Shown: positions 1-64,000 of the stretch, in pieces | How positions within the stretch are numbered: position 1 is the first letter of the stretch | Layout: every line of letters starts with the position of its first letter | Assembly: GCA_027306755.1 (NCBI GenBank) | Contig: DAHUZE010000102.1 | Span: 1 to 64,000 of the forward strand | Source of the DNA: Acidimicrobiaceae bacterium | Lineage (GTDB): Bacteria > Actinomycetota > Acidimicrobiia > Acidimicrobiales > RAAP-2 | Direction of reading: 5' to 3' | Length of the DNA stretch: 64,000 bases | Made by a program: the position numbers and the translations under genes | The notes under the pieces: model-generated | What the model was told of the DNA's origin: nothing | The model's input: the letters and a program-made list of their open reading frames with translations, nothing else | The model's database searches: none

Positions 1-190
1 GGCGGGCCAGCCCGTCGCGCATGGCGGCAGCGCGCGCCCTGAAGGTGGCCACGTCAACGACGTAGGCGGGCGTGCCGAACCGTTCGGCGATCTCCGCCCG
101 GGGCACGCCACCCACCGAGATCTCACCGTCCTCGCCGACGACGGCAGTGTCGGGGAGCAGCGCGGAAAGGGGGTTGCCGACGGCGGTCAC
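1..190 (-). CDS. lysA: Diaminopimelate decarboxylase-like protein, N-terminal part (cut by window edge)
   Basis: Only the first 63 codons lie in the window; the gene runs off the left edge. Read from a GTG at 190, the protein carries a GEISVGGVPRAEIAERFGTP stretch followed by AYVVDVATFRARA. That is the typical start of fold-III PLP decarboxylases such as LysA (GTPLYVYD.ATLR.R), which decarboxylate meso-diaminopimelate to lysine. The PLP lysine and active-site cysteine lie outside the window, so another decarboxylase of the same fold is possible. The start codon overlaps the stop of the upstream TetR gene as GTGA, which suggests translational coupling. Confidence 0.6.
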   Translation of the reverse strand, partial: MTAVGNPLSALLPDTAVVGEDGEISVGGVPRAEIAERFGTPAYVVDVATFRARAAAMRDGLAR

Positions 191-930
191 GGCGCTGAGC
201 TCGGAGGCGGCCCGCCGCCATCGCGTCCGAGCATCCGCTGCACGACCAGCATGCACTGCTCGAACACCTCATCAGGGATCGCCGTGCGCTGGTCCCACAC
301 GACGAAGCGCATCCCCACCAGCTGCCCCACGGCCACCAGCGCCCAGGCCAGCACCGTGGGGTCGCACCGCGCCACCTCGCCGGTGTCCATCGCCGCGCCC
401 AGGGCCCGCACGTACCCCTCGATGATCGACTCGTAGTGGCGGTGCATCGCGTCCGGGGCGACGAACTCGGCCTCACGGATCACGCGATAGAGGGCCGGGT
501 GCTCGGCGGTGAACCTGAAGAAGGCGCCGAACCCCCGCCGCTCGGCGTCGTACCGGTCGGACCCGGCGGCCGCAGCGACCGACATGGCCTCACGCAGCCG
601 CAGGTTGAGGTCCGTGACGAGCTCTTCGAAGATCTGCTGCTTGGAGCGGAAGTAGATGTAGAAGGTGCCTTGGGCCACCCCGGCCCGCTCCACGATGCGG
701 ACGATCGAGGCGTCGTGGTAGGAGAGCTCGGCAAAGACGGCTTCCGCCGCGTCCAGGAGGCGCCGGCGCGTCTGGCGGCCCCGGCTGGCTCGCCGGCGCG
801 GCGGGATCGGGTCGCCGGCCGGCTGGCTCGCCGGTTCGCCCGCCTCCCTCGTCCGCCCCGTGGCCATGGACGCCATGTTCCGGCTGCAGCCCCCCGGATC
901 GTCACCTACGACAGGTGATTCGTGTGTCAT
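187..930 (-). CDS. TetR-family transcriptional regulator
   Basis: This is a TetR/AcrR repressor of up to 247 residues. The helix-turn-helix lies around residues 50-100, from TRRRLLDAAEAVFAEL through RIVERAGVAQGTFYIYF to SKQQIFEEL. The C-terminal ligand domain is unassigned. The start is uncertain: ATG at 930 has no ribosome-binding site and would place the operator-like dyad at 902-918 inside the coding region. ATGs at 876 or 867 (residues 19 and 22) are credible alternatives, and the first 45 residues are low complexity. The gene is divergent from the liv transport operon and overlaps the lysA-like gene by GTGA. The likely role is control of the divergent liv operon and of its own transcript, with an acyl-CoA or the imported compound as ligand (inference). 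Confidence 0.85.
   Translation of the reverse strand: MTHESPVVGDDPGGCSRNMASMATGRTREAGEPASQPAGDPIPPRRRASRGRQTRRRLLDAAEAVFAELSYHDASIVRIVERAGVAQGTFYIYFRSKQQIFEELVTDLNLRLREAMSVAAAAGSDRYDAERRGFGAFFRFTAEHPALYRVIREAEFVAPDAMHRHYESIIEGYVRALGAAMDTGEVARCDPTVLAWALVAVGQLVGMRFVVWDQRTAIPDEVFEQCMLVVQRMLGRDGGGPPPSSAP
902..921. promoter_or_regulatory. Operator-like dyad, site 1 (TetR/liv intergenic region)
   Basis: TCACCT and AGGTGA form a perfect 6-bp dyad around a 5-base centre (902-918). The right arm is part of GACAGGTGATTC (910-921), which recurs as an exact inverted copy at 1037-1048. This is a candidate binding site for the adjacent TetR regulator; the assignment is inferred from position and symmetry. 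Confidence 0.5.
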
Positions 931-1000
931 TCAACCGGCACGGGTCCGGAATGTCAATCGTCCTCCCAGCGCTGGCGACCGCTGGAGGTGGGCGACACTC

Positions 1001-1048
1001 TTGACAACTATGTTGCAATCGTGTAGTCCGTCAAGTGAATCACCTGTC
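1001..1048 (+). promoter_or_regulatory. Candidate liv promoter with operator-like site 2
   Basis: TTGACA at 1001-1006 is a consensus -35 hexamer. A weak -10 (TAGTCC) follows at 1024-1029 after a 17-base spacer. GAATCACCTGTC at 1037-1048 is the exact inverted copy of site 1 and would sit on the expected transcription start, where a bound repressor would block initiation. Confidence 0.45.
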
Positions 1049-1088
1049 ATCTTGCGCCGGGTAGTGGCACGTGGTCGGGGGGAGGACG

Positions 1089-1832
1089 ATGACCGAGGAG
1101 CCGGTGCTCGAGCTCCGCTCCGTGCGCGTCGTGTACGGCGGGGTGCTCGCTGTCGACGACATCTCCCTGGCCGTCGAGCCCGGTCACGCGGTCTGCCTCC
1201 TCGGCCCCAACGGCGCCGGCAAGACGACGATCCTGCGGGCGGTGTCCGGGCTGCTCGGGTTCCACGGCGGCCGCGTGGTTGCCGGCAACGTCCGGTACCG
1301 AGGACGGGACGTGACCGGGGCCGCGGCCGACCGGCTGGTGCGGCTGGGTATCTGCCAGGTGCTCGAGCGCCGCCACGTGTTCGCCGACCTGACGGTGGCC
1401 GACAATCTACGCGCCGGTGCGTTCGCTCGGCGGGACCGCCGGGCCGTCGCCGGCTCCCAGGACATGGTGCTCGACCTGTTCCCGGTCCTGCGTGAGCGGC
1501 TACGGCAGCAGGCAGGTCTCCTGTCCGGGGGCGAGCAGCAGATGGTGGCCATCGGCCGCGCCCTCATGGGCGGCCCCGAGCTCCTGTTGCTGGACGAGCC
1601 GTCCTTGGGGCTGGCCCCCCTCGTGGTGGCCGACATCGCCGAGGCGCTCCGAGAGGTGCGGACCCGCACCGGGCTGTCGGTCCTCCTGGTCGAGCAGTCC
1701 AGCGCCATGGCCGGGGCCGTCACCGAGCGCAGCTACCTCCTCGAGTCAGGCCGGATCCGGGCCGGCGGCCAGACGGCGGACCTGCTGGCCGACGATCAGG
1801 TGCGCTCGGTGTACCTGGGAGCGTCGGCATGA
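1089..1832 (+). CDS. livF: Branched-chain amino acid-type ABC transporter ATP-binding protein (LivF-like)
   Basis: This 247-residue ATPase is one of two nucleotide-binding subunits of a LivFGHMK-type importer. It has a Walker A GPNGAGKT at 39-46, the signature LSGGEQQ at 145-151 and a Walker B LLLLDEP at 165-171. The LivF-typical QVLERRHVF and LLVEQ segments are also present. ATG at 1089 is chosen because GGGGGGAGG lies just upstream. It is the first gene of an operon with livG, livH, livM and livK, divergent from the TetR gene. The substrate cannot be read from the ATPase; Liv-type systems also import amides, urea, aromatic acids and other small organic acids. Confidence 0.9.
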   Translation: MTEEPVLELRSVRVVYGGVLAVDDISLAVEPGHAVCLLGPNGAGKTTILRAVSGLLGFHGGRVVAGNVRYRGRDVTGAAADRLVRLGICQVLERRHVFADLTVADNLRAGAFARRDRRAVAGSQDMVLDLFPVLRERLRQQAGLLSGGEQQMVAIGRALMGGPELLLLDEPSLGLAPLVVADIAEALREVRTRTGLSVLLVEQSSAMAGAVTERSYLLESGRIRAGGQTADLLADDQVRSVYLGASA

Positions 1833-1891
1833 ACTCAGCGCCCCGCGGGCCGAGACCGGCACCGCCCGCGCAGGCAGGCTGGTGACGGCGG

Positions 1892-2959
1892 GTGGAGGAC
1901 GCTCGGCGCAGAGGACCGGTGGCTGACGGCGCCTCGCACGGCCGGCATGTGGCGCGCCAGCCGGCAGGGGAACCGCCACCGTTCGTGCCTGGCACCGGAG
2001 GGGGGGTGGGACTGGAACCGGGGGCGGGACTGGAACAGGGGGCGGGACTGGAACAGGGGGCGCGGGTTGGGGAGGGGCCGGCGCTGGACGTGGACGGCGT
2101 CGGGCTGCAGTTCGGGGCGCTGTGGGCCTTGTCGGAGGTGAGCTTCTCGGTCGGGCTCCGCGAGCTGTTCGCCGTGATCGGCCCCAACGGCGCCGGCAAG
2201 ACCTCGCTCTTCAACCTGCTGTCACGGGTGTACGAGCCGACGACGGGCCGGATCCGGTGCTTCGGGCGGGACATGGCCGGGCTGCGTCCCCACCACCTCG
2301 CCGGGGTGGGGGTGGGCCGGACCTTCCAGAACCTGGGGCTCTTCCCGCACAGCCCGGTCGTGGACAACGTCCTCGTCGGACGGGCCCACCTCATGAAGTC
2401 GGGAACGGTCCGGGCCGGGCTGCGCCTGCCCTCCGCCCGGCGCGAGGAGCGGCACCACCGCGATGCGGCGATGGAGGCCCTGGCCGCCGTGGGATTGGCG
2501 TCGGTCGCCCACCGGCCGGTGGGTGCGCTCCCCTACGGCATCCAGAAGCGCGTCGAGCTGGCCCGGGCGCTGGCCATGGAACCGAGGCTCCTGTTGCTGG
2601 ACGAGCCGGTGGCGGGGATGAGCCGGAGCGAGCGGAGCGAGATCGTGGACCTCGTCCGCTCCATCCACGCCACCAGGCCGCTGGCCATCGTGCTGGTGGA
2701 GCACGACATGGGGGTCGTCATGGGCCTGGCGCAGCGCGTGCTCGTCCTGGACTTCGGCCGCCCCATCGCTCTCGGCTCGCCCGCCGTCGTGCAGGCAGAT
2801 CCCGAGGTGGTCCGGGCCTACCTCGGCCAGCCGCTGGCCGCCGAACTGGCGGGCCGCGCGGCCGGCCGGACTCCCGCGGGGGGGCTGGCAGCCGGGAGCC
2901 CGCGCGGCCCGGTTCCCGCCGGACCAGCAGGGGAGCCCTCGGGGGGAGGGGCGGATTGA
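1892..2959 (+). CDS. livG: Branched-chain amino acid-type ABC transporter ATP-binding protein (LivG-like)
   Basis: This is the second ATPase subunit of the importer. Numbered from a GTG at 1892 (355 aa), Walker A GPNGAGKT is at 97-104, followed by LPYGIQKRVELARAL (signature region) and LLLLDEPVAGMS (Walker B). Family members normally begin about 8-10 residues before the LDVDGVGLQFGALWAL segment, so the first 60-65 residues are an odd low-complexity extension encoded partly by an 18-bp tandem repeat. The true start may lie near GTG 2090. A Gly/Pro/Ala-rich tail of about 40 residues follows the ATPase core. The stop overlaps the livH start (TTGA). Confidence 0.85.
   Translation: MEDARRRGPVADGASHGRHVARQPAGEPPPFVPGTGGGVGLEPGAGLEQGAGLEQGARVGEGPALDVDGVGLQFGALWALSEVSFSVGLRELFAVIGPNGAGKTSLFNLLSRVYEPTTGRIRCFGRDMAGLRPHHLAGVGVGRTFQNLGLFPHSPVVDNVLVGRAHLMKSGTVRAGLRLPSARREERHHRDAAMEALAAVGLASVAHRPVGALPYGIQKRVELARALAMEPRLLLLDEPVAGMSRSERSEIVDLVRSIHATRPLAIVLVEHDMGVVMGLAQRVLVLDFGRPIALGSPAVVQADPEVVRAYLGQPLAAELAGRAAGRTPAGGLAAGSPRGPVPAGPAGEPSGGGAD
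2008..2061 (+). repeat. 18-bp tandem repeat, three copies
   Basis: Three consecutive 18-bp units (2008-2025, 2026-2043, 2044-2061) differ at one base and encode repeats of Gly-Leu-Glu-Gln/Pro-Gly-Ala in the N-terminal extension of the livG frame. The unit keeps the reading frame, so copy-number change would lengthen the protein without breaking it. Confidence 0.9.
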
Positions 2960-3852
2960 GCACCTTCGTACCGCTCCTCTTCGCCGGCGTGGCCCTGGGC
3001 GCCATCTACGCCTTGATCGCCCTCGGGTTCACCGTGGTCTACCGGGCCAGCCGGGTCATCAACTTCGCCCAGGGTGGACTTCTGGCCCTGGGCGCGTTCG
3101 TCACCTCGTGGATGGTGCTCGACGAGCACCTGCCGTTCTGGGCCGCGTTCGTGTGCGGGACGCTCCTCACGGGCCTGCTCGGACTGGCGTTCCAGCTGTG
3201 GGTGGTCCGCTTCGCCATCGGACGGCCCGAATTCACCATCGTGATGCTCACCCTGGGGCTGGCATCGGTGATCGGCGGGGTCCTGCCGACCCTGTTCGGC
3301 AACAACCCGCGCAGCAACGGGGACGTCTGGGGGGCCAGCTCCGTCCACGTGGGCTCCTACCAGTTCTTCTGGGTTCAGATCTGGACGATCATCGCCGCGA
3401 TCGTGGTGCTGCTGGTCTACGGCGCCTTCACCCGGTTCACCAAGTACGGGCTGGCCATGCGGGGCACCGCGCTGGATCCCGAGGCGGCCACGGCCGTCGG
3501 CATCCCCCTGCGGCGGGTGTACGCCACCACCTGGTTCATCGCCGCCGTCGTCGCCTGCATCGGCGGCGTGTTCCTGGGCGGCTACCCGAGCACCGTCAAC
3601 CCGACAATGGGCAACATCGCCCTGCTGGCCTTCCCCGCCATCATCCTCGGGGGTCTGGACTCGCCCACCGGCGCCATCGTGGGGGGCTTCTCCATCGGGG
3701 TCGTCCAGGAGATGGTCCAGGGGTACCAGCCCCAGCACGCCGCGTGGCTGGGGAACGACTTCTACCTCATCGCCCCCTACCTGGTGATGATCCTGGTGCT
3801 GCTGGTGCGCCCCTACGGGCTCTTCGGCTCCCGCCCGGCGGAGCGGCTGTGA
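2956..3852 (+). CDS. livH: Branched-chain amino acid-type ABC transporter permease (LivH-like)
   Basis: This 298-residue integral membrane permease starts at TTG 2956, which overlaps the livG stop (TTGA) with GGGGGGAGGGG just upstream. The family-typical beginning is visible: GAIYALIALGFTVVYRASR then VINFAQGG. About eight hydrophobic helices follow. The EAA-like coupling region includes GTALDPEAATAVGIPLRRVY. The C-terminal half has the usual GGLDSPTGAIVGG motif. It pairs with the LivM-like protein to form the membrane channel. Confidence 0.9.
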   Translation: MSTFVPLLFAGVALGAIYALIALGFTVVYRASRVINFAQGGLLALGAFVTSWMVLDEHLPFWAAFVCGTLLTGLLGLAFQLWVVRFAIGRPEFTIVMLTLGLASVIGGVLPTLFGNNPRSNGDVWGASSVHVGSYQFFWVQIWTIIAAIVVLLVYGAFTRFTKYGLAMRGTALDPEAATAVGIPLRRVYATTWFIAAVVACIGGVFLGGYPSTVNPTMGNIALLAFPAIILGGLDSPTGAIVGGFSIGVVQEMVQGYQPQHAAWLGNDFYLIAPYLVMILVLLVRPYGLFGSRPAERL

Positions 3853-5048
3853 GCACGGGCCCGAGCATGGCCTCCCCCGCTGGCGCCACGACCGGCACCC
3901 CGCCTGACGCCCCGGCCGGCACCCCGTCTGGCGCGACTACCGGCGCCACACCCGGCGCCACGCCTGGCGCCCCGGGCCCTCCCGGCCGCATGCCGTGGGG
4001 AGCGCGCGCCGTGCTGGGCGTGGCGATCGCCGCGGTGGCTCTCGGCGTCCCGTTCTGGGTGGACGGGTACTGGCGCACCACGTTCGCCTTCGTGGTGATC
4101 GCGGCCATCGGGGCGCTCGGGCTCGACGTGCTCACCGGCTGGACGGGTCAGATCTCCCTGGGGCATGCCTTCTTCCTTGCCGTCGGGGCCTACGTGGGTG
4201 GGTACCTGGGAGCCCACCAGGGCCTCTCGGCGGCGCTGTGGATCCCCGCCGCCGGGGCCGCCGCGGGAGTGCTCGGCGCGGTCGCCGGCCCCGCAGCTCT
4301 GCGACTGCGGGGGCTGTACCTGGCCATCGTCACCATCGGGCTGGTCTACATCGGCTACTACGTCCTGCAGACGTGGACAGGCTTCTCCGGCGGCCCCGGG
4401 GGCGAGTCCCTGCCGCCGGTGACCTTCGGGTCCTGGAACTTCGCCCGCGGGGTGACGGTCGCCGGGCACGTCTTCACACGGGACCAGTGCTACTACTACC
4501 TAGCCCTCCTCCTCCTCGTGCTTGCCATGCTCTACGTGCGCAACGTCACCCGGTCGACGTTGGGGCGCAGCATGGTGGCGGTCAGGGACCGGGAGCTTGC
4601 AGCCGCGGTGCTGGGCGTGCACGTGGCCCGCACCAAGATGCGGGCTTTCGTGATCTCCTCGGTGCTGGCCGGCGTGGCCGGGGCCCTCTACGGATCGTTC
4701 CTCAGCTTTGCCGTGCCGGGCGACTGGGGACTCGTTCTCTCGATCGAGTACGTGGTGATGATCGTGGTCGGGGGGATGGCCTCGCTGTGGGGACCGGTCC
4801 TGGGCGCCCTGTTCGTGGTCGGCCTGCCGGCGCTGCTGCAGAACGTGTCCACAACGCTCACGTTCCTGTCCAACACCACCAGTGGCAACGGCCTGTCCCC
4901 GGCCGACGCGGCGGAGATCGTGTATGGCGTGCTGCTGGTGCTCTTCTTGCTGATCGAGCCGGGGGGGATCGTCGGGATCGGCCGGCGGATCGGGCGGCAA
5001 CTGGCCGGGCGGTTCGCCCGGGCCGGCGGTGGTGCGGGCGGGTCGTGA
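3849..5048 (+). CDS. livM: Branched-chain amino acid-type ABC transporter permease (LivM-like)
   Basis: This is the second permease of the importer, 399 residues from GTG 3849, which overlaps the livH stop (GTGA). The first 45 residues are a Thr/Pro/Gly/Ala low-complexity leader encoded by degenerate repeats, probably cytoplasmic. The membrane core starts around residue 50 and shows LivM hallmarks: GLDVLTGWTGQISLGHAFF, the loop AALRLRGLYLAIVTIGL, and the EAA-type loop RDRELAAAVLGVHVARTKM. About ten helices are predicted by eye. Confidence 0.88.
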   Translation: MSTGPSMASPAGATTGTPPDAPAGTPSGATTGATPGATPGAPGPPGRMPWGARAVLGVAIAAVALGVPFWVDGYWRTTFAFVVIAAIGALGLDVLTGWTGQISLGHAFFLAVGAYVGGYLGAHQGLSAALWIPAAGAAAGVLGAVAGPAALRLRGLYLAIVTIGLVYIGYYVLQTWTGFSGGPGGESLPPVTFGSWNFARGVTVAGHVFTRDQCYYYLALLLLVLAMLYVRNVTRSTLGRSMVAVRDRELAAAVLGVHVARTKMRAFVISSVLAGVAGALYGSFLSFAVPGDWGLVLSIEYVVMIVVGGMASLWGPVLGALFVVGLPALLQNVSTTLTFLSNTTSGNGLSPADAAEIVYGVLLVLFLLIEPGGIVGIGRRIGRQLAGRFARAGGGAGGS

Positions 5049-5186
5049 GGAAGGAGGTGGCGAGAGGGGGCGCGTCCGGGCGGAAGCCCGCGGCGTGGGC
5101 ACGACGCCGTCCGGACGGGACGGCATGACAGACGGGACTACGACGTGACCAAGAGCAAGAGCGAGATGAAGGGAAGAGGTGACCAG

Positions 5187-6473
5187 ATGCAGAGACGGTT
5201 GACCAGGGTCGTCACCGCCGGGGCGCTGGCAGGGTGCGCGGCCATGGGCCTCACCGCCGTCGGGGGCGCTGCCGGGGCGTCGGGATCGTCCCCCGGGGTG
5301 ACACGGGCGCACAAGACCATCACGCTGGGTGTGATCACGCCGCTGTCGGGGGCGGCCGCGCTCATCGGAAAGCCCCTGACCGACGGCAACAAGGCGTACT
5401 TCGACTACCTCAACGCCCACGGCGGCGTGGACGGGTGGAAGATCAAGCTGGACGTCATGACAGACAACTACACAGCCACCAAGTCCGTCAGCGACTTCAG
5501 CAACGAGGTGACAAAGGTGCTCTTCGTGGCCCAGTCACTCGGAAGCCCCACCACCGCGGCCATCGAGTCCTCGGCCGCCCAGCAGAATGTCCTCCTCGGG
5601 ACGGCCGCCCAGGACTCCTCGTTCGTGAACCACAAGATCAACCTGGTCCAGGGCACGCCATACGCCGTCACAGTGGCGAACACGCTCTACTACGTCACCC
5701 AGACGCTCAAGAAGAAGGGCGCCACGTTCGCCATCACGTACAACAACACAGCGTACGGGAAGGACGGTCTGAAGGGCTACCAGGCTGCGCAGTCCGCCTA
5801 CCACTTCAAGACAGTGGCCAAGGAGACCGCGACAGCGACGGAGACGACATTCAACTCGCAGGCAAACGCCCTCAAGAGCTCGGGCGCCAAGTACGTGGTG
5901 CTCACCGTCCTCCCGCTCGAGGCGGCCACCCTCATCGGGACGGCGGCCCTGCTCGGGTACCACCCGCAGTGGATCCTGCAGGGCCCGGCGTGGTCCGAGT
6001 ACCTCATGACCAACAACGGCACCTTTTCGGGCACGCCCACCCCGGTCGAAGGGGCCATGCAGGGCGCGTGGGTCATGGGCTACATCGCCCCGTGGGGCAG
6101 CCACGGGCCGGGCATGACCCAGATGCTGTCGAGCACGTCCAAGTACATGCCGGCCCAGATCCCCGACGGCTACTACGAGTACGGCTACGCCCAGGCGTGG
6201 ATCGAGGGCCAGCTCCTGAAGAAGGTGGTGAGTAGCGGCCACATCACCCGCACAGCCGTGCTGAAGGCCAAGGAGCGCCTCGGGACGGTTTCCACGGGCG
6301 GCCTGTTGCCGGCGTCGGTCTACACGGCGAAGAACGGGCCGGCGGACCGGGAGACCGCGCTGTACAAGGTGACAAAGACAGCGGGGAAGTCCGGGTTCAC
6401 CAAGGAGATCAAAGGCTTCTTCACCTCCAAGCTGGGGCAGAAGATGACCTTCACATCGGCACCCACATCGTGA
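5187..6473 (+). CDS. livK: Extracytoplasmic substrate-binding protein of the Liv-type importer (LivK-like)
   Basis: This is a periplasmic-binding-protein-like protein (Peripla_BP_6 type) of 428 residues. ATG 5187 is preferred over GTG 5145 and ATG 5166 because AGAGGTG lies five bases upstream. The N-terminus MQRRLTR plus a hydrophobic stretch is an export signal. LAGC ending at Cys17 looks like a lipobox, so it may be a lipoprotein, although the hydrophobic run continues after it. The mature part begins with TITLGVITPLSGAAALIGK, standard for this family. Ligand residues cannot be assigned by eye. It lies 138 bases after livM and is followed by a strong hairpin that may end the transport operon. 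Confidence 0.88.
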   Translation: MQRRLTRVVTAGALAGCAAMGLTAVGGAAGASGSSPGVTRAHKTITLGVITPLSGAAALIGKPLTDGNKAYFDYLNAHGGVDGWKIKLDVMTDNYTATKSVSDFSNEVTKVLFVAQSLGSPTTAAIESSAAQQNVLLGTAAQDSSFVNHKINLVQGTPYAVTVANTLYYVTQTLKKKGATFAITYNNTAYGKDGLKGYQAAQSAYHFKTVAKETATATETTFNSQANALKSSGAKYVVLTVLPLEAATLIGTAALLGYHPQWILQGPAWSEYLMTNNGTFSGTPTPVEGAMQGAWVMGYIAPWGSHGPGMTQMLSSTSKYMPAQIPDGYYEYGYAQAWIEGQLLKKVVSSGHITRTAVLKAKERLGTVSTGGLLPASVYTAKNGPADRETALYKVTKTAGKSGFTKEIKGFFTSKLGQKMTFTSAPTS

Positions 6474-6479
6474 GGGCTC

Positions 6480-6513
6480 ATGGGCCCCGCCGGAGCTGTC
6501 CGGCGGGGCCCAT
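6480..6513 (+). terminator. Perfect 15-bp hairpin after livK
   Basis: ATGGGCCCCGCCGGA (6480-6494) pairs perfectly with 6499-6513 across a GCTG loop. There is no T-tract. It starts 6 bases after the livK stop and ends 12 bases before the next start codon, so it could be a T-less terminator, a 3'-end stabiliser, or an element affecting expression of the ligase gene. Confidence 0.7.
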
Positions 6514-6525
6514 GTCCCACCCCGC

Positions 6526-8070
6526 ATGACCGCGACGTGCGCCGTGGGGCGCTGGCTCTGCGACCGCGCCCGGGTTGCCCCGGACCGCCCGGCGCTGCGC
6601 TGCGACGGCGACGCGATCTCGTACTCGCGGCTGCATGCCGCCTCACACCAGGCGGCCGCCGCGATGGGCGGCCTTGTTCGGGGTGACCGGGTGGCGGTGC
6701 TCGCCGGGAACTGCCCCGAGTACGTCGCGCTCCTCTTTGCCGCCGCCCACCGGGGCGTCATGGTGGTTCCGCTCAACCCGCGCCAGTCGGCTCGCGAATT
6801 GGCGTACCAGGTGGTCCACTCGGGCGCTTCGCTGCTGGTGACCGACCGCCCCCGCGGCCCCCTTGCCGGCGAGACCCTCACCGGGCTGACCGGGGCCGGG
6901 CATACGCCCCCCGCGGTGGCCCAGATGGAGGACATCGTGCCGCTTGCCGCTGCGGGCGGCGCCGGACGGTGCAGGCCGCCGGGCTGTCCGGCCACCCCGG
7001 CTGTGCTCGACGACGACGCTCCCCTGCTGCTCGTGTACACCTCGGGCACCACGGGACGGCCCAAGGGAGCCGTCCTCACGCACGCCAACGTGTTCTGGAC
7101 GAACCTGGCCTTCGACCGCCTCGCCGACATCGGCCCCCACGACGTCGTGCTCCAGCTCCTGCCCCAGTTCCATGTGGGCGGCTGGAACTGCCAGCCGCTG
7201 CTGGCGTGGTGGAAGGGCGCGTCGGTGGTCCTCGAGCGATCCTTCGACCCGGACAGGGCGCTGCGGCTGGTCGCCCGGCACGGCGTCACCACCATGATGG
7301 GCGTGCCAGCGATGTACCAGGCGATGGCCGCGGCGGATACGTTCGCCACGGCCGATCTCTCCTCCCTCCGTTACGTGCTCGTGGGGGGCGCGCCGATGCC
7401 CGAGGCGCTGCTCGAGCGCTGGCACGGGCGGGGCGTGCCGATCCTCCAGGGCTACGGCCTCACGGAGGCGTCGCCCAACGTGCTGTGCGTGCCCGCTGCC
7501 GAGGCACACCGGCGCATTGGCTCTGCCGGCGTGGCCTATCCCCACGTGGACGTGGCCCTGGCCGACCCCGAGCACGGGAACGTGCTGGAGGGGCCAGCGG
7601 AGGGGGAGCTGCTCGTGCGGGGGCCGTCGGTCTTCGCCGGCTACTGGCGCGACCCGGAGGCGACGGCGTCGGCCGTGCGGGGTGGCTGGCTGCACACCGG
7701 CGACATCGCCGCCCGGGACGCCGAGGGCTTCTACCGGATCAAGGACCGGCTGAAGGACATGTACATCTCGGGCGGGGAGAACGTGTACCCGGCCGAGGTC
7801 GAGACAGTGCTGGCCGGGCACCCGGGCATCGCCGATGCTGCGGTCCTGGGTGTGCCCGACGAGCGCTGGGGGGAGGCCGGCCTGGCCGTGGTCGTGCTCG
7901 CCCCGGGCGCCGCGGCCACCGGCGACGAGGTCCGGGCCTGGTGCGCAGGGCGCCTGGCCCGCTACAAGGTCCCCCGCGAGGTGCAGTTCTTGGACGCTCT
8001 CCCCCGCTCCGCTGTGGGCAAGGTCGACAAGGTGGTCCTGCGGTCCCGGTTCGGCTCGGGCAGCCGGTGA
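6526..8070 (+). CDS. AMP-forming acyl-CoA synthetase / acid-CoA ligase
   Basis: This 514-residue member of the ANL superfamily activates a carboxylic acid with ATP and CoA through an acyl-adenylate. The P-loop YTSGTTGRPKG is at 171-181. GYGLTEASP near 310 is the A5 motif, and GWLHTGDIA is followed by FYRIKDRLKDMYISGGENVY (A7/A8 hinge). The catalytic lysine motif RSAVGKVDK is near the C-terminus. The length is normal for medium- or long-chain or aromatic acid ligases, and the acid cannot be predicted. No Shine-Dalgarno sequence precedes the ATG. The stop overlaps the next gene (GTGA), and the position after a Liv-type importer suggests activation of an imported acid (inference). Confidence 0.88.
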   Translation: MTATCAVGRWLCDRARVAPDRPALRCDGDAISYSRLHAASHQAAAAMGGLVRGDRVAVLAGNCPEYVALLFAAAHRGVMVVPLNPRQSARELAYQVVHSGASLLVTDRPRGPLAGETLTGLTGAGHTPPAVAQMEDIVPLAAAGGAGRCRPPGCPATPAVLDDDAPLLLVYTSGTTGRPKGAVLTHANVFWTNLAFDRLADIGPHDVVLQLLPQFHVGGWNCQPLLAWWKGASVVLERSFDPDRALRLVARHGVTTMMGVPAMYQAMAAADTFATADLSSLRYVLVGGAPMPEALLERWHGRGVPILQGYGLTEASPNVLCVPAAEAHRRIGSAGVAYPHVDVALADPEHGNVLEGPAEGELLVRGPSVFAGYWRDPEATASAVRGGWLHTGDIAARDAEGFYRIKDRLKDMYISGGENVYPAEVETVLAGHPGIADAAVLGVPDERWGEAGLAVVVLAPGAAATGDEVRAWCAGRLARYKVPREVQFLDALPRSAVGKVDKVVLRSRFGSGSR

Positions 8071-9086
8071 GCGGCAGCGCCCCGGCGCCCGTGTCGCTGG
8101 CCGCCACCGCCCACCGGCTGCCCGAGCGGGTGATGGGGGCGCGGGAGATCGCCGCGTTGTCGGGCATCCCTGCCGAAATCGTGGCCGGACGGTTCGGGAT
8201 CACGAGCAAGCACGTTGCCGCCCCGGATCAGCACGTGAGCGACATGGCCGTCGAAGTGGGGTCCGCATTGCTGACCGAGCACGGGGCCGACCCGGCCGCA
8301 ATCGACGCCGTCTGCTACTTCGGCTCGACCTACAAGGACTTCCCGGTGTGGCACGTGGCCCCGCTCGTGGCCCACAGGCTCGGCGCCACCCGGGCCTTCG
8401 CGCTCGAGCTGGACTACGTCTCGTGCGGCGGACCGGTTGCGCTACGGGTGTGCCGGGACATGATGGTGGCCGAGCCGGACCTGCAGCGGATCCTCCTGGT
8501 GGGAGCAGCCCGGGAGTCCGCCCTGCTGGACTACGCCAACCAGCGGGCCCGGTTCACGATCAACTTCGGTGACGGAGCCGTGGCCGCCCTGCTGACCCGT
8601 GACCCCACCGGGCCCCAGGTGCTGGGATCCGCGGCCATCACGGACGGCTCGCTCGCCCTCCAGGTGAAGGTGCCCGTCGGGGGGAGCGCTCGGCCGTGGC
8701 GCGAAGGGGACTGCAGACCCCACCTGGACGTCGCCGACCCTGTGGCTATGAAGGAGCGGCTGGACGCGGTGAGCATGGACAACTTCACCGCCGTCGCCCG
8801 GCTGGCGCTGGAGCGCAGCGGGCTCGCCGCCGCTCCCATCGATCTGCTCTGCGCGCTCCACATGAAGCGGTCGATGCACGAGGCGCTGTGCGCGGCGCTG
8901 GAGGTTCCGGGGGACCGGGCCGTGTACCTGGAGGACACCGGCCACATGAGCGGCGTGGACACCCTCCTGGCGCTGGACCGGGCGACGCGGGCCGGGCGCC
9001 TGGCCCCGGGCGACGTCGCCCTCCTCCTGGCCGCCGGCACCGGGTACACCTGGGCGGCCACCGTGGTGCGCTGGCCTGACGCCTGA
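8067..9086 (+). CDS. Ketoacyl-ACP synthase III-like (thiolase-fold) enzyme
   Basis: This 339-residue thiolase-fold protein of the FabH / KAS III group starts at GTG 8067, overlapping the ligase stop. The nucleophile is Cys120 in DYVSCGGP. The histidine of the FabH triad matches His265 in CALHMKRSMHEAL. The third residue, normally Asn in a GNTSAAS-type motif, is His293 in DTGHMSGVD. That departure from FabH suggests a different condensation or acyl-transfer reaction. GTGYTWAA near the C-terminus is the usual glycine-rich end. The translational coupling implies that it uses the acyl-CoA made by the neighbour. Confidence 0.78.
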   Translation: MSGSAPAPVSLAATAHRLPERVMGAREIAALSGIPAEIVAGRFGITSKHVAAPDQHVSDMAVEVGSALLTEHGADPAAIDAVCYFGSTYKDFPVWHVAPLVAHRLGATRAFALELDYVSCGGPVALRVCRDMMVAEPDLQRILLVGAARESALLDYANQRARFTINFGDGAVAALLTRDPTGPQVLGSAAITDGSLALQVKVPVGGSARPWREGDCRPHLDVADPVAMKERLDAVSMDNFTAVARLALERSGLAAAPIDLLCALHMKRSMHEALCAALEVPGDRAVYLEDTGHMSGVDTLLALDRATRAGRLAPGDVALLLAAGTGYTWAATVVRWPDA

Positions 9087-9113
9087 CCCCCGGGCCGCCG
9101 CCGAGCCACCCCC

Positions 9114-9140
9114 AGCCCCCAGCCCCCAGCCCCCAGCCCC
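9114..9140 (+). repeat. Heptamer tandem repeat (AGCCCCC)
   Basis: Nearly four direct copies of AGCCCCC lie in the short gap after the KAS III-like gene and upstream of the ABC-F gene. The repeat is non-coding and C-rich on the plus strand. Confidence 0.85.
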
Positions 9141-9171
9141 GGGCCTTGGGCCCCGGCGCCCGAAGGCCAAC

Positions 9172-9177
9172 TAGCCT
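9172..9177 (+). promoter_or_regulatory. Candidate -10 element (TAGCCT) for the ABC-F gene
   Basis: TAGCCT fits the TANNNT -10 pattern seen repeatedly in this window. It would give a leader of about 55 bases before ATG 9239, which has GGAG upstream. Confidence 0.4.
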
Positions 9178-9238
9178 GCAGCTGTGGGCAGCTGACCTCC
9201 CGTCGAACCTCGCTGCTTCCCGACCTCCCGGAGATCGC

Positions 9239-10939
9239 ATGCCCGCCCAATCCGCACCCACCACGTCTGCCACTCTTTCGGGCCGCGACCTCACCCTCTT
9301 CCGCGGAGCCACACCGGTCCTGGTGGACGTGAGCGTGGCCGTCGGCCCGCGCGACCGTATCGGGGTCATCGGCCCCAACGGGGTGGGCAAGTCCACCCTG
9401 CTGCGGGTCCTGGCGGGCCAGGTCCGACCGGACTCCGGGGCCGTGTCCGCGATGCCCCCGACCGCAACCGTCGGCTACCTGCCCCAGGAGCTCGAGCCCT
9501 GTGCCGGCGAGCAGCTGGCCGAGCTCCTGGCCCGCCGTTCGGGCGTGGCCGGCGCCGACCAGGAGCTGGCGGACGCGGCCAGCAGCCTGGCCTCGGGCCT
9601 TCCCGAGGCGAGCGAGCGCTACACCGATGCCCTGGAGCGGTACCTGTCGCTGGGCGTGGCCGACTTCGATGCCCGGCGCGGCGAGGTCCTGGCAGAGGTG
9701 GGTCTGGAGCAGCGACTGCTCACCGTCCCGACGGCCGGCCTCTCGGGGGGGCAACGGGCCCGGGCCTCGCTGGCGGCGCTGCTGCTGTCCCGGTTCGACG
9801 TCCTGCTGCTGGACGAGCCCACCAACGATCTGGACTTCGACGGCTTGGAGCGGCTGGAGCGGTTCCTCCGGGGCCGCACCGGTGGTCTGGTGGTGGTGTC
9901 CCACGACCGCGCCTTCCTCGACGGTGTCGTGTCCGCGGTGGTTGAGATCGACGAGTCGACCCACCGCGCCACGGCGTACACCGGGGGCTTCGAGGCCTAC
10001 CGCTCGGCCCGGGCCACGGCGCGCCGCCATTCAGAGGAAGCCCACGCGGAGTACGTCCGGCAGCGCGACCGGCTCAGGGCCCGCGAGCGTGACCAGCGGC
10101 AGTGGGCGACCCAGGGGGCAGCCCGGGAGAGGAGCGGGCCCGGGGACAACGACAAGGCGCAGCGCGGCTTTCGGGTCAACCGCACGGAGAAGCAGGCCGC
10201 CAAGGTGCGCATCACCGAGCGGGCGCTGGAACGCCTTGCGGTGGTGGACAAGCCGTTCGACGGCTGGCAGCTCACGATGGACCTCAACGCGGCGGCCCGG
10301 TCCGGCGAGGTTGTCGCCCGGCTGGAGGGCGTCGTCGCCCGGCGCGACAGCTGGCAGCTCGGGCCGGTCGACCTCTCGCTGTCGTGGGGCGAGCGGGTGG
10401 CCGTCCTCGGCCCTAACGGCGCGGGCAAGTCCACGCTGCTCGCCGTCATCCTCGGGATGCGAGTCCCGACATCGGGCGTGCGGCTCCTCGGACCCTCGGT
10501 CACGGTGGGGCGCCTGGGCCAGGAGCGCGACCGCTTCTCTCCCATGAGCCCCGACCGCGGCACCGGCGATCGCGACCGCACGCTCCAGGCGGCGTTCCTG
10601 GCGGCAACCGGGCTCACGTTGTCCGAGGGGCGGTCGCTGCTGGCCAAGTTCGGGCTCGGCGCCGGGCACGTCGAGCGGGACGCCGCCACCCTCTCCCCCG
10701 GTGAGCGCACCCGGGCCGAGCTGGCCCTGCTCGTGGCCGCGGGGACGAACCTGCTGGTGCTGGACGAGCCGACCAACCACCTGGACCTCCCGGCGATCGA
10801 GCAGCTGGAGCTGGCCCTCGCGGCGTGGCCCGGAACGCTCCTGCTGGTCTCGCACGACCGCAGGTTCCTGGGCGGCGTGGCGGTCGGGCGGCAGCTGACC
10901 CTGGAGGCCGGCCGCCTGGTAGGAGACGTGGCCACCTGA
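9239..10939 (+). CDS. ABC-F family ATPase (ribosome-associated type)
   Basis: This 566-residue soluble protein has two ABC domains and no membrane part, which is the ABC-F layout (EttA, Uup and antibiotic-resistance members). Domain 1 has GPNGVGKST, LSGGQRARASLAALLL and LLLDEPTNDLDF. Domain 2 has GPNGAGKST, LSPGERTRAELALLV and LVLDEPTNHLDL. Between them is a charged, Arg-rich linker (about residues 260-350) that in this family reaches the ribosomal exit or peptidyl-transferase site. Start ATG 9239 has GGAG six bases upstream. Whether it is housekeeping or gives ribosome protection against antibiotics cannot be decided here. Confidence 0.88.
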   Translation: MPAQSAPTTSATLSGRDLTLFRGATPVLVDVSVAVGPRDRIGVIGPNGVGKSTLLRVLAGQVRPDSGAVSAMPPTATVGYLPQELEPCAGEQLAELLARRSGVAGADQELADAASSLASGLPEASERYTDALERYLSLGVADFDARRGEVLAEVGLEQRLLTVPTAGLSGGQRARASLAALLLSRFDVLLLDEPTNDLDFDGLERLERFLRGRTGGLVVVSHDRAFLDGVVSAVVEIDESTHRATAYTGGFEAYRSARATARRHSEEAHAEYVRQRDRLRARERDQRQWATQGAARERSGPGDNDKAQRGFRVNRTEKQAAKVRITERALERLAVVDKPFDGWQLTMDLNAAARSGEVVARLEGVVARRDSWQLGPVDLSLSWGERVAVLGPNGAGKSTLLAVILGMRVPTSGVRLLGPSVTVGRLGQERDRFSPMSPDRGTGDRDRTLQAAFLAATGLTLSEGRSLLAKFGLGAGHVERDAATLSPGERTRAELALLVAAGTNLLVLDEPTNHLDLPAIEQLELALAAWPGTLLLVSHDRRFLGGVAVGRQLTLEAGRLVGDVAT

Positions 10940-11004
10940 GGCCCGGCCGCATCGCCGGCGCCGGACCAGGGCCCGGGCGGCGCCCCGAGCAGCCAGGACC
11001 GCAG

Positions 11005-11805
11005 CTACGAGGAGGACACGGCGTCCAGGAAGTCCCGCAGGCCGCGCCCGGTCCGTTCCGTCTGGTCGGTGAGGAGGACATGGCTCGCCCCCTCGAGCAT
11101 CTCCAGGCGAGACCCGGGGATCCGTTCGGCCAGGATCCCGCCGTTGGCGGGCGGGATGAGCCGGTCTGTGACCCCGTGGACGATCAGCGTGGGAGCGGCA
11201 ATGGACGGGAGCCGGCTCCACGTGCCCCCGAACGCGACCGCGGCCTCGAGCTGGTTGGCGTACCCCCGGGGCTCGGTGGGCTGGCGCATGCGCACGGCCA
11301 CGTCCTCGTCGATCCGCAGGCGCGGCGTGGCCGGGGCGTACACGAACGGGAGCGCCGCCTCCGCCGCGTCAGCCGGTGTCATCGAGGACCGGTCGGTCAG
11401 CATCGCCAGGGCTTCGGGGGACGGCGGGACGGCTTCGGGCCCGGCGCAGTGGGTGCAGGCGAGCACCAGCGAGTGGACGCGGTCGGGGTGACGCAGGGCC
11501 AGCTCCTGAGCGATGACACCTCCGAGGGAGGCGCCCACCACATGGGCCGCGCCCTCGCCGGCCCCGTCCAGCACCGCCGCCGCGTCGTCGGCCATCTGCT
11601 CGACGCTGTATGGCCCGGGAGGCACGCCGGTGGAGCCGACGCCCCGGTTGTCGAAGCGGATCGTGCGGTAGCGGTCGGTGAGGTACGGCAGGATCCGGTA
11701 CCACATGGCCGCCGGGTACCCGAGGCCCATGATCAGCAGGACGGGCTCGCCCGACCCTTCCTCCTCCCAGAAGATGCGGGCACCCTGCGACGCGGCGTAC
11801 GGCAC
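11005..11805 (-). CDS. Alpha/beta-hydrolase
   Basis: This 266-residue alpha/beta-hydrolase of the pimeloyl-ester/haloperoxidase-like group starts at GTG 11805, chosen for a strong AAGGAGGA five bases upstream (11812-11819). The oxyanion region LLIMGLGYPAAMW is present. The nucleophile serine is in GASLGG, the acid is Asp in HGVTDRLIP, and the histidine is in GASHVLL near the C-terminus. All three catalytic residues are therefore present, so an active esterase or hydrolase is likely. It converges with the ABC-F gene across a 65-base gap. Confidence 0.87.
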   Translation of the reverse strand: MPYAASQGARIFWEEEGSGEPVLLIMGLGYPAAMWYRILPYLTDRYRTIRFDNRGVGSTGVPPGPYSVEQMADDAAAVLDGAGEGAAHVVGASLGGVIAQELALRHPDRVHSLVLACTHCAGPEAVPPSPEALAMLTDRSSMTPADAAEAALPFVYAPATPRLRIDEDVAVRMRQPTEPRGYANQLEAAVAFGGTWSRLPSIAAPTLIVHGVTDRLIPPANGGILAERIPGSRLEMLEGASHVLLTDQTERTGRGLRDFLDAVSSS

Positions 11806-11923
11806 GGCTGTCCTCCTTGGCGGCCCCCCGGTCGGCACGGGCCCGGGACGACGGTACCCGGCCCCGCGCCGTGATGTCCGAAACCCGCCAGATACCGGGG
11901 CGGAGCGGCGCGACGATGGGGTC

Positions 11924-13519
11924 GTGGTGGAGGACTTCGAGCGCTGCTACCGGGCCGTCCAGTCCCGCGATCCCCGCTTTGACGGCTGGTTCGTCACCGC
12001 GGTCACCTCCACTGGGATCTACTGCCGGCCCAGCTGCCCGGCGCGGACTCCCAAGCCGGCCCACGTGCGCTTCTTCGCTACCGCCGCCGCCGCCCAGACG
12101 CTCGGGTTCCGGGCCTGCCTGCGGTGCCGGCCCGACGCCGCGCCGGGATCGCCGGAGTGGAACGTCCGCCAGGACACGGTGGGCCGGGCCATGCGGCTCA
12201 TCGCGGACGGTGTGGTCGAGCGGGACGGCGTCGCCGGTCTGGCCCGGCGGCTGGGCTACGGGCCGCGCCAGCTCCACCGGCTGCTCGTGACCGGGGTGGG
12301 AGCCGGACCGCTCGCCCTGGCCCGCACCCAGCGGGCCAACGCCGCCCGGGTGCTCGTCGAGACCACGGCGCTGCCCATGGCCGACGTGGCCTTCGCCGCC
12401 GGGTTCGCCAGCGTCCGGCAGTTCAACGACACCGTCCGGGCGGTCTTCGGCCGGAACCCGTCATCCCTGCGGCGCCAGGGAGCCGGGGACCGCCCATCCT
12501 CGGGTGCATGCGCGGGCGGCCGCGGCGGCGTGCCCGGAGCCATCACCCTCCGGCTCCCCTACCGCCGGCCCATGGCGCTGGACGAGCTGCTCGGGTTCCT
12601 CGGGCGCCGCACCGTGCCGGGGGTGGAGGCGTCCGCCGCCGGCAGGGACACCTACCGGCGGACCCTCCGGCTCCCGCACGGTCACGGCACGGTGGCGTTG
12701 GAGGCGGGGGACGGCCACGCCGTGGCCCGGGTGAACCTCCAAGACCTGCGCGACCTGGGTGCAGCGGTGGGCCGGTGCCGGCGGCTCTTGGACCTCGACG
12801 CAGACCCCGAGGCGGTGGACGGCGCGCTGGGCGCCGACCCGCTGCTCGGCCCGCTCGTCCGCCGGACGCCCGGGCGGCGGGTGCCAGGGGCGGTCGACGG
12901 TTTCGAGCTGGCCGTGCGGGCCGTCGCCGGGCAGCAGGTGTCGGTGGCCGGGGCCCGCACCGTCGTGGCCCGGCTGGTGTCGGCGGCGGGGCCGTGCCTG
13001 GAGGTGGCGGGGGAGCCAGCGGCTCGCCCGCTCTCCCACGTCTTCCCGACCCCCGAGGAGCTGCTCGATGCGCCCGACGGCGCGTTCGCCATGCCGCACG
13101 CACGCCGGGAAGCCCTGCGCGGACTGGCGTCGGCGATGGCCGCCGGGACCCTGGTGCTCGACGTGGGCGCAGCGCCCGACGAGGCCCGCCGGGGACTGAT
13201 GGAGCTTCCCGGCATCGGCGAGTGGACGGCGTCCTACGTGTCCATGCGGGCTCTTGGCGACCCCGACGCCTTCATGGGGTCCGACCTGGGGATCCGGCGC
13301 GCCCTGTCGCGACTCGGCTTTCCGGGCGACCGGGCCTCGGTCGACGCCCGCACCGACTGCTGGCGGCCTTGGCGGGCGTATGCCGCCGCGCACTTGTGGG
13401 CCATGGACGCTGCGGCCGCTCCACGAGCCGGCAGGAGACGTGCCCGTCCAGGTGGTACGCCGGAGCGGGGCGCCGGCGCGACGAGCCGCACCCGACGAGC
13501 AAAGGAGGACGCGGCATGA
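11924..13519 (+). CDS. alkA: Ada-AraC-AlkA fusion: methyl-accepting regulator plus DNA-3-methyladenine glycosylase
   Basis: The 531-residue protein joins three modules. The N-terminal Ada zinc domain has its four cysteines in GIYCRPSCPARTP and FRACLRCRPD; in Ada, one of these takes a methyl group from DNA phosphotriesters. An AraC-type helix-turn-helix follows (GVAGLARRLGYGPRQLHRLL through DVAFAAGFASVRQFN). The C-terminal half is an AlkA glycosylase with AVAGQQVSVAGA, the helix-hairpin-helix LPGIGEWTASYV and the catalytic Asp in AFMGSDLGIR. It excises alkylated bases and probably also activates alkylation-response genes. GTG 11924 or 11927 are both possible starts. The stop overlaps ogt (ATGA). 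Confidence 0.9.
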   Translation: MVEDFERCYRAVQSRDPRFDGWFVTAVTSTGIYCRPSCPARTPKPAHVRFFATAAAAQTLGFRACLRCRPDAAPGSPEWNVRQDTVGRAMRLIADGVVERDGVAGLARRLGYGPRQLHRLLVTGVGAGPLALARTQRANAARVLVETTALPMADVAFAAGFASVRQFNDTVRAVFGRNPSSLRRQGAGDRPSSGACAGGRGGVPGAITLRLPYRRPMALDELLGFLGRRTVPGVEASAAGRDTYRRTLRLPHGHGTVALEAGDGHAVARVNLQDLRDLGAAVGRCRRLLDLDADPEAVDGALGADPLLGPLVRRTPGRRVPGAVDGFELAVRAVAGQQVSVAGARTVVARLVSAAGPCLEVAGEPAARPLSHVFPTPEELLDAPDGAFAMPHARREALRGLASAMAAGTLVLDVGAAPDEARRGLMELPGIGEWTASYVSMRALGDPDAFMGSDLGIRRALSRLGFPGDRASVDARTDCWRPWRAYAAAHLWAMDAAAAPRAGRRRARPGGTPERGAGATSRTRRAKEDAA

Positions 13520-14046
13520 ACCGCACCCAGCACACGGCGGAGCACGCGGCACGCCACACGGCAGCGGCCCGCCTGGTGGTCGAGACGCCCATCGGACCGC
13601 TGGTGGTGCGGGCCGACGGCGCGGCGGTGGCCGAGGTTCTGCTTCCCAACACCGGCGCGGCGGGCGGCGCCGTCCGGCCGGATCGGTGCCCCGCCGTCCT
13701 TCGGGAGGCCGCACGGCAGCTCGAGCAGTACTTCGGCGGGCGTCGCAGAGCCTTCGACGTACCGCTGCGGCCGGAGGGCACGCCGTTCCAGGTTGCGGTG
13801 TGGACGGCACTCAACGACATCCCCTACGGCGAGACCATCACCTACGGCGAGCTGGCGCTCCACGTCGGGCGGCCCGGCGCTTTCCGGGCGGTGGGCCAGG
13901 CCAACGGGGCAAACCCGCTGCCCATCTTCTATCCCTGCCACCGGGTGGTGGCCGCAGGCGGACGCCTCGGCGGCTACGGCGGGGGCCTGGAGGTCAAGCG
14001 CCAGCTGCTGGCCCTGGAAGGGTCGTCGCTCGCCACAGCGCCCTGA
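13516..14046 (+). CDS. ogt: Methylated-DNA--[protein]-cysteine S-methyltransferase
   Basis: This 176-residue suicide repair protein moves the methyl group of O6-methylguanine onto its own cysteine. The active site PCHRVV is present, preceded by the helix-turn-helix/arginine-finger region GETITYGELALHVGRPGAFRAV (residues 108-129) and ANGANPLPIFY. The N-terminal domain is short, as in Ogt. ATG 13516 has a strong AAAGGAGGA upstream and overlaps the alkA stop, so the two repair proteins are translationally coupled. It complements the fusion protein, whose Ada part lacks this second methyltransferase domain. Confidence 0.93.
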   Translation: MNRTQHTAEHAARHTAAARLVVETPIGPLVVRADGAAVAEVLLPNTGAAGGAVRPDRCPAVLREAARQLEQYFGGRRRAFDVPLRPEGTPFQVAVWTALNDIPYGETITYGELALHVGRPGAFRAVGQANGANPLPIFYPCHRVVAAGGRLGGYGGGLEVKRQLLALEGSSLATAP

Positions 14047-14058
14047 CGAGCCGGCGGC

Positions 14059-14589
14059 TCAGCTCCTGCTGCCTGCCGCCTGCGGGACCGGCGGGAGTGT
14101 CGGCGCCGCCGCCCACGCCCGGCCGTCCCACCACATCGGCCGCCTGCCGGGCGCAACCGGGTACCAGCCCGCAGGTGGTGAGAGCGCCGCCACCGGCACC
14201 GGGGCTTCCGCGGGCGCATGGGCGGCCGGTGGGCGCGCCGGCAGCACATCTGGGTGGCGTGCCCGGCCGCGCTGGAGCCACGAACGGCCCATCGCCCACA
14301 GCCCCCAGAGCAAGAGGACGGCACCACCGATGGCCACGGCCAGGCCGCCCACCAACGCCAGGCCCGGGTCCAGGCAGGCCGGCACGAAGGCGTGCGCCGC
14401 TCGCCCCGCGGCCGAGATCCCGACAGAGGCGCACCCCGTGGTCGCCCGAGCCGAGAAGTGGGCTGCCACCAGGCCGCCAACCGCGCCCATCGCCGCACCC
14501 GCAGCGACCACGACCGGCGGTCTCACCTCCTGCACCGTACTGCGGCCTTCTCCGGCCGGGGTGGACCGCGACCGGCCCGCTCCGCTCAA
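14059..14589 (-). CDS. Small membrane protein with C-terminal DUF2510 motif
   Basis: This 176-residue protein has two hydrophobic segments, around residues 25-45 and 75-100, then an Ala/Pro-rich linker. A C-terminal PAGWYPVAPGRRPMWWDGRAW motif (one residue trimmed at its end here) matches DUF2510, a short actinobacterial domain of unknown function found on membrane proteins. TTG 14589 overlaps the upstream stop (TTGA). A later start near GTG 14535 is possible because AGGAGGTGA lies just there. It is the last gene of the response regulator / histidine kinase operon. Confidence 0.7.
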   Translation of the reverse strand: MSGAGRSRSTPAGEGRSTVQEVRPPVVVAAGAAMGAVGGLVAAHFSARATTGCASVGISAAGRAAHAFVPACLDPGLALVGGLAVAIGGAVLLLWGLWAMGRSWLQRGRARHPDVLPARPPAAHAPAEAPVPVAALSPPAGWYPVAPGRRPMWWDGRAWAAAPTLPPVPQAAGSRS

Positions 14590-15329
14590 CCAGGCGCGGT
14601 CACCGCTGCCGCCACGTCCCGTGCGCCCTTCACGAGCGCGTCGCTCCCGGCGGCGTCCAGCGTGGCGAAGGCTGGCGCAAGCAACTCATCGGTCAATGCG
14701 TCGGCTGCGTCCAGTTGGCCGCGCTCCCGGTCGCCCACTGTGGGGGCGTCCGATGCGCTCCATCCGAACAGCGCGAAATCGTCCGGCCGCCGCAAGAAGT
14801 GCGCCGTCCTCGGGGCCAGGCCGGACGCCCGGACTGCCAGGAGATGCGCGCTGCCGCGCAGCTCGCGGAGCTGGACCACCAGGTGCATGGCGCGCCCGGG
14901 GGCGTCCTCGGGGAGCGGCTCTGCAAGCATCCCGGCGAACAGCGCCAGCCCGGCCGGGTCGGCCGCGCCCACCACGCGCTCACCGGCATCGCAGAACGCC
15001 TCGAGCCCGGCGAGCCCGGCGAGGCGGGCACGCCCGAGAGCATGGGCACACGCCAGATGCTCACGACCGGCCTGGCGCGGAGCCAACACCGCCCGGGCCG
15101 AGTCCCACATCCGGGCCAGCAAGGAGGGCTCGAAGTAGCCGAAGGCACTGGCGACGACCGGTGCCTCCACGTCGCCCAGGACGCCGCCCCGCCCGAGGAA
15201 GTAGAAGCGGAAGCCGTCCAGGCCCAGCTCCCTGCCCCTGGCGACCGTCTCGGGCGTGAAGTAGAAGGCGGCGCCCGCCTTGGCGGCGTGCGGCGCGATC
15301 TCCGACATCGTGGTCTCGGCAACGGTCAC
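14586..15329 (-). CDS. SCO6745-like protein
   Basis: This 247-residue soluble protein resembles the actinobacterial SCO6745 family, whose function is unknown to me. Visible features are the N-terminal AAFYFTPETVARGRELGLDG followed by FYFLGRGGVLG, typical of the family, and a mostly helical Ala/Leu-rich remainder. GTG 15329 overlaps the stop of the histidine kinase (GTGA). TATCCT also lies six bases upstream, so the gene could be expressed both by coupling and from its own leaderless transcript. ATG 15308 is an alternative start. Confidence 0.7.
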   Translation of the reverse strand: MTVAETTMSEIAPHAAKAGAAFYFTPETVARGRELGLDGFRFYFLGRGGVLGDVEAPVVASAFGYFEPSLLARMWDSARAVLAPRQAGREHLACAHALGRARLAGLAGLEAFCDAGERVVGAADPAGLALFAGMLAEPLPEDAPGRAMHLVVQLRELRGSAHLLAVRASGLAPRTAHFLRRPDDFALFGWSASDAPTVGDRERGQLDAADALTDELLAPAFATLDAAGSDALVKGARDVAAAVTAPG

Positions 15330-16636
15330 CGGCGCAGGATATGCCGGCCCTGGCTCCCCGCCGTCCGCGTCTCTGCTCCCGGGAGCGACGATCCCCCGGC
15401 GGAGGACGCCCGGACGCCCGGCGCCAGGCGCCACGACACCTCCATGGACGCGCCGCCCAGCGGCGAGTCCCCCACCCGCCACCGCCCGCCGGTGGACCGG
15501 GCCACCGAGTCCGCGATGGCCAGGCCCAGTCCTGCGCCACCCGGCGTGTCGGTCGCCCGCCGGAAGCGGTCGAAGAGCGAGGCCCGCCGGCCCGCGGGGA
15601 TCCCCGGCCCGTTGTCCTCGACCCGGAGCACGGCTCGCCCCCCGGCAGCGGTGGCGACGACGTGCACCCGCCCGCCCGCCGGGACGTACCGGCATGCGTT
15701 GTCGAGCAGCGTGCCGGCCAGCCGGTCGATCCATTCCTCGGCCGCGTCCACCGGCACGGGCGAGGGGTCGATGGCCGCCGTCAAGGTCACGGCACGGCCG
15801 GTGGCGACCGGGCCGAACCGCTCCACCCCGGCCGCGGCTACGGCTGCCAGGTCGGCAGGCACCGGTTCGCGCTCGGGCGGCGCGGTGTCGAAGCGGGCCA
15901 GCCACAGCAGGTCCTCCACGATCGACTTCAGGCGACGGCTCTCGCGGGCCACGTGGTCGAGTGCCTCGCGGTCGGCGGCCGGATCCTGCGGCCCGGTCCG
16001 CGCCAGCTCGATCTCGGCCTCGATGACGGTGAGCGGCGTGCGCAGCTCGTGGGAAGCGTCCGCGGTCAGCTCCTGCAGCCGGCGACTCGCCGCCTCCATC
16101 GGCGCCGCGGACCGGATGCCGATCACCAGCACCCCGGCGAACACGGCAACGACCAGCACCGGGGCCAAGAGGAGCTCGGCCGCCAGGAGCACCCGTTCGA
16201 TGTGCAGGGGGCCGGCCAGGTCCTGGGCCGTCACCAACGTGCCCGAGCGGAAGGGCACGGCGTCGTAGCGGAAGGTGGCGTTGCCGGCGGTGATCGACAA
16301 GGGCGGCCCGACCGCGTGCCGTGCCGCCACGGGGAGCGGGGGCTCGCCCACGGTCAGGCTGGTGACCGCGCCGCCGGGCGCGACGAACCACGTGAAGACC
16401 GGGGCCCCGTCGGTGCCGACGTCGTTGGGGAGCGACCGACTGGCGAGCGGCTGGCGCAGGCTGCCCACGACGGCCAACCGGTCGCTCAACCGCTGGTCCA
16501 CCTCCCACAGCACGCGCCGGGCGGCGAAGGCGTCGATCCCGGCGGCAGCAAGCGCGTAGAGGCCGGCAATGACGACGGTTGCGGCCAGCGCCAAGCGGGA
16601 AGCGGCGACCAACGTCGGCCTGGACCACCCGAGCAC
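15326..16636 (-). CDS. Sensor histidine kinase
   Basis: This 436-residue membrane histidine kinase has a first transmembrane helix around residues 14-34, an extracytoplasmic sensor region of about 115 residues and a second helix around 150-175. The dimerisation/phosphoacceptor motif ASHELRTPL places the phosphorylated His at 196. The N-box LLDNACRY, G1 VEDNGPGIP and G2 GGAGLGLAI follow. No HAMP domain of full length is obvious. GTG 16636 is chosen for GGGAGG six bases upstream and begins one base after the response regulator stop, so the two form a two-component pair. The signal is unknown. Confidence 0.92.
   Translation of the reverse strand: MLGWSRPTLVAASRLALAATVVIAGLYALAAAGIDAFAARRVLWEVDQRLSDRLAVVGSLRQPLASRSLPNDVGTDGAPVFTWFVAPGGAVTSLTVGEPPLPVAARHAVGPPLSITAGNATFRYDAVPFRSGTLVTAQDLAGPLHIERVLLAAELLLAPVLVVAVFAGVLVIGIRSAAPMEAASRRLQELTADASHELRTPLTVIEAEIELARTGPQDPAADREALDHVARESRRLKSIVEDLLWLARFDTAPPEREPVPADLAAVAAAGVERFGPVATGRAVTLTAAIDPSPVPVDAAEEWIDRLAGTLLDNACRYVPAGGRVHVVATAAGGRAVLRVEDNGPGIPAGRRASLFDRFRRATDTPGGAGLGLAIADSVARSTGGRWRVGDSPLGGASMEVSWRLAPGVRASSAGGSSLPGAETRTAGSQGRHILRR
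15336..15341 (-). promoter_or_regulatory. Candidate leaderless -10 (TATCCT)
   Basis: TATCCT on the minus strand is followed by exactly six bases and then GTG 15329 of the SCO6745-like gene. It lies inside the histidine kinase coding region. Confidence 0.35.
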
Positions 16637-16637
16637 G

Positions 16638-17357
16638 TCAGGCCTCCCGCCGTGCCGGCCCGGCGGCCTTTGGCACGGGGGGGGCGGCGGCGGGGGCCAC
16701 CAGGCGGTAGCCGACCCCGCGCACGGTCTCGATGCGCGCCGTGCTGCCCGCGAGCTTGGCCCGCAGCCTCGTGAGGTGGACGTCGATCGTGTTCGACCCA
16801 ACCGCCTCGGCCTCGTCCTCCCACGCGTGCAGGGCGAGGGACCGCCGGTCCACCACCGCGGGCTGGCGGCGGCACAGCACCTCCAGGATGGCCAGCTCGC
16901 GCCCGGTGAGCGCCAGCGGCTCCCCGTTGCGCCGCGCCTCCCTCGTCGCCGGGTCGAGCAGCAGGTCGCCTGCCGTCAGCACCGGGTCCAGCGTGGTCAC
17001 GGGCCGACGCTGGAGGGCGCGCAGCCGGGCCAGCAGCTCGGCCAGCTCGAAGGGCTTGACGAGGTAGTCGTCGGCCCCAGCGTCCAGTCCCTCTACCCGG
17101 TCCGCGGTGGTGTCCCGGGCGGTGAGCATCAGGATGGGCACCCGCTCCCCACGCCGCCGGGCGTGCCGCACGATATCCACGCCTGGCGTGCCCGGCATGC
17201 GCCAATCCAGGACCAGCGCGTCGTAGTCGTAGCTCTGCAGGTATGCGAGGGCGCGGTCCCCGTCGGGCACGGCGTCCACCACATATCCGCTGCGCTTCAG
17301 CGCACGCTCGAGGACGGAACGCAGGCCGGGGTCGTCCTCGGCCACGAGCAGCCGCAC
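16638..17357 (-). CDS. OmpR-type response regulator
   Basis: This 239-residue two-component regulator has a receiver domain with the acidic pair EDD at 7-9, the phospho-acceptor Asp51 in LVLDWRMP, the Thr/Ser switch in MLTARD and the lysine in YLVKPF. The C-terminal winged helix has LTGRELAILEVLCR, NTIDVHLTRLRAKL and the TVRGVGYRL ending of OmpR/PhoB regulators. GTG 17357 is chosen because it begins the domain directly and TACGAT lies six bases upstream (leaderless pattern). It is followed by its histidine kinase one base later. Confidence 0.93.
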   Translation of the reverse strand: MRLLVAEDDPGLRSVLERALKRSGYVVDAVPDGDRALAYLQSYDYDALVLDWRMPGTPGVDIVRHARRRGERVPILMLTARDTTADRVEGLDAGADDYLVKPFELAELLARLRALQRRPVTTLDPVLTAGDLLLDPATREARRNGEPLALTGRELAILEVLCRRQPAVVDRRSLALHAWEDEAEAVGSNTIDVHLTRLRAKLAGSTARIETVRGVGYRLVAPAAAPPVPKAAGPARREA

Positions 17358-17363
17358 GACCTG

Positions 17364-17369
17364 ATCGTA
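17364..17369 (-). promoter_or_regulatory. Leaderless -10 (TACGAT) for the response regulator operon
   Basis: TACGAT, then six bases, then GTG 17357 with no Shine-Dalgarno sequence. Transcription would start at or next to the start codon. Confidence 0.55.
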
Positions 17370-17480
17370 CCGGGTGCTCCTCCGGTCCCGCGGGGGCCGG
17401 GGGGCAGTGGGGTGTGGGCAGGGGTGGGCAGCGGGGCGAGGGCAGTGGCGGGCGGCGGGGAGAGCGGCGGAAGGCGGGGC

Positions 17481-17486
17481 TATGGT
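17481..17486 (+). promoter_or_regulatory. Candidate -10 (TATGGT) for the alcohol dehydrogenase gene
   Basis: TATGGT ends eight bases before ATG 17495. No Shine-Dalgarno sequence is visible, so the leader would be two bases or less. Confidence 0.4.
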
Positions 17487-17494
17487 GCACGGCA

Positions 17495-18574
17495 ATGCGC
17501 GGCGCGCTGGCCGAGGTGAGCGGCAACGAGACCGTGGAGATCGTGGACGACCTCACGGTGGACGACCCCGGGCCAGGCGAGGTGTCGGTGGCCATCCGGA
17601 GCGCCGGAATCTGCCATTCGGACCTCTCGGGCATGAACGGCACGATCCTCCAGCGATTCCCCTTCGTCCCGGGCCACGAGGGGGCGGGCGAGGTCACCGG
17701 CGTCGGCCCCGATGTCGTCGGCGTTGCCGAGGGGGACCACGTCATCGTGGCCTGGAGCCCGCCGTGCGGCCGGTGCCACGCCTGCCTGCGGGGGCAGCCG
17801 AACCTTTGCATCGACATCTTCTTCGCCATGCAGGGCAATCCCCGGTTCCACCGGGGCGGCACGGCGATCTACGGCTTCGCCGGCTCCGGGACCTGGGTGG
17901 AGTCCCTTGTCCTGCCGGTCCAGGCGGTGGTCCCGATCCCCGACGACGTGCCCTACGAGGTGGCGGCCCTCATCGGCTGCGGCGTGACGACGGGGGTGGG
18001 TGCGGCGGTCAACACGGCCAAGGTGGCGGTGGGATCGTCGGTCGTGGTCATCGGGTGCGGGGGTGTCGGCATCTCGGCCATCCAGGGAGCGCGCCTCTGC
18101 GGCGCGGCCGAGATCGTGGCGATCGACACCGTGCCGGGCAAGCTCGACGACGCGCGCCGGTTCGGCGCGACGCACGGCGTCCATCCCGACGACGTGATGG
18201 CGGCCATCGTTGATATCACCGGCGGTGAAGGGTTCGATTACGCCTTCGAGTGCATCGGCACCGCGGCCACCTTCCGGTCCGCCTGGGACGCCACCCGCCG
18301 CGGCGGCACCACCGTCATCGTGGGCGCGGGGCGCGGGGACGCCCTGCTGTCGCTGAACGGCTTCGAGCTGTTCTTCTCCGAGAAGGCCCTTCTCGGCAGC
18401 TACTACGGGGGGGCGGATGTCCGCACCGAGTTCCACCGCCTGATCCGCCTGTGGAGGTCGGGGCGGCTGGATCTCGAGGGCATGATCTCCGGGCGCCTCA
18501 CCCTCGACGACGTCAACGACGGGTTGGCGGCGATGCAGCGCGGCGAGGTCATTCGCCAGGTCGTGACCATCTGA
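17495..18574 (+). CDS. Zinc-dependent alcohol dehydrogenase (class III-like)
   Basis: This 359-residue medium-chain dehydrogenase has catalytic zinc ligands in GICHSDL (Cys) and GHEGAG (His). The structural zinc cysteines are in PPCGRCHACLRGQPNLC. The dinucleotide-binding GCGGVGISAI is followed by an acidic residue (VAIDT), which indicates NAD. Its pattern is closest to class III / NDMA- or mycothiol-dependent aldehyde and alcohol dehydrogenases of actinobacteria; the exact substrate is not determinable. It is divergent from the response regulator. Confidence 0.87.
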   Translation: MRGALAEVSGNETVEIVDDLTVDDPGPGEVSVAIRSAGICHSDLSGMNGTILQRFPFVPGHEGAGEVTGVGPDVVGVAEGDHVIVAWSPPCGRCHACLRGQPNLCIDIFFAMQGNPRFHRGGTAIYGFAGSGTWVESLVLPVQAVVPIPDDVPYEVAALIGCGVTTGVGAAVNTAKVAVGSSVVVIGCGGVGISAIQGARLCGAAEIVAIDTVPGKLDDARRFGATHGVHPDDVMAAIVDITGGEGFDYAFECIGTAATFRSAWDATRRGGTTVIVGAGRGDALLSLNGFELFFSEKALLGSYYGGADVRTEFHRLIRLWRSGRLDLEGMISGRLTLDDVNDGLAAMQRGEVIRQVVTI

Positions 18575-18641
18575 CGTCGGGGCTCCCCGCTGCCTGATCG
18601 CACGCGTCGCCACGCTCCCCGGTCGCCACGGGGTCACCGGA

Positions 18642-18647
18642 TAGCCT
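18642..18647 (+). promoter_or_regulatory. Leaderless -10 (TAGCCT) for the ABC exporter operon
   Basis: TAGCCT, then six bases, then ATG 18654 without a Shine-Dalgarno sequence. Confidence 0.55.
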
Positions 18648-18653
18648 TCGACC

Positions 18654-19775
18654 ATGGCCGCCGTGAGCGGTGCCGCACGCGGCGGCACGATCGAAGTGCG
18701 TGGCCTCACCAAGAGGTTCGGCCGGATCGCCGCCGTGAACGACCTCAGCTTCACCGTCCAGCCCGGCCGCATCACCGGCTTCCTCGGTCCCAACGGTGCA
18801 GGCAAGACGACCACGCTGCGCATCGTCTTGGACCTGGTGAACGCCACGTCCGGAACGGCAAGCATCGGCGGCCGGCGCTACCGGGACATCCCCGACCCGG
18901 CGCGGGCGGTAGGAGCGGTCCTCGAAGCCACCAACTTTCACCCGTCCCGGCGTGCCTACGCACACCTGCGGATGATGACCATCGCGGCGGGGATCCCGGC
19001 CGCCCGGATCGGTGAGGTCCTCGAGCTCGTCGGGCTCACCGCCGACGCCCGGCGCAAGGTGGGCGGGTACTCGCTCGGCATGCGCCAGCGGCTGCAACTG
19101 GCCGGTGCGCTTCTCGGCGATCCCGGCGTCCTGATCCTGGACGAGCCGTCCAACGGCCTCGATCCGCAGGGGATCGCCTGGCTCCGGGACTTCCTCCGCC
19201 ACCTGGCCCGCGAGGGCCGCACCATCCTCGTGTCCTCCCACCTCCTGGCCGAGATGGCCCAGACGGTGGACGACGTGGTGATCGTGTCCCAGGGCCAGCT
19301 TCGGGTGCAGGGCCCACTGTCGGCGCTCACCGCCCGGGCCCACTCCGCCATGCGGGTGCGCACTCCGGAGCCGGACCGGCTGGCAGCCCTGGCGCACCGG
19401 GCCGGGTTGGTGCCGCGACCGCTGGTCCCCGGCACCGTGCTGGTGGACGGAGCGACGCCCGAGATCCTCGGTCCGCTTCTGGCAGCCAACCAGGTGGTGG
19501 TGTACGAGGTGGTCCAGGTGAGCCAGGACCTCGAGAGCGTCTTCCTCTCGCTGACCACATCGATGAGCGACTCCCCCGCGGCCCGGCTCCAAGCCCAGGG
19601 CCCGGCGGTCCCCCCCGCACAAGGTCCCTGGGGCCCGACGACGCCGCCGCAGCCGCAACTGCCGCCGCAGCCGCAGTGGGCGCCACCTGCCGGGCCCCCG
19701 GCGCCACCACCCCCGCCCGCCGGGCCCCCTCCGGCCGGGCCCCCGGCTCAGTCCCCGGAGCAGCCCCAACGATGA
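18654..19775 (+). CDS. ABC transporter ATP-binding protein (ABC-2 / DrrA type)
   Basis: This 373-residue ATPase of an export or lipid/drug ABC system has GPNGAGKTTTLR (Walker A), the signature YSLGMRQRLQLAGALLG, LILDEPSNGLDPQG (Walker B) and the switch SSHLLAEMAQ. The core ends near residue 300. The last 65 residues or so are Pro/Gln/Ala-rich low complexity with PPQPQ and PPPPPAGPP runs, unlike the compact family norm. The stop overlaps the permease start (ATGA). Confidence 0.9.
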   Translation: MAAVSGAARGGTIEVRGLTKRFGRIAAVNDLSFTVQPGRITGFLGPNGAGKTTTLRIVLDLVNATSGTASIGGRRYRDIPDPARAVGAVLEATNFHPSRRAYAHLRMMTIAAGIPAARIGEVLELVGLTADARRKVGGYSLGMRQRLQLAGALLGDPGVLILDEPSNGLDPQGIAWLRDFLRHLAREGRTILVSSHLLAEMAQTVDDVVIVSQGQLRVQGPLSALTARAHSAMRVRTPEPDRLAALAHRAGLVPRPLVPGTVLVDGATPEILGPLLAANQVVVYEVVQVSQDLESVFLSLTTSMSDSPAARLQAQGPAVPPAQGPWGPTTPPQPQLPPQPQWAPPAGPPAPPPPPAGPPPAGPPAQSPEQPQR

Positions 19776-20569
19776 CCCGGCTCGTCAAGGCCGAGCTGTA
19801 CAAGCTCCGCACCACGCCCGGGCCCTGGGTCTCCGTGCTGGTCACCATCCTGCTGACCGGCCTCGGCATCACCACGGCGTTCATCGTGGGGCACCACGGC
19901 GTGGTCCGGTTCACCGCACCAACGACAACGACCGGCCTGCGCAACCTGGTGGGCGCCGGCTACGAAGCGGGGGTGGTGATGGCCCCGGTGCTGGGGGTCA
20001 TCTCGATCACCACCGAGTACCGCCACCGCATCCTCACGGCCACCCTCCTCTTGGATCCGAGGCGGTCCCAGGTGATCGCGGCCAAGGTGGCCGCCTCGGT
20101 GGTGTGGGGTCTCTTCATGAGCCTTGCGTCCTTCGCCATGGTGGCGGCCATGGGCATCCCGCTCCTGGTGGCCGAGGGCGGCTCGGTCTCCGCGCTGGCT
20201 CACCAGGTGGCTCCGGTGGCGCCGGGGATCCTGGCCGCCTACGCGCTGCTGGCCGTGTACGGCATGGGCATCGGCACGCTGGTGCGCAACCAGATCGCCG
20301 GCGTGATCCTGGCCCTGGGGATCACCTTGGTCCTGGAGCCGATCATCGTGGCCATCTTCAGCTCGCTGGCCCACATGGACGTCAACTTCCTGCCCTCCCG
20401 GGCCACCGAGGCCGTGGCCGGCGGGCTGGTCCCCAAGGGGGCGGGCAACGCGGCGACAACAGGCAGCGTCCTTCTGAGCTGGTGGTTGGGTGCCATCGCA
20501 TTGGTCTGCTGGGGACTGGGTACGGCGGTCGTCGGGTATTTCCTGACCTTCCGGAGAGACGTCACCTGA
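19772..20569 (+). CDS. ABC-2 type transporter permease
   Basis: This 265-residue membrane protein begins MTRLVKAELYKLRTTPGPW, the usual cytoplasmic start of ABC-2 permeases, and has six hydrophobic segments. ITTEYRHRILTATLL is the conserved cytoplasmic loop of this family. ATG 19772 overlaps the ATPase stop, so the two form one exporter. The substrate is unknown. Confidence 0.87.
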   Translation: MTRLVKAELYKLRTTPGPWVSVLVTILLTGLGITTAFIVGHHGVVRFTAPTTTTGLRNLVGAGYEAGVVMAPVLGVISITTEYRHRILTATLLLDPRRSQVIAAKVAASVVWGLFMSLASFAMVAAMGIPLLVAEGGSVSALAHQVAPVAPGILAAYALLAVYGMGIGTLVRNQIAGVILALGITLVLEPIIVAIFSSLAHMDVNFLPSRATEAVAGGLVPKGAGNAATTGSVLLSWWLGAIALVCWGLGTAVVGYFLTFRRDVT

Positions 20570-20613
20570 TCTCGCGCCCGCTGCCCATCCCCCAGTTCCC
20601 CGAGCGGCCCCGG

Positions 20614-21570
20614 ATGGGCCGGCTCCGCCGGGCTCCCGGGGTGACGATGGTGCCGGCCTCGATCCGGGTTGGCGGACGCAACCTGCAGTTCGCGGTGTCC
20701 GACAACGTGGACGCCCACGGCCCGGACGGCCCGGGCACGCCCCCGCTGTGGGCGGTGAACGTGCACGGCTACTTTGCCGGCGGCCAGATGTACTGGCGGG
20801 AGAGCAGCTGGCTGGCCGACCGGTTCGGCTGGCGGGTGGTGAACCCGTGCCTCCCCGGATTCGGCGGGAGCGACCCGCTCGGGTGGCACGAGATCTCCAT
20901 CGGCACCCTGGCCGAGCAGGTGGCGCTCGTCGTCGACCACCTCGAGGCCGGCCCAGTGCTGCTGCTAGGCCACTCCATGGGCGCAGCGGTGGCGGTGCAC
21001 TACGCGCACCAGCGCGCCGAGGGCACCCTGGGCCTCGTCTACCGGGACGGGGTGGCCACGCCGGCGTGGCGGGACCGACGTGGCCCGGTCCAGACGGCGA
21101 TGGCCGCGGTCTCACCCAACATGGCGCCCTTCGCCGACATATTCGCCTCCTTCATCCTGGACACGCCCGATCTCCTCATCGGCCGGGCCCTTTCGACCGT
21201 GCGGGCGCTGGTCCCCGACGTCCGCCGGAATGTGCGAACCATGGGGTTGAGCTTCCCGATCGCCGCCATGCTGATGACCGTTGACCTCCGCGCCGAGGTG
21301 ACGGCGCTGGCCGAGGCCGGCCTCCCGATCCTGGCCGAGTGGGGCACCTTCGACCACATCGTGGGGGCGGCCGCGGCGGAGGAATTCGAGCGATGCGCCT
21401 CCACCACGGTGCAGTGGGTGCCGGGCGGCCACTCCTGGATGCTGGCCCGGCCCCAGGGTCAGGCCGACGTGCTGGCCCGCCTCGAGGTCGGCCAGCAGTT
21501 CTGCTCCAGGGTGGCGGACCGCCACCGCACCGGCACCTCCGGGGCGCGCCCGCTGCGTCAGGTTCGCTGA
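20614..21570 (+). CDS. Alpha/beta-hydrolase
   Basis: This hydrolase of about 318 residues has the oxyanion strand WAVNVHGYFAGGQMYW, the nucleophile in LLGHSMGAA, the acid in EWGTFDHIVG and the histidine in PGGHSWML, so the catalytic triad is complete. The start is uncertain: ATG 20614 is used here, and GTG 20641 or ATG 20647 are possible. It lies 44 bases after the ABC-2 permease and may share its transcript. Its 3' end overlaps the convergent GH1-like gene by 13 bases. Confidence 0.82.
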   Translation: MGRLRRAPGVTMVPASIRVGGRNLQFAVSDNVDAHGPDGPGTPPLWAVNVHGYFAGGQMYWRESSWLADRFGWRVVNPCLPGFGGSDPLGWHEISIGTLAEQVALVVDHLEAGPVLLLGHSMGAAVAVHYAHQRAEGTLGLVYRDGVATPAWRDRRGPVQTAMAAVSPNMAPFADIFASFILDTPDLLIGRALSTVRALVPDVRRNVRTMGLSFPIAAMLMTVDLRAEVTALAEAGLPILAEWGTFDHIVGAAAAEEFERCASTTVQWVPGGHSWMLARPQGQADVLARLEVGQQFCSRVADRHRTGTSGARPLRQVR

Positions 21571-23054
21571 GGCGGCGCCAACCGGACACCGGAACGCACC
21601 TGGGCCACCAGCCGGCCGAAGGCCGCGCCCGACGCCGCGCCCGAGCTGTCGACCAGTTGCCACGCCACTCCCGCGCCGGGCTCCGGCGTCACGGCGAACA
21701 GCCCCGTCGCCGCTCCCGCCCTCCCCGGCTCCGCCGGGCCGCCCAGGTCGCGGTAGCAGAGCCCGGCCACCGGCGTCCCGGCCCGCGCAGCGTCCACCGT
21801 CGCGGCTACCAGGGCCCGGAGGTACGAGGGGCGGTCCCACCCGTCCGGCCGGGCGCCGCACCCCGGTGGCATGGGCAACGACGCCTGGATCCAGACAGGC
21901 ACGCCGCCCCCCGCCGAGGCCAGGGCTCGGCACCATTCGACCAGGCCGTCGATGTCCGCCGGCGCGTCCCAGGGGGCGGTGCGGGCGGTGCGGGCCGTGG
22001 AGGACGTGCGGGCCGTGGAGGACGTAGGGGACGTGCGGGCTGCGAGGTCCGGCCGGGCGGCCCGGGCGGACGATCCCGGGGACCACACGATGGCCAGCCC
22101 GTCCATCGGTGCCGTCGCCGGGCGGTCGTACACGACGTCGAGCAGGCGCCGAGGCGTGGCCCGCGCCTGGCGGCCCCGGAGCCGGCCGGCCGGCCCGGGC
22201 CCGGCGCGGCCGTACGGGGAGAGGGCGGCGGCCAGCCGCCGGGTCGCCAGGTCGGCCATGCTTGCGGGGACGAGCTCGGCGTCGTGCGCCCGCCGGAGGC
22301 TGTCCACCCAGGAGTCCACGTCGCGGCGAACGACGCCCCGCACCGGTGCGGCCATCAGGTCCGCTGGGAGCCGGTGCCAGTCATAGGGGCCGGGAGCGGA
22401 CAGGCCCATGGAGACGACGGCGTCGTCCTGCAGCCGGTGGATGGCGTCGTAGGCCAGGACGTGGGCCGTGCAGAGGTTGTCAAGCACCGCCCAGGCGTCG
22501 GACGCGGCCAGCACGCGGCCGGGCGGGACGTGCCCGCCGACCCAACCGGCCAGGGCGGCCAGGTTGGGCCGCAGGACCGTCACCCAGTCCCGGCAGGCTC
22601 CGCCCAGGGCCTGGGCCACCCGCGCCGCGTGACGGGCAAATCGGTCCGGGCTGCCCGGCGTCAGCCAGAACTCGGCCCCCAGCCACTCCGGGTGGGCCAG
22701 GTCGTGCAACGTAGCCACCGGCACCATGCCGCGCTCGGCGCACCCGGCCATGGTGCGGGCGTAGCGCGCCAGGGCATCGGTGTCGACCCCGTCCGGCGAG
22801 GGCTCGACGCGCGCCCATTCCAAGGGCAGCACCAGCACCTCGCAGCCGGCGCCCGCGGCCCTGTCGAGCGCCGCCTCGGGGTGCTCCCATACGTCGGCGC
22901 CGAGCCCGGCCGGCGGGACGCGGCCGGTGCGCTCCCACGACCACCACTGGTTCTCCGGCTGCCCGGGGCCGTTGAAGCCGCCTTCGGCTGTCGCCGTCAC
23001 GACCGCGCCGAAGAGGATCCCGGCGGGGACCAGGCCGCCCGCGTGGTCCGCCAT
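21558..23054 (-). CDS. Glycoside hydrolase family 1-like protein, probably catalytically altered
   Basis: This 498-residue protein has a recognisable GH1 (beta-glucosidase) framework: FGAVVTATAEGGFNGP at the start, LPLEWARVEPS (SRIEP-like) near 77-86 and VATLHDLAHPEWL near 113-125. The acid/base motif NEP is replaced by RPN at 162-164 (WVTVLRPNLAAL). No ENG nucleophile motif is visible in the C-terminal third, where VPVWIQASLPMP occupies the expected place. It is therefore probably not a normal glycosidase. A Thr/Ser/Arg-rich repeat linker lies around residues 338-358. Confidence 0.65.
   Translation of the reverse strand: MADHAGGLVPAGILFGAVVTATAEGGFNGPGQPENQWWSWERTGRVPPAGLGADVWEHPEAALDRAAGAGCEVLVLPLEWARVEPSPDGVDTDALARYARTMAGCAERGMVPVATLHDLAHPEWLGAEFWLTPGSPDRFARHAARVAQALGGACRDWVTVLRPNLAALAGWVGGHVPPGRVLAASDAWAVLDNLCTAHVLAYDAIHRLQDDAVVSMGLSAPGPYDWHRLPADLMAAPVRGVVRRDVDSWVDSLRRAHDAELVPASMADLATRRLAAALSPYGRAGPGPAGRLRGRQARATPRRLLDVVYDRPATAPMDGLAIVWSPGSSARAARPDLAARTSPTSSTARTSSTARTARTAPWDAPADIDGLVEWCRALASAGGGVPVWIQASLPMPPGCGARPDGWDRPSYLRALVAATVDAARAGTPVAGLCYRDLGGPAEPGRAGAATGLFAVTPEPGAGVAWQLVDSSGAASGAAFGRLVAQVRSGVRLAPPQRT
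21979..22041 (-). repeat. 9/18-bp tandem repeat inside the GH1-like gene
   Basis: Degenerate 9-bp units, two of which combine into an 18-bp repeat, run for about 63 bases. On the coding strand they encode a Ser-Thr-Ala-Arg-Thr type linker. The frame is preserved. Confidence 0.8.
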
Positions 23055-23127
23055 GGCGACAGCATGGCACGCCCGCCGACCGGGGCCCCGGCGACCGGGG
23101 GCCGGCGACCGGCGTCGGGCGGCCAGC

Positions 23128-23133
23128 TAGCGT
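23128..23133 (+). promoter_or_regulatory. Candidate -10 (TAGCGT) for the enoyl-CoA hydratase gene
   Basis: TAGCGT would give a leader of about 20 bases containing GGGAGGAG before ATG 23160. Confidence 0.4.
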
Positions 23134-23159
23134 GCCCAGGGAACGGGAGGAGCGAGCAC

Positions 23160-23933
23160 ATGGCTGACGAAGTGCTGCGGGAGCGCCGGGGCAACGTGGA
23201 GGTCATCACCATCAACCGCCCGGAAGCCCGAAACGCCATCAACGGCGCGGTCAGCACGGGCATCTCGACCGCCATGGACGAGCTGGCCGAGGACCCGGAC
23301 GTCTGGGTCGTCATCCTGACCGGCAGCGGTGACAAGGCCTTTTCCGCCGGCATGGACCTCAAGGCGTTCGCCGCCGGCGAGGGGGCGACGGTGATGGGCG
23401 TTCCCGGCGGCTTCGGCGGCATCGCCCGGCGGGAGTTCCCCAAGCCGCTCATCGCGGCGGTCAACGGGTCGGCCCTCGCCGGCGGCCTCGAAGTGGCCCT
23501 CTCGTGCGACCTGATCGTGGCGGCGGACCACGCCGTCTTCGGGATACCCGAGGCCTCGCGGGGCCTCATCGCCGGGGCGGGGGGCCTGTTCCGCCTGCCC
23601 CGCCGGCTCCCGCTGGCGGTCGCCCTCGAGATGGCTCTCACCGCCGATCCCATAAGCGCCGAGCGGGCCCGGGAGCTGGGCCTGGTGAACCGGGTGGTCC
23701 CCCGCCACCAGCTGATGGACGAGTCGCTCGTGCTGGCCGAGCGGATCGCCGAGAACGCGCCGCTGGCGGTGCGCTACTCCAAGTCGGTCATGCTGCGGTC
23801 CCTGGGGGCCGACGACGCCACGGGGTGGCGCCTCACCGACGACGCCGTCGGGGCCGTCTTCTCCTCCCCGGACGCGATGGAGGGATCCGTGGCCTTTGCC
23901 GAGAAGCGGCGCCCCAACTGGCAGGGCCACTGA
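23160..23933 (+). CDS. Enoyl-CoA hydratase/isomerase (crotonase family)
   Basis: This 257-residue crotonase adds water to, or isomerises, an enoyl-CoA. INRPEARNAIN is the N-terminal signature, FSAGMDLKAF the first oxyanion-hole region and NGSALAGGLEVALSCD the second. PEASRGLIAGAGG carries the glutamate position of the second acid/base. The first catalytic Glu of typical hydratases is not obvious, so isomerase or another crotonase chemistry is possible. GGGAGGAG seven bases before the ATG decides the start. Confidence 0.88.
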   Translation: MADEVLRERRGNVEVITINRPEARNAINGAVSTGISTAMDELAEDPDVWVVILTGSGDKAFSAGMDLKAFAAGEGATVMGVPGGFGGIARREFPKPLIAAVNGSALAGGLEVALSCDLIVAADHAVFGIPEASRGLIAGAGGLFRLPRRLPLAVALEMALTADPISAERARELGLVNRVVPRHQLMDESLVLAERIAENAPLAVRYSKSVMLRSLGADDATGWRLTDDAVGAVFSSPDAMEGSVAFAEKRRPNWQGH

Positions 23934-23977
23934 GCCCCGGGCCCCGAGCCGGCGACACGGTCCCGCCCACCCGCGGT

Positions 23978-23983
23978 TAGCCT
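23978..23983 (+). promoter_or_regulatory. Candidate -10 (TAGCCT) for tatA
   Basis: TAGCCT lies 44 bases upstream of ATG 24028 and would give a leader of about 37 bases with a strong AAGGAGG. Confidence 0.4.
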
Positions 23984-24027
23984 TTGCCTTGGCGGGCCGC
24001 CGCGCCCGTCGGGCAAGGAGGCAACAA

Positions 24028-24225
24028 ATGCTGGCAGACATCTTCGGACCGGACCTGCTGATCGTTGTCATCGTGCTCGCCGTCGTGCTCTTCGGGGGCG
24101 CCGCCATCCCCAAGCTGGCCCGGAACCTCGGTTCGGCCAAGACCGAGTTCGAGAAGGGCATGAAGGAGGGCGGCGCCAAGAGCGAGGCGGCGGCGGCGCC
24201 GGGCGAAGACCGGGACAAGGTCTGA
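24028..24225 (+). CDS. tatA: Sec-independent (twin-arginine) translocase subunit TatA
   Basis: This 65-residue protein has one N-terminal transmembrane helix (about residues 7-24, LLIVVIVLAVVLFGG), the Phe-Gly hinge, and the amphipathic helix IPKLARNLGSAKTEF. A short charged tail completes the TatA/E pattern. It forms the size-variable pore of the Tat system that exports folded proteins. AAGGAGG precedes ATG 24028. It sits directly upstream of the cytochrome oxidase genes; the Rieske subunit QcrA in the same region is a typical Tat client. Confidence 0.92.
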   Translation: MLADIFGPDLLIVVIVLAVVLFGGAAIPKLARNLGSAKTEFEKGMKEGGAKSEAAAAPGEDRDKV

Positions 24226-24321
24226 GCGTCTCGGCCGCAACCCTGGGCCACCGCCGCCGCGGGGCAAGGCGACGGCGCCAAGCCTGAGACCAGCTACTTC
24301 GTCTTTTTTTGCGCCGTTCGA

Positions 24322-24327
24322 TAGTGT
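24322..24327 (+). promoter_or_regulatory. Candidate -10 (TAGTGT) for ctaC
   Basis: TAGTGT ends eight bases before GTG 24336, and no Shine-Dalgarno sequence is visible. A T7 run lies about 15 bases further upstream. Confidence 0.4.
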
Positions 24328-24335
24328 CCCAGCCC

Positions 24336-25301
24336 GTGGACCAGTCGCCCGCCGGCACCCCCCTTTCCACAAACCGGGACGCGGCCGTAGCAGGGTCGCC
24401 GGCCGCTCCGGCGGCCGCCGGCGAGCCAGCCCCGGCACCACGGCCCCGCCGGTCCCGCTGGCTGGGCGCGGCCGTCCTCGCCGTGGGCGGCCTGCTGCTG
24501 GCCGGGTGCCAGATCCCGACCTTCTCGGCCACCAAGCCCACCACGACCCAGGGCCAGGACGCCATCAAGCTCTGGCAGGGCTTCTTCATCGCCGGGGCGA
24601 TCGTCTTCGTGATCGTCTTCTGCCTGATCGCCTGGGCGGTGTTCCGCTACCGCCGGCGCTCGGACGCCATCCCCCAGCAGACGCAGTACCACACGATCCT
24701 GGAGATCGTGTACACGGCCGTGCCCGTGGTCATCGTCCTCGTACTGTTCGCCTTCACCTTCGTGACGGAGAACAACGTGGACGCCCTGCCGGCGCCCAGG
24801 CTCACCGTGACCGTCACCGGGTTCCAGTGGGGATGGCGGTTCCACTACACAACAAAGAACGTCACAGTGATCGGCGTGGAACTGCAGGATCCCCAGATGG
24901 TGATCCCCGTCCACGAGGCGGTGCGCATCAACCTGCAGTCCCATGACGTGATCCACGGCTTCTACGTGCCGGCCTTCGACTTCAGCCGTTACGCCCAGCC
25001 CGGGATCATCAACAAGTTCACCATCACGCCCCAGAGCACGGGCACATACCACGGCCAGTGCACCCAGTACTGCGGGCTCTACCACTCGCTGATGCGGTTC
25101 CGGGTGAAAGTCGTCTCGGCCACCCAGTTCGCGGCCTGGGTCAGCACCCACCACTCGTCCGGCCCGCAGAAGTCCGTGCCGACAGTGGAGCGGCGGGCCC
25201 TCGGCAAGTCGACACCGAGCTCGACCGCCACACCCAACTCGAACGCGTCGACGCACACATCCACGGCCGCCACATACCAGACAGGGAGCACAGGCCTGTG
25301 A
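24336..25301 (+). CDS. ctaC: Cytochrome c oxidase subunit II
   Basis: This 321-residue membrane-anchored subunit takes electrons from cytochrome c through its CuA centre. LLLAGC near residue 50 is a lipobox, so it is a probable lipoprotein. Two transmembrane helices follow. The CuA domain has FQWGWRF, the first His in [11 protein letters not shown], and [16 protein letters not shown], giving two Cys, His and Met. The usual Glu between the cysteines is Gln. A Thr/Ser-rich tail follows. The GTG start is chosen by position; the stop overlaps ctaD (GTGA). Confidence 0.93.
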
Positions 25302-27151
25302 CCGACGTCATCGCCCCGCCTGCTGCCGGAGGCGGATCGCTCATCCCGGGCATGGGAACCGAGCACGTCGCTCATGCCCACGAGGACCACGGCCCCACGG
25401 GGCTCATGAAGTGGATCACCACCACCGACCACAAGGTGATCGGCCTCAGCTACATGATCACGGCGGTCGCCCTGTTCTACATCGCCGGCCTGCTGGCCCT
25501 GGGCATCCGGGTCCAGCTCACCACACCGGCCGGCACGTTCATCTCGTTCCAGCAGTTCAACCAGCTGTTCACGATGCACGGCAGCATCATGATGTACCTG
25601 TTTGCCGGCCCCTTCGCTTTCGGCGGCCTGGCGAACTACGTCGTCCCGCTCCAGATCGGCGCGCCGGACATGGCCTTCCCCCGACTCAACGCCCTCTCCT
25701 ACTGGCTGTTCCTGGGCGGCGCTACGACCATGCTGATGGGTTTCTTCGTGGGGGGCGGCGCCGCCGACTTCGGGTGGGTCGCCTACGCCCCGCTGTCCAC
25801 CACCACCTACACGCCGGGCCCCGGCGAGGACCTGTGGATCATGGCCCTGGTGCTCACCGGGTTCTCCGCCATCTTCACCGGCGTCAACCTGGTCGCCACC
25901 ATCTTCTACCTGCGGGCGCCCGGGATGACCATGTTCCGGATGCCGATCTTCACCTGGAACATGCTGGTGACGGGGATCCTGATCCTCATCGCCTTCCCGG
26001 TGCTCACCGCGGCCCTGGTCATGCTGTTTGCCGACCGCCACTTCGGGACCATGATCTATTCCGTCACGGGCTGTCATACGGTCACCGGCACGCCGGACGC
26101 CCATGCCTGCGGATCGGCGGTCCTCTGGCAGAACCTGTTCTGGTTCTTCGGCCATCCCGAGGTGTACATCCTCGCGCTGCCCTACTTCGGCATCGTGACC
26201 GAGATCTTCCCCGTCTTCTCCCGCAAGCCGGTGTTCGGCTACAAGGGAATGGTCTTCGCCACCATGAGCATCGCCGCCCTCTCCACGGGGGTGTGGGCCC
26301 ACCACATGTTCACGACCGGCACGGTGCTCCTGCCGTTCTTCTCGCTGATGAGCCTGCTCATCGCCGTGCCGACGGGCATCAAATTCTTCAACTGGATCGG
26401 AACCATGTGGCGGGGCCAGCTCGTCTACAAGACGCCGATGCTGATGGCCATCGGCTTCCTGTTCGCGTTCCTCATGGGCGGTGTCACCGGGGTGATGCTC
26501 GCCGCGCCGCCGATCGACTTCTTCGTCCACACAACGTACTTCGTGGTCGCCCACTTCCATCAGGTGCTCTTCGGGACGGCGGTGTTCGGCGGCTTTGCCG
26601 GCCTCTACTACTGGTATCCCAAGATGTTCGGCCGGATGTTGAACGACAGGCTGGGAAAGTGGCACTTCTGGCTGCTGTTCGTGGGCTTCTGGCTCACCTA
26701 TATGCCCCAGTACATCCTCGGCCTTCACGGCATGCCGCGGCGGGTGGCCAGCTACCCGTCGAACCTGGGCTGGCAGTCCTGGAACATCGCCTCCACGATC
26801 GGCGCCTTCATGATCGCTGCCTCGTTCATGTTCCTCCTGGCCAACTTCTGGATGTCCTGGCGCTACCCCGTGCCTGCTGGCGACAACCCGTGGGACGCCC
26901 ACACCCTGGAGTGGTTCACGACCTCCCCGCCCCCGCACCACAACTACACGCACCTGCCCACCATCCGCTCCGAGCGGCCGACGTGGGACTACAACCACCC
27001 GCAATCCCCGAACATCCGCCACGGCAGCGGGCGGACCCGGGCGGCTCCGGGGCACTCCAACGGCCACGGCCCGGGCGGCTCGGGGAACGGCGCGGCGCCG
27101 GGCCACGGCAACGGATCGGGAATGGAGCGGCGGGAAGGCCCGGTGTCATGA
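25298..27151 (+). CDS. ctaD: Cytochrome c oxidase subunit I
   Basis: This is the 617-residue catalytic subunit of an aa3 oxidase with about 12 helices. Heme a ligation is by FTMHGSIMM and by the second His of HFHQVL. The CuB and cross-linked tyrosine site is [14 protein letters not shown], whose Glu marks the A1-type D-channel. [10 protein letters not shown] carries two CuB histidines. The C-terminal 60 or so residues are unusual, rich in His, Gly, Asn and Pro. GTG 25298 overlaps the ctaC stop, and GGGAG lies upstream. Confidence 0.96.
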
Positions 27152-27585
27152 AGATCGAGTCCACCTTCCTCATCGGCGTCGGCATCTTCTTCGGCTGCGT
27201 CGCCCTGATCTACTGGTTCCTCAGCTACGAGGACGGCGGGTTCACCATGCTGCTCGGCACCTGCGCCCTGGGGTTCCTTCCCGGCTCGTACTACTTCTAC
27301 TGGCACCGCCGGTTCCGGGGTCACAAGTACTTCTTCTGGGGCAAGACCGAGCGGGTGGTAGGCACACGGCCCGAGGACCTGCCCGACGCCACCATTGCGG
27401 ACGGCGCCGGCGTCATCAGCTCGTTCCCCGGCTCCAGCGTGTGGCCCTTCACCCTGGGTATGGGTGCCTTCGTCCTGCTGCTGTCGTTCGTGTTCGGCGT
27501 GTGGCTGGCCATGATCGGCGGGGCGATCATCCTGAGCGCTCTCGTCGGGGTCACCGCCGAGAGCCGGCGCGGCGGCACGCACTGA
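27148..27585 (+). CDS. ctaF: Actinobacterial cytochrome c oxidase subunit IV
   Basis: This 145-residue protein has four hydrophobic segments and starts [16 protein letters not shown], which matches the CtaF subunit of actinobacterial aa3 oxidases. ATG 27148 overlaps the ctaD stop (ATGA), completing a ctaC-ctaD-ctaF unit. Its role is structural in the bcc-aa3 supercomplex. A long hairpin follows immediately. Confidence 0.9.
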
Positions 27586-27589
27586 GCGC

Positions 27590-27627
27590 CCCGCCGTTCT
27601 CCCGCCCACGGGCGGGAGAACGGCGGG
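27590..27627 (+). terminator. Perfect 17-bp hairpin after ctaF
   Basis: CCCGCCGTTCTCCCGCC (27590-27606) pairs perfectly with 27611-27627 around a CACG loop. It has no T-tract. It starts 4 bases after the ctaF stop and ends 21 bases before the next GTG. A transcription end or mRNA-stabilising structure is likely. Confidence 0.7.
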
Positions 27628-27648
27628 AACGGCACGGCCGGTCGGACC

Positions 27649-28914
27649 GTGACTACGGCGTCCGCCGACCCCTCCGCCTCGGGCGCACCCACCGGGACAG
27701 CCACGGACGGCGCCCTTGTGCTATCCGGCCGCCTGGTGCTGCTCATGTCCGTGGCCACCGGGGCGATCGTGGCCAACCTCTACTACGCCCAGCCGCTGCT
27801 CAGGCAGATCGCCCGGCAATTCCATGCCAGCCCGGGAGCCACCAGCCTGGTGGTCACCTGCACCCAGGTCGGCTACGCGGCGGCCCTGCTCCTCGTGGTG
27901 CCGCTCGGGGACATCTCCCAGCGCCGGCGGCTGGTGGTGGCCGCGTACGCGCTGGCGGTTGCCACGCTCGCCGCCTGCGCGCTGGCCCCGTCGCTGTGGC
28001 TCTTCGAGCTGGCCTCGGTCCTGACCGGGCTCGTCTCGGTGGGGGCCCAGATCATGGTGCCCTTCGCCGCCGACCTGGCCGCCCCAGCGCGCCGCGGACG
28101 GGTGGTGGCCCGGCTCATGACCGGCCTCATCAGCGGCATCCTGCTGGCCCGCATCATCTCGGGCCTCGTGGCCCAGGTGGCAGGCTGGCGGGCCATCTTC
28201 TGGGTGTCCGCCGGGCTCATGGCCCTCCTGGCCGTGGTCCTGCGGGTCGCGCTGCCTCCCGACGGTCCACGCCCCCGCGTGCCGTACCGGGAGCTCGTCG
28301 CCTCCACCCTGCGCCTGCTGGCCGAGGAGCCGCGCCTGCGGCGCCGGGCCTGGTACGGAGCGTGCGCCTTCGGGTCCTTCAGCGTGCTGTGGACGTCGCT
28401 CTCCTTTCTTTTGTCCGCGCCCCCCTACGGCTACTCGAGCTCGGTCATCGGGCTGTTCGGGCTGGCCGGGCTGGCAGGCGTGGCGGCGGCCAACCTGGCC
28501 GGCAGGATGGCCGACGGCACAGGCGCGGCCGTGTCCAGTGCGGTCACCGCGGCGCTCATCGCCGGGTCCTTCGCCCTGCTGGTGGCGGGGCGGACGTCCG
28601 TCTGGGCGCTGGTGGCCGGGATCGTGGTGCTGGACATCGGCAGCCAGGGGCTCCACATCACCAACCAGGCAGTGATCTATGCGGTGGCGCCCGAGGCCCG
28701 GAGCCGGATCAACAGCGCCTACATGACCTGCTACTTCGTTGGCGGAGCCGCGGGGTCGGTGGCGGCCGGGACCATCATGGGCACGGTGGGCTGGGACGGG
28801 GTGTGCGGCCTCGGGGCCGGGTTCGGCGTGCTGGCCCTCGCCATCACGCTGGTGGACCGGTGGAGGCCGCCTGCGCCACGGCGGCCGCCACCTGGTCCAC
28901 GAAGCGATCGGTGA
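27649..28914 (+). CDS. MFS transporter (sugar/drug efflux type, 12 helices)
   Basis: This 421-residue major-facilitator protein has about 12 transmembrane segments. The loop 2-3 motif appears as VPLGDISQRRRLVV. The beginning NLYYAQPLLRQIAR is typical of DHA1-like efflux proteins often annotated as inner-membrane drug or arabinose exporters. GTG 27649 has no obvious ribosome-binding site, and the gene begins 21 bases after the hairpin. The last 71 bases overlap the convergent TetR gene. Confidence 0.85.
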   Translation: MTTASADPSASGAPTGTATDGALVLSGRLVLLMSVATGAIVANLYYAQPLLRQIARQFHASPGATSLVVTCTQVGYAAALLLVVPLGDISQRRRLVVAAYALAVATLAACALAPSLWLFELASVLTGLVSVGAQIMVPFAADLAAPARRGRVVARLMTGLISGILLARIISGLVAQVAGWRAIFWVSAGLMALLAVVLRVALPPDGPRPRVPYRELVASTLRLLAEEPRLRRRAWYGACAFGSFSVLWTSLSFLLSAPPYGYSSSVIGLFGLAGLAGVAAANLAGRMADGTGAAVSSAVTAALIAGSFALLVAGRTSVWALVAGIVVLDIGSQGLHITNQAVIYAVAPEARSRINSAYMTCYFVGGAAGSVAAGTIMGTVGWDGVCGLGAGFGVLALAITLVDRWRPPAPRRPPPGPRSDR

Positions 28915-29515
28915 GCGGGCGGTGCCCGTGGAGCAGACGGTGGTAGGCGGGGCCGTAGAGCAGGTCCAGGAGCACCTCGGCGTCCACATCGGGTGAGAGC
29001 TCGCCCCTGGCGTCGGCGCGCTCGAGGATCTGGTGGTGCCTGTGCCGCACCGGCTCGACGAACCGGTCTCGCCAGGCGCCGGCCAGCTCGGGGTCGCGCT
29101 GGACCTCGGCGATCAGGCCCCGGAGGGTCCGGGCGGTCGTGGGGCGGCGGACGGCGCGCACCCAGCCCCGCAGCGCCGCCCGCAGGTCCCCGGCCAGCGA
29201 CCCGGTGTCGACTTCGGGCTGGCGCCCGACGAAGTCGACCATGAACGCGTCGAAGGCCAGGGTGCCCTTGGAGGGCCACCGCCGGTAGACGGACGCTTTG
29301 GACACGTGGGCGCGGGCAGCCACGTCGTCCATGGTCATGTCGCCCAGCGACCCCTCCTCCAGCAGGGCCAGTGCGGCATCCAGGATGGCCTCGTCGGTGC
29401 GCTCGCTCATCGGCCGGCCGCGGGACGACGACCCGCGGGACGACGGGTCGGCCGACGACGAGCCGGCCCCGCCGGCGCGCCGGGGGCCACGGGACGGAAT
29501 ATCGGTGGCCGCCAT
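28844..29515 (-). CDS. TetR-family transcriptional regulator
   Basis: This 223-residue repressor has the helix-turn-helix in residues 36-85: TDEAILDAALALLEEGS, MTMDDVAARAHVSKASVYRRW and SKGTLAFDAF. The C-terminal domain resembles the TetR_C group with an EVQRDPELAGAWRDRFVEP segment. The first 35 residues are Ser/Arg-rich low complexity. ATG 29515 has TAGGGT eight bases upstream and no Shine-Dalgarno sequence. It is divergent from a DHA2 efflux gene and convergent with another MFS gene, so it probably controls one or both. Confidence 0.88.
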   Translation of the reverse strand: MAATDIPSRGPRRAGGAGSSSADPSSRGSSSRGRPMSERTDEAILDAALALLEEGSLGDMTMDDVAARAHVSKASVYRRWPSKGTLAFDAFMVDFVGRQPEVDTGSLAGDLRAALRGWVRAVRRPTTARTLRGLIAEVQRDPELAGAWRDRFVEPVRHRHHQILERADARGELSPDVDAEVLLDLLYGPAYHRLLHGHRPLTDRFVDQVAAAVAQAASTGPPA

Positions 29516-29523
29516 CGGGTTGC

Positions 29524-29529
29524 ACCCTA
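29524..29529 (-). promoter_or_regulatory. Candidate -10 (TAGGGT) for the TetR gene
   Basis: TAGGGT ends eight bases before ATG 29515. The operator-like dyad at 29544-29562 lies just upstream, covering the expected -35 area. Confidence 0.45.
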
Positions 29530-29543
29530 GTGCGCCGGACCAT

Positions 29544-29562
29544 ACGAAACTGAACGTTTCGT
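29544..29562. promoter_or_regulatory. Operator-like dyad between TetR and DHA2 efflux genes
   Basis: ACGAAAC and GTTTCGT form a perfect 7-bp inverted repeat around TGAAC, with a further TTTCGTT copy beside it. The AT-rich block is conspicuous in this GC-rich DNA and lies between two divergent genes, the usual place for a TetR operator. Confidence 0.6.
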
Positions 29563-29623
29563 TTCGTTATGAGGCCTCTGATCGGAGACCCGCCCGGCGG
29601 TCGAGTGCGCAGGAGGCGTCACC

Positions 29624-31252
29624 ATGCGGCAGGCGAGGCTGGTAGGGGGCACGACGGGACCGGTGTCCCGGACCGTGTCGGGCACGTGGCGGCCCGCCGC
29701 GGACCGGGGGGATGAGCGCTCGGGCGAAAGGACGGCGGCTCTTGCGTCCTCCCGCCCCCACCTGCTTCCCGCGCCGCCGTTCCGGGCGCCCCACCCACCG
29801 GCGGCTCGGCCCGGTGCGCTGCCCCCCCGTGCGCTGCGCCCGGCGCTCGGTCTGGGCCTCCTGCTCGCTGCGGCCTTCATGGTCGTCTTGGACTTCAGCA
29901 TCGTGAACGTGGCCATGGCCTCGATCGAGCGGGAGCTCCACGTATCGGCCACCGGCGCCCAGTGGGTGATCACCGCCTATGCCATCACCTTCGGCGGCCT
30001 CCTGGTCCTCGGCGGGCGGATCGGCGACCTCTTCGGACGCCGGCGCATGTTCGTGGTCGGCTTGGTGCTCTTCTCCCTGGCGTCGTTGGCGGGCGGCCTG
30101 GCCAGCGACATCGGCGTGCTGGTGGCGGCCCGGGCCGTCCAGGGCGTCGGGGCGGCCGTCGTGGCCCCCGCCGCGCTCTCCCTCATCACCACCAGCGTGC
30201 CCGAGGGCCCGGCGCGCACCCGGGCGCTCGGCATGTATGGGGCCACGGCGTCCATCGGGTTCGTGGCCGGGCTGGTGCTTGGGGGCGCCCTGGTCCAGGC
30301 CGTCGACTGGCGAGCCGTGCTGTGGGTGAACGTGCCGATCGGCCTGGCTGCCGCGTTCCTTGCTCCGCTGTGGATCCCGGCCCCGCATGCCGAGGCGCGG
30401 CGGCGGCTGGACGTGGCGGGCGCCGTGCTCGTGACCGGGGGCATCGCCGCCGCCGTGTACACCGTGTCCGAGGGGCCGGCCCGGGGATGGCTCTCCACCC
30501 AGACCATGGCCGCGTCCGCCCTCACCGTGGTGTTGGTTGCCGGTTTCGTGGCCGTGGAGCGGCGCCACCCGATCCCGCTGGTCCGCCTGGGAATCCTGCG
30601 GGAACGCGGCATCGGGGCGGCCAACGTCTACATGGCCATGGTGGGCGCCTGGAGCGCCGGTGAGCTCCTGGTGGTGCCGCTCTACCTGCAGCAGACCCTG
30701 CACTACTCGCCGCTGCTGGCCGGGCTGGCCATGGCCCCCCAAGGCGTGGTCGGCTTCCTCGGCGCCAGCTCGGGCGCCGGCGTCGCTCGCCGGGCCGGTC
30801 TGCGCACCGTGCTGGTGGTGGCCGGGGTGTCTGCGGCCGCGGGCCTCTTCCTCCTGGGTGCCTTCTTGGAGACCCAGCGCTACCCGCTGCTGCTCCTGGG
30901 CTTCTTGGCCACCGGGTACGGCACGGCCACCGGCGCCTTCGGAGCCACCGTGGCGGCCACCCAGGGCGTCGCCGACGGGGAGCAGGGCCTGGCCGGCGGC
31001 CTCATCAACATGTCCCGCCAGATCGGCGCGGCCATCGGCGTGGCGGTGGCCGCTGCCGTCCTCGGCACGACCGCCTCAGGAGGCGCCGTCGGCCCGGACC
31101 GCACCGGCCTGGTCCTGACCGCGGCGGCTGCCGTTGTGGCGACGCTGGCAGCTGCCGGCGGAAGGGGACGCCGGCGAGCCACGGCGGAGGCGGCGCGCGG
31201 CGGGCGGCCGTGCGTCAGCGCGAGACGCGACGGATGCCCGGTTCCGGGGTGA
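29624..31252 (+). CDS. DHA2-family (EmrB/QacA) MFS efflux transporter
   Basis: This 542-residue, 14-helix drug:H+ antiporter has the family start FMVVLDFSIVNVAMASIE, the loop motif GGRIGDLFGRRRMF and the motif C region GATASIGFVAGLVLGG. The N-terminal 75 residues before the first helix are Pro/Arg/Ala-rich. AGGAGG lies seven bases before ATG 29624. It is probably repressed by the divergent TetR through the dyad at 29544-29562. The 3' end overlaps qcrB by 38 bases on the other strand. Confidence 0.9.
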   Translation: MRQARLVGGTTGPVSRTVSGTWRPAADRGDERSGERTAALASSRPHLLPAPPFRAPHPPAARPGALPPRALRPALGLGLLLAAAFMVVLDFSIVNVAMASIERELHVSATGAQWVITAYAITFGGLLVLGGRIGDLFGRRRMFVVGLVLFSLASLAGGLASDIGVLVAARAVQGVGAAVVAPAALSLITTSVPEGPARTRALGMYGATASIGFVAGLVLGGALVQAVDWRAVLWVNVPIGLAAAFLAPLWIPAPHAEARRRLDVAGAVLVTGGIAAAVYTVSEGPARGWLSTQTMAASALTVVLVAGFVAVERRHPIPLVRLGILRERGIGAANVYMAMVGAWSAGELLVVPLYLQQTLHYSPLLAGLAMAPQGVVGFLGASSGAGVARRAGLRTVLVVAGVSAAAGLFLLGAFLETQRYPLLLLGFLATGYGTATGAFGATVAATQGVADGEQGLAGGLINMSRQIGAAIGVAVAAAVLGTTASGGAVGPDRTGLVLTAAAAVVATLAAAGGRGRRRATAEAARGGRPCVSARRDGCPVPG

Positions 31253-32774
31253 CGACCGTGGCCGCCGGCTCGGGCTCCAGGTCGATGCGGACCGGCACCG
31301 GCTCGGGTGCCAGCTCCACGTGGACGTCGCCCGGCCGGGGCGCGGCCTGTACCGCTACGTACTCTCCGTCGGCCGTGCGGGACACCACCATGGCCCGCTT
31401 GCGCTGCACCGCACCGGGAAGGTGCTGGAGCTCGATGCAGATCCGCCAGGTGATCAGCCCCGTCACGATGGGCACGAGGATGACGGCGATGCGGAAGAAC
31501 CACAGCACCGAGTTCAGCGAGACGTTGAAGTAGCTGGCCAGGACATCGGTGGAGCTGGCGGCAAACACCGTGAAGAGCAGCGAGAGCATGGCCGCCCCGG
31601 CGGCGGTGCGCTTGGGCCGGTCCCGCGGGCGGTCCAGCAGGTTGTGGAGCGCGTAGTCCTTGGTGAACTTGCGCTCCAGGCCCGGCCACGCACCGCACAG
31701 GGTGAAGACCAGCCCGGGGAAGACCAACGCAGGGAGCACCACCTCCCAAGGGATGGTGTGCCCCCAGGCCGTCCACTCCCACGACGGCATGATGCGGAGC
31801 GCACCGTCCAGGAAGCCCATGTACCAGTCCGGCTGCACGGCGTAGGAGATCTTGGGCGGCTGGTAGGGGCCGAACTGCCAGATGGGGTTGATCTGGGCCC
31901 AGCCCCCCAACGCGCCGGTGATGCCGGTGACCATCAGCAGGAATCCGGTGGTCTTGGCCATGAAGGTGGGGTACATGGGCGACCCGACCACGTTGTCCTC
32001 GGTCCGCCCCCTGCCGGGGAACTGCGTGTGCTTCTGGCGGACCAAGAGGCCGAGATGCGCCCCGATCAGCCCCATGATGACGAGGGGGAGGATCAGCACG
32101 TGGATGATGTAGAACCGCTCGAGGATGACCGTCCCCGGGTAGGCGCCGCCGAAGAGGAAGGAGCCCAGGTAGCTCCCGACGAACGGGATGGACAGCAGGA
32201 TCGAGTAGGCGATCCGGATGCCGGTGCCCGAGATCAGGTCGTCGGGGAGGGAGTAGCCCAAGAAGCCGTTGAGGATGGCCAGGCTGAGCAGGGCGATCCC
32301 GATGGTCCAGTTGAGCTCCCGGGGCTTGCGGAAGGCGCCGGTGAAGAAGATCCGGGCCATGTGCACGACGATGGAGCCGATGAAGATGTCGGCCGCCCAG
32401 TGGTGCATCTGTCGCATGAGCAGGCCGGCCCGAACTGAGAACGACAGTGTGATCGACGAGCGGTACGCCTCGGACATCTTCTGCCCGTCCAGCGGCTTGT
32501 AGACGCCGTGGTACACGACGATGGTGGCCGAAGGCACGTAGTACAGGGTGAGGAAGACCCCCGTCGCCAGCAGCACCACGAAGGAGTAGAGGGCGATCTC
32601 GCCCAGCATGAACGACCAGTGGTCGGGGAAGATCTTGTCCAGGAAGACGCGCCCGCCCTTGGCGATGCCCACCCGGTCGTCGAGCTCGTCCACCAGCCGC
32701 TGGACGCGCCCGAACGGCCCCTGGGCCCGCTGGGCTTCCCGGCGCGTTCTCGGCCTGCGCTGCGTCATCGCCAT
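31215..32774 (-). CDS. qcrB: Cytochrome bc complex cytochrome b subunit
   Basis: This 519-residue cytochrome b of the menaquinol:cytochrome c oxidoreductase carries two b hemes. Heme ligands lie in QMHHWAADIFIGSIVVHMAR and in HVLILPLVIMGLIGAHLGL. The Qo-site motif is PDWYMGF, the form common in actinobacteria in place of PEWY. About nine helices are followed by a C-terminal cytoplasmic tail of about 60 residues. It lies 40 bases after qcrA on the same strand. Confidence 0.95.
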   Translation of the reverse strand: MAMTQRRPRTRREAQRAQGPFGRVQRLVDELDDRVGIAKGGRVFLDKIFPDHWSFMLGEIALYSFVVLLATGVFLTLYYVPSATIVVYHGVYKPLDGQKMSEAYRSSITLSFSVRAGLLMRQMHHWAADIFIGSIVVHMARIFFTGAFRKPRELNWTIGIALLSLAILNGFLGYSLPDDLISGTGIRIAYSILLSIPFVGSYLGSFLFGGAYPGTVILERFYIIHVLILPLVIMGLIGAHLGLLVRQKHTQFPGRGRTEDNVVGSPMYPTFMAKTTGFLLMVTGITGALGGWAQINPIWQFGPYQPPKISYAVQPDWYMGFLDGALRIMPSWEWTAWGHTIPWEVVLPALVFPGLVFTLCGAWPGLERKFTKDYALHNLLDRPRDRPKRTAAGAAMLSLLFTVFAASSTDVLASYFNVSLNSVLWFFRIAVILVPIVTGLITWRICIELQHLPGAVQRKRAMVVSRTADGEYVAVQAAPRPGDVHVELAPEPVPVRIDLEPEPAATVVTPEPGIRRVSR

Positions 32775-32814
32775 GACGTCGCAACCGTCCCCTCGTCCGC
32801 GGGGTAAGGCCGCC

Positions 32815-33870
32815 TCATGTGGCGCTCGCCTTCCCGTTGCCTTGTGTGGTCCGCTCCCAGAACCCCGGGCCGACGGGCTGGTCGTAGCCGGCGCGAGCCC
32901 GCAGGTACCCTGTGCCGTCGAAGTAGATGGGCAGCTGGGGAAGGGGGCGGGGAGCGGGGCCGAACTGGGGGAACGCCCCGTCGCGCACGTTGAACATGGA
33001 CTGGTGGCACGGGCACACCAGCAGCTCGAGCTCCTGCTCGTAGAGCCCGACCGGGCAGCCCAGGTGCGTGCACACCTTGGAATAGGCGACGTAGCCGTCC
33101 GGCGCCCAGTCTGTGCGTCCCTTCATCGTCACCAGCGGCGTGGACTGGACCCGGACGAGGACCGTCTGGTCCACCGCTTCCTTTGTCGCTGTCGTTTCGG
33201 TGCCCTTGGGGAACACCGTGAGCAGGCCGCCAACCTGCATGTCTGTGCGGTGGACGGGTTTGCCTGTGGCATCCACCAGCAGGGAGCCCTTCTTCCAGTT
33301 GGTCCGGAACAGGCTGGAGCCCGGCTTCGGGCCGAGTGAGCGCAGCAGGGGGAACACGGCAACGATGCCGAAGATCCCCATGCCCGTGGCCAGCAGGCCG
33401 CCCAGCATCTTGCGCCGCTTGACGACGACGCCGGTCCGCTCGACCAGGGCGGCCGCCATGGCCTCGCGGTCCCGCTTGCTCGAGGCAAGCGGGTGGCGTG
33501 CCTCCACGAAGGGTCCCTGGGGCATGAGGTACTTGCCCCAGGCGGTCAGCCCGAAGCCGAGGCAGAACAGGCCCACGGCGAGCGAGGCCGCCAGCACCTG
33601 CGTGTCGGCGTTCTCCACGTAGGCGGCGCCAAAGGCGCACACGCCCAGGATGCCCAGCACGAAGAACAGGGCGACGATGCCCTCGACCCGGCGCGGGTAC
33701 CGGGCGGCGTCCTGGAGGTGCGGGTCGTCCATCGAGGCCACGGGCAGCACGCCCGTGGGGCGCTCGCCGTCCCCGGCGGCGTGCCCGTCGGTGGCCAGGG
33801 CGCCGGGGTCCCCGGCGCCGAGCGAGTCCTCCGGCGTCATGCTGCCTGCCCCTCCCTCGTCGGCGCTCAC
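32815..33870 (-). CDS. qcrA: Rieske iron-sulfur subunit of the cytochrome bc complex
   Basis: This 351-residue subunit has three membrane segments, as actinobacterial QcrA does, with KRRKMLGG before the third one acting as a Tat-like signal. The 2Fe-2S cluster is bound by CTHLGC and CPCHQSMF. It moves electrons from quinol to the diheme QcrC. ATG 33870 overlaps the qcrC stop (ATGA). The first 55 residues are an acidic Gly-rich cytoplasmic tail. Confidence 0.95.
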   Translation of the reverse strand: MSADEGGAGSMTPEDSLGAGDPGALATDGHAAGDGERPTGVLPVASMDDPHLQDAARYPRRVEGIVALFFVLGILGVCAFGAAYVENADTQVLAASLAVGLFCLGFGLTAWGKYLMPQGPFVEARHPLASSKRDREAMAAALVERTGVVVKRRKMLGGLLATGMGIFGIVAVFPLLRSLGPKPGSSLFRTNWKKGSLLVDATGKPVHRTDMQVGGLLTVFPKGTETTATKEAVDQTVLVRVQSTPLVTMKGRTDWAPDGYVAYSKVCTHLGCPVGLYEQELELLVCPCHQSMFNVRDGAFPQFGPAPRPLPQLPIYFDGTGYLRARAGYDQPVGPGFWERTTQGNGKASAT

Positions 33871-34952
33871 TTGGCGCGGTCCCCGATCCAGAAACTGATG
33901 AGCATCAGGCCCCCCACGCCGAGCAGCAGGGCCACGAAGCCCTCCGTCACGGGGCCCACGCCGCCCAGGCCGAAGCCTCCGGCGTTGGTCGGGTGCTGGA
34001 TCTTCTCGGTGACGTAGGCGACGATGTCGCGCACCTGGGCATCGTTGAGGTTCCCGGTGAAGCGGGGCATGTTGCCCGGGCCGGTGCGGATGGCCTCGGC
34101 CACCTGGCGGGCTGTGGCCACGTGCAGCGTGGGAGCATGCGTCCCGTAGGCAAGGGCGTCACCGGCGCCGGTGATGGTATGGCAGGCGGCGCAGCTGATC
34201 GCGAACAGGCTGGCGCCGGCGGTCAGGTTGGCCGACTTCACGTTGACCACCGGGATGTACGGAGCCGACGGTGTCAGCGAGTTGATCCACGCCGCGATCT
34301 GGTCTGCCTCCTTGACCGTCAGGCGCGGGGGCTTGATTGTGGCCTGCACCTGGAGCGGGGTCGCCGCGGGCATGCGGCCGGTGGTGACCCAGAAGTTGAC
34401 GGTGGCGGGTCCTACCCCCCGGAGCGACGGGCCGGCGGCGCTGCCCTGGGCTGTGGGCATGTGGCAGCTCGAGCAGTTCTCCTCGAAGAGCCGGTGCCCC
34501 CCGGCCACGTACGAGGGCGGCGGAGCCTTGTACACGATGGACTTGTCCCCGTACTGGGTGACCTTTCCGTTGGTGCACTTGAGGTATGCGGGTGTGCTGT
34601 TCTGCGGCGACCCGCTCTCCTTGGGCGACTTGTAGCCGATCTTCTGGGCGTTCCTTGTGCAGGCGGGGGCTGTCTGTGTGACGGTCGGCTTTGTGTTGAC
34701 GAAGTGGGTCCCCCCGGGTGTGGTCACCGCGTTGGAGCCGCCGGCCGCGGTTGATCGGGGCGGGGACTTGGGAGCCGTCCGGTGCGCGCTCCTGGCGGCG
34801 CGGGCGCTGCGGGCGGCATGCGCGCGGTGCGAGGCGGCCTGCCCGGCAGCGCCGGCGCCCGCCGACAGGGCCAGGAGGCTGGACAGCCCCACCGCCGCCA
34901 GCAGGGCGGCCGGCAGGACGAGCCGGTTGCGCAGGAGCCGGCGCACCGTCAC
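33867..34952 (-). CDS. qcrC: Diheme cytochrome c subunit of the cytochrome bc complex
   Basis: This 361-residue membrane cytochrome c has two heme-binding motifs, CSSCH at 160-164 and CAACH at 254-258. It has an N-terminal signal/anchor (LLRNRLVLPAALLAAVGL) and a C-terminal helix ending in ISFWIGDRAK. Both hemes on one subunit replace a soluble cytochrome c in actinobacterial bcc-aa3 supercomplexes. About 120 residues separate the signal from the first heme, much longer than usual, and include Cys98 and Cys126, which may form a disulfide. Axial Met candidates follow each heme (RMPAATP, NMPRF). Confidence 0.94.
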   Translation of the reverse strand: MTVRRLLRNRLVLPAALLAAVGLSSLLALSAGAGAAGQAASHRAHAARSARAARSAHRTAPKSPPRSTAAGGSNAVTTPGGTHFVNTKPTVTQTAPACTRNAQKIGYKSPKESGSPQNSTPAYLKCTNGKVTQYGDKSIVYKAPPPSYVAGGHRLFEENCSSCHMPTAQGSAAGPSLRGVGPATVNFWVTTGRMPAATPLQVQATIKPPRLTVKEADQIAAWINSLTPSAPYIPVVNVKSANLTAGASLFAISCAACHTITGAGDALAYGTHAPTLHVATARQVAEAIRTGPGNMPRFTGNLNDAQVRDIVAYVTEKIQHPTNAGGFGLGGVGPVTEGFVALLLGVGGLMLISFWIGDRAK

Positions 34953-34974
34953 GGCGCCACGTGCGCGGAAGCGG

Positions 34975-35571
34975 TCACTTGAGCAGGAACAGGCAACTGT
35001 AGAGGCCGATCCACACGATGTCGACGAAGTGCCAGTAGTAGCTGACGCCCTGGAACACGGCCAGCTCGCCCGGGTCCCCCGCCGGACCCTTCATGCGTCC
35101 GAGCAGGAAGACCATGGCCACCAGGCCGAGGAAGACGTGGAGCCCGTGGAGCCCCGACATGATGTAGAAGAGCGATCCGAAGGCGTTCGTGTCCCATCTG
35201 GTGGTTTGGGTTACCCATTCGTAGAACTGGTTGCCCATGAACATGAACCCGAGCACCATGGTGGCCACGATCCAGCGCCGGGCGCCGGCCCGGTCGAACC
35301 GCTCCTCGCAGAAGACGGCGTACTGCATGGTGAAGCTGGAGGAGACCAGGACGGCAGTGAAGATCCCCGCCTGGACGACGTCCAGGTGGGTCCCCGCCGG
35401 AGGCCAGGGGTGGTCGTTGGCCCGGATGGTGAAGAAGGCGGCGAACAGGCCGCTGAAGAACATCAGCTCGGACCCGAGCCAGATCATGACCCCGACGGCG
35501 AGCATGGGCGGCCGGTCGTGCACCACCCGAGCGGGCTTGCCCGGCTGCTGCACCGAGATGGCCTGGCTCAC
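34975..35571 (-). CDS. ctaE: Cytochrome c oxidase subunit III
   Basis: This 198-residue, five-helix subunit III starts at GTG 35571 with AGGAAA upstream. Diagnostic features are MIWLGSELMFFSGLFAAFF, the FYIMSGLHGLHVFLG segment and the ending YYWHFVDIVWIGLY. It is the first gene of the ctaE-qcrC-qcrA-qcrB unit, the conserved actinobacterial order that co-expresses complex III with part of complex IV. The 167-base gap upstream, up to the helD stop, holds its promoter; I see no clear -10 there. Confidence 0.95.
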   Translation of the reverse strand: MSQAISVQQPGKPARVVHDRPPMLAVGVMIWLGSELMFFSGLFAAFFTIRANDHPWPPAGTHLDVVQAGIFTAVLVSSSFTMQYAVFCEERFDRAGARRWIVATMVLGFMFMGNQFYEWVTQTTRWDTNAFGSLFYIMSGLHGLHVFLGLVAMVFLLGRMKGPAGDPGELAVFQGVSYYWHFVDIVWIGLYSCLFLLK

Positions 35572-35738
35572 GGGCTATTTCCTAGTCGACCACGCTGGGG
35601 AAGCGCCAACTTCCTGGCCTGCGGGCCGGAACCTTTCCCGGCGCACGCAGTGGCCGCTGCGGTCCGGGGCGCAGGCGCTGGCCGCCTCCCGCCACCGGGG
35701 GCGAGGCCACGGCGCCCGGCGCCCGGGACCGGACGCGG

Positions 35739-38162
35739 TCAGGGGATCCGGAGCCCGTCGGGAAGCGGGGCCGAGTGGACGACGGCCAGGCGGCGGGTGG
35801 GCCTGGTGAGGGCCACATAGAGGGCCCGCATCCCCGCGGTGGTGGGGGCACGGGGCGCCGCAGCCGGCCCGGCGGTGGCGGCAGCCGGCGGCCCGGCGGC
35901 GATGGCGGCCGGCTCGACCACCACCACCCCGTCGAACTCGAGCCCGTGGGACTCCGCGGCCGGCAGCACGACCAGCGGCGCGGCCAGCCCCGGCCCGGCG
36001 GGATCCCGGGGGTCCACGGGCTCCAGCCCCCGGGACATCAGCGCGGCGACCACCACCGGCTCGAGTGGGCCGGGCGCCAGCACGGCCACCCGTCCGGCGC
36101 CCACGGCAGCCAACTCGGCGGCGGCCGCGGCGGCCACCCCTTCTGCCAGGGCTCCCGGCGCCACCTCGATCCGCGTGGGCCGGACACCCGAGCGGCGGAC
36201 CGGCCGTGGCGGCGTGAGCCCCGGGGCCGCCGCGGCGAGCACTCCGGCCGCAACTTCCATGACCTCGGCCGGCGTGCGGTAGCCCACCGTCAGCTCCACG
36301 ATGCGGGGGGGGCGTGCCGGGTTGAGGTGGGCGGCCACGTCGCTCCAACCGCTCGGGGACCATGGCCCCGTGGCCTGGGCGATGTCGCCGACCACCGTCA
36401 TGGAGCCCGAGATCGACCGGCGGCCCAGCATGCGGAGCTGCATGGGCGACAGATCCTGCGCCTCGTCCACCACGATGTGCCCGAACGAGCGGACGTCGTC
36501 GTCGGGCGAGGGCCCGTGGCCGTTGCTGGAGGGAGCCGGGCTCGTCGACAAGCCCACAGGCCAGAAGCCGATCTCCTCCCGGGCGTGGTTCGCCCCGTCA
36601 CGCACGTCAACACGGGGCCGGGACCGGCGCCGGGGTCCCAGGAGGGCGCGGGCCTCGTCCACCAGCGCGGCGTCAGCGGCCGTCCACGGCACCTGGTCGA
36701 GCGACGCGCTCCGGGGCCGGTGCAGGGACACGGACTCCTGGTCGGTCAGGACGCCCTTTGCCGCCGCCGCCAGGAGGGCGCGGGCGCCCAGCAGGTCGTG
36801 CACCAGCTCGTGCGGGGACAGCCGGGGCCACATGCGGTCCAGGCACTCGGCGACAGCCGGGACACGCCGCAGCTGGCGCTGCAGCTCCGCCACGCTGTCG
36901 CGCTCCGGCCGCTCGTCGGCCGATCCCGCCGGCGCCTCCAGCGGGGACCCCGGGCCTGCGCCGGTGCCGGACCTTCGCCTGGCCCGCTCGTACTGCTCGG
37001 CCAGCACGCGCAGGACCTGGTGCTCCACATAGCGGCGGCGGCCGTTGTGGGTCCCGTGCCGCCGGCGACCCGCAGCCACGATGTGCTCGGTGTCCGCCGC
37101 CCGCAGCCGCAGCGTGGCGGCCCCGAAGGGGATCTCCACGTCCCGGCGCAGGGATCGCTGCCGGGTGCGCACGGCACGCGCCACGACGGCGGCCATTCGG
37201 GCCTCCCCCTTCAGGCGGGCCAGGCTTGGCGCCTCGGTGGCCCGGACCCTGATCTCGGGGACCAGGCCCGAGACGGTGGACCGCGTCACCCCGGTCTCGC
37301 CCAGCGACGGCAGGACCCGCTCGATGTAGCGCAGGACGAGCGGGTTCGGCCCGACCACCAGGACGCCCTGGCGCTCGAGCGGGAACCGGTGCGTGTAGAG
37401 GAGGTAGGCGGCCCGGTGCAGGGCGACCGCCGTCTTGCCGGTCCCCGGGCCCCCCTGCACCATGAGCACGCCGGCCAGCGGCGAGCGGATGATCTCGTCC
37501 TGCTCGCGCTGGATGGTGGCCACGATGTCGGCCATGTGCCCCGTCCGGGCGTGTCCGAGGGCGGCCAGCAGGGCACCGGGGCCGCCGAGCTCGATCGCTG
37601 CGTCGCCGCCCGGGCCGGTGCCGGCGGCGCCCTTCGTGCCGGCGGCGCCCGTGGCGGAGCTCCCGGCCGCCATGGCCCCGTTCCCGTCCGGCGGGCCGGC
37701 CGCGGCCGGCAGGGCGAAGTGCTCGTCTTCGACCCCGGTCACGACGCGGCCGGCAACGGCCAGGTGCCTGCGAAGGGTCAGGCCCTGCGGCTCGAGCCCG
37801 GTGGCACGGTAGAAGGGCTCCGCCACCGGGGCCCGCCAGTCCACCACCAGGGGCTCGAGGTCCTCCCCCGACACGGCCAGCCGCCCGATGTGGAAGGACT
37901 CGCCGTTGGCCTGGCCGGGCTCCGGGACGCGGTCGATCCGCCCGAAGCACAGGGCCTGGTCGCCGATGTCCAGCTGGGCCAGCCGGGCCATGCTCGTACG
38001 CACCACGATGTCCCGCTCGGTGCGGGATTGGAACGTCCCGCCCCGGCCGACGTCCAGGACGGACTGCAGCATGCGCGCGGCATCGCTGCGCATCGACTCG
38101 AGGCCCTCGTAGGCCCGGTCCAGGAATTGTTGTTCCTCCTGGAGGTCCTGCTCTTGGGGCAC
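35739..38162 (-). CDS. helD: HelD-like superfamily 1 helicase (RNA polymerase-associated)
   Basis: This 807-residue UvrD/Rep-type ATPase has an N-terminal coiled-coil (EQDLQEEQQFLDRAYEGLES), as HelD has to enter the RNA polymerase secondary channel. Walker A GGPGTGKTAVALHR starts at 237. Walker B/motif II is HIVVDEAQDLSPMQ, and motif III is VVGDIAQAT. The C-terminal 2A/2B half ends with the motif VI region MRALYVALTRPTRRLAV. HelD removes stalled polymerase and in some actinobacteria gives rifampicin resistance. An Ala/Gly-rich insertion (about 150-200) precedes the ATPase. GTG 38162 has GGGAGGA upstream. Confidence 0.85.
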   Translation of the reverse strand: MPQEQDLQEEQQFLDRAYEGLESMRSDAARMLQSVLDVGRGGTFQSRTERDIVVRTSMARLAQLDIGDQALCFGRIDRVPEPGQANGESFHIGRLAVSGEDLEPLVVDWRAPVAEPFYRATGLEPQGLTLRRHLAVAGRVVTGVEDEHFALPAAAGPPDGNGAMAAGSSATGAAGTKGAAGTGPGGDAAIELGGPGALLAALGHARTGHMADIVATIQREQDEIIRSPLAGVLMVQGGPGTGKTAVALHRAAYLLYTHRFPLERQGVLVVGPNPLVLRYIERVLPSLGETGVTRSTVSGLVPEIRVRATEAPSLARLKGEARMAAVVARAVRTRQRSLRRDVEIPFGAATLRLRAADTEHIVAAGRRRHGTHNGRRRYVEHQVLRVLAEQYERARRRSGTGAGPGSPLEAPAGSADERPERDSVAELQRQLRRVPAVAECLDRMWPRLSPHELVHDLLGARALLAAAAKGVLTDQESVSLHRPRSASLDQVPWTAADAALVDEARALLGPRRRSRPRVDVRDGANHAREEIGFWPVGLSTSPAPSSNGHGPSPDDDVRSFGHIVVDEAQDLSPMQLRMLGRRSISGSMTVVGDIAQATGPWSPSGWSDVAAHLNPARPPRIVELTVGYRTPAEVMEVAAGVLAAAAPGLTPPRPVRRSGVRPTRIEVAPGALAEGVAAAAAAELAAVGAGRVAVLAPGPLEPVVVAALMSRGLEPVDPRDPAGPGLAAPLVVLPAAESHGLEFDGVVVVEPAAIAAGPPAAATAGPAAAPRAPTTAGMRALYVALTRPTRRLAVVHSAPLPDGLRIP

Positions 38163-38195
38163 GACATCCTCCCGCGCCGTGACAGCGAACGAGTC

Positions 38196-38201
38196 ATGTT
38201 A
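38196..38201 (-). promoter_or_regulatory. Candidate -10 (TAACAT) for helD
   Basis: TAACAT on the minus strand would give a leader of about 27 bases with GGGAGGA before GTG 38162. It lies in the 95-base divergent gap with hemE. Confidence 0.4.
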
Positions 38202-38257
38202 GTGGGCGGCCGCGGGCCGCCTGGCCGCGCCCGCGCGGGGCTGCGAAGATCGCCGGC

Positions 38258-39343
38258 GTGACCGGACCCGCCAGCTCCCGCGCCGACTCCGGTGCCCCGG
38301 CAGAGGCACCCCTCGTGCGGGCGTGCCTCTGCCATCCCGTGCCCCATACCCCGGTGTGGTTCATGCGCCAGGCCGGCCGGTCTCTGCCCGAGTACCGGGC
38401 GGCCCGGGGGGCGGGAAGCATCCTGGAGGCCATCGCCGACCCCGCCCTCGCGGCCGAGCTGACGCTGCAGCCGGTCCGCCGGTACGGCGTGGACGGGGCG
38501 GTCCTCTTCTCCGACATCGTGGTGCCGCTCCACGCCGTGGGGTTCGGGGTGGACGTGGAGCCGGGCCGGGGCCCGGTGGTCGCCCAGCCGGTCCGTTCGA
38601 TGGCGGACATCCGGCGCCTGCGGCCGTTCGAACCCGACGACGACGCGCCCTATGTGGGCGAGGCAGCGCGGCTGGTGGTGCGCGAGCTGGGGGGTCGCGT
38701 CCCGCTGATCGGCTTCGCCGGCGCCCCGTTCACCGTGGCCAGCTACCTGGTGGAGGGCGGCCCGTCACGCACCTTCGCCAAGGTCAAGTCGCTCATGCAC
38801 GGCAACCGGGCGGCATGGGACGAACTGGTCGACCGGCTGGCCGGGATGGCCATCGCCTCGCTCGCCGCCCAGGTGCGCGCCGGTGCCACGGTGGTGCAGG
38901 TGTTCGACAGCTGGGCCGGCAGCCTCTCGCCGGACGAGTACGCGCGCTTCGCCCTGCCGGCGACCGCCCGGGTGCTGGCCGCGGTGGCCGAGCTGGGGGT
39001 CCCGTCGATCCTCTTTGGCGTCGGCACGGGCGAGCTGCTGGGGCTGATGGCGTCGGCCGGCCCGCAGATGGTGGGCATCGACTGGCGTGTCCCGCTGGAC
39101 GAGGCCCGGCGGCGGGTGGGGGTCGGGCGTGCCGTGCAGGGGAACCTGGACCCCGCCGTCTGCCTCGCCCCGTGGGAAGTGGTGGCCACCGAGGCCCGGA
39201 CCGTCCTGGCCCGGGCCGGCACCGCTCCCGGGCACGTGTTCAACCTCGGGCACGGGGTCCTGCCGGAGACGGATCCGGGGGTACTGTCCGCCCTCGTGGA
39301 GCTGGTGCACGCCGAGGGTCGCGCCGGGGTGGAGCTCCCGTGA
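38258..39343 (+). CDS. hemE: Uroporphyrinogen decarboxylase
   Basis: This 361-residue TIM-barrel enzyme removes four carboxyls from uroporphyrinogen III to give coproporphyrinogen [17 protein letters not shown] is the family signature with substrate-binding Arg. The catalytic Asp lies in [15 protein letters not shown], the [13 protein letters not shown] segment is conserved, and [11 protein letters not shown] is the C-terminal signature. GTG 38258 is the apparent start without a clear Shine-Dalgarno sequence. The stop overlaps hemH (GTGA). Confidence 0.95.
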
Positions 39344-40338
39344 CGAGCCGGACGCCCACCGGCGTGCTGGTCATGGCCCATGGGACCCCCGCCCGTGCCG
39401 AGGAGATCGAGGCCTTCTACACCCGCATCCGGCGGGGACGACCCCCCACCCCGGAGCTGCTGGCCGACCTCTGCCGGCGCTACGACGCCATCGGCGGCAC
39501 CTCGCCACTGGCCACCCGGACCGAGGCGCAGGTGGAGGGTATCGCCCGCCGGCTGGAGGACCTTGCGCCCGGCCGCTACGTCGTCCGGTTCGGCGCGAAG
39601 CACACCGCCCCATCCATCGAGGACGCGGCGGCGGGGCTGGCTGGGGGGGCGCCAGCGGGGGGGGCGGGCAGCGGCCTGGCGGCCGTGGTGGGCATCGTCC
39701 TCACGCCGCACCGCGCGTCGATGGGATCTGACGAGTACCTGGACCGCGCCGAGGCGGCCCTGGCTGGCGCGGGCGGGCCCCCGTTCGTCCGGGTCCCCCA
39801 GTGGTACGACGCGGTGGGGTTCGCCCCGCTGATGGCCGAGCGGCTCATGGCTGCCTTGGGCCGGGTCAAGGAGGCAGGCCAGCCCACCGTCCTGTTCACC
39901 GCCCATTCCCTCCCGCAGCGGGTGGTGGCCGCGGGCGACCCGTACCCCGCGCAGGTGGCGGACTCCGCGGCCCGGGTGGCCGACGCTGCAGGGCTGGCGC
40001 TGGCGGGCGTGCCCTGGGCCGTCGCCTGGCAGAGCGCGGGCCGCACCGCCGAGCCGTGGATCGGGCCGGATCTGCTGGCTGAGCTCCGGCGGCTGGCCGC
40101 CAATGGAGTGCCGGCCGTGGTTGTGTGCCCCATCGGGTTCGTTTCCGACCACCTGGAAGTGCTCTTCGATGTGGACGTGGAGGCCCGCCAGGTCGCGGAC
40201 GAGGTGGGGCTGGTGCTGACCCGCACCGCGTCGCTCAACGACGACCCCTCCTTCCTCTCCCTTCTGGCTTCGGTGATCCATGAGGCTGCCGAGGGCACGA
40301 GCGGTGTCGCAGGGAGTGCCGGTGTCGCCGGTGGCTGA
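39340..40338 (+). CDS. hemH: Ferrochelatase (coproporphyrin-type expected)
   Basis: This 332-residue class II chelatase inserts Fe2+ into a porphyrin. VLVMAHGTP is the N-terminal motif, and [10 protein letters not shown] carries the catalytic histidine. [20 protein letters not shown] supplies the conserved Glu/Asp pair. GTG 39340 overlaps the hemE stop. With the hemY gene next door, it probably acts on coproporphyrin III in the Gram-positive route, not on protoporphyrin; that is inference from lineage. A Gly/Ala-rich loop (about 105-112) and a Gly/Ala-rich tail are non-conserved. Confidence 0.93.
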
Positions 40339-41968
40339 CCATCACCCGGCGCGGCCCGTCGTGGTGGTGGTCGGTGGTGGCATCGCCGGACTGGCCGCCG
40401 CCTGGGAGCTGACGGGGGGTGCCGAGAGACCGGAGCCGGGCACCGCACAGGGGTCGGATCCCGGCGCTGCGTGGACGGCCGGGTCGCCGAAGGTTGTCAT
40501 GGTGGAGGCAGCCGATCGGCTGGGCGGGAAGCTGCATACGGTGGCGGTGGGAGGCCGGCCGGTGGACGTGGGGCCCGACTCCATGCTGGGCAGGCGGCCC
40601 GAGGCGGCCGCTCTGTGCCGCGAGGTCGGCCTCGGCTCGACACTGCAGCCGATCGGGGCGTCCGGCGCTGCCGTGTGGGCCCGCGGCAAGCGTCGGCCGT
40701 TGCCGTCCGGACTGTTCCTCGGTGTGCCGACCCGGCTGCTCCCGGTCGCCCGGTCCGGGATCCTCTCGCCGCTCGGCACCGCCCGCCTGACCGTGGACCT
40801 CCTCTTCCCGCGCCCGGACCGCAGGGGACCGCTGGGCGACCGCGCCATCGGACCCCTCGTGACCCGCAAGCTGGGCCGCCAAGCGGTCGAGCGGCTGGTC
40901 GAGCCGCTCCTGGGCGGCATCTACGCCGGGGGAGTGTCCGACGCCAGCGCGGCTGCGGTGCTCCCGCCTCTGCTCGAGGTCTCTCAGGGCCGCGCCAGCT
41001 TCATGCGCTCGATGGGCCGCCTGGCCCGCTCCGGTACCGCCGTTCCCGGCCCGGCGCCCGGACCACCATCTGCCGAGAGCCCACAACCGGCGCCGGAGGC
41101 GGCGACTCCCCTCGCCGACGTGCCTGCGCCCGCGTTCTGGGCCCTCCATGACGGTTTTGCATCGCTGGTCGACCGGCTCGTTTCCGCCTTGACCGGGCGC
41201 GGCGTGCGCATCGAGACGGGGTGCGCCGCCTCTGCGCTCGCCAGGGACGGCCAGCGTTGGCGTGTGGAGACGACTCTCGGGACCATCGAGGCCGACGGGG
41301 TGGTGCTGGCGGTCCCGGCCGGTCCTGCCTCGTTGCTGCTGGCGCCGCTGGACGCGGACGCCGCTTCCCTGCTGCAGACCGTCACGTATGCCCCGGTGGC
41401 GGTCGTGACCCTCGCCTATCCGGTTGGCGCGCTGCCCAAGGACCTGCACGGCACCGGACTTCTCGTCCCCAAGGGCACGCCGCTGCCCGCCGTGTCGGCC
41501 GCATCGCTGGGCGCGCCGGACGGGGACCGGTGCATGGTCACGGCCTGCACCTACCTGTCGACGAAGTGGCCACACCTGGCCCGACCGGGCGAGCTCCTGG
41601 TGCGGGCGTCGGTGGGCCGGCACGGCGACGACCGCTTTGCCGCCCTGGACGACGACGCTCTGGCGAGCCGGGTGGCCGGTGAGCTGGCCGGCTTGCTGGG
41701 GACCGAAACCCGCCCGTCGTCCACGCTCGTGACCCGCTGGCCCGACGCGCTGCCCCAATACCGGGTGCACCACCTGCTGCGAGTGGGGGGCGTGGAGTCC
41801 GCAGTCCGCCGCCTGGGCGCCCTGGGGGTGGCGGGGGCGGCTTACCGGGGCGTGGGCATCCCGGCCTGCATCGCCTCGGGCCGTTCCGCAGCCCGTGCCG
41901 TCCTCGAGCACCTGCGCGGAGGCGTTGGCGACGCCGCGACCGCCGGGGTGACCCAGCCGGCCCCCTGA
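40322..41968 (+). CDS. hemY: Coproporphyrinogen/protoporphyrinogen oxidase (HemY/CgoX-type)
   Basis: This flavoprotein of about 548 residues oxidises coproporphyrinogen III (or protoporphyrinogen IX) with O2. The FAD-binding VVVVVGGGIAGLAAAWEL is near the N-terminus, followed by EAADRLGGKLHTV and PVDVGPDSML. The C-terminal FAD segment is YRGVGIPACIASGRSAA. GTG 40322 is preferred for GGGAG five bases upstream and overlaps the hemH end by 17 bases. It is somewhat longer than usual because of Pro/Ala-rich insertions around residues 25-45 and 240-265. Confidence 0.9.
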   Translation: MSPVADHHPARPVVVVVGGGIAGLAAAWELTGGAERPEPGTAQGSDPGAAWTAGSPKVVMVEAADRLGGKLHTVAVGGRPVDVGPDSMLGRRPEAAALCREVGLGSTLQPIGASGAAVWARGKRRPLPSGLFLGVPTRLLPVARSGILSPLGTARLTVDLLFPRPDRRGPLGDRAIGPLVTRKLGRQAVERLVEPLLGGIYAGGVSDASAAAVLPPLLEVSQGRASFMRSMGRLARSGTAVPGPAPGPPSAESPQPAPEAATPLADVPAPAFWALHDGFASLVDRLVSALTGRGVRIETGCAASALARDGQRWRVETTLGTIEADGVVLAVPAGPASLLLAPLDADAASLLQTVTYAPVAVVTLAYPVGALPKDLHGTGLLVPKGTPLPAVSAASLGAPDGDRCMVTACTYLSTKWPHLARPGELLVRASVGRHGDDRFAALDDDALASRVAGELAGLLGTETRPSSTLVTRWPDALPQYRVHHLLRVGGVESAVRRLGALGVAGAAYRGVGIPACIASGRSAARAVLEHLRGGVGDAATAGVTQPAP

Positions 41969-42103
41969 GGACGCCGCCCCGAAGAGCCCCGGTGGGACCC
42001 GGTGAGCGTCGTGAGCCCAAGACCCCCGGTGGAACCGGACCAGGCGCGGCCCACCCGGCCCACCCGGCCCGGTCGACGAGCCGCTCCGTGGCACGATGAC
42101 CCC

Positions 42104-43681
42104 GTGATGCCGCGCCGGGGCCGCGTGCTCGTCCCCTCGCTTGCGGCCGGGCTCCTCCTCGCGTTCTCGCTGCCGCCCTGGGGATGGTGGCCGCTCGCGT
42201 TCGCCGGTGCCGCCGTGCTCTTCGTCCGGCTCCAGGGGCTCAGGCTGCGATCCCGGGCGCTGGCCGGCTGGGCAGCCGGGATGGGGTGCTTCGTACCCGG
42301 CCTGTGGTGGGCGGCGTCCTTCAACTGGTACGGCGCAGCCGTGCTGATGGCGGCCGAGTCGCTCTTCCTGGCCACCGCCGCGGTGCTGGTCCCGCCGCAG
42401 CGATGGCGCAGCCCGGCCTTTGCCGGGGCGTGCACCCTGCTGGAGGCGGCCCGCATGACCTGGCCGTTCGGGGGCCTTCCACTGGGCGGCATCTTCCTGG
42501 GCCAGGCCGGCGGCCCGCTACTGGGCGCAGCCCGACTGGGCGGCCCACTGCTGCTGACTGCGCTCGTATGGCTGGGGGGTGCCGGGATCGGCTCGCTGGC
42601 ACTTGCCGCCCTTGGCGCACTTGGCGCACGGAGCCGCGCCAGGGCCGGCACGAATCCCGGCACGAATCCCGGCACCAACGCCAACCCGGGCTCCACCCCC
42701 ACCAGGGCGATCTCAGGGGCGCTCTCCTTGGTGGCGGTGTTCGCTGCGGCAGCCGCCGGGGCGCTGGCGCCTGCGGGAGGCCCGCGGGTGCGCACGCTGA
42801 CCGTGGCGGCCGTCCAGGGCGGCGGGCGGCGGGGCACCACGGCGGCCCAGGTCGACCCGACTGCGGTGTTCAACGCCCAGGTGGCTGCGACCGGCCGTCT
42901 GAACGGCCGGTCGCAGCCGGCACCCCGGCTGGTGGTGTGGCCCGAGGACGTCATCGCCCTCGGGCCCCGGCTCGCCGGCACGCCCCAGGCCGCCCGGAGG
43001 GCGGCCATCGCCCGCCGGTTGGGAGCCACGGTGGTGGCAGGCGTCACCGAGGCCGTCTCCCCCACCGCCTTCCGCAACCAGGCGGTGGTGTGGGGACCGG
43101 GCGGCCAGGTGGCCGGCGTGTACGAGAAGGTGCACCGCGTGCCGTTCGGCGAGTACGTGCCCGACCGGTCGTTCTTCGCCCACTTCGCCAGCCTCTCGGC
43201 CGTGCCCCTGGACGCCATCCCCGGCCGGAGCACCGGCGAGCTGCGAACGGCCGCCGGCCGGATCGGCGTCATGCTCTCCTATGAAGTCTTCTTCGCCGGG
43301 CGGGGCCGTTCGGCCGTGCGTGCCGGGGCGGAGCTGCTGGTGGTGCCGACCAATACCGCGTCCTACGCCTCGAGCCAGGTGCCGGCTGCCGAGGTGGCTG
43401 CGGACCGCGTGCAGGCCGTGGAGGAGGGCCGCGATCTGGTGCAGGCGGCCCCCACCGGCTACTCCACGGTCGTCACCGCGACCGGCGCCGTGGAGCGCCA
43501 GAGCACCCTCGGCGCCCGACAGGTCCTGGTGGCCACGGTCGGCCTCCGCACCGGCGCCACCATGTACGAGCAGCTGGGCGATCCTCCGGTGCTGGCGCTG
43601 GCGGCGGTGGGCACCGCGCTCGGCGCGGCCACCCTGCTCGCCGACGGCCGGCGGCGGCGGCGGCGGCCCGCTCACTCGTAG
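42104..43681 (+). CDS. lnt: Apolipoprotein N-acyltransferase-like protein with Cys-to-Ser substitution
   Basis: This protein of about 525 residues has an N-terminal multi-helix membrane part (residues 10-225) and a nitrilase domain, the Lnt layout. Lnt N-acylates the N-terminal cysteine of lipoproteins. The catalytic Glu281 (VVWPEDVI) and Lys342 (YEKVHRVPFGEYVP) are present, but the nucleophile position reads LSYEVFF. It has Ser392 (TCC at 43277-43279) where Lnt has Cys in a CYE motif. GTG 42104 and ATG 42107 are both possible starts, and no Shine-Dalgarno sequence is visible. A Gly-Thr-Asn-Pro repeat links the two domains. Confidence 0.85.
   Translation: MMPRRGRVLVPSLAAGLLLAFSLPPWGWWPLAFAGAAVLFVRLQGLRLRSRALAGWAAGMGCFVPGLWWAASFNWYGAAVLMAAESLFLATAAVLVPPQRWRSPAFAGACTLLEAARMTWPFGGLPLGGIFLGQAGGPLLGAARLGGPLLLTALVWLGGAGIGSLALAALGALGARSRARAGTNPGTNPGTNANPGSTPTRAISGALSLVAVFAAAAAGALAPAGGPRVRTLTVAAVQGGGRRGTTAAQVDPTAVFNAQVAATGRLNGRSQPAPRLVVWPEDVIALGPRLAGTPQAARRAAIARRLGATVVAGVTEAVSPTAFRNQAVVWGPGGQVAGVYEKVHRVPFGEYVPDRSFFAHFASLSAVPLDAIPGRSTGELRTAAGRIGVMLSYEVFFAGRGRSAVRAGAELLVVPTNTASYASSQVPAAEVAADRVQAVEEGRDLVQAAPTGYSTVVTATGAVERQSTLGARQVLVATVGLRTGATMYEQLGDPPVLALAAVGTALGAATLLADGRRRRRRPAHS
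42647..42682 (+). repeat. 12-bp tandem repeat inside lnt
   Basis: Two exact and one degenerate copy of a 12-bp unit starting GGCACGAATCCC encode a Gly-Thr-Asn-Pro linker between the membrane and nitrilase domains. Confidence 0.85.
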
Positions 43682-44160
43682 TAGCCGCTGTGGATGTAGA
43701 CGCAGGGGACGCCCTCGTCCACGAACATGGCATGGTTTGCCGGGTCGTCCTCCAGCGTGAGGCGGAGCTCGAGCCCGTAGGCCCGCAACGCTGCCACCGC
43801 CCGGCGCTTGAAGTCCGAGACCTGCGCGTAGTCGCCCCCGTCCCGCATGACCAGGAGGTCCCAGCGCACGCCGTAGCGGCCCAACCAGGCGAGCGTCTGG
43901 GGCCGGACCCGCAGGGGGCGGCCGGTCAACAGGACCACCACAAGCGAGCCATCCATGAGCTCCAGAAGCCGTGCGACCTCTTCGATCACCGGGTCGTCCC
44001 CGCAGGCTTCGAAGAACGCGGTCCACCCGCGCCGGCCCCGCTCGATGAAGTGCTGCCGGCTGGTGGCGTCGGAGAGCACCCCGTCGATGTCGAACACCAC
44101 CGCCCGGCCCGGGGCACGGGGCGCTGCGCGCCATCGCCAGTTGCCCGGGGTGTCCGCCAC
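43672..44160 (-). CDS. Small HAD-family phosphatase
   Basis: This HAD phosphohydrolase of about 162 residues has motif I VVFDIDGVLSD with both aspartates and motif II VVVLLTGRP. A lysine lies in SDFKRR, and motif III is LTLEDDPANHAMF. It resembles the phosphatase domain of polynucleotide kinase-phosphatases, although the substrate is not known. The start may be GTG 44160 or 44175; neither has a clear ribosome-binding site. It follows nuoN by about 23 bases on the same strand and overlaps the lnt end by 10 bases. Confidence 0.78.
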   Translation of the reverse strand: MADTPGNWRWRAAPRAPGRAVVFDIDGVLSDATSRQHFIERGRRGWTAFFEACGDDPVIEEVARLLELMDGSLVVVLLTGRPLRVRPQTLAWLGRYGVRWDLLVMRDGGDYAQVSDFKRRAVAALRAYGLELRLTLEDDPANHAMFVDEGVPCVYIHSGYYE

Positions 44161-44183
44161 CGCCGCGCCCGCCACTGCCGCGG

Positions 44184-46043
44184 TCAGGGGAAGAAGAGCA
44201 GCGTGGCCTGGTGGGCGAAGGAGGTGAGCGGCGCGGGCCAGATCCCGAACACGACCGTCACCCCCACGCACAGCCCCACGGCGATGGCGGTGAGCAGGGG
44301 CACCGGAGCGGGCCCTGCGGACACGGCGCCGGTGGCATCCACCGCGTCGACGCCGGTCTCGCCACTTGGTCCGGTCCCAGCCGGGCTTGGGGGCGCGTCC
44401 CCCACCATGCGCTCCCTGCCCGGCTCCTCGTCCAGCAGCAGGGCGGCGTTGATTCGGGCGATGCCGGCCATGCTGCGCTCCAGCCCTGTCCAGAGCGTCC
44501 GGCTGGTTGCGCCGTCCCCGGACGCCGCACCGGCCGAGTCGAGCGCGCTGCCGGCCGTCGTGGTGGCACCGACGGCGCTGCCGGCCGTGGCGGCTGCAGG
44601 TGTGCCTTCCCCACCGGGGGCACCCGCGGAGAACAGGGCCTGCGGCTCGGCGGCCGGCGACTGCACGCCGGGCGTCTCGCCAGCAGTCGCCAGCGGCGAG
44701 TACATGAGGACGGCCACCCTCAGGTAGAAGAAAGCGGCGATGGCCGCCGACACCATGGCCACCACGGCCAATGGCACGGCGCCGTGGGCCGCCGCCAGGA
44801 CCACCTGCAGCTTGGCCCACAGCCCGGTGGTGAACGGGGCCCCGGCCTGGGCCAGGAGGAGGACGGCGAACATGATGGCCAGCAGCGGCTGGCGGCGCGC
44901 CAGCCCGCGGTAGGAGGAGATGTCGTGGGCGGCGTCACCCCGGCGCCCGACCACGGTCACCACGGCGAAGCTGCCGATGACCATGAAGGTGTAAGCGAAC
45001 AGGTAGTAGAGCGAGGCGCTCACGCCCCGGGTGGTTGCCGCCTCCAGACCGAGCAGGACGAAGCCGGCGTGGTTGATCGACGAGTAGGCCAGCATCCGCT
45101 TCACGTCACGCTGCACCACTGCCAACCCGGCCCCCACCAGCAGGGTGACGATGGCCAGTGCGTAGACCACCGGCTGCCAGTCGGTGCGCAGAAGGCCGAA
45201 CGAGGAGATGAGCACCCGGAGGAAGGCGGCGAAGGCGCCGGCCTTGGCCACGGCCGCCATGAAGCCGGTGATGGGCGACGGGGAGCCCTGGTAGACGTCG
45301 GGCGTCCACATGTGGAACGGCACCGCGGCCACCTTGAAGGCGAAGCCCACGATGAGCATCGCCATGCCGGCCAGCAGCAAGCCGTCGGAGGAGAGGACCG
45401 TCTTGGACAGGAAGCCAGCGATCTGGGCCAGGTTGGTCGAGCCCGTGGCCCCGTAGACGAGGGCGATGCCGTACACGAAGACGGCCGAGGAGAACGAGCC
45501 GAGGATGAAGTACTTGAGCGCCGCCTCGCCTGACGCGGCCCGGCGGTGGTTGAAGGCGGCCAGCACGTAGAGGGCGATGGAGAGGATCTCCAGTCCCAGG
45601 AAGACGACGATGAGGTCGTTGGCCGACGCCATCACCATGGCTCCGCTGGCCGACACCATGGCCAGCACGTGCAGCTCGGGCCCGTCGGCCCCCTCCCGGC
45701 GCAGGTACCCGTCCCCCACCAGGGCGGTCAGGGCCATCGCGCAGGCCACGAGCACGTTGACCAGAGCGCTGAACCCGTCCACCACCACGGCGTGGTCCAC
45801 CGCGGTGAAGGCGCCCTGGCCGGTCACGTCGGACCACTGCCACAGCGAGCAGCCGAGAGCGCCCAGCGAGACGGCCACGGTGGCGGCCGTGGCCACCCCC
45901 ACCCGGAGGCTGCGCCGCACCAGCGACGCCACGGCCAGCAGCATCACGGCGCCGCCAAGCATCACGATCTCGGGGAGGATGGCCAGGTACCGGATGTGCG
46001 GGGTGGCGAACCCGCCGGCGGCGGCAGCGGCAAGGTGGATCAT
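44184..46043 (-). CDS. nuoN: NADH-quinone oxidoreductase subunit N
   Basis: This 619-residue antiporter-like subunit of complex I is well over the usual length of about 480-530. The core has YFILGSFSSAVFVYGIALVYG and the proton-channel region GFAFKVAAVPFHMWTPDVY, with MLAYSSINHAGFVLLG as a further signature. Residues 451-582 (about 44298-44693) are a low-complexity Ala/Gly/Thr/Ser/Pro insertion placed before the last helix. ATG 46043 overlaps the nuoM stop (ATGA). It is the last gene of the nuo operon. Confidence 0.95.
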   Translation of the reverse strand: MIHLAAAAAGGFATPHIRYLAILPEIVMLGGAVMLLAVASLVRRSLRVGVATAATVAVSLGALGCSLWQWSDVTGQGAFTAVDHAVVVDGFSALVNVLVACAMALTALVGDGYLRREGADGPELHVLAMVSASGAMVMASANDLIVVFLGLEILSIALYVLAAFNHRRAASGEAALKYFILGSFSSAVFVYGIALVYGATGSTNLAQIAGFLSKTVLSSDGLLLAGMAMLIVGFAFKVAAVPFHMWTPDVYQGSPSPITGFMAAVAKAGAFAAFLRVLISSFGLLRTDWQPVVYALAIVTLLVGAGLAVVQRDVKRMLAYSSINHAGFVLLGLEAATTRGVSASLYYLFAYTFMVIGSFAVVTVVGRRGDAAHDISSYRGLARRQPLLAIMFAVLLLAQAGAPFTTGLWAKLQVVLAAAHGAVPLAVVAMVSAAIAAFFYLRVAVLMYSPLATAGETPGVQSPAAEPQALFSAGAPGGEGTPAAATAGSAVGATTTAGSALDSAGAASGDGATSRTLWTGLERSMAGIARINAALLLDEEPGRERMVGDAPPSPAGTGPSGETGVDAVDATGAVSAGPAPVPLLTAIAVGLCVGVTVVFGIWPAPLTSFAHQATLLFFP

Positions 46044-47611
46044 CGGTGCGCTGTCCCTCGGGCGGCGGCCACGGCCCCAGCCGTCCCACCCGTGGCCACC
46101 GCGGGCTGGTGGGTGTGGGTGGTGGCCTCTACGTGGGCGACCAACTGGTTGACGGTGGGGGCGATGCGGTCCAGCACGGGCTGGGGGTAGATGCCGAGGA
46201 ACACGATGACCACGATGAGCGGGGCGATCACGATCCGCTCGGTCCAGCTCAGGTCCCGGGTCTGGGCGTTGGCCAGGTCCACCTTGCCGTGGAAGACCTG
46301 CTGGTACGCCCACAGCAGGTAGAGGGCGGCCAGCACCACGCCCGCCGTGGCAACCACCGCCCACCAGCGGTGGGTGAGGAACGAGCCCGACAGGACGAGG
46401 AATTCGCTCACGAACCCGTTGAGGCCCGGAAGCCCGATGGAGGCCAGCATGGCGACCGTGAACGTCGCCGCCAGGACTGGCGCCGGCGCCTGCAGGCCGC
46501 GGAGCTCGTTGACCTGCCACGTCTGGCGCCGGTCGTAGATCCAGCCGATGAGCAGGAACAGGGCTGCGGTCACCACGCCGTGGTTGAACATGAGCAGGAC
46601 TCCGCCGGTCAACCCCTGGCTGGTGAAGGCGAAGATGCCCAGCGCCACGAAACCCATCTGGGCCAGCGAGGAGTAGGCCACCAGGCGCTTCATGTCGCGC
46701 TGGGCGCAGGCCACGATGGCTCCGTACAGGATGCCGATCACGGCCAGGGTGAGCATGAGCGGCGCCAGGTCCACCGACGCCTGGGGGAACAGGCGGAGGT
46801 CGAACTGGAGGATGCCGTAGGTCCCGAGCTTTGCCAGCACCGCCGAGAGGACCATCGACCCGCCGGTCGGCGCCTCGGCGTAGGCGTCCGGGGACCAGGT
46901 GTGCAGCGGGAACAGCGGCGCCTTGATGGCGAAGGCGGCGGTGAAGCCGAGGAACAGCAGGATCCCGGTTGCGCTGGAGACGTGGGTGTGCTCCAAGGCC
47001 GGGAGCGAGAAGGTGAGCACCCCGGTCTGGTGCTGGTGGAGGAGGGCGACCACCAGGATGCCGACGAGCAGGAACGCCGACCCGAAGAAGGTGTACACGA
47101 AGAACTTCACCGCTGCGTACGCCCGCCGCGCATAGCCCCAGCCGCTGATGATGAAGTACGACGGCACCAGGGTCAGTTCGAAGAAGAAGAAGAACAGGAT
47201 CAGGTCGATCGAGACGAAGCTTCCGATGCAGGCGCTCTCGAGCAGCAGCATCCAGGCCACGAAGCTGCGGGCGTCGGATCGGGTGCGGGCCCCGGCCAGG
47301 ACGATGGGGAACAACAGGGCGGCCAGGAGGACCAGGAACAGCGAGATCCCGTCGACTCCGAGGAACCACCTCACCCCCACGCCGGTGGCCCAGGGCTGGT
47401 CGGACACGAACTGGAAGCCCCCGGTCCCGGTGGAGAACTGCGCGGCCATGCCGATCGCCACGCCCAGGGTGGCCAGCACCACCGCGATGCCGATCCACTC
47501 CAGCGCCACCCGGCGGACGGACGGGACGGCCCCCAGCAGGGCCACGGCCAGCGCGCCGCCCGCGGGCAGGAGGATCAGAACCGTCAGGTACGGGAACCCG
47601 GCGTGGGTCAC
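46040..47611 (-). CDS. nuoM: NADH-quinone oxidoreductase subunit M
   Basis: This 523-residue antiporter-like subunit of complex I has about 14 helices. Typical segments are FFFFELTLVPSYFIISGWG (the Glu is essential in the family), FAIKAPLFPLHTWSPDAY and RLVAYSSLAQMGFVALG. GTG 47611 overlaps the nuoL stop (GTGA). The His/Thr-rich C-terminus is non-conserved. Confidence 0.96.
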   Translation of the reverse strand: MTHAGFPYLTVLILLPAGGALAVALLGAVPSVRRVALEWIGIAVVLATLGVAIGMAAQFSTGTGGFQFVSDQPWATGVGVRWFLGVDGISLFLVLLAALLFPIVLAGARTRSDARSFVAWMLLLESACIGSFVSIDLILFFFFFELTLVPSYFIISGWGYARRAYAAVKFFVYTFFGSAFLLVGILVVALLHQHQTGVLTFSLPALEHTHVSSATGILLFLGFTAAFAIKAPLFPLHTWSPDAYAEAPTGGSMVLSAVLAKLGTYGILQFDLRLFPQASVDLAPLMLTLAVIGILYGAIVACAQRDMKRLVAYSSLAQMGFVALGIFAFTSQGLTGGVLLMFNHGVVTAALFLLIGWIYDRRQTWQVNELRGLQAPAPVLAATFTVAMLASIGLPGLNGFVSEFLVLSGSFLTHRWWAVVATAGVVLAALYLLWAYQQVFHGKVDLANAQTRDLSWTERIVIAPLIVVIVFLGIYPQPVLDRIAPTVNQLVAHVEATTHTHQPAVATGGTAGAVAAARGTAHR

Positions 47612-49539
47612 GACCACCACGTCCGGGAGATCATGAAGGCGATGACGGCAGCCAGCCCGAGGGCGATGCCCAGGAGGTAGTTGCGCACGAACCCGGTCTG
47701 GACCCGGCGCACCCCGTTGCCGGTGGCCCGCACCAGGTTGGCGGCGCCGTTGACCGCGCCGTCGATGATGCGGGCGTCCACCACGACGGCGTACATGCGG
47801 GCCAGGGCCTGGCCCGGGCGGCCGATGACGGCGTCGTAGACGTTGTCCCAGTACCAGACCCGCTGGAGGAACCTCGGCTCGAGCGCAGGGCGGTTGGCGG
47901 TCCGCCGCCACAGTCCCCAGGCGACCAGCGCGGCGGCCACCGCCACCACCCCGTCCACCACGGCCAGGGTGACCTGCTCACCCGCGCTCTGATGGGAGTC
48001 GAACAGCCGGTGGCCGAAGACCGGAGCCAGCCAGTCCGCGAGGGTGCCGACGTGGACCCATGGCAGGTTGGCGGCCCCGGCAAACACGGCGAAGAAGGCC
48101 AGGACCACGAGCGGGGCCCGCATCACCCAGGGCGCCTCGTGCGGCGGGTGGTGCGCCGGGCTCCCGTCAGGTGCCGGGTCCTTCCAGCGCTCCTTACCGG
48201 TGAAGGTGAGGAAGAAGATCCGGCTCATGTAGTAGGCGGTGAAGAACGCGGTGAGCAGCCCCAGGGCGTACAGGGGCAGCGACTTGGAATAGACGTTGGC
48301 CAGCAAGAGGCCCTTGGCCCAGAATCCGGAGAACGGGGGCACGGCGGCCAGGGCCAGCCAGGCGAACAGGAAGGTCGCGAACGTCCATGGCATGGTGCGG
48401 CGCAGGCCGCCCATGCGCTTCATGTCCTGCTCGTCCCCGAGGCCGTGGATGACGGAGCCCGACCCGAGGAACAGCAGCCCCTTGTAGAAGGCGTGGGCCA
48501 CCATGAGGAAGATGGCCGCCACGTAGGCGCCGCTCCCCACGGCGAGCACCATGTAGCCGATCTGCGACACGGTCGAGAACGCGAGGCCCTTCTTGATGTC
48601 CTGCTGCGCGCAGGCGATGGTGGCGGCCACGAAGGCGGTCAGACCGCCGACGACGGCGATCACCCACATGGCATCGGGCGTCATGGCGAGCAGCGGGTTT
48701 GCCCGGCACATGAGGTAGACGCCGGCGGTGACCATGGTGGCCGCGTGGATGAGCGCGGAAACAGGGGTCGGGCCCTCCATGGCGTCTGGAAGCCAGTTGA
48801 ACAGCGGTATCTGGGCCGACTTGCCGGTGGCCGCCAGGAACAGCAGCAGCACGGCTGCGGTGATCGACCCGCCGGACAGGAGGTGCCGGTGGGCGAAGAT
48901 CGAGACGTACGTGAGGGTGCCGGTCTTGGAGAAGATCAGGAAGACGGCCAGGAGGAAGCCGACGTCCCCGATGCGGTTGTAGATGAACGCCTTCTTGCCC
49001 GCCGACGCCGCCGAGTCCCGGAAGAACCAGAACGACACCAGCCAGTACGAGCAGACCCCCACCCCCTCCCAGCCCACGAAGGTCACGAGCAGGTTGCTGG
49101 CCATGACCAGCACCAGCATGGAGAACACGAAGGCGTTCAGGTACACGAAGAACTTCGTGAAATCCCGGTCGCCTCTCATGTAGCCGATCGAGTACAGGTG
49201 GATGAGCATGCTCACGCCGGTGATGAACATGCACATCGTCATGGACAGCGGGTCCAGCAGGATCGCCGCGCTGACGTGCAGGCCGCCTACGGCGATCCAG
49301 GTGAAGAACGAGTGGGCGTTGGCCCCGGTGCCACAGGCGTCCGAGCACGTGAGGGTCCGGGCGCCGGCGGGTTGGTTGGCCAGCCCGGCAAGGGTGACGA
49401 TGGCGGACACGAAGGCGCCCGTTACCGCCAGCGTGCCGATCCAGCCGGCCACCGGCTCGCCGATGCGGCGGCCGAAAGCCAGGAGCACCACGAAGCCCAC
49501 CAGCGGGAACAGCGGGACGAGGAAGGCGGCGTGGAGCAC
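47608..49539 (-). CDS. nuoL: NADH-quinone oxidoreductase subunit L
   Basis: This 643-residue antiporter-like subunit has the long C-terminal lateral helix typical of NuoL. Signatures are VGWEGVGVCSYWLVSFWF, KSAQIPLFNWLPDAMEGPTP and GLAFSTVSQIGYMVLAVG. GTG 49539 starts four bases after the nuoK stop. It drives proton translocation together with M and N. Confidence 0.97.
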   Translation of the reverse strand: MLHAAFLVPLFPLVGFVVLLAFGRRIGEPVAGWIGTLAVTGAFVSAIVTLAGLANQPAGARTLTCSDACGTGANAHSFFTWIAVGGLHVSAAILLDPLSMTMCMFITGVSMLIHLYSIGYMRGDRDFTKFFVYLNAFVFSMLVLVMASNLLVTFVGWEGVGVCSYWLVSFWFFRDSAASAGKKAFIYNRIGDVGFLLAVFLIFSKTGTLTYVSIFAHRHLLSGGSITAAVLLLFLAATGKSAQIPLFNWLPDAMEGPTPVSALIHAATMVTAGVYLMCRANPLLAMTPDAMWVIAVVGGLTAFVAATIACAQQDIKKGLAFSTVSQIGYMVLAVGSGAYVAAIFLMVAHAFYKGLLFLGSGSVIHGLGDEQDMKRMGGLRRTMPWTFATFLFAWLALAAVPPFSGFWAKGLLLANVYSKSLPLYALGLLTAFFTAYYMSRIFFLTFTGKERWKDPAPDGSPAHHPPHEAPWVMRAPLVVLAFFAVFAGAANLPWVHVGTLADWLAPVFGHRLFDSHQSAGEQVTLAVVDGVVAVAAALVAWGLWRRTANRPALEPRFLQRVWYWDNVYDAVIGRPGQALARMYAVVVDARIIDGAVNGAANLVRATGNGVRRVQTGFVRNYLLGIALGLAAVIAFMISRTWWS

Positions 49540-49542
49540 GGC

Positions 49543-49848
49543 TCAGCCCTTCATCCCGTGCAGGTCGTCGGCCGCCGTCGTCGACCGGCGGCGGAAGATG
49601 GCCACCACGATGCCGAGCCCGACGACCACCTCGGCCGCGGCAACCACCAGCACGAAGAAGACGAGCGACTGCCCGCCGATGTCGCCGAGGACACGGGAGA
49701 AGGTCACGAACGTGAGGTTCGCGGCGTTCAGCATCAGCTCGATGCACATGAACATCACCAGCACGTTGCGGCGTATCAGGACGCCGAGCGCCCCCAGGCT
49801 GAACAGCACGGCGGCCAGCGCCAGGTACCAGGCGGGTGCGATGCTCAC
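49543..49848 (-). CDS. nuoK: NADH-quinone oxidoreductase subunit K
   Basis: This 101-residue, three-helix complex I subunit has the conserved [18 protein letters not shown], with the membrane Glu, and the second Glu in [20 protein letters not shown] 49848 overlaps the nuoJ stop. Confidence 0.95.
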
Positions 49849-50435
49849 CGGCGCTCCCCCTGGGTGCCGGGGTCCTCGCCCGCGTCGTGCACGCTCGGCG
49901 GTCTCCGGGCCAGGACCACCGCGCCGACGACGGCGATCACCAGGAGGGCGGCGGTGATCTCGAAGGCCCACAGGTAGGTGGTGAAGATCGACTTGCCCAG
50001 CAGGTAGGTGTCCGTGTGGCCACCGGCGGTCCTGCTGCCGGCCACCTTGCGGGCCCCGGTCACCCAGTTGGAGGCGGCGGCCAGGGCCAGGACGCCACCG
50101 AGGGAGACGGCCACGAACACCAGCGCCAGCGGGCGCTGGCCCTTGAGCGGCTCTCGCTCGACGTCCTCCCGGCGGTCCACGCCCAGGAACATGATGACGA
50201 AAAGGAACAGCACCACGATGGCCCCGGCGTAGACGACCACCTGCACGGCGGCCAGGAAGTAGGCGTGCTGCTCGATGAACAGGACGGCGATCCCGAACAG
50301 GGTGGCCACCAGGGAGAGGGCAGCGTGGACGGCGTTGCGCGACGTGACCACCCCGACGCCACCCGAGAGCACGACCGCCGCGCACAGGGCGAAGGTGACG
50401 ACATCGGGGATGGTGGCGGCAACCAAGGGGGTCAC
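49845..50435 (-). CDS. nuoJ: NADH-quinone oxidoreductase subunit J
   Basis: This 196-residue complex I membrane subunit has five helices. [20 protein letters not shown] and [20 protein letters not shown] are the family signatures. GTG 50435 overlaps the nuoI stop and is preferred over longer in-frame extensions that would run far into nuoI. Confidence 0.94.
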
Positions 50436-51277
50436 GGGCGGGTCCCCGGGCCTTCCCGCTTGGCCCCGGCACGCGCCGACCGCAGCTCCCGCACGCGCTG
50501 GCGCGCGTGCTCCATCTTGCGCCGGTTCCGCTTGGCCGACAGCTGCGCCCGCCACAGGCGGCCGCGCATGCCCCGGTGCTCGAACGGGATGTCCTCGTCC
50601 AAGAGGTGGGCCTCGAGCACGCCGCGCAGCGCCAGCGTTCCCGTCGCCTCGTCGTCACGCCGCCCGGACTGGCCGCCCTCGGGAGCCCGCACGCCGTAGC
50701 CAAGCTCGCCCGACCACTGGACCTCGCCCTCGTAGGCGGCGCTCCCGCTCGGGGCGGTGGCGCGCATCCATCCCGAGGTGTGGAGGTCTGTGCCGTCGCG
50801 CCAGTCCTCCCAGGGCATCTTCTTGGGCCGGCCGTCGTCGTCCACCACCAGCTCGGCCTTGGTGTAGATGGCGTCGGCCCGGTTGGTGAAGGAGAACTCG
50901 AACAGCTTGGACTCGGTGATGGCCTCGGTGGGGCAGGCCTCCACGCACAGGTCGCAGTGGATGCACCGGAGGTAGTTGATCTCGTACACGTAGCCGTAGC
51001 GCTCGCCGGGGGACACCGGGTGGTCCGGCGGGTTGTCCAAGCCGCGCACGTAGATGCAGTCCGCCGGGCAGACGCCGGCGCACAACTCGCACCCGATGCA
51101 CTTCTCCAACCCGTCCTCGTAGCGGTTGAGGACGTGGCGGCCGTGCTGGCGCGGCTGCTTGGGCATCTTCTCCTCGGGGTACTGCCGGGTGACCCGGGGC
51201 CGGGTGAGGTGCTCGAAGGTGAGCTTGAACCCGCCGAAGAACTTGAGCTCGTCTCGCAGGTCGGACAAGACGCCCAT
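50432..51277 (-). CDS. nuoI: NADH-quinone oxidoreductase subunit I
   Basis: This 281-residue peripheral subunit has two 4Fe-4S clusters, bound by [12 protein letters not shown] and [12 protein letters not shown], that relay electrons to cluster N2. It is longer than most (about 180-210 residues). The last 90 or so residues after the ferredoxin domain are a charged Arg-rich extension. ATG 51277 shares one base with the nuoH stop. Confidence 0.96.
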
Positions 51278-52620
51278 CAGCCGCCCGCCTCCCCGCTGCC
51301 GGGGCCCTCCGGGAGCCCGGTCGCCAGGTCAGCGCCCGGGCCGGCTGCGCTCACGACGGTGAGCGCTCTCCGGTCGGCCCGCGCCCCAACGGGTTCCAGG
51401 AGCGGCTGGCGCTCGGTCCGCAGCCGACCGACCGAGAACGCCCGCACCAGCAGCCCCGTCACCACTAGGGCTCCCACGATGATGCCCGCGCCCCACCACC
51501 CGTCCACCAGGAAGCCGGCTACGGCCAGGAGCCAGCCCAGGCTCAGCGGGATGAGGTACTTCCACCCGAGGTTCATGAGCTGGTCGTAGCGGAGCCGTGG
51601 CAGGGCGGCGCGGAGCCAGACGTAGAGGAACAGGAAGACGAACACCTTGGCCAGGAACCACAGCGTGGGGAACCAGATGTCGAAGCTGGGCAGGTGCGGG
51701 ACCGGGCCGTCCGGGCCGCCGAAGAACAGCGTCACCACCACACCCGACATGGTGATCACGTTCATGAACTCGGCCAGGAAGAAGAGCGCGAAGCGAATGG
51801 ACGAGTACTCGGTGTGGAAGCCGCCCACCAGCTCCTGCTCGGCCTCGGTGAGGTCGAAGGGGGGCCGGGTCAGCTCGGCCGTGATGGCGGTGAGGAAGAG
51901 CACGAAGGGCACGATGCCGAGACGGAGCACGTTCCAGTCCCAGAACGCCGACGCCTGGGACTGGACGATGGCCCGAGTCGACAGCGATCCGGTCACCAGC
52001 ACGACGGTGACCGTGGTGATGCCCAGCGCCGCCTCATAGGAGATCATCTGGGCTGACGCCCGGACGGAGCCCAGCAGGGGGTACTTGGACCCCGACGACC
52101 ATCCGGCCAACATGACGCCGTAGACGGCGATGGACGACATCACCAGGACGACCAGGATGCCGATCGTGGGGTCCGCCACCTGGAGCTCGAACCGGTGGCC
52201 GCCGAGATCCACGGTGCCGCCGACGGGCACCACGGTGAAGATCAGCAGGGCCGGAACGAGCGAAAGGTAGGGCGCGAGCCTGAAGACGAACCGGTCGGCC
52301 TGCGCAGGGAGCAGGTCCTCTTTGAAGAAGAGCTTGGTCCCGTCGGCCAGGGTCTGCAGCAATCCCCACGGGCCCGCCCGGTTGGGTCCGATCCGGCTCT
52401 GCATGTCCGAGATCAGCTTGCGCTCGAACCAGATCATGAGCATGACGGCCACCAGCAGCACCCCGAAAGCGACCAGCACCTTGACGAGGACCACGACCCA
52501 CACGAACCAACCCACGCCGTGGGCGAAGAGCGGGTCCCCGTGGGTGGTGAGCGTGCGGACCATGTCCCGGGCGGCTGTACCGGCGGCTGCCGTCATGGTC
52601 CCGGAGGAAGCATGGGTCAT
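51277..52620 (-). CDS. nuoH: NADH-quinone oxidoreductase subunit H
   Basis: This 447-residue membrane subunit shapes the quinone-binding channel together with NuoB and NuoD. FERKLISDMQSRIGPNRAGP is the classic signature, and AELTRPPFDLTEAEQELVGG with HTEYSSIRFALFFLAEF form the conserved Glu-rich loop. An Ala/Gly-rich cytoplasmic tail of about 40 residues follows the last helix. ATG 52620 overlaps the nuoG stop (ATGA). Confidence 0.97.
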   Translation of the reverse strand: MTHASSGTMTAAAGTAARDMVRTLTTHGDPLFAHGVGWFVWVVVLVKVLVAFGVLLVAVMLMIWFERKLISDMQSRIGPNRAGPWGLLQTLADGTKLFFKEDLLPAQADRFVFRLAPYLSLVPALLIFTVVPVGGTVDLGGHRFELQVADPTIGILVVLVMSSIAVYGVMLAGWSSGSKYPLLGSVRASAQMISYEAALGITTVTVVLVTGSLSTRAIVQSQASAFWDWNVLRLGIVPFVLFLTAITAELTRPPFDLTEAEQELVGGFHTEYSSIRFALFFLAEFMNVITMSGVVVTLFFGGPDGPVPHLPSFDIWFPTLWFLAKVFVFLFLYVWLRAALPRLRYDQLMNLGWKYLIPLSLGWLLAVAGFLVDGWWGAGIIVGALVVTGLLVRAFSVGRLRTERQPLLEPVGARADRRALTVVSAAGPGADLATGLPEGPGSGEAGG

Positions 52621-55600
52621 CGCACGGACTCCAGCCGGACCTCGGTGACGGCGGGGCCGACCTCGATGAGCTCCGCGGCGACGGCGCCGGCGCCCTCGCC
52701 GCTCTCCCCGCCCGGGCCGCCCTCGCCGGCTGGAGTGCTGGCGGGCGGCACGTTGAAGTCCACGGCGGCCACGCCACGGGGAAGAGTTGCATCCGCGGTG
52801 CAGGGCAGCGTCCGGGAGCCCCGCGCCGAACGGAGCACGACGGCGCTCCCGTCGGCCGCGCCGATCCGGTCGAGGTCCGCCGGGTTGGCCCGCACCGCGG
52901 CTGCGGGGACCAGGGGGACCAGCGACGGCGAGTGGCGCACCGCCGCGCCCCCGTCGTAGAGGCGGCGCCCGGAAACGAGGCGAAGCGAGTACCGGTCGTA
53001 GGGGGGCAGGTGGGGCGCCTCGAGCGCGTCGGCCAGCGCCTGCATCCCGGCCCCGGCAGGAGGGCTCTCGACCGGCGGGCCCCCGCCGGGGCCGCGCAGC
53101 GGCGGGAGGGCCGGCACGGCCGGTTCCAGCGCACGCTCCGGTGGCGGCGCCGATTCGGCCAGGCCCACCCGCGCTGGAGCGCCCTGGTTCTCGACCGACT
53201 CCACGCCGGGCGTGGCCATGGGATCGATCGGCAGCACGGCCCGGTGCCCGGGCCGGAAGGGGGCGAGCAGCCCGTCACGGGCTCCCGGCCCGGCCAGCGC
53301 AGCGGCGGTGAACCCGGCGAACAGCGGCGCCACGCGCTCGATCTCGTTCCAGATCTCGCCAGCGGAGGCGACGCCCAGGTCACCCCCCAGCTCGCTCGCC
53401 AGCTCCGCGGCGATCATCCAATCGGCCCACGCCTGGCCCGGGGGCACCAGCTTCTGGGCGAGGCGGCTGACCCGGCTCTCGATGTTGGTCGTCGTCCCGG
53501 CCCGCTCGTGCTCCACCGCTGCCGGCAGCACGACGTCCGCCAGCTCCGTGGTGGGCGAGGAATGGCCGCAGGCGACGACCACGGTGTCGGCCCGCTCCAG
53601 CGCGCGCCGTGCCAGGGCTGCGTCGGGGAAGTCCGACAGCAGGTCCGCGCCCACGACGACGAGGGCCTTAACCGGGCCGGTGCCGTCGGCCAGGGACCGC
53701 AGGGCAGCGGCGGCGTCCAGGCCCCGCTGCCCGGGCACCGCTCCCCAGGCGGCGGTGAACCAGTCCCGTCCGGACTCCATCGCCACCCGCCCGGGCAGCA
53801 CGCCGGGGGCCATACCCAGCTCCAGCGCCCCCAGGACGTTGCCCCGGCGGAGGGCGGGCAGGAACCGGGCCCCCGGCAAAGTGGCCGCCAGGTGCCGGGC
53901 CGCGGCCGCGGTCACGGCGGCGTCCTCGGCCAGCGACGGGCGACCGAGGACCACCACCACGCCGTCGCCCGCGTTGCCGCCGGCGCCATCAGGTCCGAAG
54001 CCGCCCGTCGGGCCGGCGCTCGCATTGTCGCCTCCGTCCGGGCGAGCGGCATTGGACAGCAGCGCGCGGGCCCGCTCGAGATCCTCAACGGTCACCGACT
54101 CCCCGTCCGGGTGGCCGGGGGCCGCCGGCGCCCCCGACCCCACCAGCGCCTCCACCACGGCGGGCGCATCGCCCGGCCGGACCCGCAGGGAGACGGCGGC
54201 GAGGGCGGTCAGGGCCGGCGGGTGGGGAGCGATCTCGACGATGGACGTCGTGCCCGCCTTTACCGCGGCCCGCAGCCGGAGGAAGAGCACCGGCAGCTCC
54301 TCGCGGACATCGCCGGCCAGGACGAGGACCGTGCGGGCCGAGCAGGCTTCGTCGATGGTGGCGCGGGGAAGCGCCAGGACGAGCTCGGCCGGCAGGCCGT
54401 CGGCCAGCTGGGCGTCCACCGAGTCCGTGCCCAGCACCGACTTAGCCAGCTTGGTCCAGGCGTACGCCCCTTCGTTGGTGGTCCGGGCGCCCCCGATCAC
54501 GGCGACGGCGCCGGGCCCGTGCGCCCGGCGGACGGCGTCCAGGCGGCCGGCGGCCGTCGCCAGCGCCTCGCTCCACCCTGCGGGCACGAGCTCGCCGTCC
54601 TTGCGGACCATCGGCTCGCTCAGCCGTCCGGTCCGCGCCTCGCGGCGCTCGGCCACCTCCCCCATGAACTGCCCGCGCGACGCGGCCAGGGACTCGACCT
54701 GCGAGGCCGTCGCCGGCACGACGTCCACGGCCGGATCGGATGCGCCCCCGGGCAGCGGGGCGCGGGAGACTTCCTGTCCGTTGACCGACTCGAACACGAA
54801 GCGCCCCTTGTCACACAGCCATCCCTGGTTCACCGGGTCCGCGTCGATGCCGAGCACGCGGGTGAGGCGGTTGGTGGACGACTGCACCGCCACACGGCAT
54901 CCCACGGCGCAGGTCGTGCACGTGGACTCCACCTGGTCGAGGTCCCAGGGGCGGGCCGTGAACCGGTAGGGGGTGGCGGTCAGGGCGCCCACCGGGCAGA
55001 TCTGCACCGTGTTGCCGCTGAAGTACGAGTTGAAGGGCCGCTCCGGGAACGTCGCCACCTCGACCCGCTCACCCCGGCCCGCGAAGTCGATGAGGGCCTC
55101 GCCGGCGATCTCGTCGGCAAAGCGGGTGCAGCGGGCGCATTGGATGCATCGCTCGCGGTCGAGCAGCACGAGATCGGAGATGGCGACGGGCTTCTCGAAG
55201 TGCCGCTTCTCCTCCACGAACCGGGTCTCCCCCGGGCCGTAGGCCAGGGTCTGGTCCTGCAGCGGGCACTCGCCCCCCTTGTCGCAGACCGGGCAGTCCA
55301 GGGGGTGGTTGACGAGCAGGAACTCCAGGACGCCGTCCTGTGCCTTCTTGACCTTGGGCGAGTCGGTGACCACGTCCATGCCCTCCGCCACCGTGACGAA
55401 GCACGCCGGCTGGAGCGTGGCGCCGCGCGGCCCGCTGATCTCCACCAGGCACATCCGGCACATGCCGACGGGCTTCATCCGAGGGTGGTAGCAGAACCGC
55501 GGGATGTAGGTGCCGGCCCGCTCGGCCGCGCTGATGACGACCTCGCCCGGCCGGCCCGAAGCCGGGCGCCCGTCCAGGGTGAAGGGGACCGAGCCGGGGT

Positions 55601-55664
55601 CGACCGGGTCCACGGAGTCGCCGGTCTGGAGGCGGTGGTGCTCGCCCGGAGCCGTCTCAGGCAA
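52617..55664 (-). CDS. nuoG: NADH-quinone oxidoreductase subunit G
   Basis: This 1015-residue iron-sulfur subunit has an N-terminal 2Fe-2S ferredoxin domain (RFCYHP, MCRMCLVEI and CPVCDKGGECPLQD). Further clusters are in CIQCARCTRF and QICPVGALT, and CTTCAVGC corresponds to the extra N7 site found in some bacteria. The rest is a molybdopterin-oxidoreductase-like fold that here only supports the structure. TTG 55664 overlaps the nuoF end by eight bases, with a G-rich Shine-Dalgarno stretch upstream. A Gly/Ala/Asp-rich insertion lies near residue 540. Confidence 0.95.
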   Translation of the reverse strand: MPETAPGEHHRLQTGDSVDPVDPGSVPFTLDGRPASGRPGEVVISAAERAGTYIPRFCYHPRMKPVGMCRMCLVEISGPRGATLQPACFVTVAEGMDVVTDSPKVKKAQDGVLEFLLVNHPLDCPVCDKGGECPLQDQTLAYGPGETRFVEEKRHFEKPVAISDLVLLDRERCIQCARCTRFADEIAGEALIDFAGRGERVEVATFPERPFNSYFSGNTVQICPVGALTATPYRFTARPWDLDQVESTCTTCAVGCRVAVQSSTNRLTRVLGIDADPVNQGWLCDKGRFVFESVNGQEVSRAPLPGGASDPAVDVVPATASQVESLAASRGQFMGEVAERREARTGRLSEPMVRKDGELVPAGWSEALATAAGRLDAVRRAHGPGAVAVIGGARTTNEGAYAWTKLAKSVLGTDSVDAQLADGLPAELVLALPRATIDEACSARTVLVLAGDVREELPVLFLRLRAAVKAGTTSIVEIAPHPPALTALAAVSLRVRPGDAPAVVEALVGSGAPAAPGHPDGESVTVEDLERARALLSNAARPDGGDNASAGPTGGFGPDGAGGNAGDGVVVVLGRPSLAEDAAVTAAAARHLAATLPGARFLPALRRGNVLGALELGMAPGVLPGRVAMESGRDWFTAAWGAVPGQRGLDAAAALRSLADGTGPVKALVVVGADLLSDFPDAALARRALERADTVVVACGHSSPTTELADVVLPAAVEHERAGTTTNIESRVSRLAQKLVPPGQAWADWMIAAELASELGGDLGVASAGEIWNEIERVAPLFAGFTAAALAGPGARDGLLAPFRPGHRAVLPIDPMATPGVESVENQGAPARVGLAESAPPPERALEPAVPALPPLRGPGGGPPVESPPAGAGMQALADALEAPHLPPYDRYSLRLVSGRRLYDGGAAVRHSPSLVPLVPAAAVRANPADLDRIGAADGSAVVLRSARGSRTLPCTADATLPRGVAAVDFNVPPASTPAGEGGPGGESGEGAGAVAAELIEVGPAVTEVRLESVR

Positions 55665-56961
55665 AGGGGCACCCCCCCTCTTTCACGTGCAGGAGGAACT
55701 CGTCGCGGAACATGTCGATGGCCGAGTGGATGGAGGACGGGATCGAGGGCCCGAGCACGCAGATGGTCGTCTGCTGGGGCGGCCACTGCAAGCCGGGCGA
55801 GATGTTGTCGCAGGCGTCGAGCAGCAGCTCGACGTCCTCCTCCCGGCCCCCGCCGTGCTCGATGCGCCGCATCACCCGCTCGAGCCATCCCGATCCCTCC
55901 CGGCACGGCGTGCACTGGCCGCACGACTCCCGGGCGAAGAACTTGGTGATGCGCCAGGCGGCACGCACCATGCACGTGGAGGAGTCCATGACCGTGATGG
56001 CGCCCGAGCCCAGCATGGAGCCGGCCTGGCCCACCTCGTCCTGGCCGAGGGGCAGGTCGAGGTGCTGGGGCCCGAACCACGGGGCCGAGACGCCACCGGG
56101 GACGAAGGCCTTGACCTCCCGGTCGCCGGTCACCCCCCCGCCGTAGACCGGCGCGTACACGAGATCCCGGAAGGTGGTCTTGACCATTTCCACCTCATAG
56201 GTCCCCGGGCGGCGCACGTGGCCCGACAGGGCGAAGAGGCGGGTCCCCGTCGACCGGCCGTCACCCAGGGCGGCGAAGGCCGACCCGCCGTTGAGGATGA
56301 TCCACGGCAGGTTGGACATGGTCTCCACGTTGTTGACCACGGTGGGCTGGCCGTACAGGCCGACGGCGGCGGGGAAGAACGGCGGCTTGATGCGGGGGAA
56401 CCCCCGCTTGCCCTCCAGGGACTCGAGCAGCGCCGTCTCCTCGCCGCAGATGTACGCCCCGGCGCCCGGGTGGACGACCAGGTCCACCGAGAAGCCGGAG
56501 CCGAAGATGTCGGCACCCGCCGCGCCGTGGTCGTACGCCTCGTTCAAGGCCTGGGTCAGCCGCTCCAGGCCGAGGGCGAACTCGCCCCGCAGGTAGATGA
56601 ACGCCTGGGTGACCTGCAGCGCGTAGGCGGCGATGAGCACGCCCTCCACCAGCTGGTGGGGGTCCCGCTCGATGAGGAGGTGGTCCTTGAAGGTGGCAGG
56701 CTCGCTCTCGTCGCCGTTCACCACCAGGTAGGTGACCGGGGCCTTGCGCAGCATCGACCACTTCCGGCCGGCAGGGAACCCGGCCCCGCCCCGGCCGAGC
56801 AGGCTGGCCGCGTCCACCTCGGCCGCCACCGCCTCCGGCGTCATGGCCAGGGCCTTGCGCAGGGCGTCGTACCCGCCGGTCGCCAGGTAGCGGTCCAGGG
56901 TGAACGAGTCATCGTGTCCCATGCGGGCGGTCACGATGCGCGGGGCGTCGGTCACGGCCAT
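55657..56961 (-). CDS. nuoF: NADH-quinone oxidoreductase subunit F
   Basis: This 434-residue NADH-binding subunit carries FMN and a 4Fe-4S cluster. GRGGAGFPAGRKW is the nucleotide-binding glycine motif, followed by NGDESEPATFKDHLL, GAYICGEETALLES and the cluster motif ESCGQCTPCREG. ATG 56961 shares one base with the nuoE stop (TGATG). Confidence 0.97.
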   Translation of the reverse strand: MAVTDAPRIVTARMGHDDSFTLDRYLATGGYDALRKALAMTPEAVAAEVDAASLLGRGGAGFPAGRKWSMLRKAPVTYLVVNGDESEPATFKDHLLIERDPHQLVEGVLIAAYALQVTQAFIYLRGEFALGLERLTQALNEAYDHGAAGADIFGSGFSVDLVVHPGAGAYICGEETALLESLEGKRGFPRIKPPFFPAAVGLYGQPTVVNNVETMSNLPWIILNGGSAFAALGDGRSTGTRLFALSGHVRRPGTYEVEMVKTTFRDLVYAPVYGGGVTGDREVKAFVPGGVSAPWFGPQHLDLPLGQDEVGQAGSMLGSGAITVMDSSTCMVRAAWRITKFFARESCGQCTPCREGSGWLERVMRRIEHGGGREEDVELLLDACDNISPGLQWPPQQTTICVLGPSIPSSIHSAIDMFRDEFLLHVKEGGCPFA

Positions 56962-57635
56962 CAGGACCCGCTCCCCGCGCCGGGGCCGCTCTGCAGTGCC
57001 GCCTCCCGCTCCGCCTGCTCCTTGGCCTCCCGGGCCCGCACCGCCTGTGCCTCGGCCATCGCCGCCCGCTCGGCGGCCACCCGTCCCCGGTCGGCCCGGA
57101 GCCCGCCGTTGCGGCGCACCCGCACGAGCGTCCCGTGCGGGGGGATGTCGTCCGCCCGCCGCCCGGCCCGCAGGTCGTCGACCAGCTGGTCGAACGCCTG
57201 GGGGGTGAGGCCGCCCACGTAGCGGTGGTTGACCGTGACGCACGGCGTCCGGTCACAGTCCGCCAGGCACTCGGCGTCCTCCAGGGTGACCATGCCGTCC
57301 GCGGTCGTGCCTCCGGGGCGGATGCCGAGCGTCGCCTGGGCGTGGGCCAGCAGCTCCTCGGCTCCACCCAGCAGGCAGGCGATGTTGGTGCAGATCGACA
57401 CCAGGTAGCGGCCCACCGGTCCGGTGTGCAGCATGTCGTAGAAGCTGGCGGTGCCCCGCACCTCGGCCGGCGTGACGCCTACCAGCTCGGCGATCTCCTC
57501 CATGGCGTCGGGCTGGAGCCAGCCATCCTGTTCCTGGGCCAGGTGGCACAGTGGGATCAGGGCCGAGCGGGGCTCGGGGTACAGCGCGACGAGGGCGCGG
57601 GCCCTCTCGGCCATGTCGGGCCGGAACCGGCTCAC
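56961..57635 (-). CDS. nuoE: NADH-quinone oxidoreductase subunit E
   Basis: This 224-residue 2Fe-2S subunit is partner of NuoF. The cluster cysteines are in ICTNIAC (C-x4-C) and ECLADC (C-x3-C). The N-terminal helical bundle QDGWLQPDAMEEIAELVGV is typical. A Glu/Ala-rich C-terminal helix of about 60 residues is an extension. GTG 57635 overlaps the nuoD stop. Confidence 0.95.
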   Translation of the reverse strand: MSRFRPDMAERARALVALYPEPRSALIPLCHLAQEQDGWLQPDAMEEIAELVGVTPAEVRGTASFYDMLHTGPVGRYLVSICTNIACLLGGAEELLAHAQATLGIRPGGTTADGMVTLEDAECLADCDRTPCVTVNHRYVGGLTPQAFDQLVDDLRAGRRADDIPPHGTLVRVRRNGGLRADRGRVAAERAAMAEAQAVRAREAKEQAEREAALQSGPGAGSGS

Positions 57636-58993
57636 CGGTCGACCTCGCCCATGACGGGGTCCACCGAGGAGATGATGGCGACGGCGTCCGCGAGGAGCCC
57701 GCCGCGCAGCAGCGCGGGCACGGCCTGCAGGTTGACGAAACTGGGTCCCCGGATGTGCATCCGGTACGGCTTGGACGTGCCGTCGGACACGAGGTAGCAG
57801 CCGATCTCCCCGCGCGGCGACTCGATCGCCACGTACACCTCGCCCTCGGGGACCCGGAAACCCTCGGTGAAGATCTTGAAGTGGTGGATCAGCGCTTCCA
57901 TGGACTCGTCGATGCGGGCACGGGGGGGCGGCGTGACCTTGCGGTCCTGGACCCGGTAGTCGCCCGGCGGCATGCGGCCGGCGATCTGGCGGACCAGCTT
58001 GACCGACTCCCGGATCTCGTTGAGGCGGATGGCGTAGCGGTCGAAGTTGTCCCCGTAGGTGCCCACGATCACGTCGAAGTCGAGCTGGTCGTACTCCAGG
58101 TAGGGCATGGTCCGGCGGAGGTCCCAGGCCACGCCGGTCGACCACAGGATCGGCCCGGTGACCGACAGGGCGATCGCCTCCTCCGCCGACATGGCGCCCA
58201 CACCCTCCATGCGGTCCCGGAAGATGGGCTGCCCGGTCAGGAGCTCGTCGTACTCGTACGTCCGGCGCAGGATCGTGTCGCAGATGACCTCCACATCGTC
58301 CTCCCAGCCGTCGGGGAGGTCGGCGGCCACGCCGCCGGGCCGGATGTAGTTGTGGTTCATCCGAAGGCCGGTGACCTTCTCCCAGAAGGCGAGGATCATC
58401 TCGCGCTCGCGGAAGCCGTAGATCATCATGGAGGTGGAGCCCAGGTCCATGCCGTTGGTGGCCATCCACATGAGGTGCGACGACATGCGCTGCAGCTCCG
58501 ACATGAGCATGCGGATCCACGTGGCGCGCGGCGGGATCTCCACGTCCAGCAAGGCCTCGGTGGCCAGCGCGAACACCAGCTCGTTGGTGAGCGGGGACAG
58601 GTAGTCCATGCGGGTGACGTTGGTGCCGCCCTGGACGTAGGTCAGCTCCTCGCCCGTCTTCTCCATGCCGGTGTGCAGGTACCCGATGACCGGCTTGGTC
58701 CGCAGCACCGTCTCGCCGTCGAGCTCCAGCATCAGGCGCAGCACCCCGTGGGTGGACGGGTGCTGGGGACCCATGTTGATGATCATGGTCTCGTCGGAGG
58801 ACCGCTCGACGTCGATGTCCCCGGCGTCCAGCACGCCTCCCTCGGGGATGCGCAGCACCGCCCCCACCTCGCGACCCAGCTCCGCCGCCGAGGTGGTGGC
58901 CCGGGGCGCCAGCTCCTGCGCGCCCTCGGACGTCTCGGCGGACGCGAAGCGCTGGGCACGGCGGATGCCGTCGGCGGGATGCCCTTCGCTCAT
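57632..58993 (-). CDS. nuoD: NADH-quinone oxidoreductase subunit D
   Basis: This 453-residue 49-kDa-type subunit forms the quinone-binding site with NuoB. MGPQHPSTHGVLRLMLELDG is the family signature with the quinone-site histidine. DYLSPLTNELVFALATE and ESPRGEIGCYLVSDGTSKPY are also conserved. A 65-residue N-terminal extension precedes the core. ATG 58993 overlaps the nuoC stop (ATGA). Confidence 0.97.
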   Translation of the reverse strand: MSEGHPADGIRRAQRFASAETSEGAQELAPRATTSAAELGREVGAVLRIPEGGVLDAGDIDVERSSDETMIINMGPQHPSTHGVLRLMLELDGETVLRTKPVIGYLHTGMEKTGEELTYVQGGTNVTRMDYLSPLTNELVFALATEALLDVEIPPRATWIRMLMSELQRMSSHLMWMATNGMDLGSTSMMIYGFREREMILAFWEKVTGLRMNHNYIRPGGVAADLPDGWEDDVEVICDTILRRTYEYDELLTGQPIFRDRMEGVGAMSAEEAIALSVTGPILWSTGVAWDLRRTMPYLEYDQLDFDVIVGTYGDNFDRYAIRLNEIRESVKLVRQIAGRMPPGDYRVQDRKVTPPPRARIDESMEALIHHFKIFTEGFRVPEGEVYVAIESPRGEIGCYLVSDGTSKPYRMHIRGPSFVNLQAVPALLRGGLLADAVAIISSVDPVMGEVDR

Positions 58994-59544
58994 CTAGGCC
59001 CCGGGGCTTCTTTGAACTGGACCGGCACCCGGCCGACGCCGTAGTCCTTGCGCAGCGGGTGGCCCTCCCAGTCCTCGGGCATGAGGATGCGGGTCAGGTC
59101 CGGATGGCCGGGGAAGCGGATGCCGAAGAGGTCGAACACCTCGCGCTCCATGGCCTCCACTCCGGGGTAGAGATCCCACAGGGTGTCCAGCTCCGGGAGC
59201 TCGGCCGGCACCTGCACCCGGACACGGACCCGGCGGCGGCGGGCAATCGAGAGCAGGTTGACCACGACCTCGAACCGCTCCGCCCCCACCCCCGGCGGCA
59301 GGGCGCGGCCGGGATGGCTGAGGTAGTCCACCGCGGTGAGATCGCTCAGCTGCTCGAAGCCGGAGGCCTTGTACTCCCCGCCCAGCTGGTGGTAGCTCGC
59401 CCGGGGGGGGAAAGCCACCTCCTCGGTCCACCGTCCCGGAGCCCTGGGCACCTCGGGCATGCCCGAGCCGCCCGGCGCACCGGCGGCCTGCTCCGATCCG
59501 GCGGCCCCGGAGGGTCCCGCCGGCGTCGGCTCGGTGGCGCTCAT
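58990..59544 (-). CDS. nuoC: NADH-quinone oxidoreductase subunit C
   Basis: This 184-residue 30-kDa-type subunit has the signature [20 protein letters not shown] followed by [17 protein letters not shown]. The first 30 residues are Gly/Ala/Pro-rich. ATG 59544 overlaps the nuoB stop (ATGA). Confidence 0.95.
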
Positions 59545-60104
59545 CGCGGCGTGGCGACGCGGACCGCGTCCGGCGCTTCGGGCACCCACCCGGCGAGCTG
59601 CTCGCCGCGGGACGTCCGGGCCAGGCGGTCGGGAGGGCGGGTGATCGCACCGGTGCGGATCTTCTCGTGCAGCGTGAGGATCGAGTGGAGCAGGGTCTCG
59701 GGGGAGGGGGGGCAGCCCGGGGCGTAGACGTCCACGGGCACGACCTGGTCCACACCCTGGACGATGGCGTAGTTGTTGAACATGCCGCCCGTCGAGGCGC
59801 ACACGCCCATCGAGATGACCCACTTGGGCTCCATCATCTGGTCGTAGACCTGCCGGAGCACCGGGGCCATCTTCTGCGAGACCCGTCCGGCCACGATCAT
59901 GAGGTCGGCCTGGCGGGGGGAGGCCCGGAACACCTCCATGCCGAGCCGGCTGATGTCGAAGTCCGCCGCGCCTACCGCCATCATCTCGATGGCGCAACAG
60001 GCGAGCCCGAAGGTGGCCGGCCAGACGCTGTTGCGCCGTGCCCACTTGACCAGGTCCTCGAGCCGTCCGGTCAGGAAATTGTGCTGGAGGTCCTCGAGAC
60101 CCAT
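59541..60104 (-). CDS. nuoB: NADH-quinone oxidoreductase subunit B
   Basis: This 187-residue subunit carries the terminal cluster N2. The four cysteines are the tandem pair in [10 protein letters not shown], plus [11 protein letters not shown] and [10 protein letters not shown]. It sits 24 bases after the nuoA stop. Confidence 0.97.
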
Positions 60105-60128
60105 CGCTGCGACCCGCCTACACGTTCC

Positions 60129-60581
60129 CTAGGCCGCCCGATCGGGGGCGGGCGCGTCCGACGACACGCGGGCGATGGTGGAGTCGGTCGTCCGGGCGGG
60201 CACGCCGGGCTCCAGCCGGCGGCCGGGCCCCCACTGCAGCGCCCCGTTGCTCACCAGGTAGAGGAACGCGACGAGAACCACGGCGGCAAAGACGAGCACC
60301 TCCACGAGCCCGAAGACCCGTAGCTGCCGGAACACGACGGCCCACGGGTACAGGAAGACGACCTCGATGTCGAAGATGATGAAGATCATCGCCACGAGGT
60401 AGAAGCGGACGGGGAAGCGGGACGGTGGCTCCCGGTCCGGGACGATCCCGCACTCGTAGGGGGCCACCTTCTGCGCCGTCGGCCTCGCCCGGGGTGCCAG
60501 CAGCTTGGATGCGCCGAACGAGAGCGCTGCGAACAGCGCTCCGAGCACCATAAGAAGGAAGATCGGGAGGTACTGGTCCAC
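60129..60581 (-). CDS. nuoA: NADH-quinone oxidoreductase subunit A
   Basis: This 150-residue, three-helix complex I subunit opens the nuo operon. [20 protein letters not shown] and [17 protein letters not shown] are the family signatures. GTG 60581 has no Shine-Dalgarno sequence, and TAGAAC lies nine bases upstream, consistent with a very short leader. Confidence 0.95.
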
Positions 60582-60590
60582 GACGTCGAC

Positions 60591-60596
60591 GTTCTA
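60591..60596 (-). promoter_or_regulatory. Candidate -10 (TAGAAC) of the nuo operon
   Basis: TAGAAC on the minus strand, nine bases before GTG 60581, is the best match to a -10 element in the 146-base divergent gap between nuoA and the flavoprotein gene. Confidence 0.35.
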
Positions 60597-60715
60597 GCAC
60601 GGGCCACTTCGCGGGGGCACATCCGCCGCGGCGCCTGCAACGCCACCTGCGACGACGGTTGCAGCGGGGGTCGGGCACGGGCGGCGCCGGCGGCGGGCGC
60701 CCGACGGGGCGCGCC

Positions 60716-60721
60716 TACGAT
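60716..60721 (+). promoter_or_regulatory. Leaderless -10 (TACGAT) for the flavoprotein gene
   Basis: TACGAT, then six bases, then ATG 60728. Confidence 0.5.
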
Positions 60722-60727
60722 CCGGGG

Positions 60728-62164
60728 ATGACCCCCGCCGACGCTCCCTCCCCGCCGGGCACCGGGCGGCGACGCCGGAAGGCCCCGCGCGTCCACGACG
60801 TCCTGGTGGTGGGGGCCGGCCCGTCGGGGTCCTCCTGCGCCTTCTGGCTGGCCGACGCTGGGTGGGACGTGGCGGTGGTGGAGAAGAAGCAGTTCCCGCG
60901 CGAGAAGACGTGCGGGGACGGGCTCACCCCCCGGGCCGTACGGCAGCTGGCCGACATGGGACTCGAAGAACCGCTCCAGGGTGCCCACCGCTACGAGGGG
61001 CTGCGGTCCTGCGGATGGGGCCAGGTGCTGGAGATGAGCTGGCCCAGCCATCCGGTCTTCCCCTCCTACGGCTACACCATCACCCGGCACGACCTGGACG
61101 GCCTGGTCGCCGAGCGGGCGACCAAGGCCGGCGCGACCGTGCACCAGCACACCGAGGCCATGGCCCCGCTCCTGGACGGCGGTGCGGCCTCGGGCGGTGC
61201 GGCCTCGGGCGGCGCGGACGATGGAGCACCTGAAAGTGCCGAGCCGGGGAGGGGTGCCGAGCCGGGGAGGGGTGCCGGCCGCGCCCAGCTGCCCCGGTGC
61301 CACGGCGCAGTGGTGCGCGACATGGACAGCGGCGAGACCCGGGAGATCCGGGCCCGCTACGTGGTGGTGGCCGACGGCTCCAACTCGCGCTTCGGCCGCG
61401 CCCTGGGGACGATCCGGCAGAAGGGATACCCGCTGGGGATGGCCTTGCGCGGCTACTACCGCTCGCCCCGTCACGACGACACCTACATCGAGTCCCATCT
61501 GGACATCCGGGACGCGTCGGGCGATGCGGTGCCGGGCTACGGCTGGATCTTCCCGCTCGGCGACGGCCGGGTGAACGTGGGCGTCGGCCTCCTCTCGACC
61601 GATCAGCGCTGGAAAGGGGTCAACACCTCCAGCCTGATGGACGCCTTCGTGGCCGGCGCACCCAGGAGCTGGGGCCTGTCCGCCGATACCAGGCTCGGGC
61701 CGCCCACCGGCGGCAAGCTGCCCATGAGCATGGCCGTGGGACCGCACACCGGCGAGAACGTGCTGCTCGTCGGAGACGCCGGCGGGTCGATCAACCCGTT
61801 CAACGGCGAGGGGATCTCCTACGCCTACGAGACCGGCCGCCTGGCCGCGGCGTTCCTGGGCGCCGCCCTCTCCGGGGAGGGCCCGGGGGCCCTGCACCGC
61901 TACGACCGCCATCTGGCGGAGGCCTATGGCGACTACTACCGCCTGGGGCGTGCGTTCGTGCGGCTCATCTCCAACCCGGCCACCATGCACTGGTGCGTGT
62001 CACTCGGTATGCACTCGGCACCCGTGATGAAGGAGCTGCTCCGCCTCATGGCCAACCTGATGCGCCCCGACGCGCCGGGCGCGGCCGAGCTCGGCTACGA
62101 CGTCTTGCTGCGACTTGCCCGCTCCATGCCCCGCGAGCTGGCCGCCACCCTGCTCTCCTCCTGA
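60728..62164 (+). CDS. Geranylgeranyl reductase-family flavoprotein (menaquinone reductase-like)
   Basis: This 478-residue FAD enzyme saturates isoprenoid double bonds in this family; next to nuo in actinobacteria it is usually linked to the menaquinone side chain (MenJ type). VLVVGAGPSGSSCAFWLAD is the FAD motif. EKTCGDGLTPRAV is the conserved Cys-Gly-Asp-Gly segment, and LLVGDAGGSINPFNGEGISY is the second FAD motif. Residues 151-182 or so form a Gly/Ala/Arg low-complexity insertion encoded by two tandem repeats. ATG 60728 fits the leaderless pattern. Confidence 0.85.
   Translation: MTPADAPSPPGTGRRRRKAPRVHDVLVVGAGPSGSSCAFWLADAGWDVAVVEKKQFPREKTCGDGLTPRAVRQLADMGLEEPLQGAHRYEGLRSCGWGQVLEMSWPSHPVFPSYGYTITRHDLDGLVAERATKAGATVHQHTEAMAPLLDGGAASGGAASGGADDGAPESAEPGRGAEPGRGAGRAQLPRCHGAVVRDMDSGETREIRARYVVVADGSNSRFGRALGTIRQKGYPLGMALRGYYRSPRHDDTYIESHLDIRDASGDAVPGYGWIFPLGDGRVNVGVGLLSTDQRWKGVNTSSLMDAFVAGAPRSWGLSADTRLGPPTGGKLPMSMAVGPHTGENVLLVGDAGGSINPFNGEGISYAYETGRLAAAFLGAALSGEGPGALHRYDRHLAEAYGDYYRLGRAFVRLISNPATMHWCVSLGMHSAPVMKELLRLMANLMRPDAPGAAELGYDVLLRLARSMPRELAATLLSS
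61178..61216 (+). repeat. 15-bp tandem repeat inside the flavoprotein gene
   Basis: Two exact 15-bp copies and a partial third encode Gly-Gly-Ala-Ala-Ser repeats in a surface loop. Confidence 0.85.
61236..61271 (+). repeat. 18-bp tandem repeat inside the flavoprotein gene
   Basis: Two exact 18-bp copies encode Ala-Glu-Pro-Gly-Arg-Gly repeats about 20 bases downstream of the 15-bp repeat. Confidence 0.85.
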
Positions 62165-62210
62165 GGATCGGGGCTCCCTGCTGCCCTCCTGAGGATCCCG
62201 GGCCGGAGGA

Positions 62211-63560
62211 TCAGCGCGCCGCCGAGGCGGCCACCTCCTCTTCCAAGGTGGCTGCCAGTGCTCGGGTGACACTCTGGGGGAAACCGGTGGTGCTGAAGCT
62301 CACGAGGGTCGACTCCACCCGGAGCCCGGTAACGAAGACGAACCCGAGCTGGACGCTCGTCGCCTCCCCCCGCACGTCCAGCGGGAGCTCCAGCACCAGC
62401 CCGGTGGCCCGGATCCCCGCCCATCGGGGAAGCGGGACGGCGCGGATGCTGGCTTTTCCCGCGGTGACGCCCGAGGGCGCCTGCGACGCGGCCGACCGGG
62501 CCAGCTCGGCACCAACCGCGGACCCGAAGCACGCTGCGAACCCGGGGCGCTGGAGCTGGACGACGGCCCGGCGGACCGGGCCGGCTGTGGCATAGACGGT
62601 GGTTATCGAGGCCACCTGCATGGCGGCCCCGGTGGCGGGCCCGGCGAACGTTCCCGAGGAGGAGCTGGCCAGCGGCACGGGCCCGGCGGACACGAAGGGG
62701 ACCGAGGCGGTGCCGACCCCCAGGCACCGTGAGTAGCGGGCGGTGGTGGCGCCTGGCGCGGTCGTGGCAGCACCAGACGACGCACCGGAGGCATTCAGGA
62801 GCCCGCTCAAGGGCCCGGACGCTGTTGGGGCCGCCGTCCATCCCGCCGGCAGGTCGGCGCGGCGCAGCGCGACGGCGCGGGCCACCGTGCGGGCGGCGGT
62901 GACGGCGGCGGAGCGGTGCGACCCGCGCGTCCGCGTCCCCCCCGGTCCGGGGGGTACGTGGATGGACGATGCCATCAGGAGCGCGGCCCCTACCAGGACC
63001 AGGGTCAGGACGGCGAGCCACGCGACCGTGACCGCCAGCGAGCGATCGGCGCGGGCCCGGCGCCTTGCCGCCGCCCTCCCGGCCCGGGCCGGCAGTGGCG
63101 GCAATGCCGGGGAGTGCCCGGCCCGAGCGGGCGCGGGGGCCGAGGCGGGCGCGGGGGGGGCCTCCCTGGCGGGGGCGGGGGCGGGGGAAGTGGCGGCGCC
63201 GGCCACGGGACCCGGCACGCGGGTGGAGAGCAGGTGGTCGACGGCGACCGCCCGAACCGGCGGCATCTGCTCCCGTGGGACGAGCCAGCGGACCAGGTGA
63301 CCGGCAACCGAGGCCGAGACGGCAACCGCTGGCGCCCCGTCGTCCAGAAGTCCGCTCTCGCCGCAGCGGGCCCAGCCGACCGAGGGCCAGGGGACGAACG
63401 TCGGAGGACCCGATGGGGCGGTGACGGTGAGGCCCTCTGCTCCGACAGCCAGAGCCACGCCCGCCACCACGGTGGCCGGGCCCCGTGTGCCGGTCAGCTC
63501 CATCGTGACGCCCGTCAGGACCAGGCCGCCGGCACCGCCGCTCGAGGAGGGCGCGGTCAC
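62211..63560 (-). CDS. Unknown protein with one central membrane helix and an extracytoplasmic domain
   Basis: I do not recognise this 449-residue protein. Residues 1-115 look globular (TAPSGPPTFVPWPSVGWARC and VAGHLVRWLVPREQMPPVRA). Then comes a Pro/Ala linker, a basic stretch RAGRAAARRRARAD and a single transmembrane helix near 175-195. The C-terminal 250 residues should lie outside, with ADLPAGWTAAP and two cysteines (YSRCLG and AACFG) that could form a disulfide. The arrangement is reminiscent of single-pass sensors or solute-binding anchors, but no family can be claimed. GTG 63560 has TACGAT six bases upstream. It converges with the flavoprotein gene. Confidence 0.65.
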   Translation of the reverse strand: MTAPSSSGGAGGLVLTGVTMELTGTRGPATVVAGVALAVGAEGLTVTAPSGPPTFVPWPSVGWARCGESGLLDDGAPAVAVSASVAGHLVRWLVPREQMPPVRAVAVDHLLSTRVPGPVAGAATSPAPAPAREAPPAPASAPAPARAGHSPALPPLPARAGRAAARRRARADRSLAVTVAWLAVLTLVLVGAALLMASSIHVPPGPGGTRTRGSHRSAAVTAARTVARAVALRRADLPAGWTAAPTASGPLSGLLNASGASSGAATTAPGATTARYSRCLGVGTASVPFVSAGPVPLASSSSGTFAGPATGAAMQVASITTVYATAGPVRRAVVQLQRPGFAACFGSAVGAELARSAASQAPSGVTAGKASIRAVPLPRWAGIRATGLVLELPLDVRGEATSVQLGFVFVTGLRVESTLVSFSTTGFPQSVTRALAATLEEEVAASAAR

Positions 63561-63566
63561 CGCACC

Positions 63567-63572
63567 ATCGTA
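63567..63572 (-). promoter_or_regulatory. Leaderless -10 (TACGAT) for the unknown membrane protein
   Basis: TACGAT on the minus strand, then six bases, then GTG 63560. Confidence 0.5.
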
Positions 63573-63622
63573 CGGCGCGGCATCCCCCGTTCCGCAGATG
63601 GTTCGAACGGGACGGGACGGTC

Positions 63623-64000
63623 CTACCCGAGGCCGGAGGCGACCTCGGCCGCGGCGTCGGCCGCCACCTGGACGGCTCTCGCCAGCTCCCGGTCGCCATG
63701 GGCGAAGCCGGGGAAGAGCACCTCGTAGGGACCAGGCGCCAGGGCCACGCCTCGGCGGAGCATGGCGTGGAACAGACGGGCGTACACGCCGTTGGTGGCC
63801 AGCACGCGGGCGCCTTCGTAGTCCGACGGCAGCTCGACCGGAGGCCCCGGCGGCCCGACGAAGAGGCCGACCAGGGGGCCGACGGACCCGGTGGCCGCCT
63901 GCAGCCCACCGTCAGTCACCGCGGCGGCCAGCGAGACGGCGAACGACCCCGCACGCGCCTCCAGCTCTTCGTAGTGGCGGGCGGACACGAGCTCGAGCAC
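63623..64000 (-). CDS. hemL: Glutamate-1-semialdehyde 2,1-aminomutase, C-terminal part (cut by window edge)
   Basis: The last 125 codons of a PLP aminotransferase lie in the window; the start is beyond the right edge. LRRGVALAPGPYEVLFPGFAHGD (middle residues trimmed) and RELARAV match the HemL C-terminus, where the usual text is GVYLAPS.FE..F.S.AHTD. HemL makes 5-aminolevulinate, the first committed heme precursor, and fits the heme genes at 38-42 kb. Another class III aminotransferase is a less likely alternative. Confidence 0.75.
   Translation of the reverse strand: MLELVSARHYEELEARAGSFAVSLAAAVTDGGLQAATGSVGPLVGLFVGPPGPPVELPSDYEGARVLATNGVYARLFHAMLRRGVALAPGPYEVLFPGFAHGDRELARAVQVAADAAAEVASGLG

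Follow-up and report, generated by a model that had tools for sequence, protein, structure and literature searches.

The window analysed here, a 64,000-nucleotide stretch of contig DAHUZE010000102.1 from an Acidimicrobiaceae bacterium, carries an open reading frame (ORF) for a homologue of the membrane acyltransferase Lnt with serine at the position of the catalytic cysteine. Lnt is the enzyme expected to attach a third fatty acid to lipoproteins. The features considered below are:

42107..43681, plus strand: membrane acyltransferase homologue of the Lnt type, nucleophile position occupied by Ser, 524 aa
42146..42580, plus strand: membrane domain, Pfam LNT_N (E 1.6e-16)
42920..43546, plus strand: nitrilase-like domain, Pfam CN_hydrolase (E 4.9e-13)
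42944..42946, plus strand: codon of catalytic Glu280 (E. coli Glu267), from homologue alignment
43127..43129, plus strand: codon of catalytic Lys341 (E. coli Lys335), from homologue alignment
43151..43153, plus strand: codon of Glu349 (E. coli Glu343, essential there), conserved at 100% in all three groups
43277..43279, plus strand: TCC codon of Ser391 at the nucleophile position (E. coli Cys387), read directly
43283..43285, plus strand: codon of Glu393 (E. coli Glu389, essential there), from homologue alignment
43391..43393, plus strand: codon of Glu429, nucleophile +38 (E. coli active-site His425), from homologue alignment
24288..25301, plus strand: CtaC-like lipoprotein ORF with lipobox LLAGC, from a lipobox scan

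The presumed start is ATG 42107, in a reading frame open from GTG 42002, and Ser391 is numbered from this ATG. The gene order hemE-hemH-hemG-lnt (window positions 38258-43681) is kept in close relatives only, where Nuo genes lie beyond it on the opposite strand. Those relatives of the source genome that carry names are metagenome bins of Acidimicrobiales and other actinobacteria.

The protein scores 161.5 bits against the NCBIfam Lnt equivalog TIGR00546 (cut-off 132.9), and the Pfam, model and PDB matches agree on the two-domain architecture of Lnt, with LNT_N and a nitrilase-like domain in the Lnt fold. In the AlphaFold2 model (mean pLDDT 94.7, pTM 0.94; input of 78 proteins), all of the top 24 PDB matches are Lnt chains (24/24), with TM-scores to the query of 0.73-0.81. 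Model confidence is lower in the linker joining the membrane and nitrilase domains, which contains a short repeat, TNPGTNPGTNANPGSTP (42650-42720).

A preliminary description of this DNA had placed Ser at 43277-43279 within a nucleophile motif SYEVFF and had judged the Glu (VVWPEDVI) and Lys (YEKVHRVPFGEYVP) motifs intact. These readings hold: TCC is read directly in 'catgctctcc tatgaagtc', the nucleophile motif reads as given, and the other two motifs contain Glu280 and Lys341, the equivalents of Glu267 and Lys335. In E. coli Lnt, the essential residues also include Glu343, Tyr388, Glu389 and Trp237 of arm 7. The counterparts of the first three are Glu (100%), an aromatic residue (Tyr, Phe or Trp) and Glu (100%); the Glu393 column holds Glu in 100% of both Ser groups and in 94% of the Cys group, and the arm 7 region of the window protein reads QGGGRRGTT. 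At the position of catalytic Cys387, the residue that forms the thioester acyl-enzyme, the window protein and its whole clade have Ser. Since this Cys is one defining feature of canonical Lnt, we file the protein as a Ser-nucleophile sister variant rather than a plain member. The phmmer alignment brings Ser391 onto Cys387 without a gap, and the model puts it at a strand-to-helix elbow (strand 384-388, helix 391-395); a nucleophile elbow has been described for E. coli Lnt (PMC5500888), and the modelled placement of Ser391 is as expected for an elbow of this type. A shifted Cys nucleophile was considered and rejected, as no conserved Cys able to replace the nucleophile occurs anywhere in the window clade alignment.

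The distribution of the two residues was followed in 203 distinct actinobacterial Lnt proteins, sampled at ranks from genus to phylum. The nucleophile column holds Ser in 112, Cys in 91 and no other residue; Lys is invariant, and Glu is found in every row bar one with a gap there. The order-wide clade of the window protein has Ser in 78/78, with invariant Glu and Lys. In the first alignment Ser was likewise present in every order-level Lnt except L005, a second paralogue. Genomes were tallied over the fetched loci, which comprise the hits above the cut-off in the order-level sample and part of the genomes in the class and phylum samples. By this tally the order has 62/63 genomes with Ser-Lnt only and 1/63 with both forms. 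In the remaining orders of the class, 32 genomes have Ser-Lnt alone, 39 have Cys-Lnt alone and no genome has both; elsewhere in the phylum, 45 have Cys-Lnt alone and 2 have both. Three single-contig genomes of the window's order (G038, G042 and G086) each hold one over-cut-off Lnt, with Ser. Beyond the substitution in BCG_2279c, nothing on a Ser-Lnt that is lineage-wide or the only Lnt was found in the open-access literature. Adaptation to acid habitats is disfavoured as an explanation, Ser being found also in L044, L047 and L048, from relatives with non-acidic sources to judge by bin names alone.

The source genome, a 2.55 Mb draft, encodes four CN_hydrolase proteins, of which the window protein alone exceeds the Lnt cut-off. 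A second lnt, for which the preliminary description had proposed a search, was not found, the other three proteins all falling below that cut-off, but the genome is only 82% complete, so a hidden Cys-Lnt is possible. Lgt and LspA are present in the source genome and in nearly all relatives. The Lgt match here (G000:C87:28880-29440) and in same-genus genomes ends at about position 184-208 of the 240 in the Pfam model, which suggests that the C-terminal part of Lgt has diverged in this genus. CtaC, named earlier as a lipoprotein, does carry a lipobox and is a likely substrate of the pathway; the more tentative mention of LivK is unsupported, because the scan of the window proteins gave no other match. 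No Lnt is detectable in three near-complete genomes of the same order (G020, G073 and G157), and Lgt is present in the two that were checked (G020 and G073). Some family members lack Lnt altogether, and for these the step is dispensable.

Trees were built without the nucleophile column, and again also without column +38. They require four Ser/Cys changes, and a topology that confines every Ser protein to one side is rejected (p-AU 1e-146). The question of whether Ser is lineage-wide is answered: it is order-wide and, as the trees indicate, Ser has at least three origins. Ser proteins fall into three groups, namely the window's own order-wide clade, a second clade in Acidimicrobiia, and the pair L165/L168. 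The window clade groups with Cys enzymes of the lnt-ppm1 type, a locus identified by its downstream ORF, with support of 100/98. L165 and L168 are placed among Cys enzymes, and their genomes also hold a Cys-Lnt gene that has an ORF for a Ppm1-type glycosyltransferase downstream of it; because this layout is that of mycobacteria, the pair is probably of the BCG_2279c type. A common Ser origin with that type is rejected along with the single Ser clade, insofar as L165/L168 are its presumed equivalents. Two Cys proteins, L096 and L101, are nested in the second Ser clade and carry its CPxxxC arm, so that Ser and Cys look exchangeable there. This looks like a reversion to Cys, although a tree in which the Ser members make up a clade that excludes both is not rejected (p 0.34). 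The second clade (L105, L206, L214 and 29 other loci) has a conserved Cys pair, QGNSPCPxxHC, at -149 and -144 from the nucleophile in the arm 7 region, retained in L096/L101; it possibly forms a disulfide or supplies another thiol close to the active site.

Close Ser pairs give dN/dS values of 0.05-0.39. Within the window clade, Ser is invariant at a median pairwise identity of 42% (minimum 27%), and four or more times the Ser codon has crossed from one of the boxes TCN and AGY to the other. Single-base paths between these boxes pass via Cys or Thr, which suggests that selection kept the residue while its codon moved. The surroundings of the nucleophile differ as well. Column +38, that of E. 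coli His425, holds His in 69/91 Cys-Lnt and in 0/112 Ser-Lnt; Ser-Lnt have Glu or Gln there in the window clade and mostly Leu or Phe in the other Ser groups. Since the lnt-ppm1 Cys relatives, with Gln or Leu, already lack this His, its loss probably came first in the lineage of the window. His425 has been proposed to help the nucleophile (PMC5500888). The independent contrasts number only about three, so the association between Ser and loss of His is a correlation alone. The window clade also has QGGG fixed at -154 to -151, Arg at +8 in 98% and EVFF at +2 to +5.

Based on these data, we lean towards the view that the window protein is the resident Lnt, a Glu-Lys-Ser acyltransferase that N-acylates lipoproteins through an oxyester acyl-enzyme. 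Glu280 would activate Ser391, to which a membrane phospholipid would donate an acyl chain, and the resulting oxyester acyl-enzyme would be stabilized by Lys341; the acyl group would then be passed on to the lipoprotein amine, yielding the N-acylated lipoprotein. We infer catalysis by Ser because of the constraint on this residue, and the oxyester intermediate and the lipoprotein-amine acceptor are likewise putative. To our knowledge, no triacylated lipoprotein has been described from Acidimicrobiia. The broader proposal, a natural Glu-Lys-Ser class in the thiol-based nitrilase superfamily, with at least three switches, oxyester N-acylation and a retuned His425 position, seems to us an evenly balanced one. 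Engineered E. coli Lnt C387S still forms the acyl-enzyme (PMC3850990, PMC5500888) and does not complete N-acylation, its oxyester being too stable (PMC5500888); one study found low activity (PMC10313180). BCG_2279c, a homologue in which Ser occurs naturally, fails to substitute for BCG_2070c (PMC3850990). As C387S is engineered and BCG_2279c is independently derived, neither decides the matter for a Ser-adapted lineage.

The preliminary description had left three options, namely an inactive protein, a serine ester or a different role. The serine ester is favoured here, though unproven, and a different role has its place beside it as a changed acceptor, the chief rival to lipoprotein N-acylation. 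The protein would then be an Lnt-derived serine membrane acyltransferase or lipase that passes its acyl-serine to another amine, a hydroxyl or water. Oxyesters donate poorly to amines (PMC5500888), the Lnt relative AatD uses an N-terminal glycine as acceptor (PMC7943197), and the Ser clade has remodelled residues of its own in EVFF, R +8 and QGGG. However, genomes that retain Lgt and LspA have Ser-Lnt as their single-copy Lnt, the window clade is grouped with lnt-ppm1 enzymes, and we found no shared non-lipoprotein gene neighbour of Ser-Lnt beyond the family, so that we regard a changed acceptor as unlikely, if a serious contender. Less probable still is a catalytically dead protein retained for a structural or chaperone role, such as holding diacylated lipoproteins. 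Streptomyces scabies Lnt2 is reportedly subsidiary and not directly involved in N-acylation, and a contributive role has been suggested for BCG_2279c (PMC3850990), but a dead enzyme would be expected to drift to Ala, Gly or Thr at the nucleophile, seen in 0/203, and the second active Lnt that it might assist is usually absent from these genomes. Decay is disfavoured by the fold, the invariant Glu, Lys and Ser, the dN/dS values, the Ser-or-Cys-only column and the presence of Lgt and LspA. A sequencing, assembly or alignment artefact has a negligible probability: the source is indeed a draft metagenome-assembled genome, but a sequencing error at 43277-43279 is excluded because independent assemblies agree on Ser at the genus, family and order levels; this residue recurs in dozens of them and in the three single-contig genomes, and the alignment to Cys387 is gapless.

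The Ser swap in Lnt is old, strictly kept and of several origins, and the enzymes that carry it probably work via serine. The Lnt cysteine is regarded as essential, and the engineered Ser mutant is used as a trapped or nearly dead form. If Glu-Lys-Ser catalysis is correct, a bacterial order dependent on Ser would demonstrate that Lnt can do without the thioester and would provide a natural nucleophile switch in a superfamily whose members are described as thiol-based, with a bearing on Lnt inhibitor design and on the prediction of triacylated lipoproteins. In a single class, Ser and Cys forms stand in for one another, which makes the question testable by two-way swaps.

With the E. coli and P. 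aeruginosa Lnt, the window protein has in common the two-domain architecture, the fold, the Glu and Lys of the triad and the equivalents of Glu343 and Glu389; it differs in Ser for Cys387 and Glu for His425, at about 22% identity. The clade nearest to its own in the tree is the lnt-ppm1 lineage of MSMEG_3860 and BCG_2070c, the proven N-acyltransferases of mycobacteria (PMC3850990). In both clades the nucleophile is followed by an aromatic residue and Glu, positions +23, +25 and +51 hold Pro, Asn and Arg, and His is missing from +38, whereas lnt-ppm1 enzymes keep Cys and QGNV and the window clade has Ser, R +8, P +58 and QGGG. AatD (PMC7943197) is also an Lnt-derived acyltransferase, N-acylating an N-terminal glycine, and unlike the window protein it keeps the catalytic Cys and has another acceptor and another genetic setting. 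BCG_2279c, or Rv2262c-Rv2261c (PMC3850990), resembles the window protein in having Ser at the nucleophile with Glu and Lys kept. It represents a separate Ser origin, with L165 and L168 as likely equivalents, and shares its genome with a Cys-Lnt, whereas the Ser-Lnt of the window's order is usually the sole Lnt.
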